Source of the DNA: Deltaproteobacteria bacterium
Lineage (GTDB): Bacteria; Myxococcota; Myxococcia; Myxococcales; 40CM-4-68-19
Direction of reading: 5' to 3'
NCBI GenBank assembly: GCA_025358085.1
Contig: JANYKT010000126.1
Coordinates: 1 to 64,000, forward strand
DNA: 64,000 nt
The position numbers and the translations under genes were made by a program. Below are positions 1 through 64,000 of the stretch, in pieces; the first letter of the stretch is position 1, and each line of letters begins with the position of its first letter. The notes beneath the pieces are model-generated. The model searched no databases and had not been told where the DNA came from. It saw only the letters and a program-made list of their open reading frames with translations.

Positions 1-76
1 TCCGCGTCCGTTTCAGCCGCTTGATGATGAATTGCTCCTTCTTCGTCAACTCGACTGCTGGCTCCCAACGCTTCAT
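1..76 (-). mobile_element. Partial transposase, IS1182-like (N-terminal fragment, runs off window)
   Basis: Only the first 25 codons are visible, starting at the ATG whose complement lies at 74-76 and reading leftwards off the window. The peptide begins MKRWEPAVELTKKEQFIIKR and continues with Leu-Lys-Arg-Thr-Arg. The early Leu-Thr-Lys-Lys-Glu and Ile-Ile-Lys-Arg-Leu-Lys pattern resembles the N-terminus of IS1182-type transposases as I remember them. This is a family guess from a short stretch. The terminal inverted repeat could not be placed. The gene follows the lipoprotein at 203-853 in the same direction. Confidence 0.4.
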
Positions 77-147
77 CGGTGTGCACCCTTCCGCCGCTGC
101 CGCGTGGCCTCGGCTACGGGCACCTGATCACGTCGCCGACAGCCCGT

Positions 148-171
148 CGATCCCCTGCACGCAAGGGATCG
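148..171. other. Short palindrome, 7-bp stem
   Basis: CGATCCC (148-154) pairs with GGGATCG (165-171) around a 10-nt loop. It lies between the lipoprotein stop (203) and the transposase start (76). It could be a transcription terminator for the lipoprotein or part of an IS end. There is no T-tract on either side, so neither role is secure. Confidence 0.4.
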
Positions 172-202
172 GTCTTATAGAGGATTCAGCCCGATCGTCG
201 CT

Positions 203-853
203 CTAGCGGTACTGCTGACCATTTACGTCCACGAAACCGCAGCCCGAGTGGGTGAAGTGGATCACCGCGACGCCGCTCGAACCGGCGCTCGCGCCCGAGA
301 TGTACTCTCCTTCCACCTCCACCGTCTGGCCGACGGTAAACGGGATCTCGTGCGGTAGGCCCGCCGGGTCGATACTGCTGGCGACATTGAGCGCCAGCTG
401 GACCTTGTTCGTGTCCTTGGTGGCGGCGTCGTGGATCCAGAGCACGTTGGTCAGGGTGCCGAAAGCGACTTCGTGGCTGCCGTTGCGGCCGCTGATCAGG
501 CCTTGATAGCGGGTGATCTGGACGCTGGCGCGGATGCCGGTCTTGCCCGGCCCCCGGTTGTTGCAGGCGCTGGCGGTGCAGCTGCCGTTGTCGCAGAGGC
601 CGCCGTTCCGGCAGTCGTCGCTGTTGGTGCAGCCGCCGTTCGGGGGCGGGGGGGGCGTGCAGGCGCCGCTCTTGCAAACCTGACCGTTGTGGCAATTCTT
701 GTCGGTGCTGCAGTGATTTCTCTTCTTGCGGGCGCTGTCGAGCGAGTCCGCGCTGGCGCTGGTGTCGTCGACACCGGCACCGCAGGCCGTCAAGGTCGTG
801 GCGACACAGAAGAGAAGTGCGAGGGTTGCAGCGAGAGCGCGAAAGATTTTCAT
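203..853 (-). CDS. Lipoprotein with Cys-rich EB-like modules
   Basis: Predicted secreted lipoprotein of 216 aa; function unknown. The N-terminus has Lys-Ile-Phe-Arg, a hydrophobic stretch and a lipobox LTAC with Cys24. Residues about 45-100 hold two disulfide-type repeats (pattern C-x5-C-x5-C-x4-C) separated by a PPPPP linker, a layout common in myxobacterial surface lipoproteins. The C-terminal half is beta-rich without recognised motifs. I chose the ATG at 853 because it directly precedes the signal peptide; an upstream in-frame start at 889 would put 12 residues before it. The PPPPP linker is encoded by a run of eight C (eight G on the plus strand, 648-655), which could slip during replication. 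Confidence 0.75.
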   Translation of the reverse strand: MKIFRALAATLALLFCVATTLTACGAGVDDTSASADSLDSARKKRNHCSTDKNCHNGQVCKSGACTPPPPPNGGCTNSDDCRNGGLCDNGSCTASACNNRGPGKTGIRASVQITRYQGLISGRNGSHEVAFGTLTNVLWIHDAATKDTNKVQLALNVASSIDPAGLPHEIPFTVGQTVEVEGEYISGASAGSSGVAVIHFTHSGCGFVDVNGQQYR

Positions 854-994
854 GAAGCGCACAGTGCCGACGGGATGCTTCCCACGCATCGGCCGATCAA
901 CCGAGCGGACCGCGACGCTTCGGTGCGGACAATTCGCTGCCAGGCGGGCTCCTTCAGAGCGCCGCCCGACGCGCGCAATTGCAAAAAGATTTTG

Positions 995-1363
995 CTATCG
1001 GGCAAGCACCCGCGCAGGGACCGCCGCCGACAGCGTGACATGCTCCTGCGTGCGCCGCGCCGTGCCGTCCGCGTGGAGGAGCGTGGCTTCCACGTCGCCC
1101 TCGCCGGGGGCCGCGTGCACCAGTAAGCGCAGGGTCGAAGGCGCGCCGGAAGTGCCGTACCGCAAGTCGCTGCGCTCCAGCAGCTTGCCTCCGCGCCGGA
1201 TGATCAAGTCCACCTCCACCACCTCGCCCGGCAGCGCGCGCGTGAGGTCGAGCTCGACCGTGCAGTCGCGGGGCTTGCGCAAGTGCGACCAGAGCATCAG
1301 CCCGCCCCCCAGCACCGCGACGAATCCGACGCGCAGGAGGATACCGCCACGCTCGCGGACCAA
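995..1363 (-). CDS. Small membrane-anchored hypothetical protein
   Basis: 122 aa with one N-terminal membrane segment (about residues 8-26, ILLRVGFVAVLGGGLMLW), then a soluble beta-rich domain. No family recognised. The start is a TTG directly adjacent to the stop of the upstream gene (1364), and no ATG or GTG lies further in before the membrane segment, so a coupled TTG start is the best choice. It is the last gene of the leftward mrp operon. The domain has the alternating Val/Glu pattern of an Ig-like or carbohydrate-binding fold, but that is only an impression. Confidence 0.6.
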   Translation of the reverse strand: MVRERGGILLRVGFVAVLGGGLMLWSHLRKPRDCTVELDLTRALPGEVVEVDLIIRRGGKLLERSDLRYGTSGAPSTLRLLVHAAPGEGDVEATLLHADGTARRTQEHVTLSAAVPARVLAR

Positions 1364-1792
1364 CTAATCGCCCTCGGGCTCTGAAGGGTCGGACTTCCCG
1401 GTCGCGCGCGTCTTCACTTTGGCGCGGATGGTCGGCTCGCCCGATGGCTTGAGCTGGATGCTTGCGTTCACCTCGAGCGTGACGCTGGTCAGGAGCTTCC
1501 AGATCTCGCGCTTCAGCGTCTCGCCCTCGAGGAAACGCCGCACTTCCTGCGTGACCACGCGCGCCACCTCGCCGCGGGTCCGGTCGGCCTGCGCCACCAG
1601 GAACGAGAGCGCGTCCTTGGGCAGCTTCATCTCCCCGACCAGGTTGCGGATGCCCTCTTCGGTCATGAAGAGCGCGCCCACGCCGGTGAGCACCGCGCGC
1701 TTGAAGATGTCTGGAACGATGCCGCGCTTTTCATCAGCGGCGAAGGCTTCGTCGTCGGGGCGATCGGGCGGTGGCGGATTTTCAGGAGGCAT
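1364..1792 (-). CDS. Conserved hypothetical protein, phasin-like helical
   Basis: 142 aa, Pro-rich N-terminus (residues 1-15) followed by a mostly helical region and a charged C-terminus. The central segment with Glu-Gly-Ile-Arg-Asn-Leu-Val and Ala-Gln-Ala-Asp-Arg-Thr-Arg-Gly-Glu resembles phasin or other amphipathic helical proteins, but I do not recognise a named family. The ATG at 1792 overlaps the stop of the upstream lipoprotein (TGATG), and this coupling fixes the start. A GTG one codon earlier is possible. Confidence 0.6.
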   Translation of the reverse strand: MPPENPPPPDRPDDEAFAADEKRGIVPDIFKRAVLTGVGALFMTEEGIRNLVGEMKLPKDALSFLVAQADRTRGEVARVVTQEVRRFLEGETLKREIWKLLTSVTLEVNASIQLKPSGEPTIRAKVKTRATGKSDPSEPEGD

Positions 1793-2211
1793 CACGGTCC
1801 CAGGTGAAGGGTGAAGATGAGGCTCGGCTCGTTGGAGCCGCGGCCTTGCCCGTTGGTGGCGAGCAGCCCGACCTTGACCGACTCGCCCTGCGTCACGCGG
1901 TCGAGCACAAACTCTTCGTCCACCTGCAGCGTACCCTTCTTCGTCCCCGGCGCGATGCTCTGCGCGGCGAAGAGGTCCCGCAGCGACACCGAGGCCTGCG
2001 TGTTGCCGTTGACGCGCAGGTCGAGCGCGCCGTTGTCCAGGGTGCCGGTCGGGTCGTCGAAGTCCACAGCCAAAAGGACGCGGAAGGGATCTTCCGGATG
2101 CTGGCAGTGCTGCGGATCACGGCAGCGCAGGTTCGACAGTTGGGGTCCGCCGCCGCCACAGCCCGCGGCTGCCCAAGCCGAGAAGACCAGCAGGAACGCG
2201 CGGGCTCGCAT
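1792..2211 (-). CDS. Small lipoprotein
   Basis: 139 aa with an N-terminal signal and lipobox (Ala-Ala-Gly-Cys18) followed by a Gly run typical of a flexible tether. The rest is a single small beta-rich domain containing two Cys (RCRDPQHCQHP) that may form a disulfide. Function unknown. The ATG at 2211 begins the signal peptide; an in-frame start four codons upstream is possible. It lies 15 nt after the mrp stop and overlaps the next gene by one base, so it is part of the mrp transcript. Confidence 0.65.
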   Translation of the reverse strand: MRARAFLLVFSAWAAAGCGGGGPQLSNLRCRDPQHCQHPEDPFRVLLAVDFDDPTGTLDNGALDLRVNGNTQASVSLRDLFAAQSIAPGTKKGTLQVDEEFVLDRVTQGESVKVGLLATNGQGRGSNEPSLIFTLHLGP

Positions 2212-2226
2212 AGGCGCAAGCATAGC

Positions 2227-3324
2227 TCACGACTTCTTGCCGAGCTGCACCAGCGGCTTCGCCTGCCCTCCGCGCGGGACAGCGGACAGGTTCGCCACCG
2301 CGACCCGGTCTGCGATGTTTTGCGCGATGCGGATGAGCGCCTGCGATTCGGCCAGTTCCGGGTGATCGGCGACCACCGGCTTGCCCTCGTCGCCGCCGAT
2401 GCGAATCGCAAGATTGATCGGCACCCGGCCGAGGAACGGCACCGCCAGCTTTTGCGCGGCCTGCTCGGCGCCACCCTTGGAGAAAATATCCGTCTCCTTC
2501 TGGCAGTGCGGGCAAACGAAGCCGCTCATGTTCTCGATGAAGCCCAGCACCGGAATCGAGACCTTGTCGAACATGGACTTGGCCTTGATGGCATCGGCCA
2601 GCGCGACATCCTGCGGCGTGGTCACGATCACCGCGCCGCTGACCGACACTTGTTGCGCGATGGTGAGCTGGATGTCGCCGGTGCCCGGCGGCAGGTCCAG
2701 CACGAGATAGTCGAGCTCGCCCCAGCGGACATCGCGCAGCAGCTGGATGAGCGCGCCGTGCAGCATGGGCCCGCGCCAGATCATTGCCTGGTCAGGGTCG
2801 ACGAAGAAGCCGATCGAGATCACGCCGACGCCGTGCGCTCGCAGCGGCTCGACTGTCTTGCCGTCGGCGCTCGATGGCTTGGCGCCGAAGAGGCCCATCA
2901 TCAGTGGGATCGACGGACCATAGATGTCGGCGTCGAGCAGGCCGACCCGAGCCCCCATCTGCGCGAGCGCAACCGCGATGTTGGCGCTGACGGTGCTCTT
3001 GCCGACGCCGCCCTTGCCGCTGCCGACCAGGATGACGTTCTTGACGCCCGGGACCAGATCGGGCCCCTGCCCCTTGGCTGGCGAGCGGCGGACGTCGCTG
3101 GTGAACGCAACCTCAACTCTTGAAGCACCCTTCACCGCGGCCCGCACCGATGCGTCGAGCGCGGCCTTGTGGGGCGAGGCGGGCGTGGGCAGCTCGATGG
3201 TGACGCGGACGGCGTCGCCCGGAAGCATCTCGACGCCCCGGACCATGGCGACCTCGCCGAGGGTGCGGCCAGAGGACGGGTCGCGTACGTCTTTGAGTGC
3301 CGAGAGGATGTCGTCGGAAGTCAT
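2227..3324 (-). CDS. apbC: Mrp/NBP35-family Fe-S cluster carrier ATPase
   Basis: 365 aa cytoplasmic P-loop ATPase that carries [4Fe-4S] clusters to apoproteins. Residues 1-80 form the MIP18 (DUF59) domain. The deviant Walker A motif GSGKGGVGKST sits at 101-111, followed by the switch DADIYGPSIP. A CPHC pair near residue 255 is the expected cluster-bridging motif between two subunits. Length and domain order match ApbC/Mrp of proteobacteria. It starts with ATG 35 nt downstream of the amidohydrolase gene and leads a run of small lipoprotein and hypothetical genes whose link to Fe-S assembly is not obvious. Confidence 0.95.
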   Translation of the reverse strand: MTSDDILSALKDVRDPSSGRTLGEVAMVRGVEMLPGDAVRVTIELPTPASPHKAALDASVRAAVKGASRVEVAFTSDVRRSPAKGQGPDLVPGVKNVILVGSGKGGVGKSTVSANIAVALAQMGARVGLLDADIYGPSIPLMMGLFGAKPSSADGKTVEPLRAHGVGVISIGFFVDPDQAMIWRGPMLHGALIQLLRDVRWGELDYLVLDLPPGTGDIQLTIAQQVSVSGAVIVTTPQDVALADAIKAKSMFDKVSIPVLGFIENMSGFVCPHCQKETDIFSKGGAEQAAQKLAVPFLGRVPINLAIRIGGDEGKPVVADHPELAESQALIRIAQNIADRVAVANLSAVPRGGQAKPLVQLGKKS

Positions 3325-3358
3325 GGGCGCGCATAGATGCGCGGGGGCACCCGCGGTG

Positions 3359-5017
3359 TCAATGCGGGAGTGGCTGCGTCCGCGCGCCGTTTCCAGTAGT
3401 GAGCGGCGCGGTATGCAGGGGCCGCGGCGGAGTGTGCAACAGCGGCCGGCCGGGACGCTCGCGGGTCATCTTCCCGCTCTCCAGCACGAAGCGTCCGTTG
3501 ACCAGCACATGCACGATGCCTTCGGAGTACGCGAGCGGCTGCTCGAAGGTAGCGACGTCTCGAATCACCGCCGGATCGAAGACCGCGAGGTCCGCTTTCA
3601 TGCCTGCGCGCAGCACGCCGCGGTCCTGCAGGTTCAGCCGCCGTGCCGGCAGCGAGGTCATCTTCCGCACGGCTTCCTCGAGTGAAAAGAGCCTGAGGTC
3701 GCGCGCGTAATGTCCGAGCACCCGCGGCATCGCCCCGAACGCCCGCGGGTGCGCGCTGCCCTCTTGCGCGAGCTTCCCGTCGAGCCCGCGCGCGCCGTAG
3801 TCCAGGTCGAACGCCACCCACGGCTGCCGCATGGCCAGCTGCACGTCATCCTCGGACATGCCAAAGCGCGCGACGCCGATGTTGTCGCGGTCCGCGGCCA
3901 CCAGATCCATCAAGGCATTCTCCGGCGAGACGCCCAGCTCCCGCGCGACCGCGTCCAGCCGCTTGCCGAGATGCCTGCGCAGCTTTGGATCGACGCAGCT
4001 GATCAGTAATATATTCTCTGGCGTAAAACCCTCTTTCGATAACTCTTCGATAATCCGGGCGCGGTCCTTCGGGTCTCGCAACCGGGCCAACATCGCGTCG
4101 GTGCCGCCGGCATGCGCCCAGTCAGGGATGCTCGCCCCCAGACCGTTGGCGCTGGCGATGTACGGATACATGTCGGCGGTCACGTCGAGGCCGCCCGCGC
4201 GCGCAGATTCGATAAGTTCGACAACCTCCTTCATCCGCCCCCACTGCGACTTGCCAGACACTTTCAGGTGCCAGATCTCGACCGGAATCTTCGCTTCGCG
4301 CCCGATGGCAAAGGCTTCCTGCAGCGCCTCGTCGATCTTCTTTCCTTCGCTGCGCAGGTGGGTCGCATAGAGACCGCCGTGCCGCGCCGCCACCTGCGCC
4401 AGCGCGATGAGCTCTGGCGTCTTCGCATACGAGCCCGGCTGGTAGATGAGCGCGCTCGACACGCCGAATGCGCCCTGCCGCATCGCCTGCTCCACCAGCG
4501 CCTGCATGGCTCGCAGCTGTTTGGCGTCCGGCTGGACGTCGCCCAGGCCGAGCACGATTCCGCGCACCTGCGCCGCGCCCACCAGCACGCCCACGTTGAT
4601 GGCCGGCCGCGCCCGGCGCAGCCGCCAAAAGTATCCTTTGAGATCGGTCCAATCGATTCGCAAGCCGTACTTGCGCAGCCAGTCCTGGTTCTCCTTGATC
4701 CACATCGCGTTCATCGGCGCCGGGGAGACGCCTTCGCCGGTCAGCTCGCTGGTGATGCCCTGGCGAATCTTCGACTCGGCCCGGTTGTCGACCAGGAGAT
4801 TCAACTCCGACTGGCCGAGCAGGTCGATGAATCCCGGCGAGACCACCAGGTCGTGCAGGTCGACCGTTCTTCGCGAGCGCGCATGGGACAGATCGCCGAC
4901 CGCGGCGATGTGATCGCCGATGATGCCCACGTCGGCGCGGAACCAGGGCGCGCCGGTGCCGTCGATGACGCGGCCGTGCAGCAGCAGGAGATCGAAGACC
5001 AGCGCGAGCAGCATCAT
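3359..5017 (-). CDS. D-aminoacylase-type amidohydrolase
   Basis: 552 aa member of the N-acyl-D-amino-acid deacylase branch of the amidohydrolase superfamily, which hydrolyses N-acylated D-amino acids or dipeptides. It opens with the beta-domain pattern HGRVIDGTGAPW and PGFID. Where most members carry the HxH metal pair, this one reads DLLGQSE, and the usual GNCG metal cysteine is replaced by TGEG. The later ligands THLRSE and IWHLK are present, as is the acidic FDLDYGA. This fits a mononuclear subtype. The C-terminal 30 residues are Pro/Arg-rich. The start ATG overlaps the stop of the RtcA-like gene by 4 nt (ATGA). Substrate unknown. Confidence 0.85.
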   Translation of the reverse strand: MMLLALVFDLLLLHGRVIDGTGAPWFRADVGIIGDHIAAVGDLSHARSRRTVDLHDLVVSPGFIDLLGQSELNLLVDNRAESKIRQGITSELTGEGVSPAPMNAMWIKENQDWLRKYGLRIDWTDLKGYFWRLRRARPAINVGVLVGAAQVRGIVLGLGDVQPDAKQLRAMQALVEQAMRQGAFGVSSALIYQPGSYAKTPELIALAQVAARHGGLYATHLRSEGKKIDEALQEAFAIGREAKIPVEIWHLKVSGKSQWGRMKEVVELIESARAGGLDVTADMYPYIASANGLGASIPDWAHAGGTDAMLARLRDPKDRARIIEELSKEGFTPENILLISCVDPKLRRHLGKRLDAVARELGVSPENALMDLVAADRDNIGVARFGMSEDDVQLAMRQPWVAFDLDYGARGLDGKLAQEGSAHPRAFGAMPRVLGHYARDLRLFSLEEAVRKMTSLPARRLNLQDRGVLRAGMKADLAVFDPAVIRDVATFEQPLAYSEGIVHVLVNGRFVLESGKMTRERPGRPLLHTPPRPLHTAPLTTGNGARTQPLPH

Positions 5018-6114
5018 GACACTGCCGGCGCGACCACCACCACGCCCTCTTCGCCGAGCGGCCCGTCCACCACCGCGCGCACCGGCAGCATGCGGCGGGC
5101 CAGGGTGGCGAGCGAGACCATCCCCTCGGTGACTTCACTGGTGGTGTAGTGGCAGGTCGGCGGCGGGCCGGCGCGCGCGCCCAGCCCGGCGGCGCAGAGG
5201 ATGGACGGCAGCAGGAGCCGCTCGGCGGTGCGCGCGTCGAGTGCCGCGCGGCGCGCGAGGAAGCGGCCAATCTTCTCGGCCACCCTCTCCCCCGCCAGCG
5301 AGATGGAAGGGGTGGCGTGCAGCACCGCTGGTACGCCGCCCCCGGGGCCCAGCGCCGACGAGGAGACGATGGAACGCTCGAACTCGGCCAGCGCGGTGAC
5401 CGCCCAGCGGCCGCGGGTCTGCGCGCCGGTCGGCAGCGGCAAGGGAACGCGCTCGGCCTCTGCCCTGACGCCGCTCTTGCGCAACGTGCGCGCAGCCTGC
5501 TCGGCCGCGGCCACCGCCTCGTCGCGGTTGCTGCCCGCCGTGGCCACCACCACGGTGACCTGCCGCAAGAGCCCCCGGTGCACCAGGTGCAGCGGAGTCA
5601 GCGCCGGCGCGGGATCGAGCTTTGCCACCATGACGCCCTGGTCGCCATCGAAGCCCGCCTCGAGCAGTTCGAGCCTCACCCTCAGTCCCAGCTGCTCCGC
5701 GACCGGCGCCCACGCGAGCCGGAGCTCGTGAAAGGTCGGCGAGCCCTCGCAATGGTTCGGACCGTTCAGGCGCAGCTCGCTGGGTCGGCCCAGCAAAGCC
5801 AGCGGCCACGACAGCGTCCAGAGCGCGCGCGCCACCGCGCCGGGCTCGCGCAGGTCGAGCATGTGAAGCCCTGCGCGCGCGTGCGCGAGGGAAAGCTCGA
5901 TGGGCCCGTCGCGCGTCAGCAGCTCGCGCGCAGCATCCACCGCCTGCGGGGTCACGCCTTCCCCCAGCCGCACCGCCGCCATCACCAGCGCGGCGTCAGC
6001 GCCCGAGAGCGGGCCCACCAGCCGCAGCGGCACGCCCGTCGCCAGCGCGAGGCCGAGCGCGCCGTCGAGCAGGAGCTGCACGGGGGCCTCGCCAAGCTCG
6101 ACCGGGGGTCGCAT
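5014..6114 (-). CDS. RtcA-like RNA 3'-phosphate cyclase homologue, probably inactive
   Basis: 366 aa with the RtcA fold pattern: a central PSELRLNGPNHCEGSPTFHE block, an insert-domain-like middle, and a C-terminal CHYTTSEVTEG then LPVRAVVDGPLGEEG block. RtcA cyclises RNA 3'-phosphates through adenylation of a catalytic His found in a T-x-H-L-x-T-N segment. Aligned by eye, that position here is Gly (TEGMVSLATLARRMLP). The N-terminal GEGGGQ-LR signature is also degraded to LDGALGLALATG. I therefore infer a pseudoenzyme or RNA-end binding protein. It begins one base before the stop of the radical SAM gene and overlaps the amidohydrolase. No rtcB or rtcR is visible. Confidence 0.75.
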   Translation of the reverse strand: MRPPVELGEAPVQLLLDGALGLALATGVPLRLVGPLSGADAALVMAAVRLGEGVTPQAVDAARELLTRDGPIELSLAHARAGLHMLDLREPGAVARALWTLSWPLALLGRPSELRLNGPNHCEGSPTFHELRLAWAPVAEQLGLRVRLELLEAGFDGDQGVMVAKLDPAPALTPLHLVHRGLLRQVTVVVATAGSNRDEAVAAAEQAARTLRKSGVRAEAERVPLPLPTGAQTRGRWAVTALAEFERSIVSSSALGPGGGVPAVLHATPSISLAGERVAEKIGRFLARRAALDARTAERLLLPSILCAAGLGARAGPPPTCHYTTSEVTEGMVSLATLARRMLPVRAVVDGPLGEEGVVVVAPAVS

Positions 6115-7070
6115 TCAATTCCGGACTGTAGCGATAAGATCAGGTTGCGCAATGGACAGCTCGAGCGGCCGTCCGTCCATCAACAAATTTCGCAGGCCGG
6201 CGCGTCGCGCGAGCAACAGAGCCGACTGCACCTCGGCAGGCTGCGCCGCGCGCGCCAGGATGGGGAAGAGGCTCGCCTGGTAGACGGGTCGATACTGGGA
6301 CATGACGTTCATCCACAGCGCAGGCGAGATGGCGGCGAGCAGCGGCATCAGGCGGGCAGGCGCGGCGGCCTCGTACGGTAGCACCAGGTGGCGCACCAGC
6401 AAGCCGCGCACGGCCAGCTCTCCGTCGAGCTCGAGATCGCCGACCTGCCGGTGCATCTCGCGCAGGCCCTCGTCGAGCGCAAAGGTGTAGTCGCGGCAGC
6501 CCGACAGCGCGAACGCGGTCTCATCGTCGCCGTACTTCGCATCGGGCAGATACACATCCACCACGCCCTCGAGCAGGCGCAGCGCCTCCAGGCTTTCGTA
6601 GCCACCGCAGTTCCACACCACCGGCAGTGAAAAGCCGTGGACCGCGGCGCGCGCGAGGCCGACAGGAGCGCGGGCAGCACATGCGTGGGCGTCGCGAAAT
6701 TGACGTTGGCCGCGCCCTGCCTCTGGAAATCGAGCAAGAGCCCCGCGAGCCCCTCTTCAGAAGTTGGGATCAGCTGGCGCCTCTCGAGGGAAAAATCGAA
6801 GGTCTCGCAGTACCGGCAGGCAAGGTTGCAGCCGCCGATGAGGATCAAGCCCGACCCGCGGCGCGCGGAGCTGCTGCTGCCCACCAGAACTGTCTCCTCG
6901 CCAAAGTGCACGCCAGCGCCCACGAGATAGAGTCCGTCGCCTTCGGTGCAGCGGCCGGCTGGCCCGCGGGTGCGATCCACCAGGCAGTCGTGCGCGCAGA
7001 GATCGCAGCGCGCGTAGTGGGCGCGGGCCTCGTCGGCGCGCAGGCGCAGCTCGGCCGGCGAGAGGTTCAC
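6115..7070 (-). pseudogene. PflX-like radical SAM protein with a one-base frameshift
   Basis: The gene starts at a GTG (7070) overlapping the SDR stop by 4 nt and reads through an N-terminal Cys pair (CDLCAHDC) and the radical SAM motif CNLACRYCETF. It is then in the wrong frame from about 6655 onward. The remainder, in the other frame, carries the expected NCGGYESLEALRLL and PDAKYGDDETA segments down to the stop at 6115. The total of 956 nt is one short of a multiple of three, so a single lost base in the GC run near 6650-6660 explains it. The family resembles pyruvate-formate-lyase activase relatives (PflX, COG1313) of unknown substrate. It may be a real inactivation or an assembly error. 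Confidence 0.8.
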
Positions 7071-7840
7071 TCGACGGCCTTGACCTGTCCGCGCGGCACC
7101 ACCAGGAGGGCGCCTCCAGACACGGAGAGCGTCTGCCCCAGCACGTGCCCCGACGCATCGGAAGCCAGGTACAGCACCGCATTGACGATGTCGTCCACTT
7201 CGGCGACGCGCTTGTTCGGCAGCGTCGGAATCATGACCGGACCGATGCGCTGCAGGGCCTGTTCGGCCATCTGGGTGCGGACCCAACCCGGCGAGACCAG
7301 GTTGACCCTGACTTGTGGCGCGAGCTCGACCGCGAGCGACATCATCATCGACTGAAGCGCCCCTTTCGAGGCCGCGTAGTGCGAGTGGCGCGCCTCGCCG
7401 CGCTCGCCGGCGGTGCTCCCGATGAGCACCACGCAGCCCTTCGGCCGCAGCGCGGGAACCAGCTCGCGCACGAGGTAGAAGGCGCTGAAAGTATTCACCC
7501 GGAACATCTCCTCGAGCGTCTCGGCAGACAGCGTCTCGATGGGTCCCGCGTTCCAGATGCCGGCCGAGTGGACGAAGAGGTCGACCTTGCCCAGCGAGTC
7601 GCGCGCGTACTTGGCCAGGTCCATGCAGCCCTGCTCGGTGCTGAGACTGGCCCGGAAGGGAAATCCTGCGCCCGCAAACCGCGCCGCAAGCGACCTCGCT
7701 TCCGGCGCGTGCGTCTTGTACTGGAGCACGACGCGCATGCCCTGCTGCAGCAGCGCCTCGGCGATGCCGCAACCGATTCCGGACGAAGCGCCCGTCACGA
7801 GAGCAGCGCGGCCCTTCAGGTCAGGATAGAGAGCTTGCAT
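7067..7840 (-). CDS. Short-chain dehydrogenase/reductase
   Basis: 257 aa NAD(P)-dependent oxidoreductase. The cofactor motif TGASSGIG lies at residues 16-23, with Asn116, Ser142, Tyr155 and Lys159 making the classical SDR tetrad (HSHYAASKGAL around Tyr155). Substrate cannot be read from sequence. The ATG at 7840 starts the conserved domain; an in-frame extension of 73 residues would run through the divergent sigma-factor gene and is unlikely. It heads the leftward operon. The start region is shared with the promoter region of the rightward ECF sigma gene. Confidence 0.85.
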   Translation of the reverse strand: MQALYPDLKGRAALVTGASSGIGCGIAEALLQQGMRVVLQYKTHAPEARSLAARFAGAGFPFRASLSTEQGCMDLAKYARDSLGKVDLFVHSAGIWNAGPIETLSAETLEEMFRVNTFSAFYLVRELVPALRPKGCVVLIGSTAGERGEARHSHYAASKGALQSMMMSLAVELAPQVRVNLVSPGWVRTQMAEQALQRIGPVMIPTLPNKRVAEVDDIVNAVLYLASDASGHVLGQTLSVSGGALLVVPRGQVKAVE

Positions 7841-7913
7841 GGTGCGGTGGAGCCTAAGGCTTTTCTTTCTTTGCAACGTGAAATACTGCCGCAAACTTCG
7901 CGTAGCAGCTTGC

Positions 7914-8558
7914 GTGGACACAGCCCTCAATCTCCCCCTGCCCTTGTCCGAACCCCGAAGCAGCCCTGTACCTGCCAGCCCTGCCGATGAATTGGCATGG
8001 GCGCGCGCGGCAGCCAGCGGAGACCGCGCAGCCTTCAGCCGGCTGGTCGAAAAGCACAAAAATTCCGTCTTTGGGCTCTGCTACCGCCTGCTCGGGACCA
8101 CCGACGAATCGCGCGACGCCGCGCAAGAAGCCTTCGTGCGCGCGTTCACCGGCATCCGCGACTTCGACCCGCGCCAGCCCTTTGCCGCCTGGGTTCTGCG
8201 CATCGCGCGCAACCACTGCATCGACCTGCTTCGCCGCCGAAGGCCGACCTTGGCGCTGGCTGGTCAAGGCTCGCGCTCCGACGACGGCCCCGAGCCGGGC
8301 GTCGTCCAGGAGTTGCCCGACAACTTCGCGCAGAGCGGCGAGCAGGTCACGCAGGAGCGCGAGGCCCAGCGTGACCTCGACCGCGCCATCGCCGCGCTGC
8401 CCGAGCGCTACCGCGAGGTCATTGCTCTCTTCCATGTCCAGCACCGCAGCTACGCCGAGATCGCCGGGACGCTGGGCGTTCCCATGGGAACCGTGATGAC
8501 CTGGCTGCACCGCGCCCGCAAGGAACTCAAGGCGCAGCTCTCGGAGCACCTGTCATGA
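7914..8558 (+). CDS. ECF-type RNA polymerase sigma factor
   Basis: About 214 aa sigma-70 of the extracytoplasmic-function class. Region 2 shows FSRLVEKHKNSVFGLCYRLL, then DAAQEAFVRAF and FAAWVLRIARNHCIDLLRRR. A linker is followed by region 4 with LPERYREVIALFHVQ and the helix-turn-helix SYAEIAGTLGVPMGTVMTWL. The start is uncertain: GTG at 7914, TTG at 7944 or ATG at 7839 are all in frame. I favour 7914, since the longer form would overlap the SDR start. The stop overlaps the anti-sigma ATG (ATGA), the usual arrangement for a sigma/anti-sigma pair. Confidence 0.9.
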   Translation: MDTALNLPLPLSEPRSSPVPASPADELAWARAAASGDRAAFSRLVEKHKNSVFGLCYRLLGTTDESRDAAQEAFVRAFTGIRDFDPRQPFAAWVLRIARNHCIDLLRRRRPTLALAGQGSRSDDGPEPGVVQELPDNFAQSGEQVTQEREAQRDLDRAIAALPERYREVIALFHVQHRSYAEIAGTLGVPMGTVMTWLHRARKELKAQLSEHLS

Positions 8559-9064
8559 ACCACCTCGACGACAGCGCGCTGCAAAGCCTCGCCGACGGCA
8601 CGATGCGCGGCCCGCAGCGGTTTGCAGCCCACGAGCACTGCGACGCGTGCGCCGAATGCGCCGCCATTTTGGCCGGCTACGCCGCACTCACAACGAAGCT
8701 GTCGGCGCTGCACGATCCGGAGGTCCCTGCCGACTTCACCGCCACGGTGCTGGCCGCGGTGGACGCGCGGGAGCTGCAGCTCACCCAGCGGCGTCACACC
8801 TGGCTCGCCGCGTTCTCGGCTGTGTCTCTCGCGCTCTTCGCGGTGGTCGGCTGGATGCTGTCGGCCGCCCCCGCTGCTCACGTAGACGGGCTGGTCGAAG
8901 GCGTCACCGTGGTCCGGCATGTCTACGGCGCGCTGGTGCCGGTGTTCGGCGCCGCCCGGCTGCCGCTGGGCCTGGCCGCCTTCGCGCTCACCGCCGCCAT
9001 CCTGTTTGTGCTGCTGCGCACGCTGCGCGCCGGCCAGGGTGCCGACGCCCAGGCGCAATCATGA
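8555..9064 (+). CDS. Zinc-binding anti-sigma factor
   Basis: 169 aa membrane anti-sigma factor. The N-terminal cytoplasmic domain carries the ZAS motif HxxxCxxC in HEHCDACAEC (His30, Cys34, Cys37), which binds the cognate ECF sigma. Two membrane segments follow at about residues 89-110 (WLAAFSAVSLALFAVVGWML) and 139-160. It overlaps both neighbours by 4 nt, so sigma, anti-sigma and the downstream membrane protein should be made together. The periplasmic loop between the two helices is only about 28 residues, so signal input probably comes from a partner, likely the downstream protein. Confidence 0.88.
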   Translation: MNHLDDSALQSLADGTMRGPQRFAAHEHCDACAECAAILAGYAALTTKLSALHDPEVPADFTATVLAAVDARELQLTQRRHTWLAAFSAVSLALFAVVGWMLSAAPAAHVDGLVEGVTVVRHVYGALVPVFGAARLPLGLAAFALTAAILFVLLRTLRAGQGADAQAQS

Positions 9065-10650
9065 TCTTTGCCCTTCTGCTCGCGGTCGGCTCGGCTCATG
9101 GGGTGCTCTACGAGACCTTCCTGGAGCGGCTCCAGGCCCACGGCGCGCACGGGGCCCTGTCCAAAGCGTTTGCCGGTCTGGCCGACAGCATGGTCACCCT
9201 CGAGGTCAGCGGAGCCGACAAGGTCGACGCGGGTGACGAGCCGGACGAGCCGGACGAGCCGGATGAGCCGGACGACAGCGATCGCCTCGAGGTGATCGCG
9301 CCGCTCCCGCCCCTTCCTCCGATCCCTCCGATTGCGCCCATTCCTCCGATCCCGGCCGTCGCTCCGGTCCCTCCGCTGCGACCCGGTGCCTCCTCGGCCG
9401 AGCAGCGGGCGCATGAACAACTGGTCAGGGCCCACGACCGCGCGCAGGCCGCACGCGACCGGGCGCGAGCCGCGCTGGACGGGACCCAGGCGGACCGCGA
9501 CCGTGCCGCGGAGCACTCGTTGCGCCTGGAGTTCCACCGCGACGACGCCGCGCCGCTTCCCCGCTTCTCCGAGACGGCCAAGGGGGTTGGCACCGTCGAC
9601 CTGCTCCAACGCATCGCCCGTACCGCCGGCTGGTCGATGACGCTGGTCGGGTCCCCTCGCGAGACCGTGGATATCGACATCAAGGATCAGGACCCCCGCG
9701 AAGCGCTGCGACAGGTGCTCAAGCAAAGCTCTGCGATGGGCGTGCTCAAGCGCGACCGGCTGGTAGTGGTCGCCGCCCCTGACAAGAGCACCGCCGGCCT
9801 GCTGGTCGAGCAGACCTCGCGGCACGGCAAGAAACACGGCGCAAGCTCGAAGCGCGGCAGCGACAACAACGACCTGGTCCGTGTCTTCCAGGGCGACATC
9901 ACGGTGCCGAAGGGCACTGTGGTGCAAGGCGACGTGGTCTGTGTCGGCGGCTCCATCGAGCTTGAGCCGGGCAGCGTGGTGCAAGGTGACGCGGTCGCGG
10001 TGATGGTCAGCGTCACCGTGGACGAAGGCGCGCTGGTGCTGGGCCAGGGCGTGGCTGTGCTGGGAGAGTTGGACGTTCGGCGCGGCGCGCAGGTCATGGG
10101 CGAGCACGTTCAGGTCGGCTTCGGCCGCCTCTTTTCGCACTCGAAGCGGAGCCACTCATCTCTCTCGAGCCTGGGACCGTTCGGACTCTTTCCAACGCTG
10201 GCGCTGTTCGCGCTCACTTATCTGCTGGGGCTGCTGGGGCTGCGCATGTGGCCGGACCGCGTACGCATGGTGGGGCACACCATGTTCGAGTCGCCGGTGC
10301 GCAGCTTCTTCGTCGGCTTTCTCTGCTGGCTTTTGCTTTTGCCGCTGGTGGTTCTGCTCTGCATCTCCATCGTCGGCATCCTGCTGGTGCCGCTCCTGCC
10401 GGTCGTTCTCTTTCTTTCCATCGTCCTCGGCTTGAGCGCCTTCGCGCTGACCCTGGGCGAGTCGCTGCCGGCAGGTCCCGGACAGCGCTTCGTCCCTCCC
10501 GCCGCGCTGGGCATGGGCATGACGGTGCTGCTGGTGCTTGGGCTGGTGCCGTGGCTGGGCATTTCGCTGCTCGCGCTCCTTCAATTCTTCGCGCTCGGCT
10601 CGGCGATCGGCTCGCGGTTCGGACGGGCGCTGCCTCCGCACGTTCCTTAA
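9061..10650 (+). CDS. STN / bactofilin-like membrane protein in ECF operon
   Basis: 529 aa multi-domain membrane protein. Residues 1-14 look like a short signal sequence. Then come an acidic Glu-Pro-Asp repeat (59-72), a Pro/Ile-rich stretch (80-108) and a charged helical linker (112-155). Residues 176-240 look like an STN domain (VDLLQRIARTAG, DIDIKDQDPREALRQVL), as at the start of secretins and TonB-dependent transducers. Residues 275-352 form a beta-helix of bactofilin type (GDITVPKGTVVQGDVVCVGG). The C-terminus from 374 has about five membrane helices. Its ATG overlaps the anti-sigma stop by 4 nt. In FecA-type systems an STN domain signals to the anti-sigma factor, so I infer a sensing or output role. 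No experimental family assignment is known to me. Confidence 0.75.
   Translation: MIFALLLAVGSAHGVLYETFLERLQAHGAHGALSKAFAGLADSMVTLEVSGADKVDAGDEPDEPDEPDEPDDSDRLEVIAPLPPLPPIPPIAPIPPIPAVAPVPPLRPGASSAEQRAHEQLVRAHDRAQAARDRARAALDGTQADRDRAAEHSLRLEFHRDDAAPLPRFSETAKGVGTVDLLQRIARTAGWSMTLVGSPRETVDIDIKDQDPREALRQVLKQSSAMGVLKRDRLVVVAAPDKSTAGLLVEQTSRHGKKHGASSKRGSDNNDLVRVFQGDITVPKGTVVQGDVVCVGGSIELEPGSVVQGDAVAVMVSVTVDEGALVLGQGVAVLGELDVRRGAQVMGEHVQVGFGRLFSHSKRSHSSLSSLGPFGLFPTLALFALTYLLGLLGLRMWPDRVRMVGHTMFESPVRSFFVGFLCWLLLLPLVVLLCISIVGILLVPLLPVVLFLSIVLGLSAFALTLGESLPAGPGQRFVPPAALGMGMTVLLVLGLVPWLGISLLALLQFFALGSAIGSRFGRALPPHVP
9235..9270 (+). repeat. In-frame 9-bp tandem repeat (4 copies)
   Basis: Four copies of GACGAGCCG (the fourth has GAT) encode Asp-Glu-Pro repeats in the STN/bactofilin-like protein, followed by a half copy. 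Copy number could vary between strains without changing frame. Confidence 0.85.
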
Positions 10651-10692
10651 GTTTCTGGAGGCCGTGCGTCGTTCGACCTAGAGTGGCTTTCT

Positions 10693-11736
10693 GTGCGACT
10701 TTCATCTTTGACAGCTGCCGGCAAAGCAGCGGGCCTGGCAGCCGGCCTGGCCGCGACCACCATCGCAGGCTGCCGTCCCCGCGGCCGGACGCAGCCCGCG
10801 CCGCTTTCCCCTGCGCCCACGCCTACGCCCGCCCTCCAGCCTGGGGCACAGCGAAGCGACTCGTCATGCACCGCGCCCTTCGAGGGCAACGGAGCCCGCG
10901 TGCAGCTGCGGCCAGCGAGCGGCACGCTGCGCATCGGCGCACTCGCCGGGCTCAAGAACGCCGACGAGGACAACCTCACGCATCTGCGCGCGCTCATGGC
11001 CGAGCTCAAACGCCGAGGCGCCGAAGTGCTCATCGCGGACGGCGATCTGGGAGACAACTCCGACGAGCAGGAGACGCTGCTGGGCGTCCTCGCCGAAACT
11101 GGCTTGCCCATACTGGTGGCTGCCGGCAACCGTGAAGTCCGATCCGAACTCGACGCCGCCGAGGACGAGCTCCGCAAGAAAGGCGCGCGCCTCGCTGACC
11201 TTTCGCACACGCGCGTGGTCGACCTGGGCGACGCGCTGGTGGTGGGCCTGCCCGGCGGCTTCGAGCGCCGTCAATTGCGCGCCGACGGCGCCTGCCTCTA
11301 CGTGCAAAAAGACCTCGACGCGCTGGGCGCTTTCCTTGACCACTTGCCCGCCTTGGCGCCACCCGCGCTGCTGGTCGCTGCGGTCCCTCCACGCGGACAT
11401 GATGCGCGCGCGCTCGACGCCAGCGAAGGCCAGAACCTGGGCGACCCGCGCCTCGCCGCACTCATCCGCCGCGTGCCCTTCGGCGTCTTCGGGCAGGTCT
11501 GGGAAGCCGGTGGCCGGGCCATCGATCTCGCCGGCCAGCCGGTGGGTCCCGCGACCGAGGCGGACCGGCTCTACCTGAACCCGGGCGCCGCCGATCTGAC
11601 ACCCTGGCCGATGGCGGACGGCAGCACCGCGCAGGGCCTCGCCGCGCTCATCACCATCCATGGCCGCAAGGCCGCCTACGAGGTGGTTGTGGCCAAGGTC
11701 CCCGCGCCCGGGAAGTCAATGGAGCAAATCCGATGA
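10693..11736 (+). CDS. Metallophosphoesterase-like lipoprotein, degenerate
   Basis: 347 aa with a signal peptide and lipobox (Ile-Ala-Gly-Cys27) followed by a Pro-rich tether. The body looks like the calcineurin-type phosphoesterase fold: IADGDLGDN matches the GDxxD block and AAGNREV the GN(H/D) block. The first D-x-H motif is not visible, the GNH His is Arg, and the C-terminal GHTH block reads FGQVWEAGG. Activity is therefore doubtful. The start is a GTG just before the signal sequence. The stop overlaps the ATG of the next gene, so the two are coupled. It follows the ECF operon by 42 nt. Confidence 0.65.
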   Translation: MRLSSLTAAGKAAGLAAGLAATTIAGCRPRGRTQPAPLSPAPTPTPALQPGAQRSDSSCTAPFEGNGARVQLRPASGTLRIGALAGLKNADEDNLTHLRALMAELKRRGAEVLIADGDLGDNSDEQETLLGVLAETGLPILVAAGNREVRSELDAAEDELRKKGARLADLSHTRVVDLGDALVVGLPGGFERRQLRADGACLYVQKDLDALGAFLDHLPALAPPALLVAAVPPRGHDARALDASEGQNLGDPRLAALIRRVPFGVFGQVWEAGGRAIDLAGQPVGPATEADRLYLNPGAADLTPWPMADGSTAQGLAALITIHGRKAAYEVVVAKVPAPGKSMEQIR

Positions 11737-12524
11737 GCAGAAAGCTGGGGGACATCCTGATCGCGCAGGGCGTGATCGACCAGGACAAGCTCGCGGCCGC
11801 CCTCTCGGATCAGAGCGCATTCGGCGGCAAGCTCGGGCGCACGCTGGTCGATCTCGGCTACATCACTGAGGACGAGCTGATGCGCGCGGTCAGCGAACAG
11901 CTCGGGCTCGACATGATCGACCTGGACACCGCCGAGATCGATGTCGAGGCCCTCTCCTGCCTGGCCGTGGACGCGTGCGAGAGGTACGGCGTCTTTCCGG
12001 TGCGCGTCGATCAGCAGCAGCGCGTGCTCTGGGTCGCCACCGCCGAGCCCGACCGCGCCATGCTGCAGGAGGTGGCGCAGATCGCGCAGTACACGCTCGA
12101 GCCGGTGCTCTCGCCCATGAGCGCCATCGACCGCGCCGTGCGCCAGTACTACTTCGGCGAGAAGCATGGGCCCAAGGCCCGCCGCGGAGACGCGCTCACC
12201 TCCATCCCGAGCGACATCCCGCTCGCCGCGCCGGCGGCGCGCTCGGTGGCAAACCCGTCTGCCGACGACTTCGTGCCTGAAGCGGTGCCAGACGGGACGG
12301 CGGAGCCGGTGGCAGAGGCCGAAATCGAATCGTCGGAGGAGGTCCAGGGAGTCACGGCTCCCGCCCCCGCCGCGGGCGACCCGGTCGATGAACTGCGCAC
12401 TCTGCTCCTGCGAATTGAAAAAGCCGTCGCCGGGCAGGGCCGCGCCTTTCGCGCCCTGGTCGAGCTCCTGCAGGAGAAGGGCGTCGTCCGGCGCGGCGAG
12501 CTGGGCCGCCGCACCAAGCGCTAG
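11733..12524 (+). CDS. MshEN (GspE/PilB N-terminal-like) domain protein
   Basis: 263 aa protein. Residues 1-140 match the N-terminal domain of type II secretion / type IV pilus ATPases (LGDILIAQGVIDQDKLAAAL, then KLGRTLVDLGYITEDEL), which in MshE-type proteins can bind cyclic-di-GMP. No ATPase domain follows. Instead there is an acidic, Ala/Pro-rich linker (165-225) and a helical tail. Stand-alone MshEN proteins are frequent in myxobacteria and may act as second-messenger adaptors; that role is inference. It is coupled to the upstream lipoprotein. Its stop TAG and that of the convergent gene share the palindrome CTAG at 12521-12524. Confidence 0.75.
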   Translation: MSRKLGDILIAQGVIDQDKLAAALSDQSAFGGKLGRTLVDLGYITEDELMRAVSEQLGLDMIDLDTAEIDVEALSCLAVDACERYGVFPVRVDQQQRVLWVATAEPDRAMLQEVAQIAQYTLEPVLSPMSAIDRAVRQYYFGEKHGPKARRGDALTSIPSDIPLAAPAARSVANPSADDFVPEAVPDGTAEPVAEAEIESSEEVQGVTAPAPAAGDPVDELRTLLLRIEKAVAGQGRAFRALVELLQEKGVVRRGELGRRTKR

Positions 12525-14710
12525 ACGAAGCTCATGCCATCGTGCCCCGGGCCCTGGCCCGAGAGGATGGCTTCAGTCGCGCTTTGGCGTTGCTCGGTCA
12601 ACTCGCTGACGAGCTCCAGGATCTGCGGATGGGTGAGCACCAGCTCCTGAAAGCTTTCGCGCGGCAGTTTCAGGAGGATGGAGTTGCCGGACGAGGTGAC
12701 GGTTGCGGTGGCGGGCTTGCGCGTGAGCAGCGACATCTCGCCGAAGATCTCGCCTTCCTTGAGACGGGCCAACTCGACAGGCTGGCCGGTCTTCTTCGCC
12801 GCGACCCTGACCAGTCCATGCAGCACGACGTAGAGCCCGTCCGAGTTCTTGCCCTGGGTGATCAAGACCTCGCCGGCCGCCGCTTGCCGCATCTTGAACT
12901 TCTCGACGATGGCCTTGCGCTCGCCCGGATCGAAGTCCTTGAAGAGCGGCGAAATGGCCATGACGTTGTTGAGCAGGCGCTGCCGATAAAAATTTTTCAG
13001 CGAGTTGATCACTGCCGGGTGGTGCTGCGCCAACTCGCGCAGGACCACGTCGGTGACCTCGAGGATCTCAGTGTCCTCCTCGGCGACGACGTTGGCGGTG
13101 CGCGGCGCGCCGGAGAGCAGCGCCATCTCGCCGAAGAACGCGCCCTCGCCCAGGTGCGCGAGCGTCAGCTCTCCGCCATCGGGCTGCAATTTGTAGATGC
13201 GGACCTTGCCCTCGACGATGACGAAGAAGCTGCGACCCGGGTCCCCCTCGCGGATGATCAGCTGGCCGGGAACATGCCGATGGTAGGAGAGCTTGTTCAC
13301 CAGCTCGACGAACGCGTCTTGCGTGAGGTCGTCGAAGAGCGGCACCTTCTTCGGCGGCGCGCGCTTCACGGCCGGCATGGCGACGGGCGAGATGGCACCG
13401 AAAGCGGCGTCGAGGTCGGCCTCGTCGGGCGTGGTGCGCGCACCGGTGATGGGCCGCTCTACAAGCTCCTCATCGCTGACGATGGAGAGCAGCTCGATCT
13501 CCTCTTCCGAGTTTGATCCGAGCAAGTCAGCGATAGGCCGCGCGGGGCCCGGAGGCGGCCTGGCTGGACGGGTCGAAGGCGGCGGAGGGCGCGACGGCAG
13601 CACGTCATCGAGGCTGATCTCTTCGGAGACCTGCCCGCGAGGCGCGGCCGCGGTGGGCTTCGCTGCGGGCCTTTGCGGCGCGGATCGCGGCGCGGGCGCC
13701 GACACTGCGGCGGGCGAGATTTCGTCATCCTCGGCAGGCGCGACCAGATCCTCGCCGGGCGAGAGGATGGCGTCCTCCGGCAGCGCTTCGAATTCCGGCT
13801 CGAGCTCGATTTCTTCCAGCGGGGGCGGCTTCGGACGAGCGCCCGGCGGCGGCCCCGCCGGGGGTGCAGCGGGTCGTCCAGTGCGGGCGACGGCTCCCGG
13901 TGGCCTTCCAGCAGGCGGTGCCGCGGCCGGCGCCCGGGCATCGCCCTGTGTGGAGGCAGCGACTCTGGCTGCGCCCTGCGCAACAAAGGCGCGAGCGGTG
14001 CGCGGGGCCGCAGGCGGCTTCACCTCTGGGTCCATCAGGGTGAGGTCCAGCTCCTCCTCTGCGCCGGGATTGAAGGTCGGACGCACCGTCTTCGGCGGCG
14101 CCGAAGGCGTTGCCTTCGCCCCCTGGAATCCGCGCTGCGGCAGGGCCGGACCGGGCGGCGGGCCCTTGCGCGGCGCCGCGGGCTTGCCGTCGTCGAGTTC
14201 GAGAGGCTCGTCATCCGATCCATCGGCCGGAGGCTCGTGCTCGTCGCCCCCGAGGCCCTCTGCCACGGCGCTGGCCAACTTCCTGGCCTCGTCCAGCTCC
14301 AGCGCGCTGGTGGCGCGCGCGCCCGCCCCGATGGCGCGCGGCGGCGCCTTGAGCCCCGCACCCTCGAGCGTCGGCTTGGCAAAGCGGCGGGTATTCATCT
14401 CGGACAATTGCTTTTGCGCGGCCTCGTTCTTCGGTTCGATCTCGAGGATGACCTTGATCGCACCGATGGCCTTGATCAGCTGCCCTTCATCGGCGAACGA
14501 TTTGGCGGCGACCTCGTAGGCACCGACCGCCTTCTGCACCTGCTCCAAGCGGCGCCAGGTGTCACCGAGCTTGAGCCGGTGAGCCATGTCCCTGGGCTCG
14601 ATCCGCACGAGCTGCTCGAGAACTTCTGCCGCCTTTTCCCACCTCGACTTCTTGAGAAATTCAGCGACCTGATCCTTGAGCTTGCGGGTGTCGGCGGCGT
14701 CCTTGGACAT
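12521..14710 (-). CDS. TPR protein with two cyclic-nucleotide-binding domains
   Basis: 729 aa. Residues 1-110 are TPR-like helices (FLKKSRWEKAAEVLEQLVRI). Residues 120-450 are a long low-complexity linker rich in Pro, Ala, Asp and Glu. Two CNB domains follow at about 458-575 and 588-700. The first keeps a phosphate-binding cassette FFGEMALLSGAPRTANV with its Arg. The second reads FGEMSLLTRKPATATV, where the Arg is replaced, so it probably does not bind cNMP. No DNA-binding or membrane domain is seen, so it is likely a scaffold or adaptor. It lies 12 nt after the HEAT lipoprotein at the end of the trpS-scp operon. Confidence 0.85.
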   Translation of the reverse strand: MSKDAADTRKLKDQVAEFLKKSRWEKAAEVLEQLVRIEPRDMAHRLKLGDTWRRLEQVQKAVGAYEVAAKSFADEGQLIKAIGAIKVILEIEPKNEAAQKQLSEMNTRRFAKPTLEGAGLKAPPRAIGAGARATSALELDEARKLASAVAEGLGGDEHEPPADGSDDEPLELDDGKPAAPRKGPPPGPALPQRGFQGAKATPSAPPKTVRPTFNPGAEEELDLTLMDPEVKPPAAPRTARAFVAQGAARVAASTQGDARAPAAAPPAGRPPGAVARTGRPAAPPAGPPPGARPKPPPLEEIELEPEFEALPEDAILSPGEDLVAPAEDDEISPAAVSAPAPRSAPQRPAAKPTAAAPRGQVSEEISLDDVLPSRPPPPSTRPARPPPGPARPIADLLGSNSEEEIELLSIVSDEELVERPITGARTTPDEADLDAAFGAISPVAMPAVKRAPPKKVPLFDDLTQDAFVELVNKLSYHRHVPGQLIIREGDPGRSFFVIVEGKVRIYKLQPDGGELTLAHLGEGAFFGEMALLSGAPRTANVVAEEDTEILEVTDVVLRELAQHHPAVINSLKNFYRQRLLNNVMAISPLFKDFDPGERKAIVEKFKMRQAAAGEVLITQGKNSDGLYVVLHGLVRVAAKKTGQPVELARLKEGEIFGEMSLLTRKPATATVTSSGNSILLKLPRESFQELVLTHPQILELVSELTEQRQSATEAILSGQGPGHDGMSFV

Positions 14711-14722
14711 GGGTCGGCCTTT

Positions 14723-16471
14723 CTATCCTTTCTTCGGCCGCGCTGTCTCGTTTGCGCTGCCGCAGGCAACGCGGACCCGCCGCTCGGGATCGCTTCCCAG
14801 CGCGCGACGCGTGGCCTCGGAGCCGGCGTCGTGCCGGGCCGTCAAGGCTGCGCAAGCGGCGGCGCGCTCGTGACCATCGTCGCTCCAGAGGGCAGCGCGC
14901 AGCGCGGTCAGGTCGGGGGCAAGCGACGGCGGTGTTGCCGCGGTCTCCTCGCCTCGAGCGGCTGCGGCGATCAGGCGATCGGGATCGGCCGCGAGCTCCT
15001 GCGCCTCGGACTCCGCTCGTGGAGCGTGCAGGGCGCGCGCCGCCTGCAGCGCCGCGATCAACAGCGCGCGCCGTCCAGCTTCTACGTCCGCCCCCCCGCG
15101 CAGCAGCGACGCCAGCTGATCCTGCGCGGACGTCTTGCTGTCAGCGACCACCTGGCGCTGTGCGATCTTCGCCATCAGCTTGTCGTATTTTTCGCGAGCG
15201 GGTTCTTTGGCCCGCGCCGCCTGCGCCGACACCTCCGCCGTGGCGTCGTCGTCCTCAGCGCGGGTCTGCGCGTGCTTGCGCTCGTCCTCGAGGGCGAACC
15301 GCTCGCGCCGGACCAGCGCCACCAGCGCCGGTCCGGCGCCGTTGACCCGCAACAACTCCGCCGCCCGGCAGGCCCGGGGGTCGGGCTCGGCAGCCCTCAG
15401 CAAGGTCGACAACAGCGCGGCCGCCCCCGGCGCTGGACCGCGCGCGACCAGCAGCGCCTCGAGCGCGGCGGAGAGCGCAGCTGCGCGTGTTCCGGAGAGT
15501 GCGACTGCGCTCTTGCTGCCAGCGCGCACGAGCGCGTCGAGCCTCTGCAAGAGCCTGGTCGCCGGGCAGTCGCGCGCGAGCAGCGCGGCCGCCTTCGGGC
15601 GCAATGCGTGGAGGGCAGCCTCGCAGTCCGGGCCGAGCGCACGCGCCGCCGCCTCCGCCTCATCCGAGTCGCGCGCCGCGACCTGCGCCAGAGCTCCGCG
15701 ATAAGGCTCGACCTGCCCCAGCGCGCGCAGTCCTTCGGCCGCCGCGCCCGCGACCTCGCCCTGTTCCGTCAACAGCTCCGAGAGCTGCGGCGCTGCCGCC
15801 TGCGCGTCCGCCTCGCCCAGCGCCTCGGCTGCGGCCGCCACCACCGTGCCGTCTCGATCGGTAAGGAGCGGCAGCAAAGCCGCCACATCCTGGTCACGTC
15901 CAAGGCGTCCGAGCTGCGCGATGCCCCGAGCCCGCTGCGCCCCGCCCTGCGCCGCCAGCAGCTTCTGCGCTGTGACCCGCAGGGCCGTCTCCTCGCGCGC
16001 GAGCGTCTGCTGCAAAGAAGTTCCGCAGCGGCTCAACGCCTCGGCCAGCACCGCGCGCACCCGAGCATCGCTGCGCGCGAAGGCGAGCCTCAAGTACGCA
16101 CCGCCGCGCTCACTGCAGTGCGCGCCGAACGCCTGCGCCGCCGCGATCCGCACCGCATCGTCGGGATCGCGCAACAGGCCACCAGCCGCGTCGAGCGTGT
16201 CATCGCGCAGGACCGTCAAGAGCGCGCTCGCGGCCGCGGCGCGCACCTTACCGGATCCGTCGTGCGCGGCGATCACCAGCAAAGCCCACGCTTCATCGTC
16301 CGCAGGCGCGGCCACCCGGGCGAGTTCGACCACCGCCTCCGCGCGGTCCCTTGGCGACGCCGCCGACAGCCGCTGCGATGCGTTCGCGCGTTCGCGGGAT
16401 TGACCACAAGCCGCGAAGGCCGCGATCGCGACCGCGCAGACCAGCAGCCGCGGCGCACCCCGCCGCATCAT
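14723..16471 (-). CDS. HEAT-repeat lipoprotein
   Basis: 582 aa exported lipoprotein (lipobox Ala-Phe-Ala-Ala-Cys22) made almost wholly of HEAT-like helical repeats. Examples are the units around VRAAAASALLTVLRDD, VRIAAAQAFGAHC and VVAAAAEALGEADA. HEAT solenoids usually bind protein partners; none is suggested by sequence. The gene starts with ATGATG; the first ATG overlaps the rluB stop (ATGA). The attachment of a periplasmic solenoid to the scpAB-rluB operon looks like operon accretion rather than shared function. Confidence 0.82.
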   Translation of the reverse strand: MMRRGAPRLLVCAVAIAAFAACGQSRERANASQRLSAASPRDRAEAVVELARVAAPADDEAWALLVIAAHDGSGKVRAAAASALLTVLRDDTLDAAGGLLRDPDDAVRIAAAQAFGAHCSERGGAYLRLAFARSDARVRAVLAEALSRCGTSLQQTLAREETALRVTAQKLLAAQGGAQRARGIAQLGRLGRDQDVAALLPLLTDRDGTVVAAAAEALGEADAQAAAPQLSELLTEQGEVAGAAAEGLRALGQVEPYRGALAQVAARDSDEAEAAARALGPDCEAALHALRPKAAALLARDCPATRLLQRLDALVRAGSKSAVALSGTRAAALSAALEALLVARGPAPGAAALLSTLLRAAEPDPRACRAAELLRVNGAGPALVALVRRERFALEDERKHAQTRAEDDDATAEVSAQAARAKEPAREKYDKLMAKIAQRQVVADSKTSAQDQLASLLRGGADVEAGRRALLIAALQAARALHAPRAESEAQELAADPDRLIAAAARGEETAATPPSLAPDLTALRAALWSDDGHERAAACAALTARHDAGSEATRRALGSDPERRVRVACGSANETARPKKG

Positions 16472-17307
16472 CTGCTGTTGCGGCGTCCGGTCTTGCGGCT
16501 CTTCGGCTTGGGCGGCCCGTGCCCGTGACGCCGGGCCGGCAGCGGCAATTCCGACGCGCGCAGCCCCGGCACGTCCTTGCCCTTCTTGCCCGACTGCCCT
16601 CGCAACATCTGGATCTCGGCCTTGGTCAGATCGCGCGCCTCGCCGGGACGCAGCCCCTGCACGGTGATGCCGCCGTAATCCGCGCGATAGAGCTTCTGCA
16701 CCGGCGCGCCCACCGCCTCCATGAGACGCTTGACCAGGTGCGGCCGGCCCTCGGCCACCACCACGCGCACCCAGGTGTTCTTCGGCGTGCGACTGAAGAT
16801 GTCCGCCTCCAGCGCCTTGGCCCGGCCGTCCTCCAGGCGCACGCCTTTCTTCAGCCGCTCAATCTGCTCGGGCTCGGGCACGCCGTGCACCTTGGCGAGA
16901 TAGGTGCGACGCACGCCGAACTTGGGATGCATCAACTGGTGCGCGAGGTCGCCGTCGTTGGTGACCAGGAGCGTGCCCTCGACGTCGAAGTCGAGCCGGC
17001 CCACCGGGTACACGCGCTCGACCACCTGCTCCAGATACTGCTTGATGGTCGGCCGGCCCTCGGGATCGGAGAGCGTGGTCACGCACCCTGCCGGCTTGTA
17101 GAGGACCATCCAGACCTTGTCCTCGGGCTCGGCGATGCGCTTGCCGTCGACGCGGATGATGTCCTTTTCGGCGTCGGCCTTGACGCCCAGCTCCTTGACC
17201 ACCTTGCCGTTCAGCTCGACGCGGCCGGCCGCGATGATCTCCTCGGCCTTGCGCCGCGAGGCGATGCCGGCGTGGGCAAGGATCTTCTGCAGGCGGTCTT
17301 CAGGCAT
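16468..17307 (-). CDS. rluB: 23S rRNA pseudouridine synthase, RluB family
   Basis: 279 aa. An N-terminal S4 RNA-binding domain (residues 3-50, LQKILAHAGIASRRKAEEI) precedes the pseudouridine synthase domain with the catalytic Asp106 in YPVGRLDFDVEG. The family modifies U2605 of 23S rRNA in E. coli (RluB) or U2457 (RluE). The basic C-terminus (GKKGKD and a Lys/Arg-rich tail) is typical. The ATG overlaps the scpB stop by 8 nt. Conservation of the scpA-scpB-rluB order is widespread in bacteria and supports the call. Confidence 0.95.
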   Translation of the reverse strand: MPEDRLQKILAHAGIASRRKAEEIIAAGRVELNGKVVKELGVKADAEKDIIRVDGKRIAEPEDKVWMVLYKPAGCVTTLSDPEGRPTIKQYLEQVVERVYPVGRLDFDVEGTLLVTNDGDLAHQLMHPKFGVRRTYLAKVHGVPEPEQIERLKKGVRLEDGRAKALEADIFSRTPKNTWVRVVVAEGRPHLVKRLMEAVGAPVQKLYRADYGGITVQGLRPGEARDLTKAEIQMLRGQSGKKGKDVPGLRASELPLPARRHGHGPPKPKSRKTGRRNSR

Positions 17308-18328
17308 CTTTGGGCGGCTCCGCGGGCGCGGCTGGAACGACAGGCCCGGGTGACAGGGGCGGGGGCGGAGGTGCTAGCACAGCCGCGGCGGTCTTCGTCT
17401 GCTCTTCTGCGACCGCCATGGCGCTTTCCAGTTGATCGAGCGCCGCGTCGCTCTCGAGGGTCGCCTTGGCGATGCGCTCGGCCGCCGCCGCATCGTGCGC
17501 GAGTTCGGTGATGCCGGCGATGGCCTGGACGCCTGCGCGCGCCTGCGCGGGAGTCTCCTCCTCGACGATCTTGCGGCTCTCCTCGGACAGCTCCTGGAAC
17601 TCGCGCAGGGTCGGTAGCTGGGTCAGGTCGCGCAGGTTGAAGAGGTCGAGGAACTCCTTGCTGGTGCCGTACAGGAGCGGCCGTCCGGGCTCGTCTTTCT
17701 TGCCCAGGATGCGGACCAGCTTGCGCTCGAGCAGCGCCTTGGTGACGGCGCCGCAATCGACCCCGCGCAGGTCTTCCATCTCGGGCCGCGTGATGGGCTG
17801 GCGATAGGCGACGATGGCGAGCGTCTCCAGCGCCGCCCGCGTCAGGCGCATCGGCTTGACCTGCAGCATGCGGCGCACGTACGCGCCCACCGCCGCGTCG
17901 GTGCGGATCTGCCAGCGCGAGCCGAGATCGACCAGCACCACGCCGCCGACGCCGGGCGCGTAGGCCAGCGAGAGTTCGACGATGGCCTGCTGGATGGCCG
18001 GCGCGGCGAATTGCGTCGTCTCGTGGAGCGACTGGACATCGAGCGGCTTGTCGGCAGCGAAGAAGAGCGCCTCGAGCACCGCGCGGATGCGCTCGGGGGA
18101 GGCGAAGCGCGCCGCCTCTTTCAGCAGCGCGAGCTCGCTCTGGGTCGCCTCCTTCAGCTCTTGCTCGTCGGTCTGTGCGGCAGGCGTCGCTGTCGGCTCG
18201 GTCGCAGGCGCGATCGCCGGGCCGGTCGCAGCCGGCTCGGGCACCGGCTCGGGCGCGGCTGGCAAGGGCTGGAGCTTCTCCGACAGCGGGAGCTGGCCCG
18301 GCTTCTCGTTGTCACCCTCGATAGTCAA
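17300..18328 (-). CDS. scpB: Segregation and condensation protein B
   Basis: 342 aa, longer than the usual 200 or so because of Pro/Ala-rich extensions at both ends (about 1-70 and 260-342). The conserved winged-helix core runs from RIRAVLEALFFAADKPLD through RAALETLAIVAYRQPITRPE to ALLERKLVRILGKKDEPGRP. ScpB dimers bind ScpA within the SMC condensin complex. The first in-frame start is a TTG at 18328, overlapping scpA by 17 nt. No ATG is available before the core, so the exact start is uncertain. Confidence 0.93.
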   Translation of the reverse strand: MTIEGDNEKPGQLPLSEKLQPLPAAPEPVPEPAATGPAIAPATEPTATPAAQTDEQELKEATQSELALLKEAARFASPERIRAVLEALFFAADKPLDVQSLHETTQFAAPAIQQAIVELSLAYAPGVGGVVLVDLGSRWQIRTDAAVGAYVRRMLQVKPMRLTRAALETLAIVAYRQPITRPEMEDLRGVDCGAVTKALLERKLVRILGKKDEPGRPLLYGTSKEFLDLFNLRDLTQLPTLREFQELSEESRKIVEEETPAQARAGVQAIAGITELAHDAAAAERIAKATLESDAALDQLESAMAVAEEQTKTAAAVLAPPPPPLSPGPVVPAAPAEPPKDA

Positions 18329-19118
18329 CCGCCACTCCTTCCGCCGTTGCGCTCGCGAGCGACTCGGTCCGTGCCAGGTAGATCTCCGCGTGGCGGTCCG
18401 GCTGGTGCACGCGAATGAGCTTCAGCTTCGCCATCTCCAGCACCGCAAGAAAAGTGGGCACCACCCGGTGCTTCTCGATCTCGCCCAGATCGGCGAAGAG
18501 CGAGGTAAAGGTGATCCGCTCCTCATCCTTGAGCCGGTCGGTGATCACCGCGATGCGGTCGCCGATGGAAAGCCGCTCGACGAAGACCTCATGCGGGATC
18601 TCGATCTTCCGTGCTTTCAATAATTTCGATAACAGCTCGATCAAGCGATAGACCGAGACCTCCGGCGATTTCAGATACGCCACCTCGTCGGGCGCCAGCG
18701 GCAGGTCCTCCCGGGCCCGGCGTACGAAGGTGTCGCGGCCCAGCTGCGGGTGGGCTCCGAGCATCGCGGCCGCGTCCCGGTACTTCTGGTACTCGAGCAG
18801 CCGCCGCACCAGCTCCTCGCGCGGGTCGGGCCCGGTCTCGGCGTCGGGGACATCTTTCGACTCGTCGCGCGGCAGCAGCATGCGCGACTTGATGTGCGCC
18901 AGGGTCGCGGCCATCAACAGGTACTCGCCGGCCAGATCGATATTCAGCGCCCGTGCCGCTTCGATAAATTCGATATACTTTTCGATAACGAAAGAAATCG
19001 GGATATCGAAGATGTCGAGCTTGTGCTCCTGGATCAGCGAGAGCAGCAGATCGAGCGGCCCCTCGAAGGTTCGCAGCGACAGCGAAAGAGGAGCCTGCTC
19101 CGCCGCCGCCTCGCTCAT
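18312..19118 (-). CDS. scpA: Segregation and condensation protein A (kleisin)
   Basis: 268 aa kleisin bridging SMC heads. The diagnostic N-terminal block LRTFEGPLDLLLSLIQEHKL is followed by EYLLMAATLAHIKSRMLLP, and a C-terminal winged-helix region (RITFTSLFADLGEIEKHRVV) completes the family. The ATG at 19118 overlaps the trpS stop (ATGA), which settles the start; an upstream in-frame extension would overlap trpS by about 200 nt and is rejected. Confidence 0.95.
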   Translation of the reverse strand: MSEAAAEQAPLSLSLRTFEGPLDLLLSLIQEHKLDIFDIPISFVIEKYIEFIEAARALNIDLAGEYLLMAATLAHIKSRMLLPRDESKDVPDAETGPDPREELVRRLLEYQKYRDAAAMLGAHPQLGRDTFVRRAREDLPLAPDEVAYLKSPEVSVYRLIELLSKLLKARKIEIPHEVFVERLSIGDRIAVITDRLKDEERITFTSLFADLGEIEKHRVVPTFLAVLEMAKLKLIRVHQPDRHAEIYLARTESLASATAEGVAVDYRG

Positions 19119-20113
19119 AGCTTCATCGCCGCCCGGACGCGTTCCATCACCGGCTCGGCGACTTTTCGCGCCTTGGCCGTCCCCAGCTGCACCAGCTCTT
19201 CCACGACCGCCGGCGACAGCTTCGCGCGCGCCTCGCGGTGCCGGTCCAGCGCCGGAATCAGCGACACCAGCAGCGTCTTCTTGCAATCCACGCAGCCGAT
19301 GCCGGCCGATCGGCACTCGCGGTCCACCATCGCCACCGTCTCGGGCGGGCTATAGGCGCGGTGCAGGTGATAGATGGCGCAGATGTCCGGATTGCCGGGG
19401 TCGGTGCGCCGCTTCCGCGCGGGGTCGGTGACGGCCACCATGATCCGCTTGCGCGCACTCTCGGCCTCCTCGCCCAACTCGATAGAGTTGCCGAACGACT
19501 TGCTCATCTTGCGGCCGTCGAGCCCGAGGATCTTGGGCACCGCGGTCAGGTAGGCATGCGGCTCGACCAGCACGTTCCCGTAGAGGTGGTTGAAGCGCCG
19601 CACCAGCTCGCGCGCGAACTCCAGGTGCGAGACCTGGTCCTGCCCCACCGGCACGGCGTCGGCGTCGTAGAGGGCCACGTCAGCCGTTTGCAGCGCGGGG
19701 TAGCCGAGGAAGCCGAAGTTCGCCAGGTCCTTTTCGCGCAGCTGTTCCTGCAGCTCCTTGTAGGTCGGCACGCGCTCGAGCCAGCCGATGGGCGTGACCA
19801 TCCCCAGCAGCAAGAACAGCTCCGCGTGCTGCTTGACCTGCGATTGAATGAAGAGCGTGCAGCGCTCGGGGTCAAGCCCCGCAGCAATCCAGTCGGCGAA
19901 CATCTCGCGTTGCGACTCGGCGATCCTGGACGGGTCTTTGTAATCGGTGGTCAGCGCGTGCCAGTCGGCCGAGAAAAAGTAGCAGTCGGCCCGGTTGGAA
20001 ATCTCGATCCAGTTCTTGAGCGCACCGTGGAAATGCCCGAGGTGCATGCGGCCGGTAGGGCGCATCCCGGAGACGACTCGCTTCGGCGTTCGCTGCACAG
20101 CTTCTTCGGCCAT
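19115..20113 (-). CDS. trpS: Tryptophan-tRNA ligase, probable Fe-S type
   Basis: 332 aa class I aminoacyl-tRNA synthetase charging tRNA-Trp. The HIGH motif is HLGH at residues 24-27 and KMSKS is at 202-206. The C-terminal anticodon region has four Cys in the order C245-x21-C267-x6-C274-x2-C277, close to the C-x22-C-x6-C-x2-C motif that holds a [4Fe-4S] cluster in Thermotoga maritima TrpRS. I therefore infer a metal or Fe-S site near the anticodon-binding end. It starts at ATG 20113 and is the first large gene of the trpS-scpA-scpB-rluB operon. Confidence 0.95.
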   Translation of the reverse strand: MAEEAVQRTPKRVVSGMRPTGRMHLGHFHGALKNWIEISNRADCYFFSADWHALTTDYKDPSRIAESQREMFADWIAAGLDPERCTLFIQSQVKQHAELFLLLGMVTPIGWLERVPTYKELQEQLREKDLANFGFLGYPALQTADVALYDADAVPVGQDQVSHLEFARELVRRFNHLYGNVLVEPHAYLTAVPKILGLDGRKMSKSFGNSIELGEEAESARKRIMVAVTDPARKRRTDPGNPDICAIYHLHRAYSPPETVAMVDRECRSAGIGCVDCKKTLLVSLIPALDRHREARAKLSPAVVEELVQLGTAKARKVAEPVMERVRAAMKL

Positions 20114-20122
20114 GGGACTCTC

Positions 20123-20227
20123 TTACTTCATGTCCTCGGCGCGCACGCAGGCAGCGACCGGGTCCGGGGCATGGACATCCGCCAATGCAGGCAGCGACGC
20201 GGTGAGAGCGAGGACGAGGGCGCGCAT
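20123..20227 (-). CDS. Candidate 34-residue secreted peptide
   Basis: A short open frame (ATG 20227, TAA 20123) ends 9 nt before trpS. It begins MRALVLALTASLPALA, which reads as a complete signal peptide with an Ala-x-Ala end, and would leave a mature peptide of about 18 residues with one Cys. It contains no Trp codon, so it is not a classical trp attenuator leader. It could be a real small secreted peptide, the remnant of a larger protein, or chance. No strong ribosome binding site is visible. Confidence 0.35.
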   Translation of the reverse strand: MRALVLALTASLPALADVHAPDPVAACVRAEDMK

Positions 20228-20283
20228 GAAGGGCACGCACCATAGCAGCCTCGCGCGAGACCGCCAGACCAAGGCGAAGGGAC

Positions 20284-21317
<1,034 letters not shown>

Positions 21318-21321
<4 letters not shown>

Positions 21322-21944
21322 GAGAGCACACCTTCGAGCGTGCCCTTTCCCTCGCGCAGCACCACCGGCGCCGGCCCGGTGAGATCGAGCACTGTCGAAG
21401 GCTCGTTGAGGATGCTTCCGCCGTCGAGAATGAGTTCGATGCCGTGGCCCAGCTGATCCTGGATATCAGACGCGTCGATGAGCGGCTCCTCGTCGGGAAG
21501 TGCGGCGCTGGTGGTCGCGAGCGGGCGGCCCAGCGCGTTGACCAGCGCCAGGGCCACCGGTGCTGCAGGCACGCGGATGCCGACGGTGCGCTGCCGGGTG
21601 AGCGCGGTGCACGGCACCAGGCGCGTGGCCGGGAGCACCATGGTGTAGGGACCCGGCAGGAGCCGCTTGAGCAGGCGGTACTGCTCGTTTCCGACCATGG
21701 CGTACTTCGAGACTTCGCTCAGGTCGGCGCAGAGGAAAGCAAACGGCTTCTTTTCGTCGCGCCGTTTGAGCCGCGCCAACTTCTCGATGGCCTTCTTCTG
21801 GAAGAGGTCGCAGCCGATCGCGTAGTACGTGTCGGTCGGGTAGGCCACCAATCCGCCGGCCTCCAGGATGGCGACCGCTCTCGCGATGTGCCGCGGTTGC
21901 GGGTGATCGGGATCGATCGACTGGATGGGAGATTTCTGCGCCAC
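21318..21944 (-). CDS. Sua5/YciO/YrdC family protein, YciO type
   Basis: About 208 aa protein of the threonylcarbamoyl-AMP synthase superfamily. It shows [31 protein letters not shown] and [14 protein letters not shown]. The region that reads TSAN-SG in TsaC reads [11 protein letters not shown], and the C-terminus ends in [17 protein letters not shown], both as in E. coli YciO rather than TsaC/YrdC. It may therefore not be the t6A enzyme. The GTG at 21944 is my choice; a TTG at 21977 would add 11 residues with no obvious benefit. It is coupled to xerD. Confidence 0.85.
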
Positions 21945-22020
21945 GAAAAGCCATGTTGCTGCGGCCACGCGCCGCAAGCAAAAAAATGCGCGCCCCGAGG
22001 AGAAACTTGACGAACGCCTG

Positions 22021-22057
22021 AAAAAAAGGCGGGCGCCCTCTACGGGTCGCCCGCCTT
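22021..22057 (-). terminator. Intrinsic terminator after the KGG genes
   Basis: On the minus strand, an 8-bp perfect stem (GGCGGGCG at 22048-22055 complement, CGCCCGCC at 22028-22035 complement) around a 12-nt loop is followed by seven T residues. It lies 25 nt past the stop of the last KGG gene. This is the clearest intrinsic terminator in the window. Confidence 0.85.
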
Positions 22058-22081
22058 CATTCGTTCCGCTGCCAAACCAGG

Positions 22082-22453
22082 CTACTTCTTGGTCAGGTTT
22101 CCTTGCTCATCCAGCGTGCTGCCCGCTTTTTCCGCGGCCGCCGTCCGCTCCGCGGCCTCGCGGGCCATGCGCTTGCCCTGCTCGATCAGCTCGCGAACCT
22201 TCTGCCCGCCCTTGTGGCCAATCTGCGAGTAGAACTCGGGGCCGCGCGATGCACGAACCGACTCGCCGCCCTTCTTGCCGATCTGCTCGTAGAACTCGTG
22301 CCCTCGCTCAGCCTTCACGGTCTCGCCGCCCTTGCGCCCGATCTGCTCGTAAAACGCGCGCCCACGCTCCTGCGCGACTTTCACGCCACCCTTGCGCCCA
22401 GCTTCCGCGACCGTCATTCCACCTTTTTTCGGTTCAACCTTTTCGTCTGCCAT
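22082..22453 (-). CDS. KGG-repeat stress protein (copy 1)
   Basis: 123 aa, hydrophilic and repetitive. Five KGG units occur; three full repeats follow the pattern (E)RG-x-x-FY-x-Q-IG-x-KGG-x-x-V. This is the KGG motif of Bacillus GsiB and fungal Con-10, proteins induced by starvation, desiccation or conidiation and thought to be hydrophilin-like. The C-terminus QKVRELIEQGKR is shared with the neighbouring copies, followed by an Ala/Glu-rich tail. A strong ribosome binding site CGGAGG lies five bases before the ATG. It is the last of four tandem paralogues and is followed by an intrinsic terminator. Confidence 0.9.
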   Translation of the reverse strand: MADEKVEPKKGGMTVAEAGRKGGVKVAQERGRAFYEQIGRKGGETVKAERGHEFYEQIGKKGGESVRASRGPEFYSQIGHKGGQKVRELIEQGKRMAREAAERTAAAEKAGSTLDEQGNLTKK

Positions 22454-22542
22454 TCGCGCCTCCGATGATTGGAAGGACCCCTCTCCCCTTCGCCGTCAGC
22501 CCTTCAGTTCACTGCTATGCATCCACTCGATGTTGAAGCCGG

Positions 22543-22803
22543 TTACTCGATGATTCGCTTCTTGCCTTGCTCGATGAGCTCGCGGACCTTCTGACCGCCC
22601 TTGCGCCCGATCATTTCGTAAAAGGACGGACCGTACTTGTCGCGCACGGCCTCGCCACCCTTGCGTCCCCCCATCTCACCGCCCTTGCGGCCGATCTCCT
22701 GGTAAAACTGAACGCCTCGCTCGTCGCGAACGCGCTCGCCGCCCTTGCGGCCTGCCTCGGAGACGGTCATTCCGCCCTTGCCATTCCCGCGTGTCTTGAT
22801 CAT
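22543..22803 (-). CDS. KGG-repeat stress protein (copy 2)
   Basis: 86 aa. It has the family start GGMTVSEAGRKGGERVRDE, then a FYQEIGRKGG repeat, a short duplication GEMGGRKGGE, a FYEMIGRKGG repeat and the shared end QKVRELIEQGKKR. The doublet GGRKGG also occurs in copy 4, which suggests these two are more closely related to each other. A GGGGGG-type ribosome binding site precedes the ATG. Highly basic and hydrophilic, with no membrane segment; a protective disordered protein is likely from the family. Confidence 0.88.
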   Translation of the reverse strand: MIKTRGNGKGGMTVSEAGRKGGERVRDERGVQFYQEIGRKGGEMGGRKGGEAVRDKYGPSFYEMIGRKGGQKVRELIEQGKKRIIE

Positions 22804-22830
22804 TGCAATCCCCCCAAGAGGTCCGCGGGA

Positions 22831-23283
22831 CTACTCGTGCCTGACGTCGACGTCATCCGTCATCGCCACGTCGCCGCCGATGGACGGAGCTTCGCGCTGG
22901 GGCATCGCCGGCCGCGCCGCCGCTGCCGCCTCCAGCGCTGCCTTCTTGCCTTCCTCGATCAGCGTCCGGACGCGGTGGCCACCCTTCTTGCCGATCTCTT
23001 CGTAGAACGGCGTCCCGCGCACGGCCTTGACGGCCTCGCCGCCCTTCCTCCCGATCTGCTCGTAGAATGCAGCGCCGCGCTCGGCCTTCACGGTGTCGCC
23101 ACCCTTCTTGCCGATCTGCTCGTAGAAAGCGCGGCCGCGCTCGGCCTTCACCGTCTCGCCGCCCTTGCGGCCGATCTCCTCGTAAAAGGAGTGGCCGTAC
23201 TTGTCGCGAACTGTCTGGCCGCCCTTGCGGCCAGCCTCGCTCACGCTCATCGCACCCTTCTTCTTGACGACTTCGTCCGCCAT
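22831..23283 (-). CDS. KGG-repeat stress protein (copy 3)
   Basis: 150 aa with the largest number of regular repeats: four consecutive units of about 22 residues (F-Y-E-E/Q-I-G-R/K-K-G-G) after the start motif MSVSEAGRKGGQTVRDK. The first KGG is degenerate (KKKGAM). A C-terminal 45-residue extension, Ala-rich then acidic (ending in Asp-Val-Asp-Val-Arg-His-Glu), distinguishes it. A G-rich ribosome binding site lies before the ATG. The spacing to copy 2 is only 27 nt, so they are co-transcribed. Confidence 0.9.
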   Translation of the reverse strand: MADEVVKKKGAMSVSEAGRKGGQTVRDKYGHSFYEEIGRKGGETVKAERGRAFYEQIGKKGGDTVKAERGAAFYEQIGRKGGEAVKAVRGTPFYEEIGKKGGHRVRTLIEEGKKAALEAAAAARPAMPQREAPSIGGDVAMTDDVDVRHE

Positions 23284-23367
23284 CCCCGACCCCCCGTTAA
23301 GGCCCCTCTCAGGGCAATTTGATGAAACGTTTGTGAAACCGCGTAGCCTGGTGCTCGCTTGCTTTGC

Positions 23368-23664
23368 TCAGTTGTGACGCCGGCGAACCGGCTGCTCCAT
23401 CGCCTTGCGGCCAGCCGCAATCAACTCCCGAACCCGCTGTCCGCCGAGGCGACCGATTTCCTGGAAGAACTCGACGCCGCGCTCAGCTTTCACCGCCAGC
23501 CCACCCTTGCGCCCTCCGAGAAGGCCACCTTTCCGGCCCGCCTCTTTGACGGTCATGCCGCCTTCCGGCGTGGCCGCGGCGCGGCGGGACACTTTCAGCT
23601 TCGGCGCCCGTCCCGACGCTCTCTTCGGCGAAGGCTTGTTGGTGGTCTTGCGCTGCGTCGTCAT
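23368..23664 (-). CDS. KGG-repeat protein (copy 4, basic N-terminus)
   Basis: 98 aa. A very basic N-terminal 35 residues (Lys/Arg/Ser/Pro-rich, nucleic-acid-binding character) precede EGGMTVKEAGRKGG, the duplicated LLGGRKGGL, FFQEIGRLGG and the family end QRVRELIAAGRK. It is the first gene of the array in the direction of transcription. The ATG at 23664 has an AGGGG ribosome binding site seven bases upstream; an in-frame start 18 codons earlier lacks one. The basic tail suggests DNA or RNA contact, unlike the other three copies. Confidence 0.85.
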   Translation of the reverse strand: MTTQRKTTNKPSPKRASGRAPKLKVSRRAAATPEGGMTVKEAGRKGGLLGGRKGGLAVKAERGVEFFQEIGRLGGQRVRELIAAGRKAMEQPVRRRHN

Positions 23665-23820
23665 TTGCACCCCTGCGTTGCAAAGCAACTGCCACACTCG
23701 CCTACATGTCGTCGTCAAGCAGGGACGCTGTCCGCCACTTCACAATTGACAAAGCAAAAGCTAGGTCGGCTTTCCGGGGTGTGCAAGCTGTCAAGCGTAC
23801 GCGGCCGCTGGGGAAAGAAC

Positions 23821-26499
23821 TCAGCCCCGGCCCGCGAGCAAAGCGATGGCGGCGTGCAAAGCTGCCAGTAAAGCAACGCGGCGGGCAGGGTCCTGAATCT
23901 TCCCTGGGCGGCCAGGCAAGTGAGCGCTTGCCACATCTCGCACGTAGAACGCATCGGTCACGCGATTCCCTTCCGTGGCGATCCGCGCGACCTCAATGGA
24001 AACATTCGCGGCATGAAACGCTTCTGCCAAAGCATGCAGGAGCCCCGGACGATCTTGAGCGACCACGTCGATGATGGTCATCTCCTCGCTGGATAGATCG
24101 TCGACGCGGATCTTCGTCTCGACCGCGGGCGCGGCCGCAGTTGCGAAGCTTGCCCGGCGCAGACGCTTCTCCACCAACCGCAGACCGTCTTCTGTTCCGG
24201 CAAGAAGCTTGAGCAAGTCGAGCTGCGCGGCTTCCCACCGCATCTGCGAAGGCACGCCGCCGCCGCTCTCGCGGACTACGAAGCGGTCCAGAGCGATGCC
24301 GCCGCCGAGCGAATGAAGTTCGGCGGCGAGGATGTCGATTCCATTCGCCGCGAGCGCCGCGGTGAAGAGAGCGAGCAGGCCAGCGCGGTCGGGCGCGACC
24401 AGCGTCAGGTCGGCTTCGCCGGAATCCGGAGCGCGGAGCTCGGCCGCGAAGCCCGTATGTCGCGCGAGCGCCCAGAGTTTGAGATGGCGGGCGGCTGACT
24501 CCGGCCGCGCGCTCGCGAGGTAGCGCTCGGGCAGCGTGTGGACGAACTCCGTTGCCAGCGGGTCGTCCAGCCGCGCCAAAAGCCTCGCCCGCCGGGCCTC
24601 CAAAGACTGCGCGTGTTCAGGCGCGCCCAGGCCTTCGGCCAGCATGACGGCGCGGGTCCGCTCGTAGAGGGTGCGCAGGAGGCCGGCCTTCCACTCGGTC
24701 CAGTTCCCTGGAGCGACACTGGCCATGTCGGCGTAGGTCAGGAGGTACAACATCTCGAGGCGGTCCACAGTCTGCGCGTTCCGGGCAAACTCTTCCAGCA
24801 GCGCGTGGTCCTCGAGATCACGGCGCTGCGAGATGTGGCTCATCCGGAGATGAGCCTCCACCAGCCACGCGACGTCAGCCGCATCAGCCGGATCAAGCCC
24901 GATACGCTGCGCGTAGTCGCGCACCAGCGCGACGCCGCACGCAGAGTGATCATCGCCAAGCTTCTTCCCAAGCCCCTTCCCGAGATCATGGAAGAGCAGG
25001 CCCAACATCAAGACCAGGGGACGCTCCTGCGCGCGCGCGAGGTGCGTCAGCCCTGGCTCGGAATCGGCCAGCGCGCCAGCGCGCAGGCGCATCATGCGGA
25101 CCAAAGCGAACACCGTGTGCGTGTCCACAGTGTACACATGATAGAGGCTGTGCTGCGCCCGGCCGCGCAGCCGCGCAACCTCCGGGAGCAGCGCTCCCAG
25201 CACTCCGAGCTCGTGCAGCGGAACCAGCGGACTGCCCTCGCTGCCCTCGTGCACCAGCAGCTGCCACAGCTCGAAGTGCGCGTCGCGATCGGTCGCGAGC
25301 TTCGCTTGTGGCAGCTCGCGCATCACCAGATCGCGCGCGCCGCTGTGCACCGGGACGCCGTAGGTTTCCGCCAGGGAGTAGAGCCGCAGCATGTCCGCCG
25401 GGCGGCGCCGGAAGACGCCGTCGTCATTGACCATGATGCGGCCATCCCAAAGCTTGAAAGCGGTATCGAGCACCCGCGGCGGCGGTCCACGGCGGAGGGC
25501 GGCGCGCGGGGCGTCCTCGATGGCGCAGCGATCGATCAGCGCGTCTGAAGCGCGCGCGAGTTCCTGCAGCGCCAGGTACGCGTCGCGCATGAGCTGCTCG
25601 ACGGCGAGCTGGCCCTCCTTTGTGTCGCGGTAGCGGAGGCCCTCGGCGACTTTCCTTTGATTGTCGAAGGTGAGACGGTCGTCGCGCCGGCCGGTCGCGT
25701 AGTGCAGTTCGTTGCGCAGACGCCAGAGCGTGTCGCGGGCCGCGCAGGCAGCCTCAATTTCGCTCTTCGGAAGCAGCCCGTGCTCCCCGGCTTCGCGCAA
25801 GCCCGAGACCTTGTGCCGCGCCCGCGCGATCCAGAGTGCGGTCTGCAGGTCGCGCAGGCCCCCCTTTCCTTGCTTGATGTGCGGCTCGAGCAGCCACACC
25901 GAGCTGCCATAGCGCTTGCGGCGCTCCTGGTACTCTTTGAGCTTGTCCTCGATGAACTCTTCGACCTTGCGCGTTTCCAGCTCGGCGAGGACCGTTCGCT
26001 CCAGGCGATTGAAGAGCGGGAGGTCGCCCGCGACCAAGCGGCACTCGAGCAGCGCGGTGCGCGCGGTGTGGTCCTCGCGGGCGAGAGAGAGGCACTGGTC
26101 GATGGTTCGTGCGGCGAACCCGGCCTCGATGTTTGCGTCCCAGAGCGCGCGGTGGAGGCCCTCGGCAATCTGGGCCGCGCGCGTCCGCTGCGTGCTGGGT
26201 GCGGAGGGGCCGGGCAGGAGCGCCAGCAGGTCGACGTCGGAGCGCGGCGACAGCTCGCCGCGGCCGTAGCCGCCGGTGGCCACCACGGAAAGCAGCGGAT
26301 CGCCGCCTCCGGGAACCTGCGCCGTGACGGCGGCCAGCAAGTCGCGGACGACTTCGCCGGTCAGCGCGGCGATGGCGCGAACGACTTCCTGGCCCGGGGC
26401 ACCTGCGCGGTGCCGGACGAGGATCTCGGCGCGACCGAGGTCGAGCCGCCGGCGCGCGTCGGCCGCCGAAAGCGGTGGAGCGTTGCTGCGCGGGATCAT
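23821..26499 (-). CDS. glnD: [Protein-PII] uridylyltransferase/uridylyl-removing enzyme
   Basis: 892 aa bifunctional nitrogen sensor that uridylylates and deuridylylates PII proteins in response to glutamine. The nucleotidyltransferase motif GGYGRGELSPRSDVDLLAL is near residue 80, an HD domain (FHDLGKG about residue 495, with HSACGVALV) removes UMP, and two C-terminal ACT domains (about 690-770 and 810-880) bind glutamine. Length and order match GlnD. No PII gene or glnA is nearby. The promoter region upstream contains the nested palindrome at 26552-26661. Confidence 0.96.
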   Translation of the reverse strand: MIPRSNAPPLSAADARRRLDLGRAEILVRHRAGAPGQEVVRAIAALTGEVVRDLLAAVTAQVPGGGDPLLSVVATGGYGRGELSPRSDVDLLALLPGPSAPSTQRTRAAQIAEGLHRALWDANIEAGFAARTIDQCLSLAREDHTARTALLECRLVAGDLPLFNRLERTVLAELETRKVEEFIEDKLKEYQERRKRYGSSVWLLEPHIKQGKGGLRDLQTALWIARARHKVSGLREAGEHGLLPKSEIEAACAARDTLWRLRNELHYATGRRDDRLTFDNQRKVAEGLRYRDTKEGQLAVEQLMRDAYLALQELARASDALIDRCAIEDAPRAALRRGPPPRVLDTAFKLWDGRIMVNDDGVFRRRPADMLRLYSLAETYGVPVHSGARDLVMRELPQAKLATDRDAHFELWQLLVHEGSEGSPLVPLHELGVLGALLPEVARLRGRAQHSLYHVYTVDTHTVFALVRMMRLRAGALADSEPGLTHLARAQERPLVLMLGLLFHDLGKGLGKKLGDDHSACGVALVRDYAQRIGLDPADAADVAWLVEAHLRMSHISQRRDLEDHALLEEFARNAQTVDRLEMLYLLTYADMASVAPGNWTEWKAGLLRTLYERTRAVMLAEGLGAPEHAQSLEARRARLLARLDDPLATEFVHTLPERYLASARPESAARHLKLWALARHTGFAAELRAPDSGEADLTLVAPDRAGLLALFTAALAANGIDILAAELHSLGGGIALDRFVVRESGGGVPSQMRWEAAQLDLLKLLAGTEDGLRLVEKRLRRASFATAAAPAVETKIRVDDLSSEEMTIIDVVAQDRPGLLHALAEAFHAANVSIEVARIATEGNRVTDAFYVRDVASAHLPGRPGKIQDPARRVALLAALHAAIALLAGRG

Positions 26500-26551
26500 G
26501 GCATCAGCTTAGCATCCGCCTCCCCGGGCAGCGGCACCTGGCCGCGCGCTA

Positions 26552-26661
26552 TTCCTTAAGGGCTTAACCTTCAAGGTCTTAACTATGTGCGTGTCAGCCT
26601 TTCCCTCGCGACGGGGGAGGAGGGCGATACTTAAGCTACTGAAGGTTAAGACCTTAAGGAT
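26552..26661. repeat. Nested imperfect palindrome with TTAAG boxes
   Basis: Two 35-nt arms (26552-26586 and 26627-26661) match as inverted repeats at 28 of 35 positions, with uninterrupted blocks TCCTTAAGG and CTTAACCTTCA. Each arm holds three CTTAA boxes, striking in such GC-rich DNA. The 40-nt centre contains a smaller hairpin, CCCTCG/CGGGGG (26603-26617). It sits between the glnD start (26499) and a small Pro-rich frame. It could be an operator, a MITE-like element or an RNA structure. No second copy is seen in the window. Confidence 0.75.
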
Positions 26662-26848
26662 GTTGCCTGCGCGCGCGTGCCGAGGGTGGCGGCTGGCCGG
26701 GGGTAGCCGGCTCCTCGACCGGTGGCGTGTCCGACGCAGGATCGCGGCGCGGCGACTCACGCTGGGGCGGCTCTTCCCGGCCGGGCTCGGTGGGCTGCGG
26801 GTCCGTCGCAGGAGGTTCGTTCTGGGGGTCCTTCGCAGGCCTGGGCAT
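26654..26848 (-). CDS. Candidate small Pro-rich protein
   Basis: 64 aa, starting PRPAKDPQNEPPATDPQPTE after Met, almost devoid of hydrophobic residues and rich in Pro, Glu, Arg and Asp. G or C dominates third codon positions, as in neighbouring genes. Its stop codon lies inside the palindrome at 26552-26661. It might be a real disordered protein between the amidase and glnD, or a chance frame. The ribosome binding site is weak. Confidence 0.4.
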   Translation of the reverse strand: MPRPAKDPQNEPPATDPQPTEPGREEPPQRESPRRDPASDTPPVEEPATPGQPPPSARARRQHP

Positions 26849-26928
26849 GGCCAGAGGTTACGCTTCGGCGGCGCAACCTTAAGGCTCGCGGTCCGGCTCG
26901 CAGGGACTCCCGAGCAGTTGCTGCGCCC

Positions 26929-28701
26929 TCAGGGCGCCAGCGCCAGTCGCTGCCGGCTGTCGACAAATTCCTTCAGGCCTCGCGCGATGGCCTCGGCAGC
27001 TCCGTCCTGGTACCTCGCGCTCCGGAGCAGCGCCTCTTCGGCCGGATTGGAGAGGAACGCTGTCTCGACCAGAATCGACGGCATGTGGGTCCCGAGCAGC
27101 ACGTAAAAAAGTGCCTGTTTAATGCCGTGGTCGGTGACCTTGCCAATGCGACTGCGGAGGCCCCGCACCAGCGCCGACTGCACGGACTGGGCAAGCTCAC
27201 GGGCATCGCCCGCGTTGGCCTTGGTGGCCAGGTCGGCAAGGATGAGCCGCAGGTCCGACACGGTCCGCTCGTCCTCCGCGTTTTCAAAAGCAGAGAGGCG
27301 CGCTGCGTAGCGGTCGCTTGCGACGTTGAGCGTCCAGGTCTCGATGCCCGACAGCGTCCGCTTGCGGGCTGCGTTGCAATGAATGGAGACGAAAAGGTCC
27401 GCGCGCGCGTCGTTGGCGATGCGCGTCCGCTCGTCCAGTGGGATGAAGCTGTCGTCCTTGCGCGTGAGCACGACCGTGAAACCAAGCACCCGCAGCCGGG
27501 TGGCCAGCCGCTTGGCGATGGCGAGCGCCACGTCCTTTTCGCGCAGGCCGTGCGGACCGATGGCTCCGGTGTCCTTGCCACCATGTCCCGGATCGATCAC
27601 CACGCGGCGGACCTTGAGACCTAATTGGGCGGCGATTGAATTCCCGCCTGCCAACGCGGCCGCGCGAAGCTCGCGCGCTTTGTCAGCCGCGTCTGGCTCG
27701 TCTTCCGGGTCGGTCAACTTTGCGACTGCGTCCCGGGCAAGCTTCACCAGCGACGGCGTGCGCTGCGGCGGATGCGCGGGAGCTTCGGGCTCCGGCAGTG
27801 CGTCGGAAGAAGGTTGGGTCAGTACAGCACCAACTTCAGGTCCGCCCACTGCGGAAAGAGGAGAAGAAGGCTCGTCGTCGGCCGGCTCGACCGCGCCCGC
27901 CGGATGCGCGACCGTCTCAACAGTGGCCGGCGTCGTCCGGATTGCGGCGCTACCCGCCGAGGGTGCGGCAGCCTTTGCCGGTTGCCCAGGCTGCGAGCCT
28001 TTGGCGCCGCGCGCCTCCTGCACCATCTGTGCGATCACGTCTACGGTTTCCCGAGGCACGTCGACCTCGGCCGGAGGCGTCTTCTTGCCGCCCAAGTCCG
28101 GCGCCACGGACGTTTGCGGAGCATCATCATCCTCGTCAACCTCGTCCTCGATCACCACTGGCCTCTGCACCTTGCCGGGGACCGCGGCGACGGCTTTAGG
28201 TGGAGTCGGAAGCAGCGCGAGGGCGGCCTTTGCCTCTGCCGAACGGGGATATCTCGCGGCCAGCCGCCGTCCGGCAGCAGCAGTCTCGGCGTGCTCGTGC
28301 GCTCGCGTTCCCAGGCGCACCGCAGCGGTGAGCGCCTCGAGACCCTGCGGCGCCGCAGGCCAGGTCTCGTCTATCTTCCGGTAAGCCAGCACGGCGGTCC
28401 GCACGTCAGCGGGAGACCGCGACGCCTCGTACAACTCAGCGCGTGCGCGAGCAGCCCAGAGAGCCGCCTCGGGCGCGAGCGAGCTTGCCGGCGCGAGGCG
28501 CACGGCAGCGTCGAAGTCGCGTCCGATCGCTTCCCATCCATCTCGATATTTGTGGCGCCGGACGTCATGACGGAGCCGATCGAGAGCGGCCTTGCCCGCA
28601 TCGAGCCGTTTCTGCTGCACTTGAGCAGCTGCGGGCGCGGCTTGGGTCGCTCGAGGGATCGCGAGCGAGATGAGGACCGCGTAGCAGGCGAGTGAGCGCA
28701 C
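26929..28701 (-). CDS. N-acetylmuramoyl-L-alanine amidase (Amidase_3)
   Basis: 590 aa periplasmic murein amidase that cleaves the lactyl-peptide bond during cell separation. A signal peptide (about residues 1-21, ending Ala-Thr-Gln-Ala) is followed by a helical, TPR-like region (25-165), a Pro/Ala-rich linker (165-365) and the catalytic domain. Zn ligands and the catalytic Glu are visible in VVIDPGHGGKDTG, the LREKD Glu, LFVSIHCNAA and ILVETAFLSN. The TPR-like N-terminal part in place of an AMIN domain is common in delta-proteobacteria. It starts at GTG 28701. Confidence 0.92.
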   Translation of the reverse strand: MRSLACYAVLISLAIPRATQAAPAAAQVQQKRLDAGKAALDRLRHDVRRHKYRDGWEAIGRDFDAAVRLAPASSLAPEAALWAARARAELYEASRSPADVRTAVLAYRKIDETWPAAPQGLEALTAAVRLGTRAHEHAETAAAGRRLAARYPRSAEAKAALALLPTPPKAVAAVPGKVQRPVVIEDEVDEDDDAPQTSVAPDLGGKKTPPAEVDVPRETVDVIAQMVQEARGAKGSQPGQPAKAAAPSAGSAAIRTTPATVETVAHPAGAVEPADDEPSSPLSAVGGPEVGAVLTQPSSDALPEPEAPAHPPQRTPSLVKLARDAVAKLTDPEDEPDAADKARELRAAALAGGNSIAAQLGLKVRRVVIDPGHGGKDTGAIGPHGLREKDVALAIAKRLATRLRVLGFTVVLTRKDDSFIPLDERTRIANDARADLFVSIHCNAARKRTLSGIETWTLNVASDRYAARLSAFENAEDERTVSDLRLILADLATKANAGDARELAQSVQSALVRGLRSRIGKVTDHGIKQALFYVLLGTHMPSILVETAFLSNPAEEALLRSARYQDGAAEAIARGLKEFVDSRQRLALAP

Positions 28702-28777
28702 GCAACGACCGTGTCATGCCGTCGCGTTCCGTCAACTTTTTGAGCGCCGCAAAAGCCCAATCCCGCGCTCAAACCCG

Positions 28778-28924
28778 TCACCGCCTGCTGCGTCGCATAC
28801 CCGCCGCCGCGAAGAGGCACTGCGACAGCCGCTCCGCCTCACGCCACCGATGGCGCCGCCGAAACTCAACGGTGACGGACCACCCCAGCACCACGGCGGC
28901 ACCCACCAGCATTGCCGCGCTCAC
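28778..28924 (-). CDS. Candidate small membrane protein coupled to zinc-ribbon gene
   Basis: 48 codons beginning with GTG that overlaps the stop of the upstream gene by 4 nt (GTGA). The peptide has one membrane helix (AAMLVGAAVVLGWSVTVEF) and a strongly basic C-terminal tail (RRRHRWREAERL and a terminal Arg cluster), placing the tail inside the cell by the positive-inside rule. The overlap geometry matches that of confirmed coupled genes in this window, which is the main support. Family unknown. Confidence 0.45.
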   Translation of the reverse strand: MSAAMLVGAAVVLGWSVTVEFRRRHRWREAERLSQCLFAAAGMRRSRR

Positions 28925-29184
28925 TGCAGCACCACCGCTTCGGCGTGGAGATCGAGCTGACCCGCAACCGCCAGTGTCGGCTTGAGCGCGCTTTTGCTTC
29001 CGCACCGGCACCGCTTGAGCGAGGCCAGGTACGCCGGCCACATGGCCTCCCGCACGAACTCCGAACCGCACCGCGCCCGCGCCATCAGCGCCAGATGCCG
29101 CTGCCGCGCGTAATCGACGCCTTTCTCGATCAATACCTGGTTGCAGGCCGGACAGCGCCACAGCTTTGTCGACTCGCCACTCAT
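28921..29184 (-). CDS. Small zinc-ribbon protein
   Basis: 87 aa. An N-terminal CPAC pair (Cys11, Cys14) and a later RCRCG pair flank a helical stretch, consistent with a single zinc-binding site. No family recognised; the helix between (VDYARQRHLALMARARCGSE) is Arg-rich and might bind nucleic acid. The ATG at 29184 is preferred; upstream in-frame starts add 13 residues of no clear structure. Coupled to the small membrane protein downstream. Confidence 0.6.
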   Translation of the reverse strand: MSGESTKLWRCPACNQVLIEKGVDYARQRHLALMARARCGSEFVREAMWPAYLASLKRCRCGSKSALKPTLAVAGQLDLHAEAVVLQ

Positions 29185-29254
29185 GATTCTCTCCCGCGTC
29201 ATGGCCGCTATCGGCCGACACAAGAGAGCCTAGCGAGGGGGTCTGACACTCCCC

Positions 29255-30145
29255 TCAGCGCCCGGAAGAAACCCCCGTCATCCTCGTGTCTTGCGGCGAA
29301 AGGCTGGTCGCAATCCCGACCTGGGAGCGTTCCATTTCCATGAGACGCTCCTCGACCTCCCGGCGGAAGCTGGCGAGGTCGCGACCGAGGTTCTCTATAC
29401 CGACCTCGTTCTTGAGGTTGACGCGAAAATCGGTGGTCGCCTGCGCACGGTCTTTCGAGGCTTGCCGGTTCTGGCTCATCATGATGAGCGGGCCCTGCAG
29501 TCCGACCAGGATGCCCAGAAAGAGATTGAAGAATTGGTACGGGTACGGATCGAACCCGGCGCGCAGGAACGAATTCATCGCTGCCCATAAAAAAGTCAGC
29601 CCGACCAAACCGCAGATGAAGGCCCAGCTGCCATTCAGTTCGGCCACGCGATCCGCGAGGCGTTGCGCCCAGGTCAGCTTGTCCTCGTACTCCTTGATTA
29701 CGTCCCGCGCGGCGCGCTGGCTGAGCATGGCGTTGGTGTCCCGCAGCCGCACTGCCATCCCGGAGAGGATCGCCAGCACCGCCGCCTCCGAGCGCACGAT
29801 GTCCGTCAAGAAGTGCTCGCGCGAAAGCTCGAGCAGGACGGCCTCGGTGAGCGCCTCCGCGCTGGCCGAACGGGGCTTGTCGTCGAACAGGGACAGCTCT
29901 CCGAAGTGCTCTCCCTCGACCGCCTCTTTCAGGTGGACCCGGTCCGCGCCGCCATTGGGCGGCAGGAAGATCTCGATCTTCCCGGAGAGCAGCAGGAACA
30001 TGGCTGAGCCGGGCTCCCCTTTCGAGAACACCAGCTCGCCGGCGCGGAAACGCCGCTCTACCAGTCGTTGTCCCAGCGACTGTCGCGCCGGCTCAGAGAG
30101 GCCCTTGAAGAGCGGGACGCGTGCGAGCAGCTCGTGACGTTGCAT
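29255..30145 (-). CDS. Cyclic-nucleotide-binding DUF1003 membrane protein
   Basis: 296 aa. Residues 1-120 form a CNB domain with a good phosphate cassette (HFGELSLFDDKPRSASA). The C-terminal part is DUF1003, recognised by FDPYPYQFFNLFLGILVG and GPLIMMSQNRQASKDR, with two membrane helices (about 175-195 and 210-230) and a helical cytoplasmic tail. DUF1003 proteins are small inner-membrane proteins of unknown function. The fusion suggests a cNMP-gated version. The ATG at 30145 fits the CNB start. It precedes no coupled gene; carbonic anhydrase lies upstream in the same direction. Confidence 0.85.
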   Translation of the reverse strand: MQRHELLARVPLFKGLSEPARQSLGQRLVERRFRAGELVFSKGEPGSAMFLLLSGKIEIFLPPNGGADRVHLKEAVEGEHFGELSLFDDKPRSASAEALTEAVLLELSREHFLTDIVRSEAAVLAILSGMAVRLRDTNAMLSQRAARDVIKEYEDKLTWAQRLADRVAELNGSWAFICGLVGLTFLWAAMNSFLRAGFDPYPYQFFNLFLGILVGLQGPLIMMSQNRQASKDRAQATTDFRVNLKNEVGIENLGRDLASFRREVEERLMEMERSQVGIATSLSPQDTRMTGVSSGR

Positions 30146-30203
30146 GCTCGCATGATCGGCTGCAGGACTGGTCGATGGCAAGCGATGGAGGCCGCCTAAA
30201 AGC

Positions 30204-30812
30204 TCAGCCTTGCTCCTCGTGCTCGAGGAATCGCACCCGGCCGCTCTCGAGTTCGTACTCCGCGCCGACCACCCGCAGCTTGCCGGCCTGCACTAAGTCC
30301 TCGATCAGCCGGCTGCCGTGACTGAGTTGCGCGACCGATGCCAGGACGTTCGCCCGCATGGCGGCTCTGAGAGGGTCGGTCAGCCCCTCGGTGGCGAGGA
30401 CCGGATCGATGATGGCCCGGATCCGCGACGTGATGCGAAGGACGCTGTCGGTTGCGGGCGGCTCGCCCGTCGTCAGGTGTCGGGCGGCTGCGGCAATCGC
30501 GCCGCAGCGCGTGTGGCCCATCACCACGACAAGCGGCACTCCAAAGGCATCCACCGCGAACTCAATCGAACCCACCTGCGAGGGCGCGACGATGTTTCCG
30601 GCGACCCGGATGACGAAGAGGTCGCCCAGGCCGACATCGAAGACGAATTCCGCGGGAGCGCGCGCGTCGGAGCAACAGAGGACCGCGGCGAAGGGCCGGT
30701 TCTCGATGGCGGAAACACGGTCCCAGCGCGTGCGCGCCTCGGAGGCAAAATCGATGAAGCGCCGGTTGCCTTCGCGGAGTCGCTGCATGGCTTCGGTCGA
30801 ATCAATGTTCAT
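30204..30812 (-). CDS. Beta-class carbonic anhydrase
   Basis: 202 aa zinc enzyme interconverting CO2 and bicarbonate. Zn ligands are Cys47, His100 and Cys103, with Asp49/Arg51 completing the CSDAR dyad; the context is AAVLCCSDARAP and VMGHTRCGAI. Length and motifs match bacterial beta-carbonic anhydrases. It follows mutS by 48 nt in the same direction; the CNB-DUF1003 gene comes 59 nt further downstream. A functional tie between the latter and bicarbonate is only speculation. Confidence 0.95.
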   Translation of the reverse strand: MNIDSTEAMQRLREGNRRFIDFASEARTRWDRVSAIENRPFAAVLCCSDARAPAEFVFDVGLGDLFVIRVAGNIVAPSQVGSIEFAVDAFGVPLVVVMGHTRCGAIAAAARHLTTGEPPATDSVLRITSRIRAIIDPVLATEGLTDPLRAAMRANVLASVAQLSHGSRLIEDLVQAGKLRVVGAEYELESGRVRFLEHEEQG

Positions 30813-30859
30813 CTTGCTGCCCCTCTATCTGAAGTTGGCTGCCGGTCAACACGCATCTG

Positions 30860-33526
30860 CTAGGTCAGTTTCTTTTGTTGCTCATGAAGCCAGAGCAGCG
30901 CTTCCAGCGGCGAGGTGCGAGACAAGTCGAGCGCGCGCAGTGCGGTCTCGATGGCGCTCGGTTGCAAAGGCGGCGCTGGTGGTGGTGGCGCAAGCTGCGG
31001 GAGCGGTGCGGATGGCGCCTCGAAGAGACCCATCTGGCTGCGGCGCGCCGTGCGCTGCGCAAGCGACGGTCGCCCGGCTTCGTCCAACTCCTGCGCTTCC
31101 AGATTCGCCAAGACCTCGCGCGCGCGCATCAGCACGCGCTCGGGCAGGCCCGCCAGCCGCGCGACGTGGATGCCGTAGCTGCGCGACGCCGCGCCCGGAA
31201 TCACCTTGCGCAGAAAGACCACGCGCCCATCGGTTTCAGTGACCGCCATCGTGAGGTTCACGGCGCGGGGCCGCTCGCGGGAGAGGTCGCACAGCTCGTG
31301 ATAGTGCGTCGCGAACAGCGTCCGCGCCCGCACCACGTCATGGATGTGCTCGGCCACCGCCCAGGCGATGGCGAGACCGTCGAAGGTCGAAGTGCCGCGC
31401 CCGATCTCGTCCAGCACCAGCAGCGAGCGCGGCGTCGCCTGGTGCAGGATGCGCGCGCACTCCGCCATCTCCACCATGAAGGTGCTCTGCCCGCGCGCGA
31501 GATCGTCCGCCGCACCCACGCGGGTGAAGAGCCGGTCGACCACGCCGATGCGCGCGCGGCCCGCCGGCACAAACGAGCCCGCCTGCGCCAGGATGGCAAT
31601 CAGCGCCACCTGCCGCATCGCCGTGCTCTTGCCCGCCATGTTCGGCCCCGTCAGCACCAGCAAGCGGCGCTCGGCGTCGAGCGACAGATCATTGGGGACG
31701 AATGGACCCTCGCCCGCTGCCGCAAGCGCCTTCTCGACCACCGGATGCCGCCCGGCGACGATCTCGATCGCCTCGCCCTCGTCGACCAGCGGCCGCACCC
31801 AGCCGGAGTCCGCCGCGACACGCGCGAGCGAGAGCAGTACGTCCGCCTCGGCGGCGGCAAAGGCGCTGGCCCGCAGCACCGCGATGGCTCCCAGCACGGC
31901 CGCGCGCACCTCGTCGAAGATCTGCCACTCGAGTGCGGACCTGCGCTCTTCGGCCGAGAGCACCCGCGCCTCGTGTTCGGCCAGCGCCGGCATGATGAAG
32001 CGCTCCGCGCCGACCGTGGACGAGCGCCGCTGGTAGTCGGGCGGCACCAGGTGCAGGTTCGGCTTGGTCACCTCGATATAGAAGCCCGAGACTCGGTTGA
32101 AGCGGACCTTCAATGAGGCGATGCCGGTGCGCGCTTTCTCCTCTGTCTCCAGGGCCGCAATCGCCGCCCGACCGCCCTGCGCCAGCACGGTCAGCTCATC
32201 GAGATCGGCGCGGTATCCTGTGCGCACGAAGCCGGGCTCGCGGCCCGGCCCGACTTCGTCGGCGAGCGCACGCGACAGCACCGCGGCGAGGTCCTGGACG
32301 GCCAGAAGCGGCGGCGCGAGGTCCCGCAGGAGCCTCGACCGCTGCGACGCCAAGAGCGCCGCGAGCTGCGGCATCTGCTGCAGCGAGCCGCGAAGTCCCG
32401 CCAGATCGCGCGGGACGCCCTGCCCCATCGCGACCCGTCCGAGCAGGCGATCGATGTCGAGCACGGCACGCAGCAGGGTGGCGAGATCCTCCCGCGCGAC
32501 CGCCGCCTGGGAAAGCTCTTCGACCGCGTCCTGCCGCGCGTGAATGAGCTCCACGTCCAACAGCGGAGCCGAGAGCCAGCGCTGCAGGAGGCGCCCGCCG
32601 GCAGAGGTCAATGTGCGATCGACCACCGACAAGAGCGTGCCCGTCCGCCGCCCGTCCGGCCCGCGGAAGAGCTCCAGATTTTGCAGTGCCGATGGGTCGA
32701 TCCACAGCTCGCGCGACGGCTGGTCCACCTGCACGCGCACCACGTGCTGCGCGAGCGAGCGCTGGGTCTCGCGCAGGTACGAGAGCGCCTCGGCCACTGC
32801 CTGGATCGCGAGCGGCTCCCGCAGGCCGAAGCCGTCCAGCGTGGCGACGCCGAGGTGCCTCTTCAGCAGCAGCTCCGCCGACGCGGCATCGCGGAAGCCG
32901 CGCGCTTCGAGCCGCGCGGCGCCCGATGCCTTGCGGACTTCCTCGGCGCGCGGGGTTCCGATGAGCGCGTCGTCGACCAGCACCTCACGCGGCCGCGCCC
33001 GCTGTAGCTCGTCCAGTGCCGACGCGAACGGCATCGGCGGCAGCGCCCGCAACTCGCCGGTGGATGCGTCGAGCAGCGAAAGGCCGCACAGCTCGCTCGC
33101 GGTCCCCCGGCCGGCCACGGTGAGCGCCGCGATCCAGAGCGGCTCGCGCGCTTCCAGCGTCTCCTCGTCCACCAGCGTGCCGGGCGTGACCAGCCGGACG
33201 ATCTCGCGCCGCACCAGCGTCTTGCCTGGCGTCGGTTCTTCGACCTGATCGCACACCGCGACCTTGTGTCCCGCGGCAACCAGCCGGGCGATATAGCCGC
33301 GCGCCGCGTGGTGCGGAACGCCCGCCATCGGCACGCGGTCTTCGCCCTTGGACCGGGCGGTCAGCGTGATGCCGAGCAGCTGCGAGGCCACCCGCGCGTC
33401 GTCGTAGAACAGCTCATAGAAGTCGCCGAGCCGGAAAAAGAGCAGCGCGTCGCGCGCCTGCGCCTTCGCCTCGGCATATTGCCGCAGCATCGGGGTGAGT
33501 GGCGGCGCAATGTCTGACTCAGCCAC
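30860..33526 (-). CDS. mutS: DNA mismatch repair protein MutS
   Basis: About 888 aa mismatch sensor. The N-terminal mismatch-binding domain reads LTPMLRQYAEAKAQ and LFFRLGDFYELFYDDA; the phenylalanine wedge lies in the latter region. The ATPase has Walker A GPNMAGKST, and DEIGRGTSTFDGLAIAWA is the Walker B and signature region. The GTG at 33526 is my choice. An ATG at 33490 lies within the conserved region and would remove the TPM context. No mutL is in the window. Confidence 0.96.
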   Translation of the reverse strand: MAESDIAPPLTPMLRQYAEAKAQARDALLFFRLGDFYELFYDDARVASQLLGITLTARSKGEDRVPMAGVPHHAARGYIARLVAAGHKVAVCDQVEEPTPGKTLVRREIVRLVTPGTLVDEETLEAREPLWIAALTVAGRGTASELCGLSLLDASTGELRALPPMPFASALDELQRARPREVLVDDALIGTPRAEEVRKASGAARLEARGFRDAASAELLLKRHLGVATLDGFGLREPLAIQAVAEALSYLRETQRSLAQHVVRVQVDQPSRELWIDPSALQNLELFRGPDGRRTGTLLSVVDRTLTSAGGRLLQRWLSAPLLDVELIHARQDAVEELSQAAVAREDLATLLRAVLDIDRLLGRVAMGQGVPRDLAGLRGSLQQMPQLAALLASQRSRLLRDLAPPLLAVQDLAAVLSRALADEVGPGREPGFVRTGYRADLDELTVLAQGGRAAIAALETEEKARTGIASLKVRFNRVSGFYIEVTKPNLHLVPPDYQRRSSTVGAERFIMPALAEHEARVLSAEERRSALEWQIFDEVRAAVLGAIAVLRASAFAAAEADVLLSLARVAADSGWVRPLVDEGEAIEIVAGRHPVVEKALAAAGEGPFVPNDLSLDAERRLLVLTGPNMAGKSTAMRQVALIAILAQAGSFVPAGRARIGVVDRLFTRVGAADDLARGQSTFMVEMAECARILHQATPRSLLVLDEIGRGTSTFDGLAIAWAVAEHIHDVVRARTLFATHYHELCDLSRERPRAVNLTMAVTETDGRVVFLRKVIPGAASRSYGIHVARLAGLPERVLMRAREVLANLEAQELDEAGRPSLAQRTARRSQMGLFEAPSAPLPQLAPPPPAPPLQPSAIETALRALDLSRTSPLEALLWLHEQQKKLT

Positions 33527-33770
33527 AGCGCAGCCTGTACCACGCCTGTGCCCCCGTGATTCCAAGGCTTGACGTGAACTTGAGAGATTTCCGGCAGCCG
33601 CTCGATTTCAGGGGGTTGTCCCGGGACCAAGTCTGCACCGTCTAAAGACTGGTTAGAAAGTTCGGGTGCGCTCGCATCGCAGCTCGGCCACTCGCTATCA
33701 GAATTCAATCAAGTAGCGCGAAAGCGCGATTGCCGACGGAATGCCGAACGGACTTGACAGACTGTTGGTC
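33527..33770. other. Intergenic DNA, less GC-rich
   Basis: About 240 bases upstream of mutS and upstream of the nucleotidyltransferase remnant. GC content is visibly lower. A GCGC-GAAA-GCGC hairpin lies near 33716-33729 and a TTGACA hexamer near 33754, with no convincing -10 partner. I see no gene. Confidence 0.5.
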
Positions 33771-33950
33771 GTGACGACGGATCCCCTCACCGCGCGCATC
33801 ACCAAGGCGCAAGAGCTGGCCCGCGCCAGGGCCGATTCCCTGCGTGGAGCGGCGGATGAAAGTTGCAGCGACTCTCGTTCGCCGTGGCTCGAAGCGGGTG
33901 CGCTTGTTCGGGTCGCTGGCGACAGGAAAGCAGCCGCACGCGCGCTGTTC
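33771..33950 (+). pseudogene. Remnant of a minimal nucleotidyltransferase (MNT) gene
   Basis: A GTG-initiated frame gives TARITKAQELARARADSL, then shifts by one base near 33853-33861. The next frame reads KVAATLVRRGSKRVRLFGSL and then Ala-Thr-Gly-Lys. The RVRLFGSLATG block is the start of the nucleotidyltransferase fold (the G-S pair of the active site) found in MNT antitoxins and related proteins. The following S-D-I-D metal-binding motif is missing because homology stops at about 33945. So this is a fragment with a frameshift and a 3' truncation. No HEPN partner is visible. Confidence 0.6.
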
Positions 33951-34223
33951 AACTGCCGGACCCTCGCTGCTTCACCGCATGGGTCAATACAACGCGCCCT
34001 TCTCAATGGAGAACCACCAACTCTCCCGACAGGGATGATCGTTCCGACTTTCCGGCACGCGGCTGGATCGCGCCGCCGCCGGGTGGTTTGTCGCGCGTCT
34101 AGTTCGGCGCGAGCCTGTGGACCGGAACGCACGCGCCCTCGACCACGGCGCGGCTCGATCGGTTGTCGATGAAGGACGGAGCACGCGACGCCGCGCGAGG
34201 ATGCTTGCGCCGCGCTGCCAAAT
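33951..34223. other. Non-coding stretch between gene remnant and rlmN
   Basis: No reading frame on either strand shows recognisable protein features, and no RNA gene is apparent. It probably contains decayed sequence of the same lost locus as the nucleotidyltransferase fragment. Confidence 0.45.
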
Positions 34224-35411
34224 TCAGCTGCGTTGCTCTTTCTGCCCGTCTACCGCCAGCTGCCCGCAGGCAGCCGAGATATCGCGGCCGCGATTCTTGC
34301 GCACCATCGCGGTGAAGCCGCGAGCCTGCAGAATCCGGCGGAACGCCTGCACCCGCTCCACGCCGGGGTCACCGAAGCCCAGCCCCGGATTCTCGTTGTA
34401 GGGAATCAGATTGACCTTGGCCGGCAAGCCTTTCAAGAGGTCGGCCAGCCGGCTGGCGTCGGCGTCGGTATCGTTTACGTCCCGCAGCAGCACATATTCA
34501 AAGGTGATACGGCGGCCATACTTCATCGGGAACTTGCGGCACGCTTCGATCAGCGCCGCGATGTTCCATTTCTTGTCCACCGGCATCAGTTGCGCCCGCT
34601 GCTCGTCAGTGGTGGCGTTGAGCGAGACCGCCAGCTTGACCTGCGTCTCCTCGCCCAGGCGCTGGATGTTCGGCACCAGCCCGCTGGTGCTGACGGTCAC
34701 GTGCCGGTGGCTGAAGTTCGCGCCGTCGGTGTGCAGCAGCAAATCGAGCGAGCGCTTTACATTCGTATAGTTATGCAGGGGCTCCCCCATGCCCATGTAG
34801 ACGAGGTTCGTCAACGGCCGCTGCGCGTCCATGCCCGGCAGCCCGCGCAGGTCCGCATTGACCCGATAGACCTGGTCGGCGATTTCGCCCGCCGTGAGAT
34901 TGCGCACGAGGCCCATGGTCGCGGTCAGGCAGAAGCCGCACCCCATGGCACAGCCGACCTGGGTAGAGACACAGAGTGTCCGGCGAACGCGCCGCTTGTC
35001 GCCCGCGCCGCTCGCCGCGCCCGCCGCGTCGTCTTCTTCTTCGTCCGGCGTCAGCGGATCGAAGGCCTGCTCGCCGCCCGCCTCGTCCGGCATATAGACC
35101 GCTTCAATCAATTTGCCGTCGCGCGTGCGCATTCGATACTTGCGCGTACCGTCAATTGATACCTGCATTGCGTCAATGACGAGTGTAACCAGCTGCGCTT
35201 CCTGCGCGAGCCGCTCGCGGAAGGGCCGCGGCAGGTCGGTCATGTCCGCAAGCGTGGCCGCGCCCTTGTGGTGCAGCCAGCGAAACAATTGTCTGGCGCG
35301 GAACGGGTTCTCGCCCAGGCGGTCGACCAGCGTCGCGAGTTCTTCCTGCGACATCGAGCGCAGGTCCGGCCGCGCGTCAATGTCGTCAGCTTTGCCAAGG
35401 AGCGGCAGCAT
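34224..35411 (-). CDS. rlmN: 23S rRNA (A2503-C2)-methyltransferase / tRNA A37 methyltransferase
   Basis: 395 aa radical SAM enzyme. The cluster motif CAMGCGFC is near residue 160; LVYMGMGEPLHNY and the conserved C-terminal Cys (SAACGQL) used for methyl transfer are present. An acidic insertion of roughly 35 residues (rich in Asp, Glu, Ala and Gly) lies before RRTLCVSTQVGC and is unusual for the family. The ATG at 35411 overlaps the stop of the CorC-type gene by one base. Confidence 0.95.
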   Translation of the reverse strand: MLPLLGKADDIDARPDLRSMSQEELATLVDRLGENPFRARQLFRWLHHKGAATLADMTDLPRPFRERLAQEAQLVTLVIDAMQVSIDGTRKYRMRTRDGKLIEAVYMPDEAGGEQAFDPLTPDEEEDDAAGAASGAGDKRRVRRTLCVSTQVGCAMGCGFCLTATMGLVRNLTAGEIADQVYRVNADLRGLPGMDAQRPLTNLVYMGMGEPLHNYTNVKRSLDLLLHTDGANFSHRHVTVSTSGLVPNIQRLGEETQVKLAVSLNATTDEQRAQLMPVDKKWNIAALIEACRKFPMKYGRRITFEYVLLRDVNDTDADASRLADLLKGLPAKVNLIPYNENPGLGFGDPGVERVQAFRRILQARGFTAMVRKNRGRDISAACGQLAVDGQKEQRS

Positions 35412-36727
35412 CAATGCACCTTCTCCGGAATGAGTGCGGCGTGTTGCGGCCCGGTAGCCACCGCGGACTTGCGCGCGATCTCCACCTTCTGCACCCTCCG
35501 TTCGTCAGCCAGCTTGACGGTGAAAGTGAGCCCGCCCCACACCACCAGCGAACCCGTTGGCGGAACGCGGCCCGCGGTGGCGGTAAGAAAGCCGCCCAGC
35601 GTCTCGTAATCACCGTCTTCGGGAAACTCAATCTGCAAGTGTCCGGCGAGGTCGCGCAAGGAGATGGCCGCGTCAGCGAGCATCACGCCATCGGGGAGCA
35701 GCTTGAGCTGCTTTTCCTCGACGTCCGATTCGTCATGGATCTCGCCGACGATCTCCTCGACCACGTCCTCGAGAGTCACAATGCCGCTGGTGCCGCCGAA
35801 CTCGTCGACCACCACCGCGAGGTGCGTCTTGCAGCGCTGCATCTCAGTCAGGAGCCGCGACACTTTCATCACTTCAGGGACGAAAAAAGGTTTGCGCAGG
35901 TACTTCGCGATTTGAAACTTCTCGGGCGGAATGCCCTTCTTCACGTCCGAGAGCAAGACCTTCACATAGAGAACGCCGGTGATTTGATCGAGGTTGTCGC
36001 GGAAGACCGGAATGCGAGACAGCTCGCTCTCGGTCACCAGCTTGAATGCCTCGTCATAGGATGCGGTCTCCTCGAGCGCGACCACCTGTGTGCGAGGAAT
36101 CATGATCTCCTTGACCAGCACCTCGGTGAAAGCCAGCGCATTGGAGAGCAGCTGCTTGCCGACCTTATCGATGGAACCCTGCCGGGCTCCCAGCTCAATC
36201 ATGTATTCGAGTTCCTGCGAGGTGACGTCCGTCTCCGGCTCTCCCAGCTTCAATGCCTGGCCCAGCAGGCGTGGGATCTGCACCAGCGTCCAGCTCAATG
36301 GATAGAGCGCCCAATGGAAGAGCGCAACGAACGGCATCAGCATGACCGCGGCGGAGGCGGCATGGCGCTTCGCGAAGGTCTTGGGGGTCACCTCACCAAA
36401 GACCAGAAGTGCGACCGCGGTGACGCCGGCCACGATAGCAAGGCGTTTGTCGGCGCCGAGTTCGTGCGCGACCACCGCGGTGAGCGAGCCCATGCCGACG
36501 GTCACCAGGGTGTTGCCGAGCAGCAGAGAGGCGAGAATGAGCTCAGGGTGCTGCTGCCACAGCCGCAACAGCGCAGCGCGCCGCGAAGGAGCCTCAATCA
36601 GCCCCTGCACGCGCGCCTCGCCGAGCGAGGTCAGCGCCGTCTCGGCGGCGGAGAAGAGGGCCGCGGCGACGAGGCCTGCGCCGAGCGATATCCATTGCCA
36701 GTCAGGGACCACGGGATCTGGCAGCAT
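35411..36727 (-). CDS. CNNM/CorC (HlyC/CorC) family membrane transporter
   Basis: 438 aa. Residues 1-200 are the DUF21 membrane domain (about four helices, e.g. LGAGLVAAALFSAAETALTS). Two CBS domains (about 205-325, with KEIMIPRTQVVALEE) and a C-terminal CorC_HlyC domain (from about 345, LKLLPDGVMLADAAISLRDL) follow. The family transports or controls Mg2+/Co2+ in the inner membrane; older names call it haemolysin. It is coupled to rlmN. Substrate not determined. Confidence 0.9.
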   Translation of the reverse strand: MLPDPVVPDWQWISLGAGLVAAALFSAAETALTSLGEARVQGLIEAPSRRAALLRLWQQHPELILASLLLGNTLVTVGMGSLTAVVAHELGADKRLAIVAGVTAVALLVFGEVTPKTFAKRHAASAAVMLMPFVALFHWALYPLSWTLVQIPRLLGQALKLGEPETDVTSQELEYMIELGARQGSIDKVGKQLLSNALAFTEVLVKEIMIPRTQVVALEETASYDEAFKLVTESELSRIPVFRDNLDQITGVLYVKVLLSDVKKGIPPEKFQIAKYLRKPFFVPEVMKVSRLLTEMQRCKTHLAVVVDEFGGTSGIVTLEDVVEEIVGEIHDESDVEEKQLKLLPDGVMLADAAISLRDLAGHLQIEFPEDGDYETLGGFLTATAGRVPPTGSLVVWGGLTFTVKLADERRVQKVEIARKSAVATGPQHAALIPEKVH

Positions 36728-36753
36728 AACAAAGGCGGCGACCGCTCAGTCAT

Positions 36754-37428
36754 TTAAGTCAGAACGGCGGCGGGGGCTCGCGGATCGCGCTCTCTACGCC
36801 GCGTCAGCATGTCAACGAGCGCCTTCGGATCGACTCCATTCTTCTCCGCCATCGAGGGCGCCTCGGTCAGCGAGCAAGCGGCCGAAACGATCAGGAAGTT
36901 TCCTGCGAGTTTGACCGCCGTCGCGGCGCCGATGGTCTCGCCAAAGTCGAAGACCCCTTGTGCGCCCATTGCGTCGAGCAGCGGCCGGACGCGGTCCTTG
37001 GCCGATTGCGGCCCCGCGATCGGTATCCACAGCTGCCGGGCACCCGCCGCTTCGGGCCTGCCGAAGATCCGCGCCTCGAGCTGGACAGAGCTGTGTTGCG
37101 CGTGCAAGGCCGCGAGTTGCCGCGCGGTTTCCGGCATCACTGTGCTCATCGACACGTGAACCCCGCCTGCCCCGAGCCGGTCAAGGAAACCGTTGCTCGT
37201 CACCACGCTCTCCAGGGCGGTGTCATCCCAGAGCACGGTGACCACGACGCCTCCCGGGGTCACCGCGTCGACCGGTCTGGTGACCGGCTCCGCTCCGTAG
37301 GCGGCCAGCGGATCCGCTTTGCCCGGAGTGCGGTTGTAGACCCGGAGCCGATGGCTCCGGGCGAGGAGGTTGCGGACCATGGGAAGACCCAGCTGACCGA
37401 GTCCGACGAATCCGATCGCTTCACTCAT
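36754..37428 (-). pseudogene. Truncated 3-hydroxyisobutyrate dehydrogenase-type oxidoreductase
   Basis: 224 aa against about 290 for the family. The Rossmann domain is intact (GFVGLGQLGLPMVRNLL, NRTPGKADPL), and the catalytic Lys in GAATAVKLAGNFLI is present. Homology stops after VDPKALVDMLT; the last 15 residues (Arg-rich) are unrelated, and the C-terminal helical domain needed for dimerisation and substrate closure is missing. The neighbour's start lies 26 nt beyond the stop, so the 3' part seems deleted. It may be inactive or a minimal form. Confidence 0.75.
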
Positions 37429-37545
37429 GTTGTTGAAACCCCGAGCCGCTGCATCGCTTATGGACGCCGAGCTAACGTCGGTTCCTGCGGCGGCGACGGC
37501 TATGCGTTCCTCAATCTCCAGGGCTGCCGGCCTCCAGCCGTTGCT

Positions 37546-39579
37546 CTAGCCACCCGGGACATAGTCGCGTTCGAGGTGCGCCCGGAGGTCTTCGAGCTTC
37601 CGCAAGGTCGGCTTGAGCTGGTGTCGCAAGAACAGTTGCGCCTGGTCGGCGTAATGCGGAGTTCCCTCGATATTTGACGCGCCGTACTGGATGATCGAGC
37701 GCGAGCTGGCGCCGGTGGAGTCGAAGTCCACGAGGATGATCAGCGAGTCGCCCTGGCGTCCGACGAGGTGCTTGCCGTCGGCGCGAGTCATTGCGGCGTT
37801 CAGCACGTCGGGGCCGCCCCCGAGCGGCAGGTCCAGTTTGCCGCGCCGCAGCCGCTGGACTTCGCCGAGCGGGACCTCGACGCGGCCATAACCATCGAGC
37901 AGCCAGTGGACCGCTGCCGCGAAGGGATCGGCGCTCGGCTCCGGCGGCTCGGCCGTGAGGATGGCGAGGGCGGCGGCGGGCGAGTCCTCCGACGCCTCCC
38001 GGTCCCAGGCGCGCAAGAGTTCAATGCCTTTCTGTTCGGCGCCGGCGCGCGGAGGGCCTGTGAGCAACGGCTCGACGACGTCCTTGAACAGGTGCGAGTC
38101 GCGCGCGTAGGTGCGGTCGAACTTCATTGCTTCGAAGTCTTGTTGCGAGAGCTTGCGATCTCCCCCGAGGAGCGCCATTGACCGCAGCCCGCGATTGTTC
38201 ATCACCTGCTCGATGCCGTCCCGCGGATCGAAGCTGGCAGGGTCCGGATTGCCTTCTCCCGCGGTCGCCGCAAAGGGAGTCGTGTTGCAATTGAAGACGA
38301 ATCCCGAGGGCGGATTCAAGACCTGCGGCAGCGCGGCGAACGGCTGGTATCGAGTCCAGATGGCTTTTGAAGAAGTACCCTCGAGACCGCTTCGAATCGG
38401 CAGGAGCGCGTTGTAGACATAAAGGATGTTGGACTCACCATCTGCATAGACCGCGTTGAACATCGGAATGGCCTGCAGCTCCATCGCAGTCTTCCATTCC
38501 GCGAGCGAGCGCGCCTTGTCCATCCGGTACCACTGCTCGACCGTCTGCGCCGAGCGCTCGCGGCCCGCATAACGAATGGAGAAGAAGCCGCGCTTCGTCC
38601 GCAGCACCGGACCCTGCGCGCTCTGCAGCACCTGGCGGTGAATGGTGAGCGTAAAGAGCCCGAGGTCGATTTCAATGGCTGCCTCGCGCGCATCGAGCGG
38701 AAGCCATTTCCCGTCGAGCAGGTATTCACGACCGTCGCGCACGGTGAGCTCATAGACGTCGACCAGCGACGGCGCATTGACGGTATGTGCCCAGCCCAGC
38801 TTGTCGTTGTGCCCGTGCAGGATCACCGGCGAGCCGGGGAACAGACCACCGGTCATGTTCCAGCCCTCTTCCGAGACGACCTGCGCTTCGTACCAGGCGA
38901 CGGGACCCTCCCATGGCTGGTGAGAATTGATATTGAGCCGCGTCTTGCCGTCGGTTGCGCGAAAAGCCGCGAGCGCGTGGCCATTGGAGCCAGTCGCACT
39001 GCCGCCCTTGACCGGCATATGTCCCGCATTCAAAGCCGCGAGGACGTCGGGGACATTGAGCAGGAAGGGCATTTTCTCGATGAAGCCCGCGGCGATGTCC
39101 CTGCCGGTGACGGGGAGCAAGCGCGCGTCGGCCTCGCTCGCGTGCAGGGCGGCATAGAAAGTGAGGCCGCGGGCATAAGCCTCGAGCAGCGCGCGCGTAT
39201 CCGGGGCGAGCTTCGGAACCTGCTCGTCCGCGAGATCGCCAATCCGCAGCAGCGCGGCGAAATAGTCGGCGAGCACAGCGCCTTTTGAAAGTTCGAGCAG
39301 CGACAGCCGGCCGCGCGCCGCCGCGAGGGCCTTTTGAATCGTTGGCCAATCATCCTCGGCGTGCGCGAAAGCGAGGCCGAAGGCGGCGTCGGCGTCGGAC
39401 TTCCCGTAGATATGCGGGACTCCCCAGGTATCGCGCAGGATATGGACCCGCGCCGCCTGCGAGCGCTGCTCCGCGGTGGCCGCCGGGACCGCGCCGCGCG
39501 CGTGAAGATGCGTCCAGCGCGCGCCTGCGGCCAGCACTGCCAGAGGTACCGCCAGAGCCAGGAGCCGACGCCGCGTCAT
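37546..39579 (-). CDS. Penicillin acylase family (Ntn) hydrolase
   Basis: 677 aa secreted enzyme with a signal peptide (about 1-28). Members cleave amide bonds of penicillins, acyl-homoserine lactones or related compounds after autocatalytic removal of a spacer. The alpha-chain start VHILRDTWGVPHIYGKSDAD and the beta-chain nucleophile Ser198 in GSATGSNGHALA are visible, with HGHNDKLGWAHTVNAPSLVD downstream. Substrate unknown; quorum-signal degradation is possible. Independent ATG start, no overlap with neighbours. Confidence 0.9.
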   Translation of the reverse strand: MTRRRLLALAVPLAVLAAGARWTHLHARGAVPAATAEQRSQAARVHILRDTWGVPHIYGKSDADAAFGLAFAHAEDDWPTIQKALAAARGRLSLLELSKGAVLADYFAALLRIGDLADEQVPKLAPDTRALLEAYARGLTFYAALHASEADARLLPVTGRDIAAGFIEKMPFLLNVPDVLAALNAGHMPVKGGSATGSNGHALAAFRATDGKTRLNINSHQPWEGPVAWYEAQVVSEEGWNMTGGLFPGSPVILHGHNDKLGWAHTVNAPSLVDVYELTVRDGREYLLDGKWLPLDAREAAIEIDLGLFTLTIHRQVLQSAQGPVLRTKRGFFSIRYAGRERSAQTVEQWYRMDKARSLAEWKTAMELQAIPMFNAVYADGESNILYVYNALLPIRSGLEGTSSKAIWTRYQPFAALPQVLNPPSGFVFNCNTTPFAATAGEGNPDPASFDPRDGIEQVMNNRGLRSMALLGGDRKLSQQDFEAMKFDRTYARDSHLFKDVVEPLLTGPPRAGAEQKGIELLRAWDREASEDSPAAALAILTAEPPEPSADPFAAAVHWLLDGYGRVEVPLGEVQRLRRGKLDLPLGGGPDVLNAAMTRADGKHLVGRQGDSLIILVDFDSTGASSRSIIQYGASNIEGTPHYADQAQLFLRHQLKPTLRKLEDLRAHLERDYVPGG

Positions 39580-39606
39580 TGAAGTTGGCGCTCCTATGGA
39601 CCGCTC

Positions 39607-39639
39607 AAAACCCGCACTTCGTCTGATGCGTCAAGTGCG
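39607..39639 (-). terminator. Terminator-like hairpin after ndk
   Basis: On the minus strand, CGCACTT pairs with AAGTGCG (39633-39639 and 39613-39619) around a 13-nt loop, followed by GGTTTTG. It begins two bases after the ndk stop. The T-tract is short, so efficiency is uncertain. Confidence 0.6.
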
Positions 39640-39640
39640 T

Positions 39641-40066
39641 CTAGTAATTCACCAGCTCCGTTTGCGCGAAGAAGTACGCGATCTCGATCTTCGCGTTCTC
39701 CTGCGAGTCCGAGCCGTGCACGCTGTTGGCCTCGATGCTCCTGGCGAACAGCTTGCGAATGGTGCCCTCGGCTGCGTTGGCCGGGTTGGTCGCGCCCATG
39801 ACCTCGCGATTCTTCGCCACTGCGTTCTCGCCCTCGAGCACCTGCACGATCACCGGCCCCGCGGTCATTGACGAGACCAGCGACTTGAAGAACGGGCGTT
39901 CACGGTGGACGGCATAGAAGCCTTCTGCCGCGGTCTGCGTCAGGTGCATCATCTTCATGGCGATGGGCTTCAAGCCCGACTCCTCGAACTTCGCCAGAAT
40001 CTTGCCGACGGAATGCGACTGCAGTGCGTCCGGCTTGAGGATGCTGAAGGTGCGCTCGATGGCCAC
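39641..40066 (-). CDS. ndk: Nucleoside diphosphate kinase
   Basis: 141 aa enzyme transferring the gamma-phosphate between nucleoside triphosphates and diphosphates. Catalytic His117 lies in NSVHGSD, and FSILKPDAL near the N-terminus is diagnostic. The start is GTG (40066), supported by an AAGGAG ribosome binding site seven bases upstream. Standard length. Followed by a terminator-like hairpin. Confidence 0.97.
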
Positions 40067-40073
40067 TTTTGGA

Positions 40074-40079
40074 CTCCTT
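40074..40079 (-). promoter_or_regulatory. Ribosome binding site of ndk
   Basis: AAGGAG on the minus strand, seven bases before a GTG codon. It decides for the GTG start at 40066. Confidence 0.8.
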
Positions 40080-40122
40080 GAAAAGGGGCGCGCTGGCTAC
40101 CATTTCCCCAGCAACGCCGCAA

Positions 40123-41775
40123 TCAGAACCGCGAGGCGGCGAGGCCGATGAGCTTGCTGACGTCCTCGTCGGTAAAGTACACGCCCGCGCCGATGAAGAA
40201 ATCCCTGCCGCTGATGATCCGCGTGGCTTCGACATCGTCCCTGACGCGCTTGTTCGCCAGGTCGTCGGCGCCCGCGGTCACCAGCAGGTGGTCGAGGAAG
40301 CGGTAATCGGCGTAGAGCTTGACGCGAGGGTGATCCTTGAGCGGATTCGCGAACTCATATGCATCCGCGGAGAATACCAAAGCGTCATTAAGCAGATGCA
40401 GCTTCACGCCGAATCCGCCGGTGTTCTCGAAAATACCGAAGCGGCCGCTGACCACGCCATAGCGCTTCGCCATGTAGACGCTGAACTTGATCTGACGCTC
40501 GGTCGTGGTTGTGGTCACCGTGTCCGGATAATTCGGAAAACAGGGAATGGGCTTTTTGGTTGCTGGATCCACTCCGCACGCGGCCAGGTTCTGCGTCCTC
40601 ACCTGCTTGGTGAGTCCCCGCGGATCGTCCACTACCTCGAGCCCGTACCATTTGTCAGGCTTGGGGATGATTCGCACGCCGAAATAGTTCTTGGTCCAAG
40701 GATTATACGCCGTGTTGGCGCTGACATTATCGAGCGTGATCGGGTTTGCCACCGAGCTCTGCGGGAGGCTGCCGGGTGCGCCAATCAGCAGCTCGCTCCG
40801 CTCATTCACTTCGATCTTCATCGACTCGGCCGAGCCGAGGAGGTTCGTGATGGAAGTGGACGCCTTGTCCAGGTTCTTGGCCAGCTTGTCGTCATTGATG
40901 AGGTGACCGAGCGTGCCCTCACCGCGATTGATACGGTCGGTGACCGCCTGGATGTTGCCGAGCGACTTGTCGAGCTTCTCGACGCTGCTCTTGATGCCAC
41001 TCACACTCTCCTTGAGTTCGCCCTGGTTCTGCGAACCGACCACGCCGCCGATGGTGCGGAGGATGTTGCGCGCCTCTTCCGTGGCCGCGCGCGTATTTTT
41101 CAGAATCGCGACGATATCGTCAGACTCGTTCCCGCTCAGCTTGCGCAGGTCGCCCGAGAAGCCCTGGAAGTTGGTCAGCACCGCGTCGATTTTGCTGCCG
41201 CTCCGGTCGATGGTGCGCTCGATGCCGGCGGTGATTCGCTGCAGGGAAGCGATGATGGAGCGCAGGTTGTTCTCGCCCGCCTCGCTGCCCAGCACCTTGC
41301 GCAGGTTCGAGGTCACGTCCGAGATGTCATTGGCGATCTTGCCCATCGACGCGAAGATCTCATTCATGCCTTGCAGCTTGGCGACATTGATGATCTCGTC
41401 GCCGTCCTGCAAGAGCGGCTGGTCCGGACTGCCCGGCGTCACGTCGAGGAGGAAGTCGCCGAGAATGCTCTCCGACCGCTTGGTGATACCGGCGTCTTTA
41501 TGAAGCTTGAATCCTTTCTTGACCTTGATCCAGACGTGCGCCTTGGACGTCGTCTGATCGAGCTCGACCCGGTCGACCTGGCCGATAGGAATGCCGGCGA
41601 TCTGCGCGCGCGAGCGCACGCCCAGTCCGGTCGCATCATCGAAGACGGCGTAGACGGAGTAGGTCTTGTTGGAGGACAGGCTCGAGCTGCCGATGAAATA
41701 AAGCCCGAGACCGAACGCGGCTGCGGAGGCAGCAACGACCAGGCCGACGCGGATGGGGGTCCAGAAGGAACTCAC
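40123..41775 (-). CDS. mlaD: MCE/MlaD protein with C-terminal barrel-like domain
   Basis: 550 aa, against about 180-330 for simple MlaD proteins. A membrane anchor (9-29) is followed by the MCE domain (about 38-118; ATGLGVRSRAQIAGIPIGQV). A long helical region (120-335) is rich in Ser, Asn and Leu. The C-terminal 195 residues alternate aromatic/hydrophobic strands (KFSVYMAKRYGVVSGRFGIF, RVKLYADYRFLDHLLVTAGA) and end in Phe, like an outer-membrane barrel. Lipid transport across the envelope is the family role. The barrel suggests this protein itself reaches the outer membrane. Directly downstream of mlaF by 12 nt. Confidence 0.88.
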   Translation of the reverse strand: MSSFWTPIRVGLVVAASAAAFGLGLYFIGSSSLSSNKTYSVYAVFDDATGLGVRSRAQIAGIPIGQVDRVELDQTTSKAHVWIKVKKGFKLHKDAGITKRSESILGDFLLDVTPGSPDQPLLQDGDEIINVAKLQGMNEIFASMGKIANDISDVTSNLRKVLGSEAGENNLRSIIASLQRITAGIERTIDRSGSKIDAVLTNFQGFSGDLRKLSGNESDDIVAILKNTRAATEEARNILRTIGGVVGSQNQGELKESVSGIKSSVEKLDKSLGNIQAVTDRINRGEGTLGHLINDDKLAKNLDKASTSITNLLGSAESMKIEVNERSELLIGAPGSLPQSSVANPITLDNVSANTAYNPWTKNYFGVRIIPKPDKWYGLEVVDDPRGLTKQVRTQNLAACGVDPATKKPIPCFPNYPDTVTTTTTERQIKFSVYMAKRYGVVSGRFGIFENTGGFGVKLHLLNDALVFSADAYEFANPLKDHPRVKLYADYRFLDHLLVTAGADDLANKRVRDDVEATRIISGRDFFIGAGVYFTDEDVSKLIGLAASRF

Positions 41776-41787
41776 GGTGCCCTGAGC

Positions 41788-42549
41788 CTAGGCTCTGCCG
41801 AACCAGGTAGCGAGGAATTGACGAGTGAAGGGCTCTTGCGTCTTGCGGACCTCCGCGGGCGGGCCCTCCTCCACAATGACACCCTCGTTGATGACGGCGA
41901 TGCGGTCGGCGATGTGGAAGGCAGAGCCTATGTCGTGGCTGATCACGACGCTGGTCACACCAAGCTTTTCTCGCGCCATGAGAATCATCTGGTCAACGCT
42001 CTCGGTGGTCAACGGGTCGAGGCCGGTGGTGGGCTCGTCATAGAGCACGATCTTGGGCTCGCGGATGATGGCGCGCGCCAGACCCACCCGCTTGCGCATG
42101 CCTCCGGACAATTCGGCGGGGAACTTCTGTTCGACATCGTGCAGATCGACTACCGCCAGCTTTTCCTTCACGCGCTCCATGATCTCGCTCTCGCTCATCT
42201 TCGTATGTTCGCGGAGCGGAAAGGCAACGTTGTCGCCCACCGTCATCGAGTCGAAAAGCGCGGCTCCCTGGAACACCATTCCCATCCGCTCGCGGAAGAC
42301 ATTCAGTTCGGCTCGGCCCATGGTCGAGACGTTCTGGCCATCGATGATGACCTGGCCTTCGTCGGGCTTGAGCAGGCCAATGATATGCTTCATCAGCACG
42401 GTCTTGCCGCTGCCCGAGCCGCCCAGCACGACGGTGGTCGTGCCCCGCGCCATATGCAGGTCGATGCCCTTGAGCACCGGGAAGCCACTGAAGCTTTTCT
42501 TCAGCCCCTGCACGGAGATCATGTCGTCATTGTTCGCCGGCTCGCCCAT
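41788..42549 (-). CDS. mlaF: ABC transporter ATPase MlaF
   Basis: 253 aa ATPase driving lipid movement with MlaE/MlaD. Walker A GGSGSGKTVLM, signature LSGGMRKRVGLARAI, Walker B IVLYDEPTTGLDPLT and the H-loop SHDIG are complete. It overlaps mlaE by one base (ATGA-like junction at 42549). No mlaB or mlaC follows. Confidence 0.95.
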   Translation of the reverse strand: MGEPANNDDMISVQGLKKSFSGFPVLKGIDLHMARGTTTVVLGGSGSGKTVLMKHIIGLLKPDEGQVIIDGQNVSTMGRAELNVFRERMGMVFQGAALFDSMTVGDNVAFPLREHTKMSESEIMERVKEKLAVVDLHDVEQKFPAELSGGMRKRVGLARAIIREPKIVLYDEPTTGLDPLTTESVDQMILMAREKLGVTSVVISHDIGSAFHIADRIAVINEGVIVEEGPPAEVRKTQEPFTRQFLATWFGRA

Positions 42550-43370
42550 CAGCCCAGGCCCCCGCTGGTCGGAGCCGAGAGTGTAATGGCCGTATAGACA
42601 TAATCGATGGCGAAGATTGCGATCAGGCCGCCCACCACGGCGCGCGTGGTGGCGATTCCTACGCCCCGAGCGCCGCCTTCCGCCGTATAGCCGCGATAAC
42701 AGGCAATGAGCGTGACGACGAAGCCGATCACCGCGCTCTTTCCCAGGCCATCGGTGAGGTCCTTCAAGGTAACCAGGTATTGCAACCGATTCAGGAAGGT
42801 TCCTGGACTCAGATCCTTGAGAAAGACCGCCACCCCATACGCGCCAAAGAGCGCAATGGCATTGAAGAGCATCGTGAGCAAGGGAGTCGCGAAGGCAGCA
42901 GCGACGATGCGTGGGACCACCAGGTAATTGATTGGATCGGTGGCCATGGTCTCGAGTGCGTCAATCTGTTCGGTGACTCGCATGGTGCCGAGTTCGGTGG
43001 CGACCGCAGAGCCGACGCGCGCGACCACCACGATGCTGGTGAAGATGGGCGCGAGCTCGCGGGCGAGGCTGAGCTCCACCGTGGCGCCGACCAGCGATTG
43101 CGCATTGAAGAGGCCAAAGGCATAGACGGTCTGGAGCGCGAGAACCATGCCGGTGAAGAGGCCGGTCAAGCCGACGACGAACAGCGACCCCCAGGCCATG
43201 AACTCGAGCTGATTGAAGAGCAGACCAACCCGGTAAGGCGGGCGGACGATGGCGATCATGCTGCGCCCGGCGAAGGTGGAGAGTTCGCCGAGGAACTCGA
43301 ATGGGCTGGCCAGCACTTTCAGCCACGCGGGCGGTTTCCTGGCTGCGCCGTCTGCGATTTGCTCAGCCAT
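42549..43370 (-). CDS. mlaE: ABC transporter permease MlaE
   Basis: 273 aa inner-membrane permease (PF02405 family). It has an N-terminal amphipathic part and about five membrane helices, with the conserved ELAPIFTSIVVVARVGSAVA and ELGTMRVTEQIDALETMA loops. Gene order mlaE-mlaF-mlaD matches the family operon. It starts at ATG 43370 with independent upstream sequence. Confidence 0.95.
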   Translation of the reverse strand: MAEQIADGAARKPPAWLKVLASPFEFLGELSTFAGRSMIAIVRPPYRVGLLFNQLEFMAWGSLFVVGLTGLFTGMVLALQTVYAFGLFNAQSLVGATVELSLARELAPIFTSIVVVARVGSAVATELGTMRVTEQIDALETMATDPINYLVVPRIVAAAFATPLLTMLFNAIALFGAYGVAVFLKDLSPGTFLNRLQYLVTLKDLTDGLGKSAVIGFVVTLIACYRGYTAEGGARGVGIATTRAVVGGLIAIFAIDYVYTAITLSAPTSGGLG

Positions 43371-43440
43371 CTTGGGTGCCTTGTATCCCGAGACAGAGCT
43401 TTCTGCGAAATCCGTGAAGCTTTAAACCGTGACTGCCGTT

Positions 43441-44598
43441 TCAAAGTGTTGTGCGCGGGACACGGGCCCCGATGGCGCAGAAGATCTCGTAAGAGATGGT
43501 GTCGCAGCGCTGCGCCATCTCCCCGGCGTCGATGCGCTCCTCGCCCTGCGCGCCGAGAAGGATGACCTCACTGCCGATCTGCGCTGAGTCGGCCACGTCG
43601 GTCACATCGATCATCATCATGTCCATGCAGACGGTGCCGATCTGGGGGACGCGGCGGCCGCAGACCAGCACCTCGCTGCGATTGGTGAGGCTGCGGCGGA
43701 AGCCGTCCGCATAGCCCACCGGCAAGGTCGCGATGACGCTCTCGCGCCGCGCGGTCCATTTGTGGCCGTAAGAAATCGGCGTGCCCGCCGTGACGCGCTT
43801 GAGGTGCAAGATTTCGGTGGCCCAGGTGAGCGCCGGCCGCAGGTCGGCCAGCCCGGAGAAACGCGGCGCGGGGGCCGAGCCATAGAGCATCAGACCCGGC
43901 CGCACCATCTCATGGTGCGATGCTTTCAAGTCGAGCGTGGCGGCGCTGTTGGCCAGGTGCGCAAGTTCCAGGGGAAAGCCAAGCGCCTTCATCGCCCGCT
44001 TGGCCGCGGCGAACTCGTCGAGGGCAAGCTGCGTGGCGGTGGGGTCGCGCAGGTCCGCATTGGCGAAGTGCGAGCAGAGCCCCGTCAGGCGGACCTCCTT
44101 GACGCCGCGTGCATGCTCGAGCAGGGCCGGCAGATCGCGTGGAAGGACGCCGATGCGGCCCATGCCGGTGTCGAGCTTGAGGTGGGCGTCGGCGAGGACG
44201 CCCCGCTCTCGGGCGGCGGCGGCCAGCGCGTCGAACATCTCTGCCCGGTAAACGAGCGGCGTGAGGCGGTGCTGCAACAGCAACTCGTAGTCGTTGTACT
44301 GCCCGCCCAGCGCGAGCACGGGTGCGGTGAGGCCGGCATTCCTCAGGGCGATACCCTCCTCGACCAGCGCCACGCCCAGCCAGTCCGCCCCCGCATCCAT
44401 GAAGGTGCGCGCGGCCATGACAGCGCCGTGGCCGTAGCCATCAGCCTTGACCACGGCGAGCACGCGCGCCGTGGGTGCGGCCTTCCGCGCCTCCCGCAGA
44501 TTGTGCGCCAGCGCTGCGGTGTCGATCCGCGCTTCGGTGGGCCGCACCCGCAGGTCGGAGGCGCGGCGGGCGGGGTTTTCGTCGTTCACTTCGAGCAT
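43441..44598 (-). CDS. alr: Alanine racemase
   Basis: 385 aa PLP enzyme making D-alanine for peptidoglycan. PLP lysine Lys51 lies in AVVKADGYGHGA, and the C-terminal domain has SYGHKWTARRESVIATLPVG and VCMDMMMIDVTD. Standard length, with a 20-residue N-terminal extension. The ATG at 44598 follows a TTG one codon upstream. It lies downstream of nothing on the same strand. Confidence 0.95.
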   Translation of the reverse strand: MLEVNDENPARRASDLRVRPTEARIDTAALAHNLREARKAAPTARVLAVVKADGYGHGAVMAARTFMDAGADWLGVALVEEGIALRNAGLTAPVLALGGQYNDYELLLQHRLTPLVYRAEMFDALAAAARERGVLADAHLKLDTGMGRIGVLPRDLPALLEHARGVKEVRLTGLCSHFANADLRDPTATQLALDEFAAAKRAMKALGFPLELAHLANSAATLDLKASHHEMVRPGLMLYGSAPAPRFSGLADLRPALTWATEILHLKRVTAGTPISYGHKWTARRESVIATLPVGYADGFRRSLTNRSEVLVCGRRVPQIGTVCMDMMMIDVTDVADSAQIGSEVILLGAQGEERIDAGEMAQRCDTISYEIFCAIGARVPRTTL

Positions 44599-44717
44599 CA
44601 AGAATTACCTCTGCCCTGCAAGGTAACTGAACGTCCGCGACGGCGCCGCTTCGGGGGACGTGCACTCGCCGAATCCATTGCCCGCTTCGGGAAATGAGTG
44701 TGTTATACCGGCGCCAC

Positions 44718-45143
44718 ATGGCACATGTTCATCGAGTGGGAGGCGACGTAGACGCCTTCTGTACCAAATGCAAAATGGTTCTTGGCCACACCATCCTCGC
44801 AATGGTCGGCACGAACCCCAAGCGCGTCCGCTGCAACACCTGCCAGGGGGAGCACAACTTCCGTGCCGCCGCCGGGCCTCCCCCCAAGAAGAAGGGCTGG
44901 GAGCCGGCGTCCACGCGCGAGAAGCGCCTTGCCAAGCCGGTCGTCACCAGCTGGGAAGCACTCCTGGCGAACAAGGACCTCGCGCGCGCGCGCCGGTACT
45001 CGTCGCGGGAGCGTTACCAGAACGACGAGGTTCTGGACCACCCCACCTTCGGAATCGGGCTGGTGCAGGAAGTCCGCGGCGACAAGATTTCGGTCGCATT
45101 CAAAGCGGACGTGAAGACTCTGGTTCACGGCAAGGTCGCCTAG
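44718..45143 (+). CDS. Zinc-ribbon / CarD-like small protein
   Basis: 141 aa. The N-terminal part has two Cys pairs, FCTKCKM and RCNTCQG (zinc ribbon). A Pro/Lys linker follows, and the C-terminal third reads LDHPTFGIGLVQEVRGDKIS, then VAFKADVKTLVHGK. The latter resembles the Tudor-like fold of CarD/TRCF interaction modules or DUF3553 (pattern HP-x-FG-x-G-x-V). I infer a nucleic-acid or RNA-polymerase associated role; not proven. An ATG 24 nt upstream is possible. Divergent from alr. Confidence 0.7.
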   Translation: MAHVHRVGGDVDAFCTKCKMVLGHTILAMVGTNPKRVRCNTCQGEHNFRAAAGPPPKKKGWEPASTREKRLAKPVVTSWEALLANKDLARARRYSSRERYQNDEVLDHPTFGIGLVQEVRGDKISVAFKADVKTLVHGKVA

Positions 45144-45442
45144 CAGCTGAGCCGGCGGTCTGCCTCCATTTCTGGGCACATGCGGCTGGCGGGCGGCAGC
45201 TCGCGCGATGGCTGCGGCGCGCGGGCTCCTGCCGCTGACCACGGACTTGCAGCGACGCTCGCCGACGCCGCATCGCGTGGCCCTGCACCAGGCATCGGCT
45301 TTTCTTGGCGCGGCGGCGCGCAGCGCCAGACCCGGATCCGCGGGGTCGGCACGCGCGCAAACGTCGGCGGATTCCGCTGCGTACCTTCTGGGAGCGCACG
45401 CCCGCGGGCCTTGCAAAATCGAACCGCGTCGCGGCAGCCTGG
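45144..45442. other. Intergenic stretch before RAYT
   Basis: About 300 bases between convergent genes. Frames in it have unusual composition and show no recognisable protein; no clear REP palindrome or terminator is visible. Confidence 0.4.
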
Positions 45443-46093
45443 TCAGACCGCGCGTCCTGCGCGGCCGAGCTTCCAACCTGAGCTGAGAAGCCAGGTTGCT
45501 GGAGCGGACACCAGGGGCCCGTCCTGCTCCCGCGGTTGCGCGCATTCGACCAGAGCGGCGGAGGAGTATCCGTCGGCCCCAGCCGGAACGGTTTCGCCAC
45601 GGCGAGCGGCGTGCAGCGCGAAGTTGCCGCGCACGTAGCGAAGAGCGTTTGCGACCTCCGTCGGCGTCCGCAGGATGTGCGCATGGTAGCGATCGGCGAA
45701 GACCGCACCGCGTGTGTTCATCAGCTTGTTGAGCCCCTTGGCGACCCGAATCTCGAGCGACTGTAAGCCACGCGCGAGCCGCGGAGCATCGCTCGCCTCG
45801 ACCATGAGGTGCAGGTGATTGCCAAGAATTGCGTACGCGACCAATCGGAACCCGCGCTTCCCGTGAACTCCCCGAAAGGCCGCGGCAATGCGCCGGAAAC
45901 AGCGCCGACTGCGCAGGTTCCAGACACGCTCGAGCACCCGGAGGGTGACGTGTACGGGATATCGTTTGGCCAGCGCCGGCCGCGGACGATGCGGCATTCC
46001 CGCCTCGGCTCCGTCGGGCTTGCGCCCCGCTCCGCGCCGCTTGCCGCCGCGCCGGGGAAGCTGGAGTACCAACTGTCCTGACTGGGTTTTCAT
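45443..46093 (-). mobile_element. REP-associated tyrosine transposase (RAYT, Y1_Tnp)
   Basis: 216 aa, single-domain HUH/Y1 transposase. The HUH motif is GNHLHLMVEA, and VFADRYHAHILRTPTEVANALRYV is the typical C-terminal signature of the RAYT group. The catalytic Tyr should lie in the ANALRYVRGNF helix. RAYTs mobilise short palindromic REP sequences and usually exist as single-copy domesticated genes. I see no obvious flanking REP. The ATG at 46093 is chosen; a TTG at 46129 is possible. Confidence 0.85.
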
Positions 46094-46207
46094 TTGATTG
46101 AGCGTATATTGTTGATGACGCCTCGTCAAGGGCGCGGACCCGGGACAACACTGACACTTCAGACCGGCCGGAGAGACATCGTCGACAGTTGAAAAGAGAC
46201 CGGCCCG

Positions 46208-46570
46208 ATGGTTCAGAAGATGGATTTCATTTTCGCTTGCCGCAGCAGAACGCTGAGCGTCTTTGAGCTATGCCGCCTGCTTGGGATCAGCCGGCAGACC
46301 GGGCACGAATGGCGCAAGCGATTCGTTCCGCACGGCGGAGCGGCCTCCGTCTCAAGGGAGCCAAGAGACGCGCTGCTGGCGCACACCCAAATGTCCCTTG
46401 GGTGCTCGGGAACGAGTCACCGCCGCGGAGGGACAAGCGGCAGCGTCGTCCGGTGCGCTGGTGTTGCGGCGCTCTCCTCGTTGGTCCCTGGAGAAACGCT
46501 CGCTGACGATCGACATTCACCGCGATCGCCGCCCGGGCAAGCGACCGAGCGGTTTTCCTTGCCAGCCGCG
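46208..46570 (+). pseudogene. Decayed IS481-like transposase
   Basis: The first 39 codons read a helix-turn-helix (LSVFELCRLLGISRQTGHEW, then Arg-Lys-Arg-Phe), typical of IS481/IS3 transposase N-termini. After that, frames change at least twice (ALVLRRSPRWSLEKRSL is another frame), and no DDE domain follows. The 3' end runs into the RluA-family gene. The sequence TGACACTTCAGACCG near 46151 could be one terminal repeat, but this is uncertain. Confidence 0.65.
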
Positions 46571-46572
46571 GC

Positions 46573-47433
46573 TCAAGCCCTGCGGTGCGCACGCAACAAT
46601 TCGAGGCACCGGGCCAGGTCGGCCGGCAGCGGAGCTTCCAGTGAAAGCCACCCTTGTCCCGACGGATGCGGCACCCGCAGCGCGGCAGCATGCAGCGGCA
46701 GGCGGGCCAGCGCGACGCCTTCGCTTCCCGGCAACAATTCGCGCGCCGCGATGACCCGCGCGTCGCCGTAGCGCGGATCGATCGCGAGCGGGTGTCCCAG
46801 CGCCGCAAGATGCACGCGGATCTGGTGGGTGCGGCCGGTGCGAGGGCGAGCCTCGACCCAGGTGAAGCCGGCGAACTTTTCCAGCGGCCTGAATTCGGTT
46901 GAAGACGGCAGCGCCCGCGAACCGGCAACGGTTGCGACCCGCATCCCGCCCCTGCGTCCGTCGGTGAGCGGCAGGTCGCAGCGGGCCGCCAGGAACTCGC
47001 CGCGGCAAAGCCCGAGATAGGTCTTCTCGGCGCGTCGCGACTCGAACGCCATCGACAGCGCGCGGTGCGCAGACCTGCCGAGCGCGAAGACGACGACGCC
47101 CGAGGTGTCGCGATCGAGCCGATGCACCGCAAGCGCATCCGGAGCGAACAACCGGACCTGCGCGAGGAGCGAGTCCGACTCCTCCGCTTCGCCTCGCGCC
47201 GACCTGACTGTCGCTTCTGCAGCACCGTTGTCCTCATCGCCGAGGCCCGCGGATGCAGCGCCCGACGCAGATGCACCGTCCGCCCCAAAAGCGCCGCCTG
47301 CACCAGACGCGCCGCCTGCCGCGCCGCCCCGCCCCGCCGTGCCAGCGCGCCGCCCCGGCACCGTCGCCAGGCCAGCCGGCTTGTCGATCGCGATCACCAA
47401 CTCGTCGCGGTAGAGGACGCGCACCACGGGCAC
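46573..47433 (-). CDS. RluA-family pseudouridine synthase
   Basis: 286 aa. Catalytic Asp lies in AVHRLDRDTSGVV; EARPRTGRTHQIRVHLAALG and HPLAIDPRYGD are typical of RluA/RluC/RluD relatives. No S4 domain. Between KPAGLATVPGRR and the catalytic core lies a Gly/Ala-rich low-complexity insertion of about 50 residues. The start is uncertain: GTG at 47433 precedes VRVLYRDELVIAIDKPAG; a longer frame to 47574 has no supporting homology. Target RNA unknown. Confidence 0.88.
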   Translation of the reverse strand: MPVVRVLYRDELVIAIDKPAGLATVPGRRAGTAGRGGAAGGASGAGGAFGADGASASGAASAGLGDEDNGAAEATVRSARGEAEESDSLLAQVRLFAPDALAVHRLDRDTSGVVVFALGRSAHRALSMAFESRRAEKTYLGLCRGEFLAARCDLPLTDGRRGGMRVATVAGSRALPSSTEFRPLEKFAGFTWVEARPRTGRTHQIRVHLAALGHPLAIDPRYGDARVIAARELLPGSEGVALARLPLHAAALRVPHPSGQGWLSLEAPLPADLARCLELLRAHRRA

Positions 47434-47621
47434 CGTACCATCGCCGTGAAGCGACCGATGCGAGGCCGAGCCGGCCTGAATCAAGACTGAGGATTCAGCC
47501 AACCCCGCATCGCAGCACCCGGATGAGCGGTCGCCCCTGCAGCCTGTCCCTTGGCGGGCCCGGCCTCCGTTCATAGGTTGACACTTGCGAGCAGGATGTC
47601 TCGCAAATCGTCGGGGAATCC

Positions 47622-48236
47622 ATGGCGCTGTCGCTCGTTGATGACTTGTGGAGGGACCTCGACCGTCTGAAACAAATGGGCGCGCGCCCCGCCGACATGC
47701 TCTTCGATCAAGGAGTCTGGGCTGTTGCCACCTACCGCCTCCGCCACGCGGTGCGCGCGCTGCCGACGCCGCTGCGCGTGCCGATTGAATCGCTGCTCCG
47801 GCCCTGGGACCTGCTCATCCAGGCCGTCACCGGCGTGAGCCTTGCACCCGACGCAGAGATCGGAGGCGGCCTCTTTCTCGCTCATCTCGGCGGCATCGTG
47901 GTGGCCCCCGGCGCGCACCTCGGGCGAGACTGCAATTTGTCGCGTGGCGCAATAGTCGCAGGTGCCCGCAGCGGTGCCCCTTGGCTCGGCGACCGCGTCT
48001 GTCTGGGACCGGGCGCCCGTATCGAGGGCCCGGTGCGCATCGGCAACGACGCAGTCATCGGCGCGCATGCAGTGGTGAGCGTCGACGTCTCCGACGGTGC
48101 CGCCATCGGCCGCGCGGCCGGCAAGCTGCTCCATCTGGTGCGGGGAAGGCGTCGCCCCCCGGTCGCCGCTCTGCTGCGCAGCGTCCTCCGGGCGGCGATG
48201 CCGAAGCCGACGCAGCTGCTGCTGCGAACCGCTTGA
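47622..48236 (+). CDS. Serine O-acetyltransferase-like hexapeptide protein
   Basis: 204 aa. The N-terminal helical part is followed by left-handed beta-helix repeats (IGGGLFLAHLGGIVVAPGA, LGDRVCLGPGARIEGPVRIG). The pattern matches CysE/SAT-type acetyltransferases, but the N-terminal dimerisation region is short, so the acceptor could be a sugar or serine. ATG start. No cysteine-synthesis gene is nearby. Confidence 0.75.
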   Translation: MALSLVDDLWRDLDRLKQMGARPADMLFDQGVWAVATYRLRHAVRALPTPLRVPIESLLRPWDLLIQAVTGVSLAPDAEIGGGLFLAHLGGIVVAPGAHLGRDCNLSRGAIVAGARSGAPWLGDRVCLGPGARIEGPVRIGNDAVIGAHAVVSVDVSDGAAIGRAAGKLLHLVRGRRRPPVAALLRSVLRAAMPKPTQLLLRTA

Positions 48237-48314
48237 CCTTTCGCGCTCCTGCGGCGCCGGACCTCTCGACCGGATCTCGTCATTGGTGCACCCCTCAGCT
48301 AGGGTCCCTCGCTC

Positions 48315-49349
48315 GTGCTCCTCGCCCTGCTCCTCGCGCTCTTGCCAGCCGCCGCCGGCCCGCTGGGGCTGCGCACCCAAGGCGCGTTGCGCGAGCTCTT
48401 TCTCGACGTGATCGGCGCCGACGCCCGCCCGCTTGCGCGGCCCGAACTCGACTTGCGCTGGGCGCTGGCGAACGACTGGAACGAGCCGATGGAACTTCTG
48501 CTTCACACCGACGCCGCGCACCAATTCCTCGACGAGCAGGCCGACTCACTGACCGCCACTTATCGGGCGCCGTGGCCGCGGTTGCCGTGGATCTGGAGCG
48601 CGATCGAGGGTCGCCTCACCGAGCACTGGGGCGGCTGGTCCGATCGACCCATCGAAGCCTGGCACCGGCTGTCGGGAGCGTTCGACTATCAGCGCGACCT
48701 CTTCCCGCGCGACCAGGTGCACCTCCTCTACGCGGACAGCGGCGGCGTCGCTTTTGATGTGCAGTCGGCCCGGCTCGCGATCGGAGATTTGGTCGCGCGC
48801 ACGCAAGCGACCTTGCTGCAGGGCGCGCGGGGCGCGGTCGCGCTGCGTTTCGATCTCAAGGCCCCCACCGGCTTGCTCTCGCGGCTGGGTGGCTCGGGCG
48901 GCTTCGATCTCGGTGGCGGTGCGCTCGGCACCGTGGCGCTCGCCCCGTGGGCCACGGTGCATGGACTGATCGCGCTCAGCCACTTTGCCGAGCTCTCGAC
49001 GAAGACGCGCCTGCAGCCGAAACCCTGGCACTGGAGCTTCGAGCTGTCGCTCGCACTGAGCTTCGGAGGCACGGAAGTGTTGCTCGAAGATCGCTGCCTG
49101 TCTCCCCTGCTGCCGCCCGGCTGGAAACGGGTGCCCGGAGGAGGGGACGACGCCCTGCTCTCCTCGGGTTTCTACGCTGGCTTTCGCGTCCACAACCAGA
49201 TCAGCGCGGGCGTCCGGCGCGGGCGTTTCTCCATCTGGGCAAGCGAAGACTTCACGCCGGGCCCGAACCCAGCCAGCACGCTGCATTGGCTCTGGGTTTC
49301 GAATGCGCCCGACATCGTGCTGGGCCTCGCGTTCACGCAGCCGCTCTAG
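48315..49349 (+). CDS. DUF3187 outer-membrane-type protein
   Basis: 344 aa, signal peptide (about residues 1-14), then a beta-strand-rich barrel-like body. The segment IEAWHRLSGAFDYQRDLFPR and RDQVHLLYADSGG fits the DUF3187 family, which is predicted to sit in the outer membrane with unknown function. GTG start. Follows the acetyltransferase by 78 nt. Confidence 0.7.
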   Translation: MLLALLLALLPAAAGPLGLRTQGALRELFLDVIGADARPLARPELDLRWALANDWNEPMELLLHTDAAHQFLDEQADSLTATYRAPWPRLPWIWSAIEGRLTEHWGGWSDRPIEAWHRLSGAFDYQRDLFPRDQVHLLYADSGGVAFDVQSARLAIGDLVARTQATLLQGARGAVALRFDLKAPTGLLSRLGGSGGFDLGGGALGTVALAPWATVHGLIALSHFAELSTKTRLQPKPWHWSFELSLALSFGGTEVLLEDRCLSPLLPPGWKRVPGGGDDALLSSGFYAGFRVHNQISAGVRRGRFSIWASEDFTPGPNPASTLHWLWVSNAPDIVLGLAFTQPL

Positions 49350-49369
49350 CCAGGTCGTGCCCGGGCCGG

Positions 49370-49744
49370 TCAGGCGATCAAAAGCCCCGGCGGAGGCGCG
49401 CAAGCGAGGGCGATGGCCGCAAGCAAACGCTCGAGGTCAAAGGGCTTACGGATCACGCGGACCACGCCGTGAATCTCGCCGACCTTGGCGTGCGCGGTCA
49501 CGGCCAGCACCGGAATGCGCGCGATGCGAGGGTCGTGCTGCATGCGCTCGAGAAACTCGAATCCGTTCATCACCGGCATCATGATGTCGAGAATGATCAC
49601 GTCCGGCAAAGGGTCCCGCACCAGCAGCTGCATTGCGTGCATGCCATTGCGCGCCTCGACGACAACATGACCTTCGCTCGCGAGCACGGCTGCGACGGTG
49701 CTGCGGATGTCTTCGTCGTCGTCGGCCAGGAGGATCCGCGCCAT
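49370..49744 (-). CDS. Single-domain response regulator
   Basis: 124 aa receiver domain only. Phosphoacceptor Asp53 lies in VIILDIMMPVMNG, acidic pair DDD at 8-10, Thr in VTAHAK and Lys in RVIRKPF. No output domain, so it acts through protein contacts. The ATG at 49744 gives MARILLADDDED, the natural receiver start; longer in-frame starts would overlap the M16 gene. Confidence 0.92.
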   Translation of the reverse strand: MARILLADDDEDIRSTVAAVLASEGHVVVEARNGMHAMQLLVRDPLPDVIILDIMMPVMNGFEFLERMQHDPRIARIPVLAVTAHAKVGEIHGVVRVIRKPFDLERLLAAIALACAPPPGLLIA

Positions 49745-49790
49745 ACGGCCAGAAGCGTACCGCAAGCCGCTGATCCGCCGCGAGTAATTT

Positions 49791-51155
49791 TCAGCCGAAC
49801 TCCTCCAGGGTCCGCACTTCGACGCCGCACAAGCCCTCCAGACACTTGCGCGCCACGACCTCGTCACCAACCACGATGAGCTGCGCGCCGTCGCGGGCCG
49901 GCGACAGATCCCGCGCCGCCGCCGCCGCCTCTGCCGGAGTCACCGCGAGCACGCGACTGCGATACTTCGCCAGATGATCGAGACCGGTGCCGTCGAGAAG
50001 CGCGTCAGCGATCTGCTCGGCCAGCGCCTCGTGGCTCTCAAGCCCCAGCGGGAAAAGTCCGGCCAGATAGCGGCGCGTCTTCTCCAGTGTCTCGGAGGTG
50101 GGTCCGGTCAAAGCAAAACCGCGCATCTTCTCCAGCGCGACATCGATCAGCTCGCGGAGCGTCTCGTTCTTGGTGAAACTTGCGAAGATGGCGAGGCCCG
50201 CGTGCCGGCTCATGGCCAGCCGGGACGAGACGCTGTACGAGAGCCCGCGATCGACCCGGATGGCGTCCACCAGCACCGAAGTGAACCCGCCGCCGAGCGC
50301 GGTGTTCGCGACCACCGCGGCCGCATATCGGCTGGTGTTCTTGGGCAGACCCGGAGAGACGATGCGCACCTGCGCCTGCGTGGAGTCGGGCTTGTGGATC
50401 ACGACGGCGCGCAGTCCGGGTGGCGGCGGCATGGCGTGGAACTCGAGAGGAGGCGGCCGTGCATCGGAAGGCCAGCTGCGCGACGAGAGCGCGGCGCGCA
50501 TCAGCGAAAGCAGTCTCGCCGGCTCGTCCTGGCCGACGACGGCGAGCACCGCGCCCGCCTGCTGATAGCGAGTGGCATGGAAGGCCAGCACGTCGTCCCG
50601 CTGGAAGGTCTCGACCTCGCGACGGAAGCCTGCCCCCGGATGCCCATAGGGATGGGCGCGGCCGTAGCCGAGCGTGACCACGGCGCGGCCCGCGACAACA
50701 GAGGGTTCGTCCAGGTCGCTCTGCAGCGCCGAGAGCATCCGGCGCCGCGCCATCGCGACTTCTTCCTCGGGGAACGATGGCTCGAGCGCGACCTCCAGCA
50801 TGGCGTCGAGCGCCGCCGCTGACAGCTCGTCCGGCACCGTCAGTCCGAGGGCTGCCTCGTCCATGGCGACTTCGGTGTTGAGCTGCGCGCCCATTCCCTC
50901 GACCAGCTCGTCCACTTCCATGGCCGAGCGGTCTCGGGTTCCACGGCGGAGGAGGTCCACGGTGAAGCTCGCGAGGCCAGCTTTGCCTCGCGGGTCCCCG
51001 GCCGCACCGGCCGGCAGCGAGAGCCGCGCGTGAAAGAGCGGCAGCCCGCGCTTCTGGATGGCGACCAGCGTCAGCCCTGACGGCTCGCGCTCGATGAGGA
51101 GCGGCGGCAGCGCGACGTCGCCTGAGCTGGAGCCTGAGCCGCGAGGCCCGCTCAC
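49791..51155 (-). CDS. M16 peptidase-like protein, non-catalytic subunit type
   Basis: 454 aa with the two-lobed M16 fold. The position of HxxEH reads RGTRDRSAMEVDEL, so no zinc site exists. The C-terminal lobe keeps the R/Y pair around ALGGGFTSVLVDAIRVDRGL. It pairs with the catalytic subunit encoded just upstream (GTGA overlap). Such catalytic/non-catalytic pairs resemble mitochondrial processing peptidase and bacterial PqqL-type dimers. Possible role: degradation of small peptides. Confidence 0.88.
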   Translation of the reverse strand: MSGPRGSGSSSGDVALPPLLIEREPSGLTLVAIQKRGLPLFHARLSLPAGAAGDPRGKAGLASFTVDLLRRGTRDRSAMEVDELVEGMGAQLNTEVAMDEAALGLTVPDELSAAALDAMLEVALEPSFPEEEVAMARRRMLSALQSDLDEPSVVAGRAVVTLGYGRAHPYGHPGAGFRREVETFQRDDVLAFHATRYQQAGAVLAVVGQDEPARLLSLMRAALSSRSWPSDARPPPLEFHAMPPPPGLRAVVIHKPDSTQAQVRIVSPGLPKNTSRYAAAVVANTALGGGFTSVLVDAIRVDRGLSYSVSSRLAMSRHAGLAIFASFTKNETLRELIDVALEKMRGFALTGPTSETLEKTRRYLAGLFPLGLESHEALAEQIADALLDGTGLDHLAKYRSRVLAVTPAEAAAAARDLSPARDGAQLIVVGDEVVARKCLEGLCGVEVRTLEEFG

Positions 51156-52426
51156 GACGCCGCCTCTTCCGACGGCACCAGCGTGACCACATTGCGGCGG
51201 TGCGGCGCGAAGGTCTTGCGCGCTACCCGCTGGATCTCCGCGGCGGTGATGGCCTGGTAGCGGGCCGGCAGGTCGAAGAGCGCGCGCCAGCTGCCCAGCA
51301 TCATCTCCATTTGCCCGAGCGTCTGCGCCTTGCCGTTCGCGGTCTGCAAGCCGCGCAACAAATTGGCGCGGACCAGATTTTTTGCTCGCGAGAGTTCTTT
51401 CCCGGTCAGCGGTTCGTCGCAGACCCGCTGCAATTCGGCGAAGAGCGCGCTCTCGGCCTTGGCCGGATCTGCGCCGGGGTTGAGCTTGAGCGCGATCTCG
51501 AAGAGTCCCGGATCGATGCGCCAGCCAAAGAAGGCATGCGCGTCGACGCACAACTCCTGGCCGTAGACCAGCGCGCGCTTGAGCCGTGCGCCTTCTCCAT
51601 AAGAAAGCGCCGCTTCGATCAAGTCGAGCACCAACGAATCCGGGTCGCGGCCGTCGGGACCGCGGAAGCCCACCAGGATGGCCGGCGCTTGCGCAGGGAA
51701 ATGAATGGCCGAGCGGCGCTCGCCTTTTTGCGGTGGCTCGCCAGTCGCCACCAGCGGCAAGGTCTCGCCCGACGGGATGTGGCCGTAAGACTTTTCAATC
51801 AAGGTCAATGCGTCGTCCCGATCGAAGTCTCCGACGAGCAAGAGGGTGCAATTGTTGGGCGCGTAATAAGTGCGGAAATAACGTTCGCAGTCACCACGCG
51901 AGATCAGATCCAGATCAGTCATCCAGCCGACCACCGGCCAGCGGTACGGGTGTGCGAGGAACGCGAGCGAACTCATCGCCTCGTCCATCATTCCATCGAT
52001 ATCGTTGTCGGTCCGGAAGCGGCGCTCTTCCTTGACCACCTCGCGTTCGCGCGCGAGCGAAGTGTCGTCGATGACCAGCGACGCCATCCGGTCGGATTCG
52101 AGATCGAGCACCAGCGGCAGCGCGTCGCTGGCGAACTCCTCGTAATAGGCGGTCAGGTCATTGGACGTGTAGGCATTGGAGGTGCCGCCCGCGGCCTCGA
52201 GCTTGCGGTCGAACTCCTTGGGCCCATAGCGCTTTGAGCCATTGAACATCATGTGCTCGAAGAGGTGGCTGATGCCGGTGATGCCGGGCCGCTCGTTGCG
52301 CGAGCCGACGCGGAAGAAGCTGTAGAGGGTGGCGACAGGCAGGCTGCGATCCTGGAGAGTACGGATCTGCAGCCCGTTCGGGAGCGAGCGCTCCTCGACG
52401 GGAAAGTCCCTTGGGTCGAGCGGCAT
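51152..52426 (-). CDS. M16 zinc peptidase, catalytic subunit
   Basis: 424 aa. The inverted zinc motif HLFEH at 54-58 (His54, Glu57 catalytic, His58) and a downstream Glu in the DALPLVLDLESDRM region form the active site. No signal peptide, so probably cytoplasmic. It starts at ATG 52426 and overlaps the non-catalytic partner by 4 nt. Confidence 0.93.
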   Translation of the reverse strand: MPLDPRDFPVEERSLPNGLQIRTLQDRSLPVATLYSFFRVGSRNERPGITGISHLFEHMMFNGSKRYGPKEFDRKLEAAGGTSNAYTSNDLTAYYEEFASDALPLVLDLESDRMASLVIDDTSLAREREVVKEERRFRTDNDIDGMMDEAMSSLAFLAHPYRWPVVGWMTDLDLISRGDCERYFRTYYAPNNCTLLLVGDFDRDDALTLIEKSYGHIPSGETLPLVATGEPPQKGERRSAIHFPAQAPAILVGFRGPDGRDPDSLVLDLIEAALSYGEGARLKRALVYGQELCVDAHAFFGWRIDPGLFEIALKLNPGADPAKAESALFAELQRVCDEPLTGKELSRAKNLVRANLLRGLQTANGKAQTLGQMEMMLGSWRALFDLPARYQAITAAEIQRVARKTFAPHRRNVVTLVPSEEAAS

Positions 52427-52457
52427 CGGGATGCTGTAGGAGGCAACGCCTCCGGCG

Positions 52458-52793
52458 TCAATCGTCTTCGTTGCCAGAAGCGTCGCCGGGGCCGGCGGGC
52501 CCCACCAGCGCCCGCGCGCGCAGCAGCTGTTCGGCTGGCGTCAGCAGTTTTTTGCGGTTGTTGCAGTCCTTGCAACTGGGAAGGACGTTGCCTTTCACGC
52601 TGCGGCCGCCCCGCGCCAGCGGCACCACATGGTCCATGGTCAGAACGCGCGGGTCAAAGCGAACTCCACAGTAGGCGCACAGGCCCTTGCCGACCTTGCG
52701 TTGCCACCAGGCTGTCTGGCGCAGCTTGCGCGCGCGCTCCCTCTCGCGCGCTACCTGCACTGGGTCGGCGTCGGTCAATACCCAATCGTCCAT
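52458..52793 (-). CDS. HNH endonuclease
   Basis: 111 aa. Zn ligands Cys39-x2-Cys42 and Cys74-x2-Cys77 frame the HNH core: Asp54-His55 in LTMDHVVPLARGG, Asn69 and Asn78. The motif matches the 5-methylcytosine-type or general HNH family, common as solitary genes in myxobacteria. No methylase or restriction partner adjacent. It lies 31 nt upstream of the M16 pair, in the same direction. Confidence 0.88.
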   Translation of the reverse strand: MDDWVLTDADPVQVARERERARKLRQTAWWQRKVGKGLCAYCGVRFDPRVLTMDHVVPLARGGRSVKGNVLPSCKDCNNRKKLLTPAEQLLRARALVGPAGPGDASGNEDD

Positions 52794-53016
52794 GCCAATG
52801 ACTTAACGCGAAGGCGATTGTCCCGGGTGGGCAACGCGTTTCCCAGCGGTGTGAAAAATCGAGGTCGGTGCAGACGGCGTTCTCCAGCAAGCCGCGTTGC
52901 CAAGCGAGCAGGCGGGCCTTTCGTAGGCTCGCCTCTCCCTTGGCACGGGGCGTGTACCTGCACGTCGGTCAGACGCGGCCGTGGTTCAACAAAGGCGCGT
53001 GCACCCGAGGTCTTCG

Positions 53017-55968
53017 ATGCGGTGGATGGCGTGGGCGGGAATGGCGCTCTTGGCAGCAAGTTGCAGCGGGACCAACGGGTCGCGGGTTCGCGCAATCGAA
53101 GGCCAGCTGGTCGTCGATCCGTCGGTGGTCGACTTCGGCGACGTCGCGGTCGGCAAGGAGCAGCGCCAGACCGTGTTGCTGCGCAATGAGGGCCTGCTGC
53201 CGATGCCGGTCGATTCCCTGCTTGCAGGCGCAACCGACCCCGCCTTCGAGATCAAGGGGCTGCCGTGCACCGTGGGCGCCGGCCAGACCGCGCGGGTCGA
53301 GGTCCGCTATCACCCGACGGTGACCGGCACGCACCTCCGAAGCCTTTCGCTGGCGACCGACACCCAGGCAACGCTGCCGCTTGATTTGCGCGGACGCGCT
53401 GTCCTCGGCCTCGCGCTGCTTTCCTCCGAGTCGATCGACTTCGGCGACGTGGTCCTGGACGAGCTGGGCACGCAGGTCCTCAACCTCTCCAACAACGACG
53501 GCCACGCTCATACCGACGTGACCGTGGGCACTCCCGCTGGGGCCGACGCCGCATCTTTCCATATCGCGCACAACGGCACGCTCCCGCTCGGTCCGGAGGA
53601 GGCGCTCAAAATTCGCATCGACTTCATCCCGACGCGCCCCGGCGCATTCGTCGCCACGGTCAACGTGACGCCCTGCCCCACCTGCAGCGCGCACGCAATC
53701 GGGCTGACCGGCGCAGGCGTGATCCGGCTGGTGGACGCGACGCCCACCAGCGGAGATTTCGGCGAGGTCAAGCTGGGCGCGTCGGCCTCGCAGCCGTTCT
53801 CGCTCGTGAACAGCAGCAAGTCGAAGCTGACGCTGAAAGCCGTCGAGCTCACCGGCGACCCGTCCTTCACCGCCACGCTCGACGGCCAGGCTGCGCCGCT
53901 CGCGCTCGCGGCGGGCCAGCGGCTCACGGGCGTGCTGAAGTTCGCGCCGACGTCGCTCGGCAGCCAGACCTCGCAGGTCACCCTGCGCGTCTCGGACGGC
54001 GCACCGGCGCTGATCGCGCTCACCGGCACTGGCATTGGCCCGGTGCTCGATTCGAACCCGCGAAGCAAGTTTCTCGGCCCGGTCGCGCTCGGCACCAGCC
54101 GGAGCACTTCGATCACCATCGGCAATCTCGGCCTCGACCCGCACAAGATCGCCCCGCTCATCCTGGCCGCGGTCTCGATCAAGTCGTCCGACGCCGGGTG
54201 GACGCTGATCAAACCAGCCTTCACGCCGCTCGAACCAGGCGACACCACCGCCGTCCAGGTGCAGTTTGCGCCACAGGTCGCCGGCACCTCGCGCGCCGTG
54301 CTGCTGCTCCAATCGAATGACGCACTCAATCCATCGATCGAGGTGCCGATCTCGTCTGAAGCCCGCCTGCTCGCTCCGTGCAAGCTCACGCTGAACCCCG
54401 GACCCTTGCTGTCGTTCGGCGCGGTGCAGGTCAATCACCCGACCACGCAAGGCTTCGAGCTGACCAATTCCGGCACCGACGACTGCATCGTCGGAGAGCC
54501 GGCCATCTCTTCGGGCGCGCCTGTCTTTCACTGGCCGGGCCTGGTGGTCCCGAGCGGCCGCACCCTCCCGCCGGGTGGCCGCATGTCAATGCGACTGGCG
54601 TTCACGCCCGAGCAGGCGATCGACTACGCGGGCGGCGTCGACGTTTACCTCTCCAACCCGGGCACGCCCAGGCTCCACCTCGCGCTTGGCGGCAGCGGCG
54701 ACAGCGGCTGCTTCTTTCTCACGCCCGGCGCCGTGGACTTCGGCTCGGCGCAGACTGGCTGCACCGCGCCCGAGCAGACCGCCTACGCTGTCAATCAGTG
54801 CGCGCAGCCGGTGACCGTGACCGCCATCGCCACCTCGGCCGGGCCGTTCCACCTGGGCCCAGGCGCGCGCGGCGTGCCGGTTGCGGTCGCGCCCAACACC
54901 TCGCTCGCGATCCCCGTCGACTACCAGGCAGCAACTCCCGGCGACGACGTCGGTCAGCTGCGCGTCACCACCAACCTCCGTCCCAGCGCGCCCTACCAGA
55001 TCGGCCTCACCGGTGGCGCGCAGGCAGACCAGACCGCGACCGACCAATGGGACCAGTCCACGCCCAAGGTCGACCTGCTCATCGTCATCGACAACAGCGG
55101 CTCGATGGACGACGAGCAGTCCGCGCTGCAGGCCAATCTGGGCGTGCTCTGGAACCGCATCGCGCTTGCCAACGCCGACTTCCACATCGCCGTTACCACC
55201 ACCGGCATGCAGCCGTACACCGCCGGCTGGACGCAGTGCCCCGGCGGTGCCCAGGGCGGCGAGGCCGGCCGCTTCTTCCCGGTCGACAACTCGCGGCCGC
55301 GCATCCTGACGCCGCAGACGCCGAGCGTGAAGGACGTGCTCTTCGCCAACACCAACGCCGGTCTCTGCCACTGGGACGAGCGCGGCTTCGAGCCCATGTA
55401 CGCGGCCCTGAGCGCGCCGCTGATCAACGCCACCAAGGCGCCCGGCACCGCGCAGGCCAATGACGGCAACGCCGGGTTCCTCCGCGACGACGCGCGCCTC
55501 TCCATCCTGGTGGTCAGCGACACCGATGACGACGACGACATCATCAATCCGCCGCCGGTCATCGACTGGATCCCGAAGTTCAACGCCATCAAGCACGGCG
55601 CGCACGACCTGATCAGCATCGCGAGCATCATTCCGATGCGGAACTGCCCGAGCATCGAGAAGATCGGCGATCGCTACCTGGCCTTCGCCAAGGCCTGGGG
55701 CCCCGGCGCCACCACCTACGACATCTGCGACCTCACCAACTTCGGCACCATGCTCAACAACGCGCTCGGCTCCCTGCTGCAGCCGCTGACCAGCTTCCCG
55801 CTTTCGCTGCACGCCCGCGACTCAGCCGGGATCCAGGTGACCGTCGATGGCGCGAAGGTCTCGGGCTGGAGCTACGACGCGGTCTCCAATCGCATCGTCT
55901 TCCCGCAAGGCCAGGCTCCGGCACCGGGCACGCACATCGCCGCGAAATACATCTCCGCCTGCAATTAG
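53017..55968 (+). CDS. Large lipoprotein with choice-of-anchor repeats and VWA domain
   Basis: 983 aa surface lipoprotein (lipobox Leu-Ala-Ala-Ser-Cys16). Residues 30-660 contain several repeats of about 110 residues of the ASPM-SPD2-Hydin/choice-of-anchor-D type, each with VDFGDVAVG-like starts (DFGDVVLDELGTQVLNLSN, GDFGEVKLGASASQPFSL). The VWA domain begins near residue 688 with the MIDAS motif DNSGSM (Asp692, Ser694, Ser696). Role probably adhesion or envelope structure. The ATG at 53017 begins the signal peptide. Confidence 0.85.
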   Translation: MRWMAWAGMALLAASCSGTNGSRVRAIEGQLVVDPSVVDFGDVAVGKEQRQTVLLRNEGLLPMPVDSLLAGATDPAFEIKGLPCTVGAGQTARVEVRYHPTVTGTHLRSLSLATDTQATLPLDLRGRAVLGLALLSSESIDFGDVVLDELGTQVLNLSNNDGHAHTDVTVGTPAGADAASFHIAHNGTLPLGPEEALKIRIDFIPTRPGAFVATVNVTPCPTCSAHAIGLTGAGVIRLVDATPTSGDFGEVKLGASASQPFSLVNSSKSKLTLKAVELTGDPSFTATLDGQAAPLALAAGQRLTGVLKFAPTSLGSQTSQVTLRVSDGAPALIALTGTGIGPVLDSNPRSKFLGPVALGTSRSTSITIGNLGLDPHKIAPLILAAVSIKSSDAGWTLIKPAFTPLEPGDTTAVQVQFAPQVAGTSRAVLLLQSNDALNPSIEVPISSEARLLAPCKLTLNPGPLLSFGAVQVNHPTTQGFELTNSGTDDCIVGEPAISSGAPVFHWPGLVVPSGRTLPPGGRMSMRLAFTPEQAIDYAGGVDVYLSNPGTPRLHLALGGSGDSGCFFLTPGAVDFGSAQTGCTAPEQTAYAVNQCAQPVTVTAIATSAGPFHLGPGARGVPVAVAPNTSLAIPVDYQAATPGDDVGQLRVTTNLRPSAPYQIGLTGGAQADQTATDQWDQSTPKVDLLIVIDNSGSMDDEQSALQANLGVLWNRIALANADFHIAVTTTGMQPYTAGWTQCPGGAQGGEAGRFFPVDNSRPRILTPQTPSVKDVLFANTNAGLCHWDERGFEPMYAALSAPLINATKAPGTAQANDGNAGFLRDDARLSILVVSDTDDDDDIINPPPVIDWIPKFNAIKHGAHDLISIASIIPMRNCPSIEKIGDRYLAFAKAWGPGATTYDICDLTNFGTMLNNALGSLLQPLTSFPLSLHARDSAGIQVTVDGAKVSGWSYDAVSNRIVFPQGQAPAPGTHIAAKYISACN

Positions 55969-55980
55969 AAATGTCCCTCA

Positions 55981-56619
55981 TCAAAGTTCGAGCAGGCCGA
56001 GCTTGAGCGCCTCGACGACGGCCTCGACGTGCGAACGAACGCCAAGCTTTTTGTAGATGTGTCCGAGCTGGGTGCGGATGGTCCGGCGGTCGAGATGGAC
56101 CACCTGCCCGACCTCCGCGTTCGAAAGGCCCTTGCCGATTGCAAAGAGGATTTCGCACTCGAGCGGCGTGAGCGTGACGCCCTTCGTGCGCGGCTCCTGC
56201 ACGCCTTTGAAGTACGCCCAGAACCGCTTCGCCAGGCGCGGCTCGATCACCGTCCCGCCGGCCTCCACCTCGAGAATGGCAGCGAGCAGCTTCGGCCCCG
56301 TCACGCCCTTGACCACATAGCCGCTCGCGCCCGCGCGCATGGCGGCGAAGATGTGGTCCTCGTGTTCAAAACTGGTCAGTACCAGCACATCAATGTCGAG
56401 CATCGCTTTCAGCGCGCGCGTGGTCTCGACGCCCGAGGCCCCGGGCAGCTCCAGGTCCATCAGCACCACGCGGGCGCCGGAGGCGGGAACCAGCTCCAGC
56501 GCTTCCTCGCCGGAGGTGGCCGCGCCGACCAGCTTCAAATCCGGGAAGAGGCTGAGCTGCTTGCGGAGGGCTCGCAAGACCGGTGCGCTGTCTTCAACCG
56601 CAAATACCGGGATGGTCAC
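55981..56619 (-). CDS. LuxR-type response regulator
   Basis: 212 aa. Receiver domain with Asp55 in VVLMDLELPG, and a C-terminal GerE/LuxR helix-turn-helix (LTPLECEILFAIGKGLSNAE, then VHLDRRTIRTQLGHIYKKLG). It lies convergent with the VWA lipoprotein (13 nt between stops) and 41 nt upstream of the divergent HAD gene. No sensor kinase is adjacent. Confidence 0.93.
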   Translation of the reverse strand: MTIPVFAVEDSAPVLRALRKQLSLFPDLKLVGAATSGEEALELVPASGARVVLMDLELPGASGVETTRALKAMLDIDVLVLTSFEHEDHIFAAMRAGASGYVVKGVTGPKLLAAILEVEAGGTVIEPRLAKRFWAYFKGVQEPRTKGVTLTPLECEILFAIGKGLSNAEVGQVVHLDRRTIRTQLGHIYKKLGVRSHVEAVVEALKLGLLEL

Positions 56620-56660
56620 GCAGGCACTCTATCTTCTTGCGCGCGCCCTTGGAGAGCGGG

Positions 56661-58217
56661 ATGATTGTCCGTTCGACATCTATGGCAATCTTCAAGTCCA
56701 GCGAGCCCGCCCAGAACGTCCTGCAGGACCCTGAAATCCAGCGCCTTCTTGCGCACCCGGAACACCAGGGGCTCGAGCTCAAGCACGGCCGGCAGGTCTA
56801 TACCAACCGCGCCCTGAAGATGGACGAGATCACCGTCGTCGGCTTCGATATGGATTACACCCTGGCGGTGTATTCGATGCGCCAGATCGAAGAGCTCGCT
56901 TTTCGCATGACTCTCGAGCGGCTGGTCGGGAAGCGTGGCTATCCGGAAGATCTGGTCTCGCTCCACTATGATCACGAGTTCGTCATTCGCGGCCTGGTGG
57001 TCGACAAGGACTGCGGCAACATCTTTAAAATGGACCGGCACAATCATGTCGGCCGCTGCTATCACGGGCGCAAACCACTCAGCCTCGACGAGCGGCGCAA
57101 GCTCTACCAGACCAATGAAAAGATCCGGCTGAGCCTGCCGCGCTTCGCCTGGATCGACACGCTCTTCTCATTGCCGGAGGCTTGTCTCTATGCCGAAATC
57201 ATTGAGGCACTCGAGGCGCGGGGCGGGAAGGTTGATTACCACAAGCTGTATGACGACACCCGGGAGAGCATCGATGAGATTCACCGCGATGGGTCATTGA
57301 AGACCGAGCTGAAGAAGGACCTGGCGCGGTTCATTCATCCCGACCCGGAGCTGGCGCCCGCGCTGCACAAGTTGCGGAGCGGCGGCAAGAAGCTCTTCGT
57401 CCTGACGAATTCCTTATGGGATTACACCGATGCCGTCATGAGCTTTCTCCTCGACGGTCGGCTGCCGGAGTATCCGTCGTGGCGCGGCTACTTCGATACC
57501 GTGGTGGTGGGCGCGCAGAAGCCGGCCTTCTTCGCCGAGCACCGCCCCTTCGTCGAGATCAACGCGGACGGGACGGTGGCGAAGCCGGTGGCCGAATCGC
57601 TCGAGCGCGGCAAGATCTACGAAGGCGGCAACCTCTTTGACTTCGAGCGCCTGACCGGCCACCTGGGCGAGCATGTGCTCTATGTCGGCGACCATATCTA
57701 TGGCGACATCATCCGCAACCGGAAATCGTCGCAGTGGCGGACCTGCTTCGTGGTGCAGGAGCTGGAGCGCGAGATCGAATACATCGACCACAACGCGGGC
57801 GATGTCATCCGGCTCAACGAACTTGACGCGCTGCGAACGAGGCTCGACGACATGATCAATCACCACAAGCTCTTGCTGAATGCCCTCGACCGGAAGCTCG
57901 AGCGCGGTGGGTCGAAAGAGCTGGAGCCGCGCCGCCAAAGCGAGAAACAGGACCTGGAAAAGCTGCGCCGCGCCTTTAAGGCCACGCTCGCCGAAGGTTC
58001 GGAGGTCGAGTCACGCTTCGAGCGGGGCGCCAATGCTTACTGGGGCCTCGTGTTCAAGGAAGGAAACGAGAACTCGCGGTTCGGTGAGCAGGTGGAGGAC
58101 TACGCGGACCTCTATACCAGTCGCGTTTCGAACCTTCTCTACTACTCCCCCATGCAGGTGTTCCGCTCGCCGCGCGCCACCATGCCGCATGAGCGCGGAA
58201 CCCTGCGCCGCGGTTAG
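56661..58217 (+). CDS. HAD-IG family 5'-nucleotidase
   Basis: 518 aa haloacid dehalogenase-like nucleotidase of the cN-II type. Motif I GFDMDYTLAVY has nucleophile Asp63 and Asp65; LFVLTNSLWDYTD contains motif II, and LYVGDHIYGDIIRN motif IV. Long C-terminal helical extension. The ATG at 56661 has a GGAG ribosome binding site six bases upstream; an ATG at 56682 is possible. Substrate probably a purine nucleoside monophosphate by family. Confidence 0.9.
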   Translation: MIVRSTSMAIFKSSEPAQNVLQDPEIQRLLAHPEHQGLELKHGRQVYTNRALKMDEITVVGFDMDYTLAVYSMRQIEELAFRMTLERLVGKRGYPEDLVSLHYDHEFVIRGLVVDKDCGNIFKMDRHNHVGRCYHGRKPLSLDERRKLYQTNEKIRLSLPRFAWIDTLFSLPEACLYAEIIEALEARGGKVDYHKLYDDTRESIDEIHRDGSLKTELKKDLARFIHPDPELAPALHKLRSGGKKLFVLTNSLWDYTDAVMSFLLDGRLPEYPSWRGYFDTVVVGAQKPAFFAEHRPFVEINADGTVAKPVAESLERGKIYEGGNLFDFERLTGHLGEHVLYVGDHIYGDIIRNRKSSQWRTCFVVQELEREIEYIDHNAGDVIRLNELDALRTRLDDMINHHKLLLNALDRKLERGGSKELEPRRQSEKQDLEKLRRAFKATLAEGSEVESRFERGANAYWGLVFKEGNENSRFGEQVEDYADLYTSRVSNLLYYSPMQVFRSPRATMPHERGTLRRG

Positions 58218-58283
58218 GCAGGCGACAGCGTGCCACGAAAAGCCCTCGATCTCCCGGCCCCATTCAGGCAACAACGGAGACGC

Positions 58284-61200
58284 ATGCTCAAGAGCCTGTT
58301 GGTCACCGCCGCCCTGTTGTCGGCCTCCGCCCGCGCGGATGTCCCCTTCAAGCTCCCGCCGGGGCCCACGCTGCAGTTGCCCTGGGCCGAGCATGGCCGC
58401 CTGACCCAGGTCACGCGCGGCCAGGGACTGGGCTTTTCGCAAGAGGCGTATGTCATCCCGCAGCGACCGGGCAAGAACCTGGTCCGCTACTTCGATTTCA
58501 ATTGGCGCAACTTCGACTTCCTCGACGACGATGGCTCGGCGGGCGTGCGGTTCTATTACTATGAAAGGGAGTACCCGGTAGCGCGCATCGCCGCGGCCAT
58601 CGTGCGGCAGAGCTGGGCCTATCTCACTGATCGCTTTCAATACAAGCCTTCATTCAAGGTCCCTTATATCCTTTACAACTCGTATCGTGAGTTCCTCGAG
58701 ACCAATGTCTTCGAGGTGCAGGAGGGCGTACTCGGGGTCACCAGCCCCCAGGACCTGAAGATGTCGCTCCCCTACTTCGGCGAGCGCGAATACTTCCGGC
58801 TGGTCTCGACGCACGAGATGACCCACCAGTTCCAGATCCAGAAGGTGGCCGAGCGCGCCGCCTCCGCGGGTCTCGAGAGCCCCATCGGCGCTTTCCCGCT
58901 CTGGTTCATCGAGGGCCTCGCCGAGTATTACGCGCACGATCAGCAGCTCGACAGCGAGACCGAGATGTTCCTGCGGGACATCGTCCTCAACCCCAATGGC
59001 GAGATTGGTTATGACATTCCCACCCTCGAAGAGGACCGGCCCAATGCCTATCTCTATACCTACAAGTATGGACAGGCGAAGCTGGTCTTCCTCGCCGAGA
59101 CCTATGGCGAGAAGGTGATTCAAGGCGTGCTCGACCAGAGCCCGCGCCTCGCCGGCAGCGTCCGGCGCGGTGAGAATCGGGAGAACTTCATGGGGCTCCT
59201 CGGCCGCATCGCCGGCGAGCAGCCCGCGCAGATGAATGCGCGCTGGCTCACCTGGATCCACCGCCGCACCCTGCCGACCTACCTGGCATCGAAGCAGGAC
59301 CTGCCGGACGTGATCGAGCTCAAGCTGCCCGACGAGCTGGACGGCGCGGACAGCGGCCGCGGCTACGTCACCAGCATGGACGGCAACCTGATCTTCTATC
59401 GCGGCGTCGAACGCGAATCGGCGCGCGCCAAGCTGGTCCTGATCGATCGCCGCGATCCGGGGTCGGCGCAGCAGATCGCCATTGACCAGCACCCTGGCAC
59501 CGAGAGCCTGCACCCGGTGCTGCGCGGCGTGAGCGCGGTCTGCGACACCGGCGTCGCCTGGTTCGCGGCGTCAGGCGACTCGGACGTGCTGCATTACCGT
59601 CCGCTCCAGCGCACCGAGCGCAAAGACGGTGACAATCCGCGAATGCGGGTCGATCTCAACCTGGGCCAGACTCGCGTTATCAAAGTGGTTCGCGACGGCC
59701 TCATCGAAGCGGGCGATCCGACCTTCAGCCCGGACGGCTCGCGGTTGGCGTTCTACGGCCTCGACCGCGACGGCAAGGAAGACATCTATACGCTCGACCT
59801 GGGCAACGGCGACCCGCACGTCAAGCGAATCACGGAAGACCTCTATTCCGAGCGCGACCTTTCCTGGGGGGACGACGGCATCGTCTACGCCAGCGACGCG
59901 ACCGAGAGCGGCCGCTACAACCTCTTCCGCATCGACCCAGACACCGGCACCCGCGTACGCCTGACCGACTCGCCGGTCGAGCAGCGCTTCCCGCTCGCGC
60001 TGGCCGGCGGCGCGGTGATCTTCACCTCCAACGCCGGCGGCAAGAACGATTTGTGGTTTCTGCAAAATGGCCGCATCAAGAGAATCACCGATTTCGCGAC
60101 CTCTCTGGCCCATCCCGCGCTGGCCCCCGGTGGCATCTACGGCACCAGCTGGTATGGCGCGCGTTATCGATTGTTCGAGGTCTTGTCGCCCGACTTGTTG
60201 ACGCTCGACGAGCAGGACGCCATCCCCCCGAGTTACCTCGCCTCGCTGGACAAGCCGTTGCCGTTTGCGGACGAGCCCATCCCTTTCAGTTCGCCGGGCT
60301 ACAACCCTTATGACGTCGGCAGGAACTGGCGCGTCGAGGGCGGCGGAGCGGCCATCGGTGGAGGCGGCGGCGGCCTCGGTGCCATTGGCCAGGGCGGCGT
60401 GGTCTTCGCCGATATCCTGCGCGACCGGACGCTGCTGGCGAACCTGGCGATCTATGGCTCCTTCGATTTGACGGACTTTCTCGCGTTCTATGTCGACAAG
60501 AGCGAGCGCCTGATCTGGGGTGCCGGGCTTTATTATACCTTCCAGCAAGGCCGCGATACGCGCTTTCCCAGCGCCCAGCAGTGTAACCAGACGCCGACCA
60601 GCACTTCGAACAACGCCTGCCAGGTCTTCTATCTACAGCGCCAGTACGGCGTCGAAGGGCTGCTTTCTTATCCGCTCTCGACCTATTCGCGCTTTGAAGG
60701 CAGCGCCAAGGTGCAAGGCCTCGATCGCACCATTCTTTCGAATGGAATCCTCGACCGCAATTTCAATCCGGTCAACCTCGACAACTCGGAATTGAATGGC
60801 ATACGCGGCGCCGATCCCGAGGCCGAGGTCAGCGCCGCCTATGGATGGGACACCACCCGCTACGGTCCCGGAGGCGCCATCGGCGGCACTTCGTTCCTTG
60901 CCCAGGTTGGCGTTGGGGACCTGCCCACCCGCGGGAGCGACGGTCCCTTCGCCTATGTGCAAACCGACGCCATCTCCACTCTCCGCGTGATCGGCCGCAG
61001 CAAGGTCTTCGTACGCGCTGCCGCAGGCCTGGCGCAGGGCAGTCGCTTCGGTCGCCACTTCTATCTATCCAGCTTCGACAATCTGCGCGGCTTCCCCTTC
61101 AGCGACCCGCGCCTGCTCGGCGACGGCTACTACGTCGGCCAGGCCGAGTTCCAGTTTCCTTTAGATGTGCTGATTCGCTTCGCCTTCTTCAGCGGTATCA

Positions 61201-61475
61201 CCGGCGTCGTCGGCTTCGACTTTGGCAGCGTCTTCGAGACCAACTCGGCGCTGCTGAATCATCCCGGTCACGGCAAGCTGAACGCAGCGCTTACCGAGGC
61301 CTGGGCGAACCGCAACGCCGACTATGTGCTGGGGGTCAACTTCGGACTGGGTCCGTTCGCGCTGTGGGTGCAATTCGCGCATGGCATCGATATCGGAGGA
61401 ATCGTCCCCAAGACCGACGATTCGGGTCACCCCACCTGGGTGCCGAACATCTCGCTCCATTACGCCTACTTCTAG
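58284..61475 (+). CDS. Metallopeptidase - TolB propeller - outer-membrane barrel fusion
   Basis: 1063 aa secreted protein (signal to about residue 18). Residues 90-330 hold a gluzincin-type zinc peptidase: HEMTH at 177-181 and FIEGLAEYY (Glu210 third ligand). Residues about 375-690 are TolB/WD-like beta-propeller repeats (AGDPTFSPDGSRLAFYGLDR). From about 720 on, a Gly-rich segment leads into alternating strands like BamA/Omp85-type barrels, ending in SLHYAYF. The combined protein may be an autonomous surface protease. ATG 58284 has a GGAGA ribosome binding site. The individual domains are recognisable; the combination is unusual. Confidence 0.82.
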   Translation: MLKSLLVTAALLSASARADVPFKLPPGPTLQLPWAEHGRLTQVTRGQGLGFSQEAYVIPQRPGKNLVRYFDFNWRNFDFLDDDGSAGVRFYYYEREYPVARIAAAIVRQSWAYLTDRFQYKPSFKVPYILYNSYREFLETNVFEVQEGVLGVTSPQDLKMSLPYFGEREYFRLVSTHEMTHQFQIQKVAERAASAGLESPIGAFPLWFIEGLAEYYAHDQQLDSETEMFLRDIVLNPNGEIGYDIPTLEEDRPNAYLYTYKYGQAKLVFLAETYGEKVIQGVLDQSPRLAGSVRRGENRENFMGLLGRIAGEQPAQMNARWLTWIHRRTLPTYLASKQDLPDVIELKLPDELDGADSGRGYVTSMDGNLIFYRGVERESARAKLVLIDRRDPGSAQQIAIDQHPGTESLHPVLRGVSAVCDTGVAWFAASGDSDVLHYRPLQRTERKDGDNPRMRVDLNLGQTRVIKVVRDGLIEAGDPTFSPDGSRLAFYGLDRDGKEDIYTLDLGNGDPHVKRITEDLYSERDLSWGDDGIVYASDATESGRYNLFRIDPDTGTRVRLTDSPVEQRFPLALAGGAVIFTSNAGGKNDLWFLQNGRIKRITDFATSLAHPALAPGGIYGTSWYGARYRLFEVLSPDLLTLDEQDAIPPSYLASLDKPLPFADEPIPFSSPGYNPYDVGRNWRVEGGGAAIGGGGGGLGAIGQGGVVFADILRDRTLLANLAIYGSFDLTDFLAFYVDKSERLIWGAGLYYTFQQGRDTRFPSAQQCNQTPTSTSNNACQVFYLQRQYGVEGLLSYPLSTYSRFEGSAKVQGLDRTILSNGILDRNFNPVNLDNSELNGIRGADPEAEVSAAYGWDTTRYGPGGAIGGTSFLAQVGVGDLPTRGSDGPFAYVQTDAISTLRVIGRSKVFVRAAAGLAQGSRFGRHFYLSSFDNLRGFPFSDPRLLGDGYYVGQAEFQFPLDVLIRFAFFSGITGVVGFDFGSVFETNSALLNHPGHGKLNAALTEAWANRNADYVLGVNFGLGPFALWVQFAHGIDIGGIVPKTDDSGHPTWVPNISLHYAYF

Positions 61476-61554
61476 AAGACGCACGCCTGGTCGTTCATTG
61501 AAAAAGCATCCACGGGTGCTGAGGTTCCTCTCACAACTCTGGGAGGTAGGCGTG

Positions 61555-62046
61555 ATGCTCGAGCGGACGTCGACGAAGGCAATCAAAGAAGTGGCGCTGG
61601 TGCCAAGCCGGGCAGCCCTGGGCGCAAGCATGATCTTCCACGGCCTCGGGAAGATTCAGGCGGCCGAGCAGACGGGCCAGGCTTTTGACGGAATGGGCAT
61701 CCGGCCGGGCAAGCCGTGGGCGCTGGCGGCCGGCATCGCCGAGGCGTTCGCGGGCGTCGGCGCAACGCTCGGCCTGTGGACCCGGCCGGCCGCCATTGCG
61801 GTGCTGGTCACCCAGGCGGTCGCCGTCTGGAAAGTGCACAGCAGCAAGGGTTTCGACATCACCAAGGGCGGTTACGAATATAACCTCACGCTGATGGCCA
61901 TCGCAGCGGGGCTGCTCATTGCGGGACCGGGGACGTACTCGGCGCACGAGGGGCTGGAGACGCTGGTGCAGGGACGCGGCGCGCGTGGGCTCTTCCGCAA
62001 GGCGCGTCCGGGTCCGCTGCTCCGCTTCCTCAAACTTATCAAGTAA
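61555..62046 (+). CDS. DoxX-family membrane protein
   Basis: 163 aa with four membrane helices (AALGASMIFHGLGKIQAAEQ, WALAAGIAEAFAGVGATLGL, AAIAVLVTQAVAVWKVHSS, LTLMAIAAGLLIAGPGTYSA). The DoxX pattern and the Phe-His-Gly-Leu-x-Lys sequence fit the family, which often takes part in thiol/redox or thiosulfate metabolism. ATG 61555 with a GGGAGG ribosome binding site; a GTG one codon upstream is possible. Confidence 0.9.
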   Translation: MLERTSTKAIKEVALVPSRAALGASMIFHGLGKIQAAEQTGQAFDGMGIRPGKPWALAAGIAEAFAGVGATLGLWTRPAAIAVLVTQAVAVWKVHSSKGFDITKGGYEYNLTLMAIAAGLLIAGPGTYSAHEGLETLVQGRGARGLFRKARPGPLLRFLKLIK

Positions 62047-62101
62047 TGCGGACATAGGCGTGCAGACGCTGTGATAGACGAGCTTCCCTCCCGGGAGGAC
62101 C

Positions 62102-64000
62102 ATGCTTCGTCTCTTCGCCGCCCTGCTCATCGTCTCGCCTGTCGCGCTCGCCGCACGCCCGTTCACGCCCGAAGAACTCTTGCAGACTCGCAGGCTGGAC
62201 GATGTCCAGGTCTCGCCCGACGGCCGGCTGGCAGCTTTGACCGTGCGGCAGAAGAGCCTGGAGGAGAACCGCGATCTCAAAAATGTCTGGCTCGTGCCAC
62301 TGGGAGGAGGCGGTGCCCCGCGCCAGTTCACCCGCGACGGCAAGAGCGAGCACGCGCGCTTCTCTCCGGATGGACGGCAGCTGCTGGTGGTGCGCGACGG
62401 GCAGCTCTGGCTGTTCGACCTCGCGGGTGGCGGCGATCCGCTCAGGCTGACCAATCTCTGGGGCGGCGCCGACGCGGGCATCTTCTCCGCCGACGGCAAA
62501 CTGATCGCGTTCACCAGCGACGTCTACCCGGAGTGCAAGGGACCCGACGTGGACACCTGCAATCGCAAGCGGCAGGACGACCACGACAAGGCGCAGGTGA
62601 AGGCGCGCATCTCGGACCATCTCTTCACCCGCCACTGGAGCGAATGGAAAGACGACAAGCGCACGCACCTCTTCGTGCTGTCCGCGCACCCGGGTCTCGC
62701 GCCCTCGCCCCCGCGCGACCTGACTCCGCTGGCCGGCGACTGGCCTGGGTTTCGGCTCGGCGGTGCCGACGACTATGACCTCAGCCCCGACGCAAAAGAG
62801 CTGGTCATCAGCCATAAGGAGACGGCGCGCGAGGCGTGGTCCACCAACTCCGATCTCTTCGCCGTCCCCCTGCAGGGTGCCGCGCCCAGGAACCTGACCG
62901 CCAACAATAGTGGCGACGACGCCGTGCCGCGTTTTTCTCCCGACGGCCGCTTCCTCGCCTGGATCTCCCAGGCGCGCGAAGGGTACGAGTCCGATCAATG
63001 GAAGCTCAAGCTGCTCAATCGCCAGAGCGGCCAGATCACGGTGCTGGGCGCGGGGCCTTCGGGAACGGATGAGGACGTCGGCAGCTTCGTCTGGCGTCGC
63101 GACTCGAAGGGGCTGGTGTTTTCGCTGGTTAAAGAGGGCCGCTATTACCTCGACACCGTCACGCTCGACGGACAGGTCGGGCATTTCAGTGACGCGCCCG
63201 CCGGCAACGACTTCGACCTCGCGCCCGACGGCAGCGCGCTGGTGGTGCTGAGCGGGATGAATCGCCCGCCAGAATTGTTCCAGCTCGCGCCCGGCGGGAA
63301 GCCGCAGCGACTCACCTCCTTCAATGAGCCGCAGTATGCCGGTATCGATCTAGGCGCCGCGCCAGAGGATCTCTGGGTCACGGGCAAGGACGGCGCGCGC
63401 ATTCACTCGTTCGTGCTGCGGCCGCCCGGGCTCGCCAAGGGACAGCGGGCGCCGCTCACGGTGCTCATCCACGGCGGGCCGCAAGGGTCGTGGGAAGACG
63501 CCTGGGGCATGCGCTGGAACGAGGCCATCTTCGCGGCGCGCGGGCGGGTGGTGCTCGCCATCGATCCGCACGGCTCGGTCGGCTATGGGCAGAAGTTCAA
63601 AGAGGAGATCTCGCGCGACTGGGGCGGGCTTGCTTACGACGACATCCTGCGCGCGGTCGACGCCGCCGAGGCGCGGCCCGATGTCGAGAAGGGCCGGACC
63701 TGCGCCGCCGGGGCATCGTTTGGTGGCTATATGGTCGACTGGATCGCGGGCCACACCGACCGGTTCCGCTGCCTGGTCACGCACGACGGCGTCTTTGACC
63801 TGGTCAGCGAATACGGCTCGACGGAAGAGCTGTGGTTTCCGGAATGGGAATTTGGCGGGCCCTATTTCCAGAATCCGGAGCTGTACCGGAAATTCAGTCC
63901 CAGCGGGTTTGTGCAAAACTTCAAGACACCGACGTTGGTCGTGCAGGGGGAACTCGACTATCGCGTCCCGGTCGAGCAGGGCATGGGCATGTTCACCGCC
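62102..64000 (+). CDS. S9-family peptidase (prolyl oligopeptidase type), cut by window end
   Basis: 633 codons visible, open at the right edge. Signal peptide (about 1-18, ending Ala-Leu-Ala-Ala), beta-propeller with TolB-like repeats (VQVSPDGRLAALTVRQ, PRFSPDGRFLAWI), then the alpha/beta-hydrolase domain: LIHGGPQGSWEDAW, nucleophile Ser539 in GASFGGYM, Asp619 in QGELDYRVP. The catalytic His lies beyond the window. Exported serine peptidase; probably a dipeptidyl or acylaminoacyl peptidase. ATG preceded by GGGAGG. Confidence 0.93.
   Translation, partial: MLRLFAALLIVSPVALAARPFTPEELLQTRRLDDVQVSPDGRLAALTVRQKSLEENRDLKNVWLVPLGGGGAPRQFTRDGKSEHARFSPDGRQLLVVRDGQLWLFDLAGGGDPLRLTNLWGGADAGIFSADGKLIAFTSDVYPECKGPDVDTCNRKRQDDHDKAQVKARISDHLFTRHWSEWKDDKRTHLFVLSAHPGLAPSPPRDLTPLAGDWPGFRLGGADDYDLSPDAKELVISHKETAREAWSTNSDLFAVPLQGAAPRNLTANNSGDDAVPRFSPDGRFLAWISQAREGYESDQWKLKLLNRQSGQITVLGAGPSGTDEDVGSFVWRRDSKGLVFSLVKEGRYYLDTVTLDGQVGHFSDAPAGNDFDLAPDGSALVVLSGMNRPPELFQLAPGGKPQRLTSFNEPQYAGIDLGAAPEDLWVTGKDGARIHSFVLRPPGLAKGQRAPLTVLIHGGPQGSWEDAWGMRWNEAIFAARGRVVLAIDPHGSVGYGQKFKEEISRDWGGLAYDDILRAVDAAEARPDVEKGRTCAAGASFGGYMVDWIAGHTDRFRCLVTHDGVFDLVSEYGSTEELWFPEWEFGGPYFQNPELYRKFSPSGFVQNFKTPTLVVQGELDYRVPVEQGMGMFTA

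Follow-up and report, generated by a model that had tools for sequence, protein, structure and literature searches.

In Escherichia coli, the ECF sigma factor RpoE is encoded in an autoregulated operon with the membrane anti-sigma factor RseA and the periplasm-facing protein RseB, an example of a dedicated regulator encoded behind an anti-sigma factor. In Bacillus subtilis, SigW is controlled by the zinc-motif anti-sigma factor RsiW and recognizes promoters of the consensus TGAAAC-N16-CGTA. The genes yvlA to yvlD belong to the core SigW regulon (PMC3498285); YvlB is of the toastrack type and YvlC of the PspC type (PMC11237479). The FecI-FecR-FecA and FoxA-FoxR systems comprise an ECF sigma factor, a membrane anti-sigma factor and a partner containing an STN domain. 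In FoxA/FoxR, the STN of the receptor pairs with an STN in the periplasmic domain of the anti-sigma factor, a subdomain carried by both FoxR and PupR (PMC11637429). The PSP and Lia systems surveyed by Ravi et al. (2024) include PspC and toastrack proteins, the latter inferred to be intracellular, and beta-helical proteins that are associated with a sigma factor (PMC11237479). A literature search found no description of the gene triad reported below, nor is it mentioned in the text of Ravi et al.; the main ECF classification lay outside that search, and the sigma factor may already carry a group number there.

The window, a 64,000-nucleotide stretch of a myxobacterial contig (JANYKT010000126.1), carries an operon of three genes on the forward (+) strand. 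These encode, in order, an ECF sigma factor (positions 7914-8558), a zinc-motif membrane anti-sigma factor (8555-9064) and a third protein (9061-10650) that combines an STN-like domain, a beta-helix and transmembrane (TM) helices. Both junctions are 4-nt ATGA overlaps (8555-8558 and 9061-9064), and the coordinates given in the initial annotation were exact. The sigma gene has a GTG start and encodes 214 amino acids. Pfam matches to Sigma70_r2 (E value, 1e-18) and r4_2 (E value, 3e-18) bore out its earlier assignment as an ECF sigma factor: it contains regions sigma2 and sigma4 without sigma3 in about 200 amino acids, as is the case for ECF (group IV) proteins, and its TIGR02937 score was above the cutoff. 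The closest NCBIfam model was SigW (E value, 2.9e-43), with a score of 147.9 bits that falls below the equivalog cutoff of 209 bits.

The second gene encodes 169 amino acids with an N-terminal zinc-binding motif, H28-x3-C32-x2-C35 (8636-8659), visible in the sequence and its alignment. An Hx3Cx2C domain of this kind adjoining an ECF gene places the protein among class I (ASDI/ZAS) anti-sigma factors. NCBIfam anti-sigma/ChrR-type models matched it with an E value of 1e-5, and zf-HC2 was matched in homologues. The zinc motif is absent from the anti-sigma factors of 7 of 41 relatives; loss of the motif within other mixed anti-sigma groups is also known (PMC7406223). Alignment and hydropathy placed two TM helices at about residues 81-105 and 131-158, leaving a periplasmic loop of about 25 to 40 amino acids, as small as had been proposed. 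By analogy with described anti-sigma factors, this protein would sequester and inhibit its sigma factor. Its two TM helices and short loop set it apart from RsiW, and a second TM helix also distinguishes it from RseA.

Homologues of the third protein were identified in 130 of 145 genomes of the order, a count that takes in some weaker, partial matches. Where enough upstream sequence was retrieved, genes for the sigma factor, anti-sigma factor and third protein were found in the same order on one strand at 41 loci in 41 other genomes, and additionally at locus L246. In these relatives, the third gene usually overlaps the anti-sigma gene or starts a few nucleotides away, and the sigma gene is single copy in most genomes of the order. 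A phylum-wide sample of 49 genomes outside the order yielded a substantial match in only four, with a fifth being marginal; all four (L241 to L244) proved to be the same triad. The initial annotation had suggested a partnership between the third protein and the anti-sigma factor and had named a search for the triplet in related genomes as a check; the linkage found across the order and beyond agrees with that suggestion. A further candidate homologue, L003, was rejected as a chance match to an acidic linker. Homologues of the third protein without a neighboring sigma gene were found at L050, L062, L065 and L245. Those at L062 and L065 each represent a second copy, since their genomes carry the triad as well. 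Given these sigma-less homologues, the third protein may also have an independent structural role.

The third protein (529 amino acids) consists of an N-terminus, linkers, a charged helix, the STN-like domain, the beta-helix and four to five TM helices. Its hydrophobic N-terminus is a probable signal peptide, and a clear signal peptide is present in many relatives. The acidic and Pro-rich linkers described previously occupy residues 58-75, with DEP repeats, and 80-108, respectively (9232-9384), a region of low pLDDT. For the window copy alone, Pfam gave a sub-threshold STN match (E value, 0.05), with nothing else from Pfam or NCBIfam, and a sequence search of the PDB returned no significant match. 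Across the family, Pfam STN was matched in 21 of 36 homologues (best E value, 1.6e-18), and when a family profile was searched against the PDB, the only significant matches were N0 domains of PilQ/HofQ (PilQ N0 E value, 8e-13), with no TonB receptor at E < 1. An STN profile made from Myxococcaceae failed to detect the window copy. AlphaFold predicted a beta-alpha-beta-beta-alpha-beta-beta fold for residues 169-238 (9565-9774; pLDDT, about 80), for which Foldseek identified PilQ N0, DotD and GspD N0. Homologue matches, profile search and predicted fold thus agree with the STN-like domain that had been proposed, and the name secretin-type STN is justified.

Structure prediction also yielded the second fold expected from the initial annotation, a beta-helix at residues 273-352 (9877-10116) modeled with a pLDDT of 91 and a pTM of 0.81. 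The top Foldseek match was the bactofilin BacA (2n3d and 6ria were identified), although this was statistically weak, with a TM-score of 0.57 to 0.58 and an E value of about 1 against 6ria. Of the 36 homologues, 7 matched Pfam Bactofilin at E < 0.01; the window copy did not match. The proposed bactofilin-type beta-helix therefore stands as a predicted fold that appears similar in size to the bactofilins BacA and BacM, whereas membership in the bactofilin family is not justified; unlike those proteins, the third protein is predicted to be secreted, membrane anchored and fused to an STN. These features also separate it from the beta-helical proteins of PSP and Lia systems, since the triad beta-helix is bactofilin-like, predicted to be periplasmic behind a signal peptide, and joined to both an STN and TM helices. 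The multi-helix membrane C-terminus noted earlier corresponds to a conserved domain of four to five TM helices at residues 373-521 (10177-10623), identified by alignment, AlphaFold and hydropathy, with invariant residues P398, G419, G457, G466, P470, G486, P497, G500 and G513. In the full-length AlphaFold model, built from a three-row alignment, this part had a low-confidence pLDDT of 45 to 60, and no topology or fold is claimed for it. No homology to RseB was detected in the third protein, which also differs from RseB in having multiple TM helices.

The beta-helix and the membrane domain are present in every triad. The STN is more variable: most triads have one copy, those of Anaeromyxobacteraceae have two, L051 has three together with a PEGA domain, and L052, L242 and L244 have none. 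Because the beta-helix and membrane domain are the constant parts, any sensing or gating probably runs through them. This distribution bears on the analogy with FecA-like systems drawn in the initial annotation. In FecA-like cell-surface signaling, the STN would take up a signal from the outer membrane and hand it on to the anti-sigma factor. STN domains do signal to anti-sigma factors in FecA and FoxA systems and can shield an anti-sigma factor from proteolysis (PMC11637429), and an STN-like fold is present here. However, the fold resembles secretin N0, the third protein carries a beta-helix and TM helices with no TonB-dependent receptor domain, the triad includes no TonB receptor, and the short loop of the anti-sigma factor offers neither a large STN-holding periplasmic domain nor an STN partner. 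With the STN also dispensable in three triads, the FecA-like mechanism was not upheld and we consider it very improbable.

The similarity to secretin N0 raises another explanation, that the STN docks to a secretin or the type IV pilus machinery through an N0-type contact, with the module keeping watch over the assembly of secretins or over stress on the pilus. The restriction of significant PDB matches to PilQ/HofQ would fit such docking, and STN domains bind one another and inner-membrane partners (PMC11637429). Nevertheless, the module persists where the STN is missing, and no secretin or pilus genes were found among the sampled targets of the predicted regulon described below; we regard this explanation as very improbable.

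A predicted autoregulatory ECF promoter, TGAAATA-N15-CGTA, lies at positions 7879-7904 (+), 9 nt upstream of the GTG start codon at 7914. It is the single match to TGAAAT-N14..18-CGTA within the window, and the stricter TGAAATA..CGTAG form occurs once in the whole 5.4-Mb genome. Of the 41 relatives, 40 carry the pattern G[AC]AAT-N15..17-CGT[AT] upstream of the sigma gene, whereas the background frequency is 0.02 matches per 260 nt. Alignment of the upstream regions revealed a near-invariant TGAAATA...CGTA in the window's family, CGAAATA...CGTA in the genomes that we take to be Anaeromyxobacteraceae, and GCAAT(G/C)...CGTA in those that we take to be Myxococcaceae. These sequences are of the same type as the SigW consensus. 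Autoregulation is implied at the sequence level by this conservation, and transcription of the operon by its own sigma factor from a GMAAT-N16-CGTA promoter is strongly supported by the sequence. In 39 of 41 relatives, a start codon in the sigma frame follows the motif by 8 to 10 nt (9 nt in nearly all). As this fixed spacing leaves no space for a Shine-Dalgarno leader, the sigma gene is probably transcribed into an mRNA with little or no leader, a feature that, like the STN/beta-helix membrane gene in third position, would distinguish the system from SigW-RsiW. The constant 9-nt distance between the -10 element and the start codon suggests that a leaderless message has been retained across the order. 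The preservation of both linkage and promoter across the order indicates that the triad is more than a chance association.

The initial annotation had anticipated that the sigma regulon could be found from promoter motifs. Each family was searched with its own version of the motif, and the reversed pattern served as the control. The window's family yielded 22 sites versus 1 across 12 genomes, Anaeromyxobacteraceae 47 versus 0 across 13 genomes, and Myxococcaceae 60 versus 3 across 10 genomes, far in excess of the control. Most of the sites other than the sigma promoters directly precede genes. In Myxococcaceae, the targets were PspC (10/10 genomes), a TM2-like membrane protein, a small bactofilin-like protein, Transgly_assoc (GlsB-like) proteins, MacB/FtsX permeases and beta-lactamase-family hydrolases. 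Those in Anaeromyxobacteraceae were PspC (7/13 genomes), a small periplasmic beta-helix protein, a DUF2807 toastrack protein, Yip1, DUF5916, S9 and S41 peptidases, and small membrane proteins. Pfam PspC was confirmed on L151 and L185, and in both families PspC-like genes are predicted from their promoter sites to be under the control of the regulator, as in PSP systems. Targets in the window's family differed from those in the other two, being mostly peptidases: secreted M3, M13, M16 and S8 peptidases and DUF885 proteins. A wider pattern, GAAAT-N15..17-CGTA, gave 37 matches versus 27 for the control in the window's own genome, near the control level, and was kept out of the regulon definition; two of its matches, to DUF885 and Yip1 genes, recur in relatives. 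DUF885 was a target in two genomes (L119 with the strict pattern; L077, in the window's own genome, with the wider one), and the wider pattern also identified a Yip1-like target in the window's family (L080).

The -35 form preceding the PspC genes shifts between Anaeromyxobacteraceae and Myxococcaceae as it does before the sigma gene. This matching shift ties the targets to the triad sigma factor rather than to another ECF sigma factor, although the agreement arose in searches using each family's own form and is not an independent test. Other ECF sigma factors in these genomes could have similar promoters. Overall, the triad is a widely conserved ECF/anti-sigma system whose third component is unusual and whose predicted regulon is PSP-like.

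Both the predicted regulon and the promoter are similar to those of B. subtilis SigW, whose regulon, like the set of targets predicted here, includes PspC and toastrack genes. The operon is read on this basis as an envelope-stress ECF module in which the third protein acts as a membrane co-sensor or co-inhibitor; we assign this reading a probability of roughly 0.55. At rest, the anti-sigma factor would sit in the inner membrane as a two-helix hairpin and sequester the sigma factor. The third protein would lie next to it in the same membrane and expose the STN and beta-helix to the periplasm. It would serve as both sensor and co-inhibitor by stabilizing or gating the anti-sigma factor, a role suggested by their conserved linkage. 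Envelope damage would change the state of the third protein, whereupon the anti-sigma factor would release the sigma factor or be degraded. The freed sigma factor would then transcribe its own operon, refilling inhibitor and sensor and giving amplification followed by shut-off. It would also drive genes for PspC, toastrack, small periplasmic beta-helix, Yip1 and GlsB-like proteins, together with MacB-type permeases and secreted peptidases, a regulon that would protect or repair the envelope.

The predicted targets also allow a different role for the third protein, as an effector: a periplasmic beta-helix scaffold made on demand to steady the inner membrane, with the anti-sigma factor sensing through its TM hairpin. 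The sigma factor seems to drive other effector-like genes (PspC, toastrack and the small periplasmic beta-helix protein), PSP-type proteins work at the membrane (PMC11237479), and the sigma-less homologues would fit a scaffold. The strict third place behind the anti-sigma gene, in 41 relatives of the order and four genomes elsewhere in the phylum, is better suited to a dedicated regulator of the RseB kind, and the effector role seems to us a possible but distinctly less likely one. Extending the co-sensor reading, we tentatively propose that the third protein could be the founding member of a new type of stress sensor in ECF systems. Such a sensor would be a membrane-anchored periplasmic beta-helix, optionally carrying one to three N0 domains of the secretin type. 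It would assemble or dock in the periplasm, relay the integrity of the envelope laterally through the membrane to an anti-sigma factor with two TM helices, and control a PSP-like regulon throughout the myxobacteria; this is a speculative proposal that we hold to be rather doubtful in its entirety.

Myxobacteria carry dozens of ECF sigma factors, most without a known signal. Judging from promoter sites, the triad described here governs its own expression and that of cell-envelope stress genes throughout the myxobacteria, and its third component is an unstudied membrane protein that joins a secretin-like domain to a bactofilin-like beta-helix. The single-copy sigma factor, near-universal predicted promoter and envelope-stress-type regulon make the system directly testable in Myxococcus or Anaeromyxobacter. 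The triad would enlarge the range of sensor architectures in ECF signaling and connect bactofilin-like beta-helices with the sensing of stress; it would also show a SigW/PSP-like response far from Bacillus.

The sigma promoter and the start codon that follows it together span positions 7879 to 7916 of the window, and a divergent short-chain dehydrogenase gene (7067 to 7840, minus strand) lies directly 5′ of the promoter. In the window, and likewise in 39 of the 41 relatives (triad loci of the same order), the CGTA −10 element was found 8 to 10 nt, and nearly always 9 nt, upstream of the sigma start codon. Because the start codon is too near the −10 element to leave room for a Shine-Dalgarno leader, the sigma mRNA is probably leaderless, a property that, judging from the spacing, is probably kept across the order. 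The same spacing was also seen at some other predicted targets, i.e., genes behind the sigma-type promoter motif (L077, L119, L111, and L101).

The Hx3Cx2C zinc motif has been lost from the anti-sigma factor at L053, L054, L055, L056, L068, L070, and L073, which belong to one branch of Myxococcaceae and one other family; the triad and promoter are retained at these loci. Protein 3, the third triad member, also varied, with a 776-aa version (L051, positions 2199 to 4526) in which three STN-like repeats, together with a PEGA domain, precede the beta-helix. Homologues of protein 3 were identified without a sigma gene at L062, L065, L050, and L245, of which the first two are second copies in genomes that also carry the triad.

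A separate small secreted bactofilin-like beta-helix protein of ∼170 to 190 aa was a recurrent predicted target (L133, L160, L163, L164, L181, and L249), and in one Myxococcaceae genome (G058) the triad and such a protein lie ∼15 kb apart. Also recurrent behind the motif were several short proteins, either membrane-bound or secreted and mostly with no Pfam family. These included a 73-aa membrane protein (L143, L146, L150, and L162), a TM2-like 73-aa protein (L192 and relatives), a 52-aa secreted peptide (L127, L141, and L145), and a 99-aa protein whose single transmembrane helix and coiled-coil-like tail loosely resemble PspB (L175, L218, and L220).

The −35 element reads GAAATA at motif sites in Anaeromyxobacteraceae (L127 to L170) but GCAATS in Myxococcaceae (L171 to L220), and this family-specific difference is common to the sigma and PspC promoters. 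At the sequence level, the sigma factor and its predicted promoters are a natural case of co-evolution.
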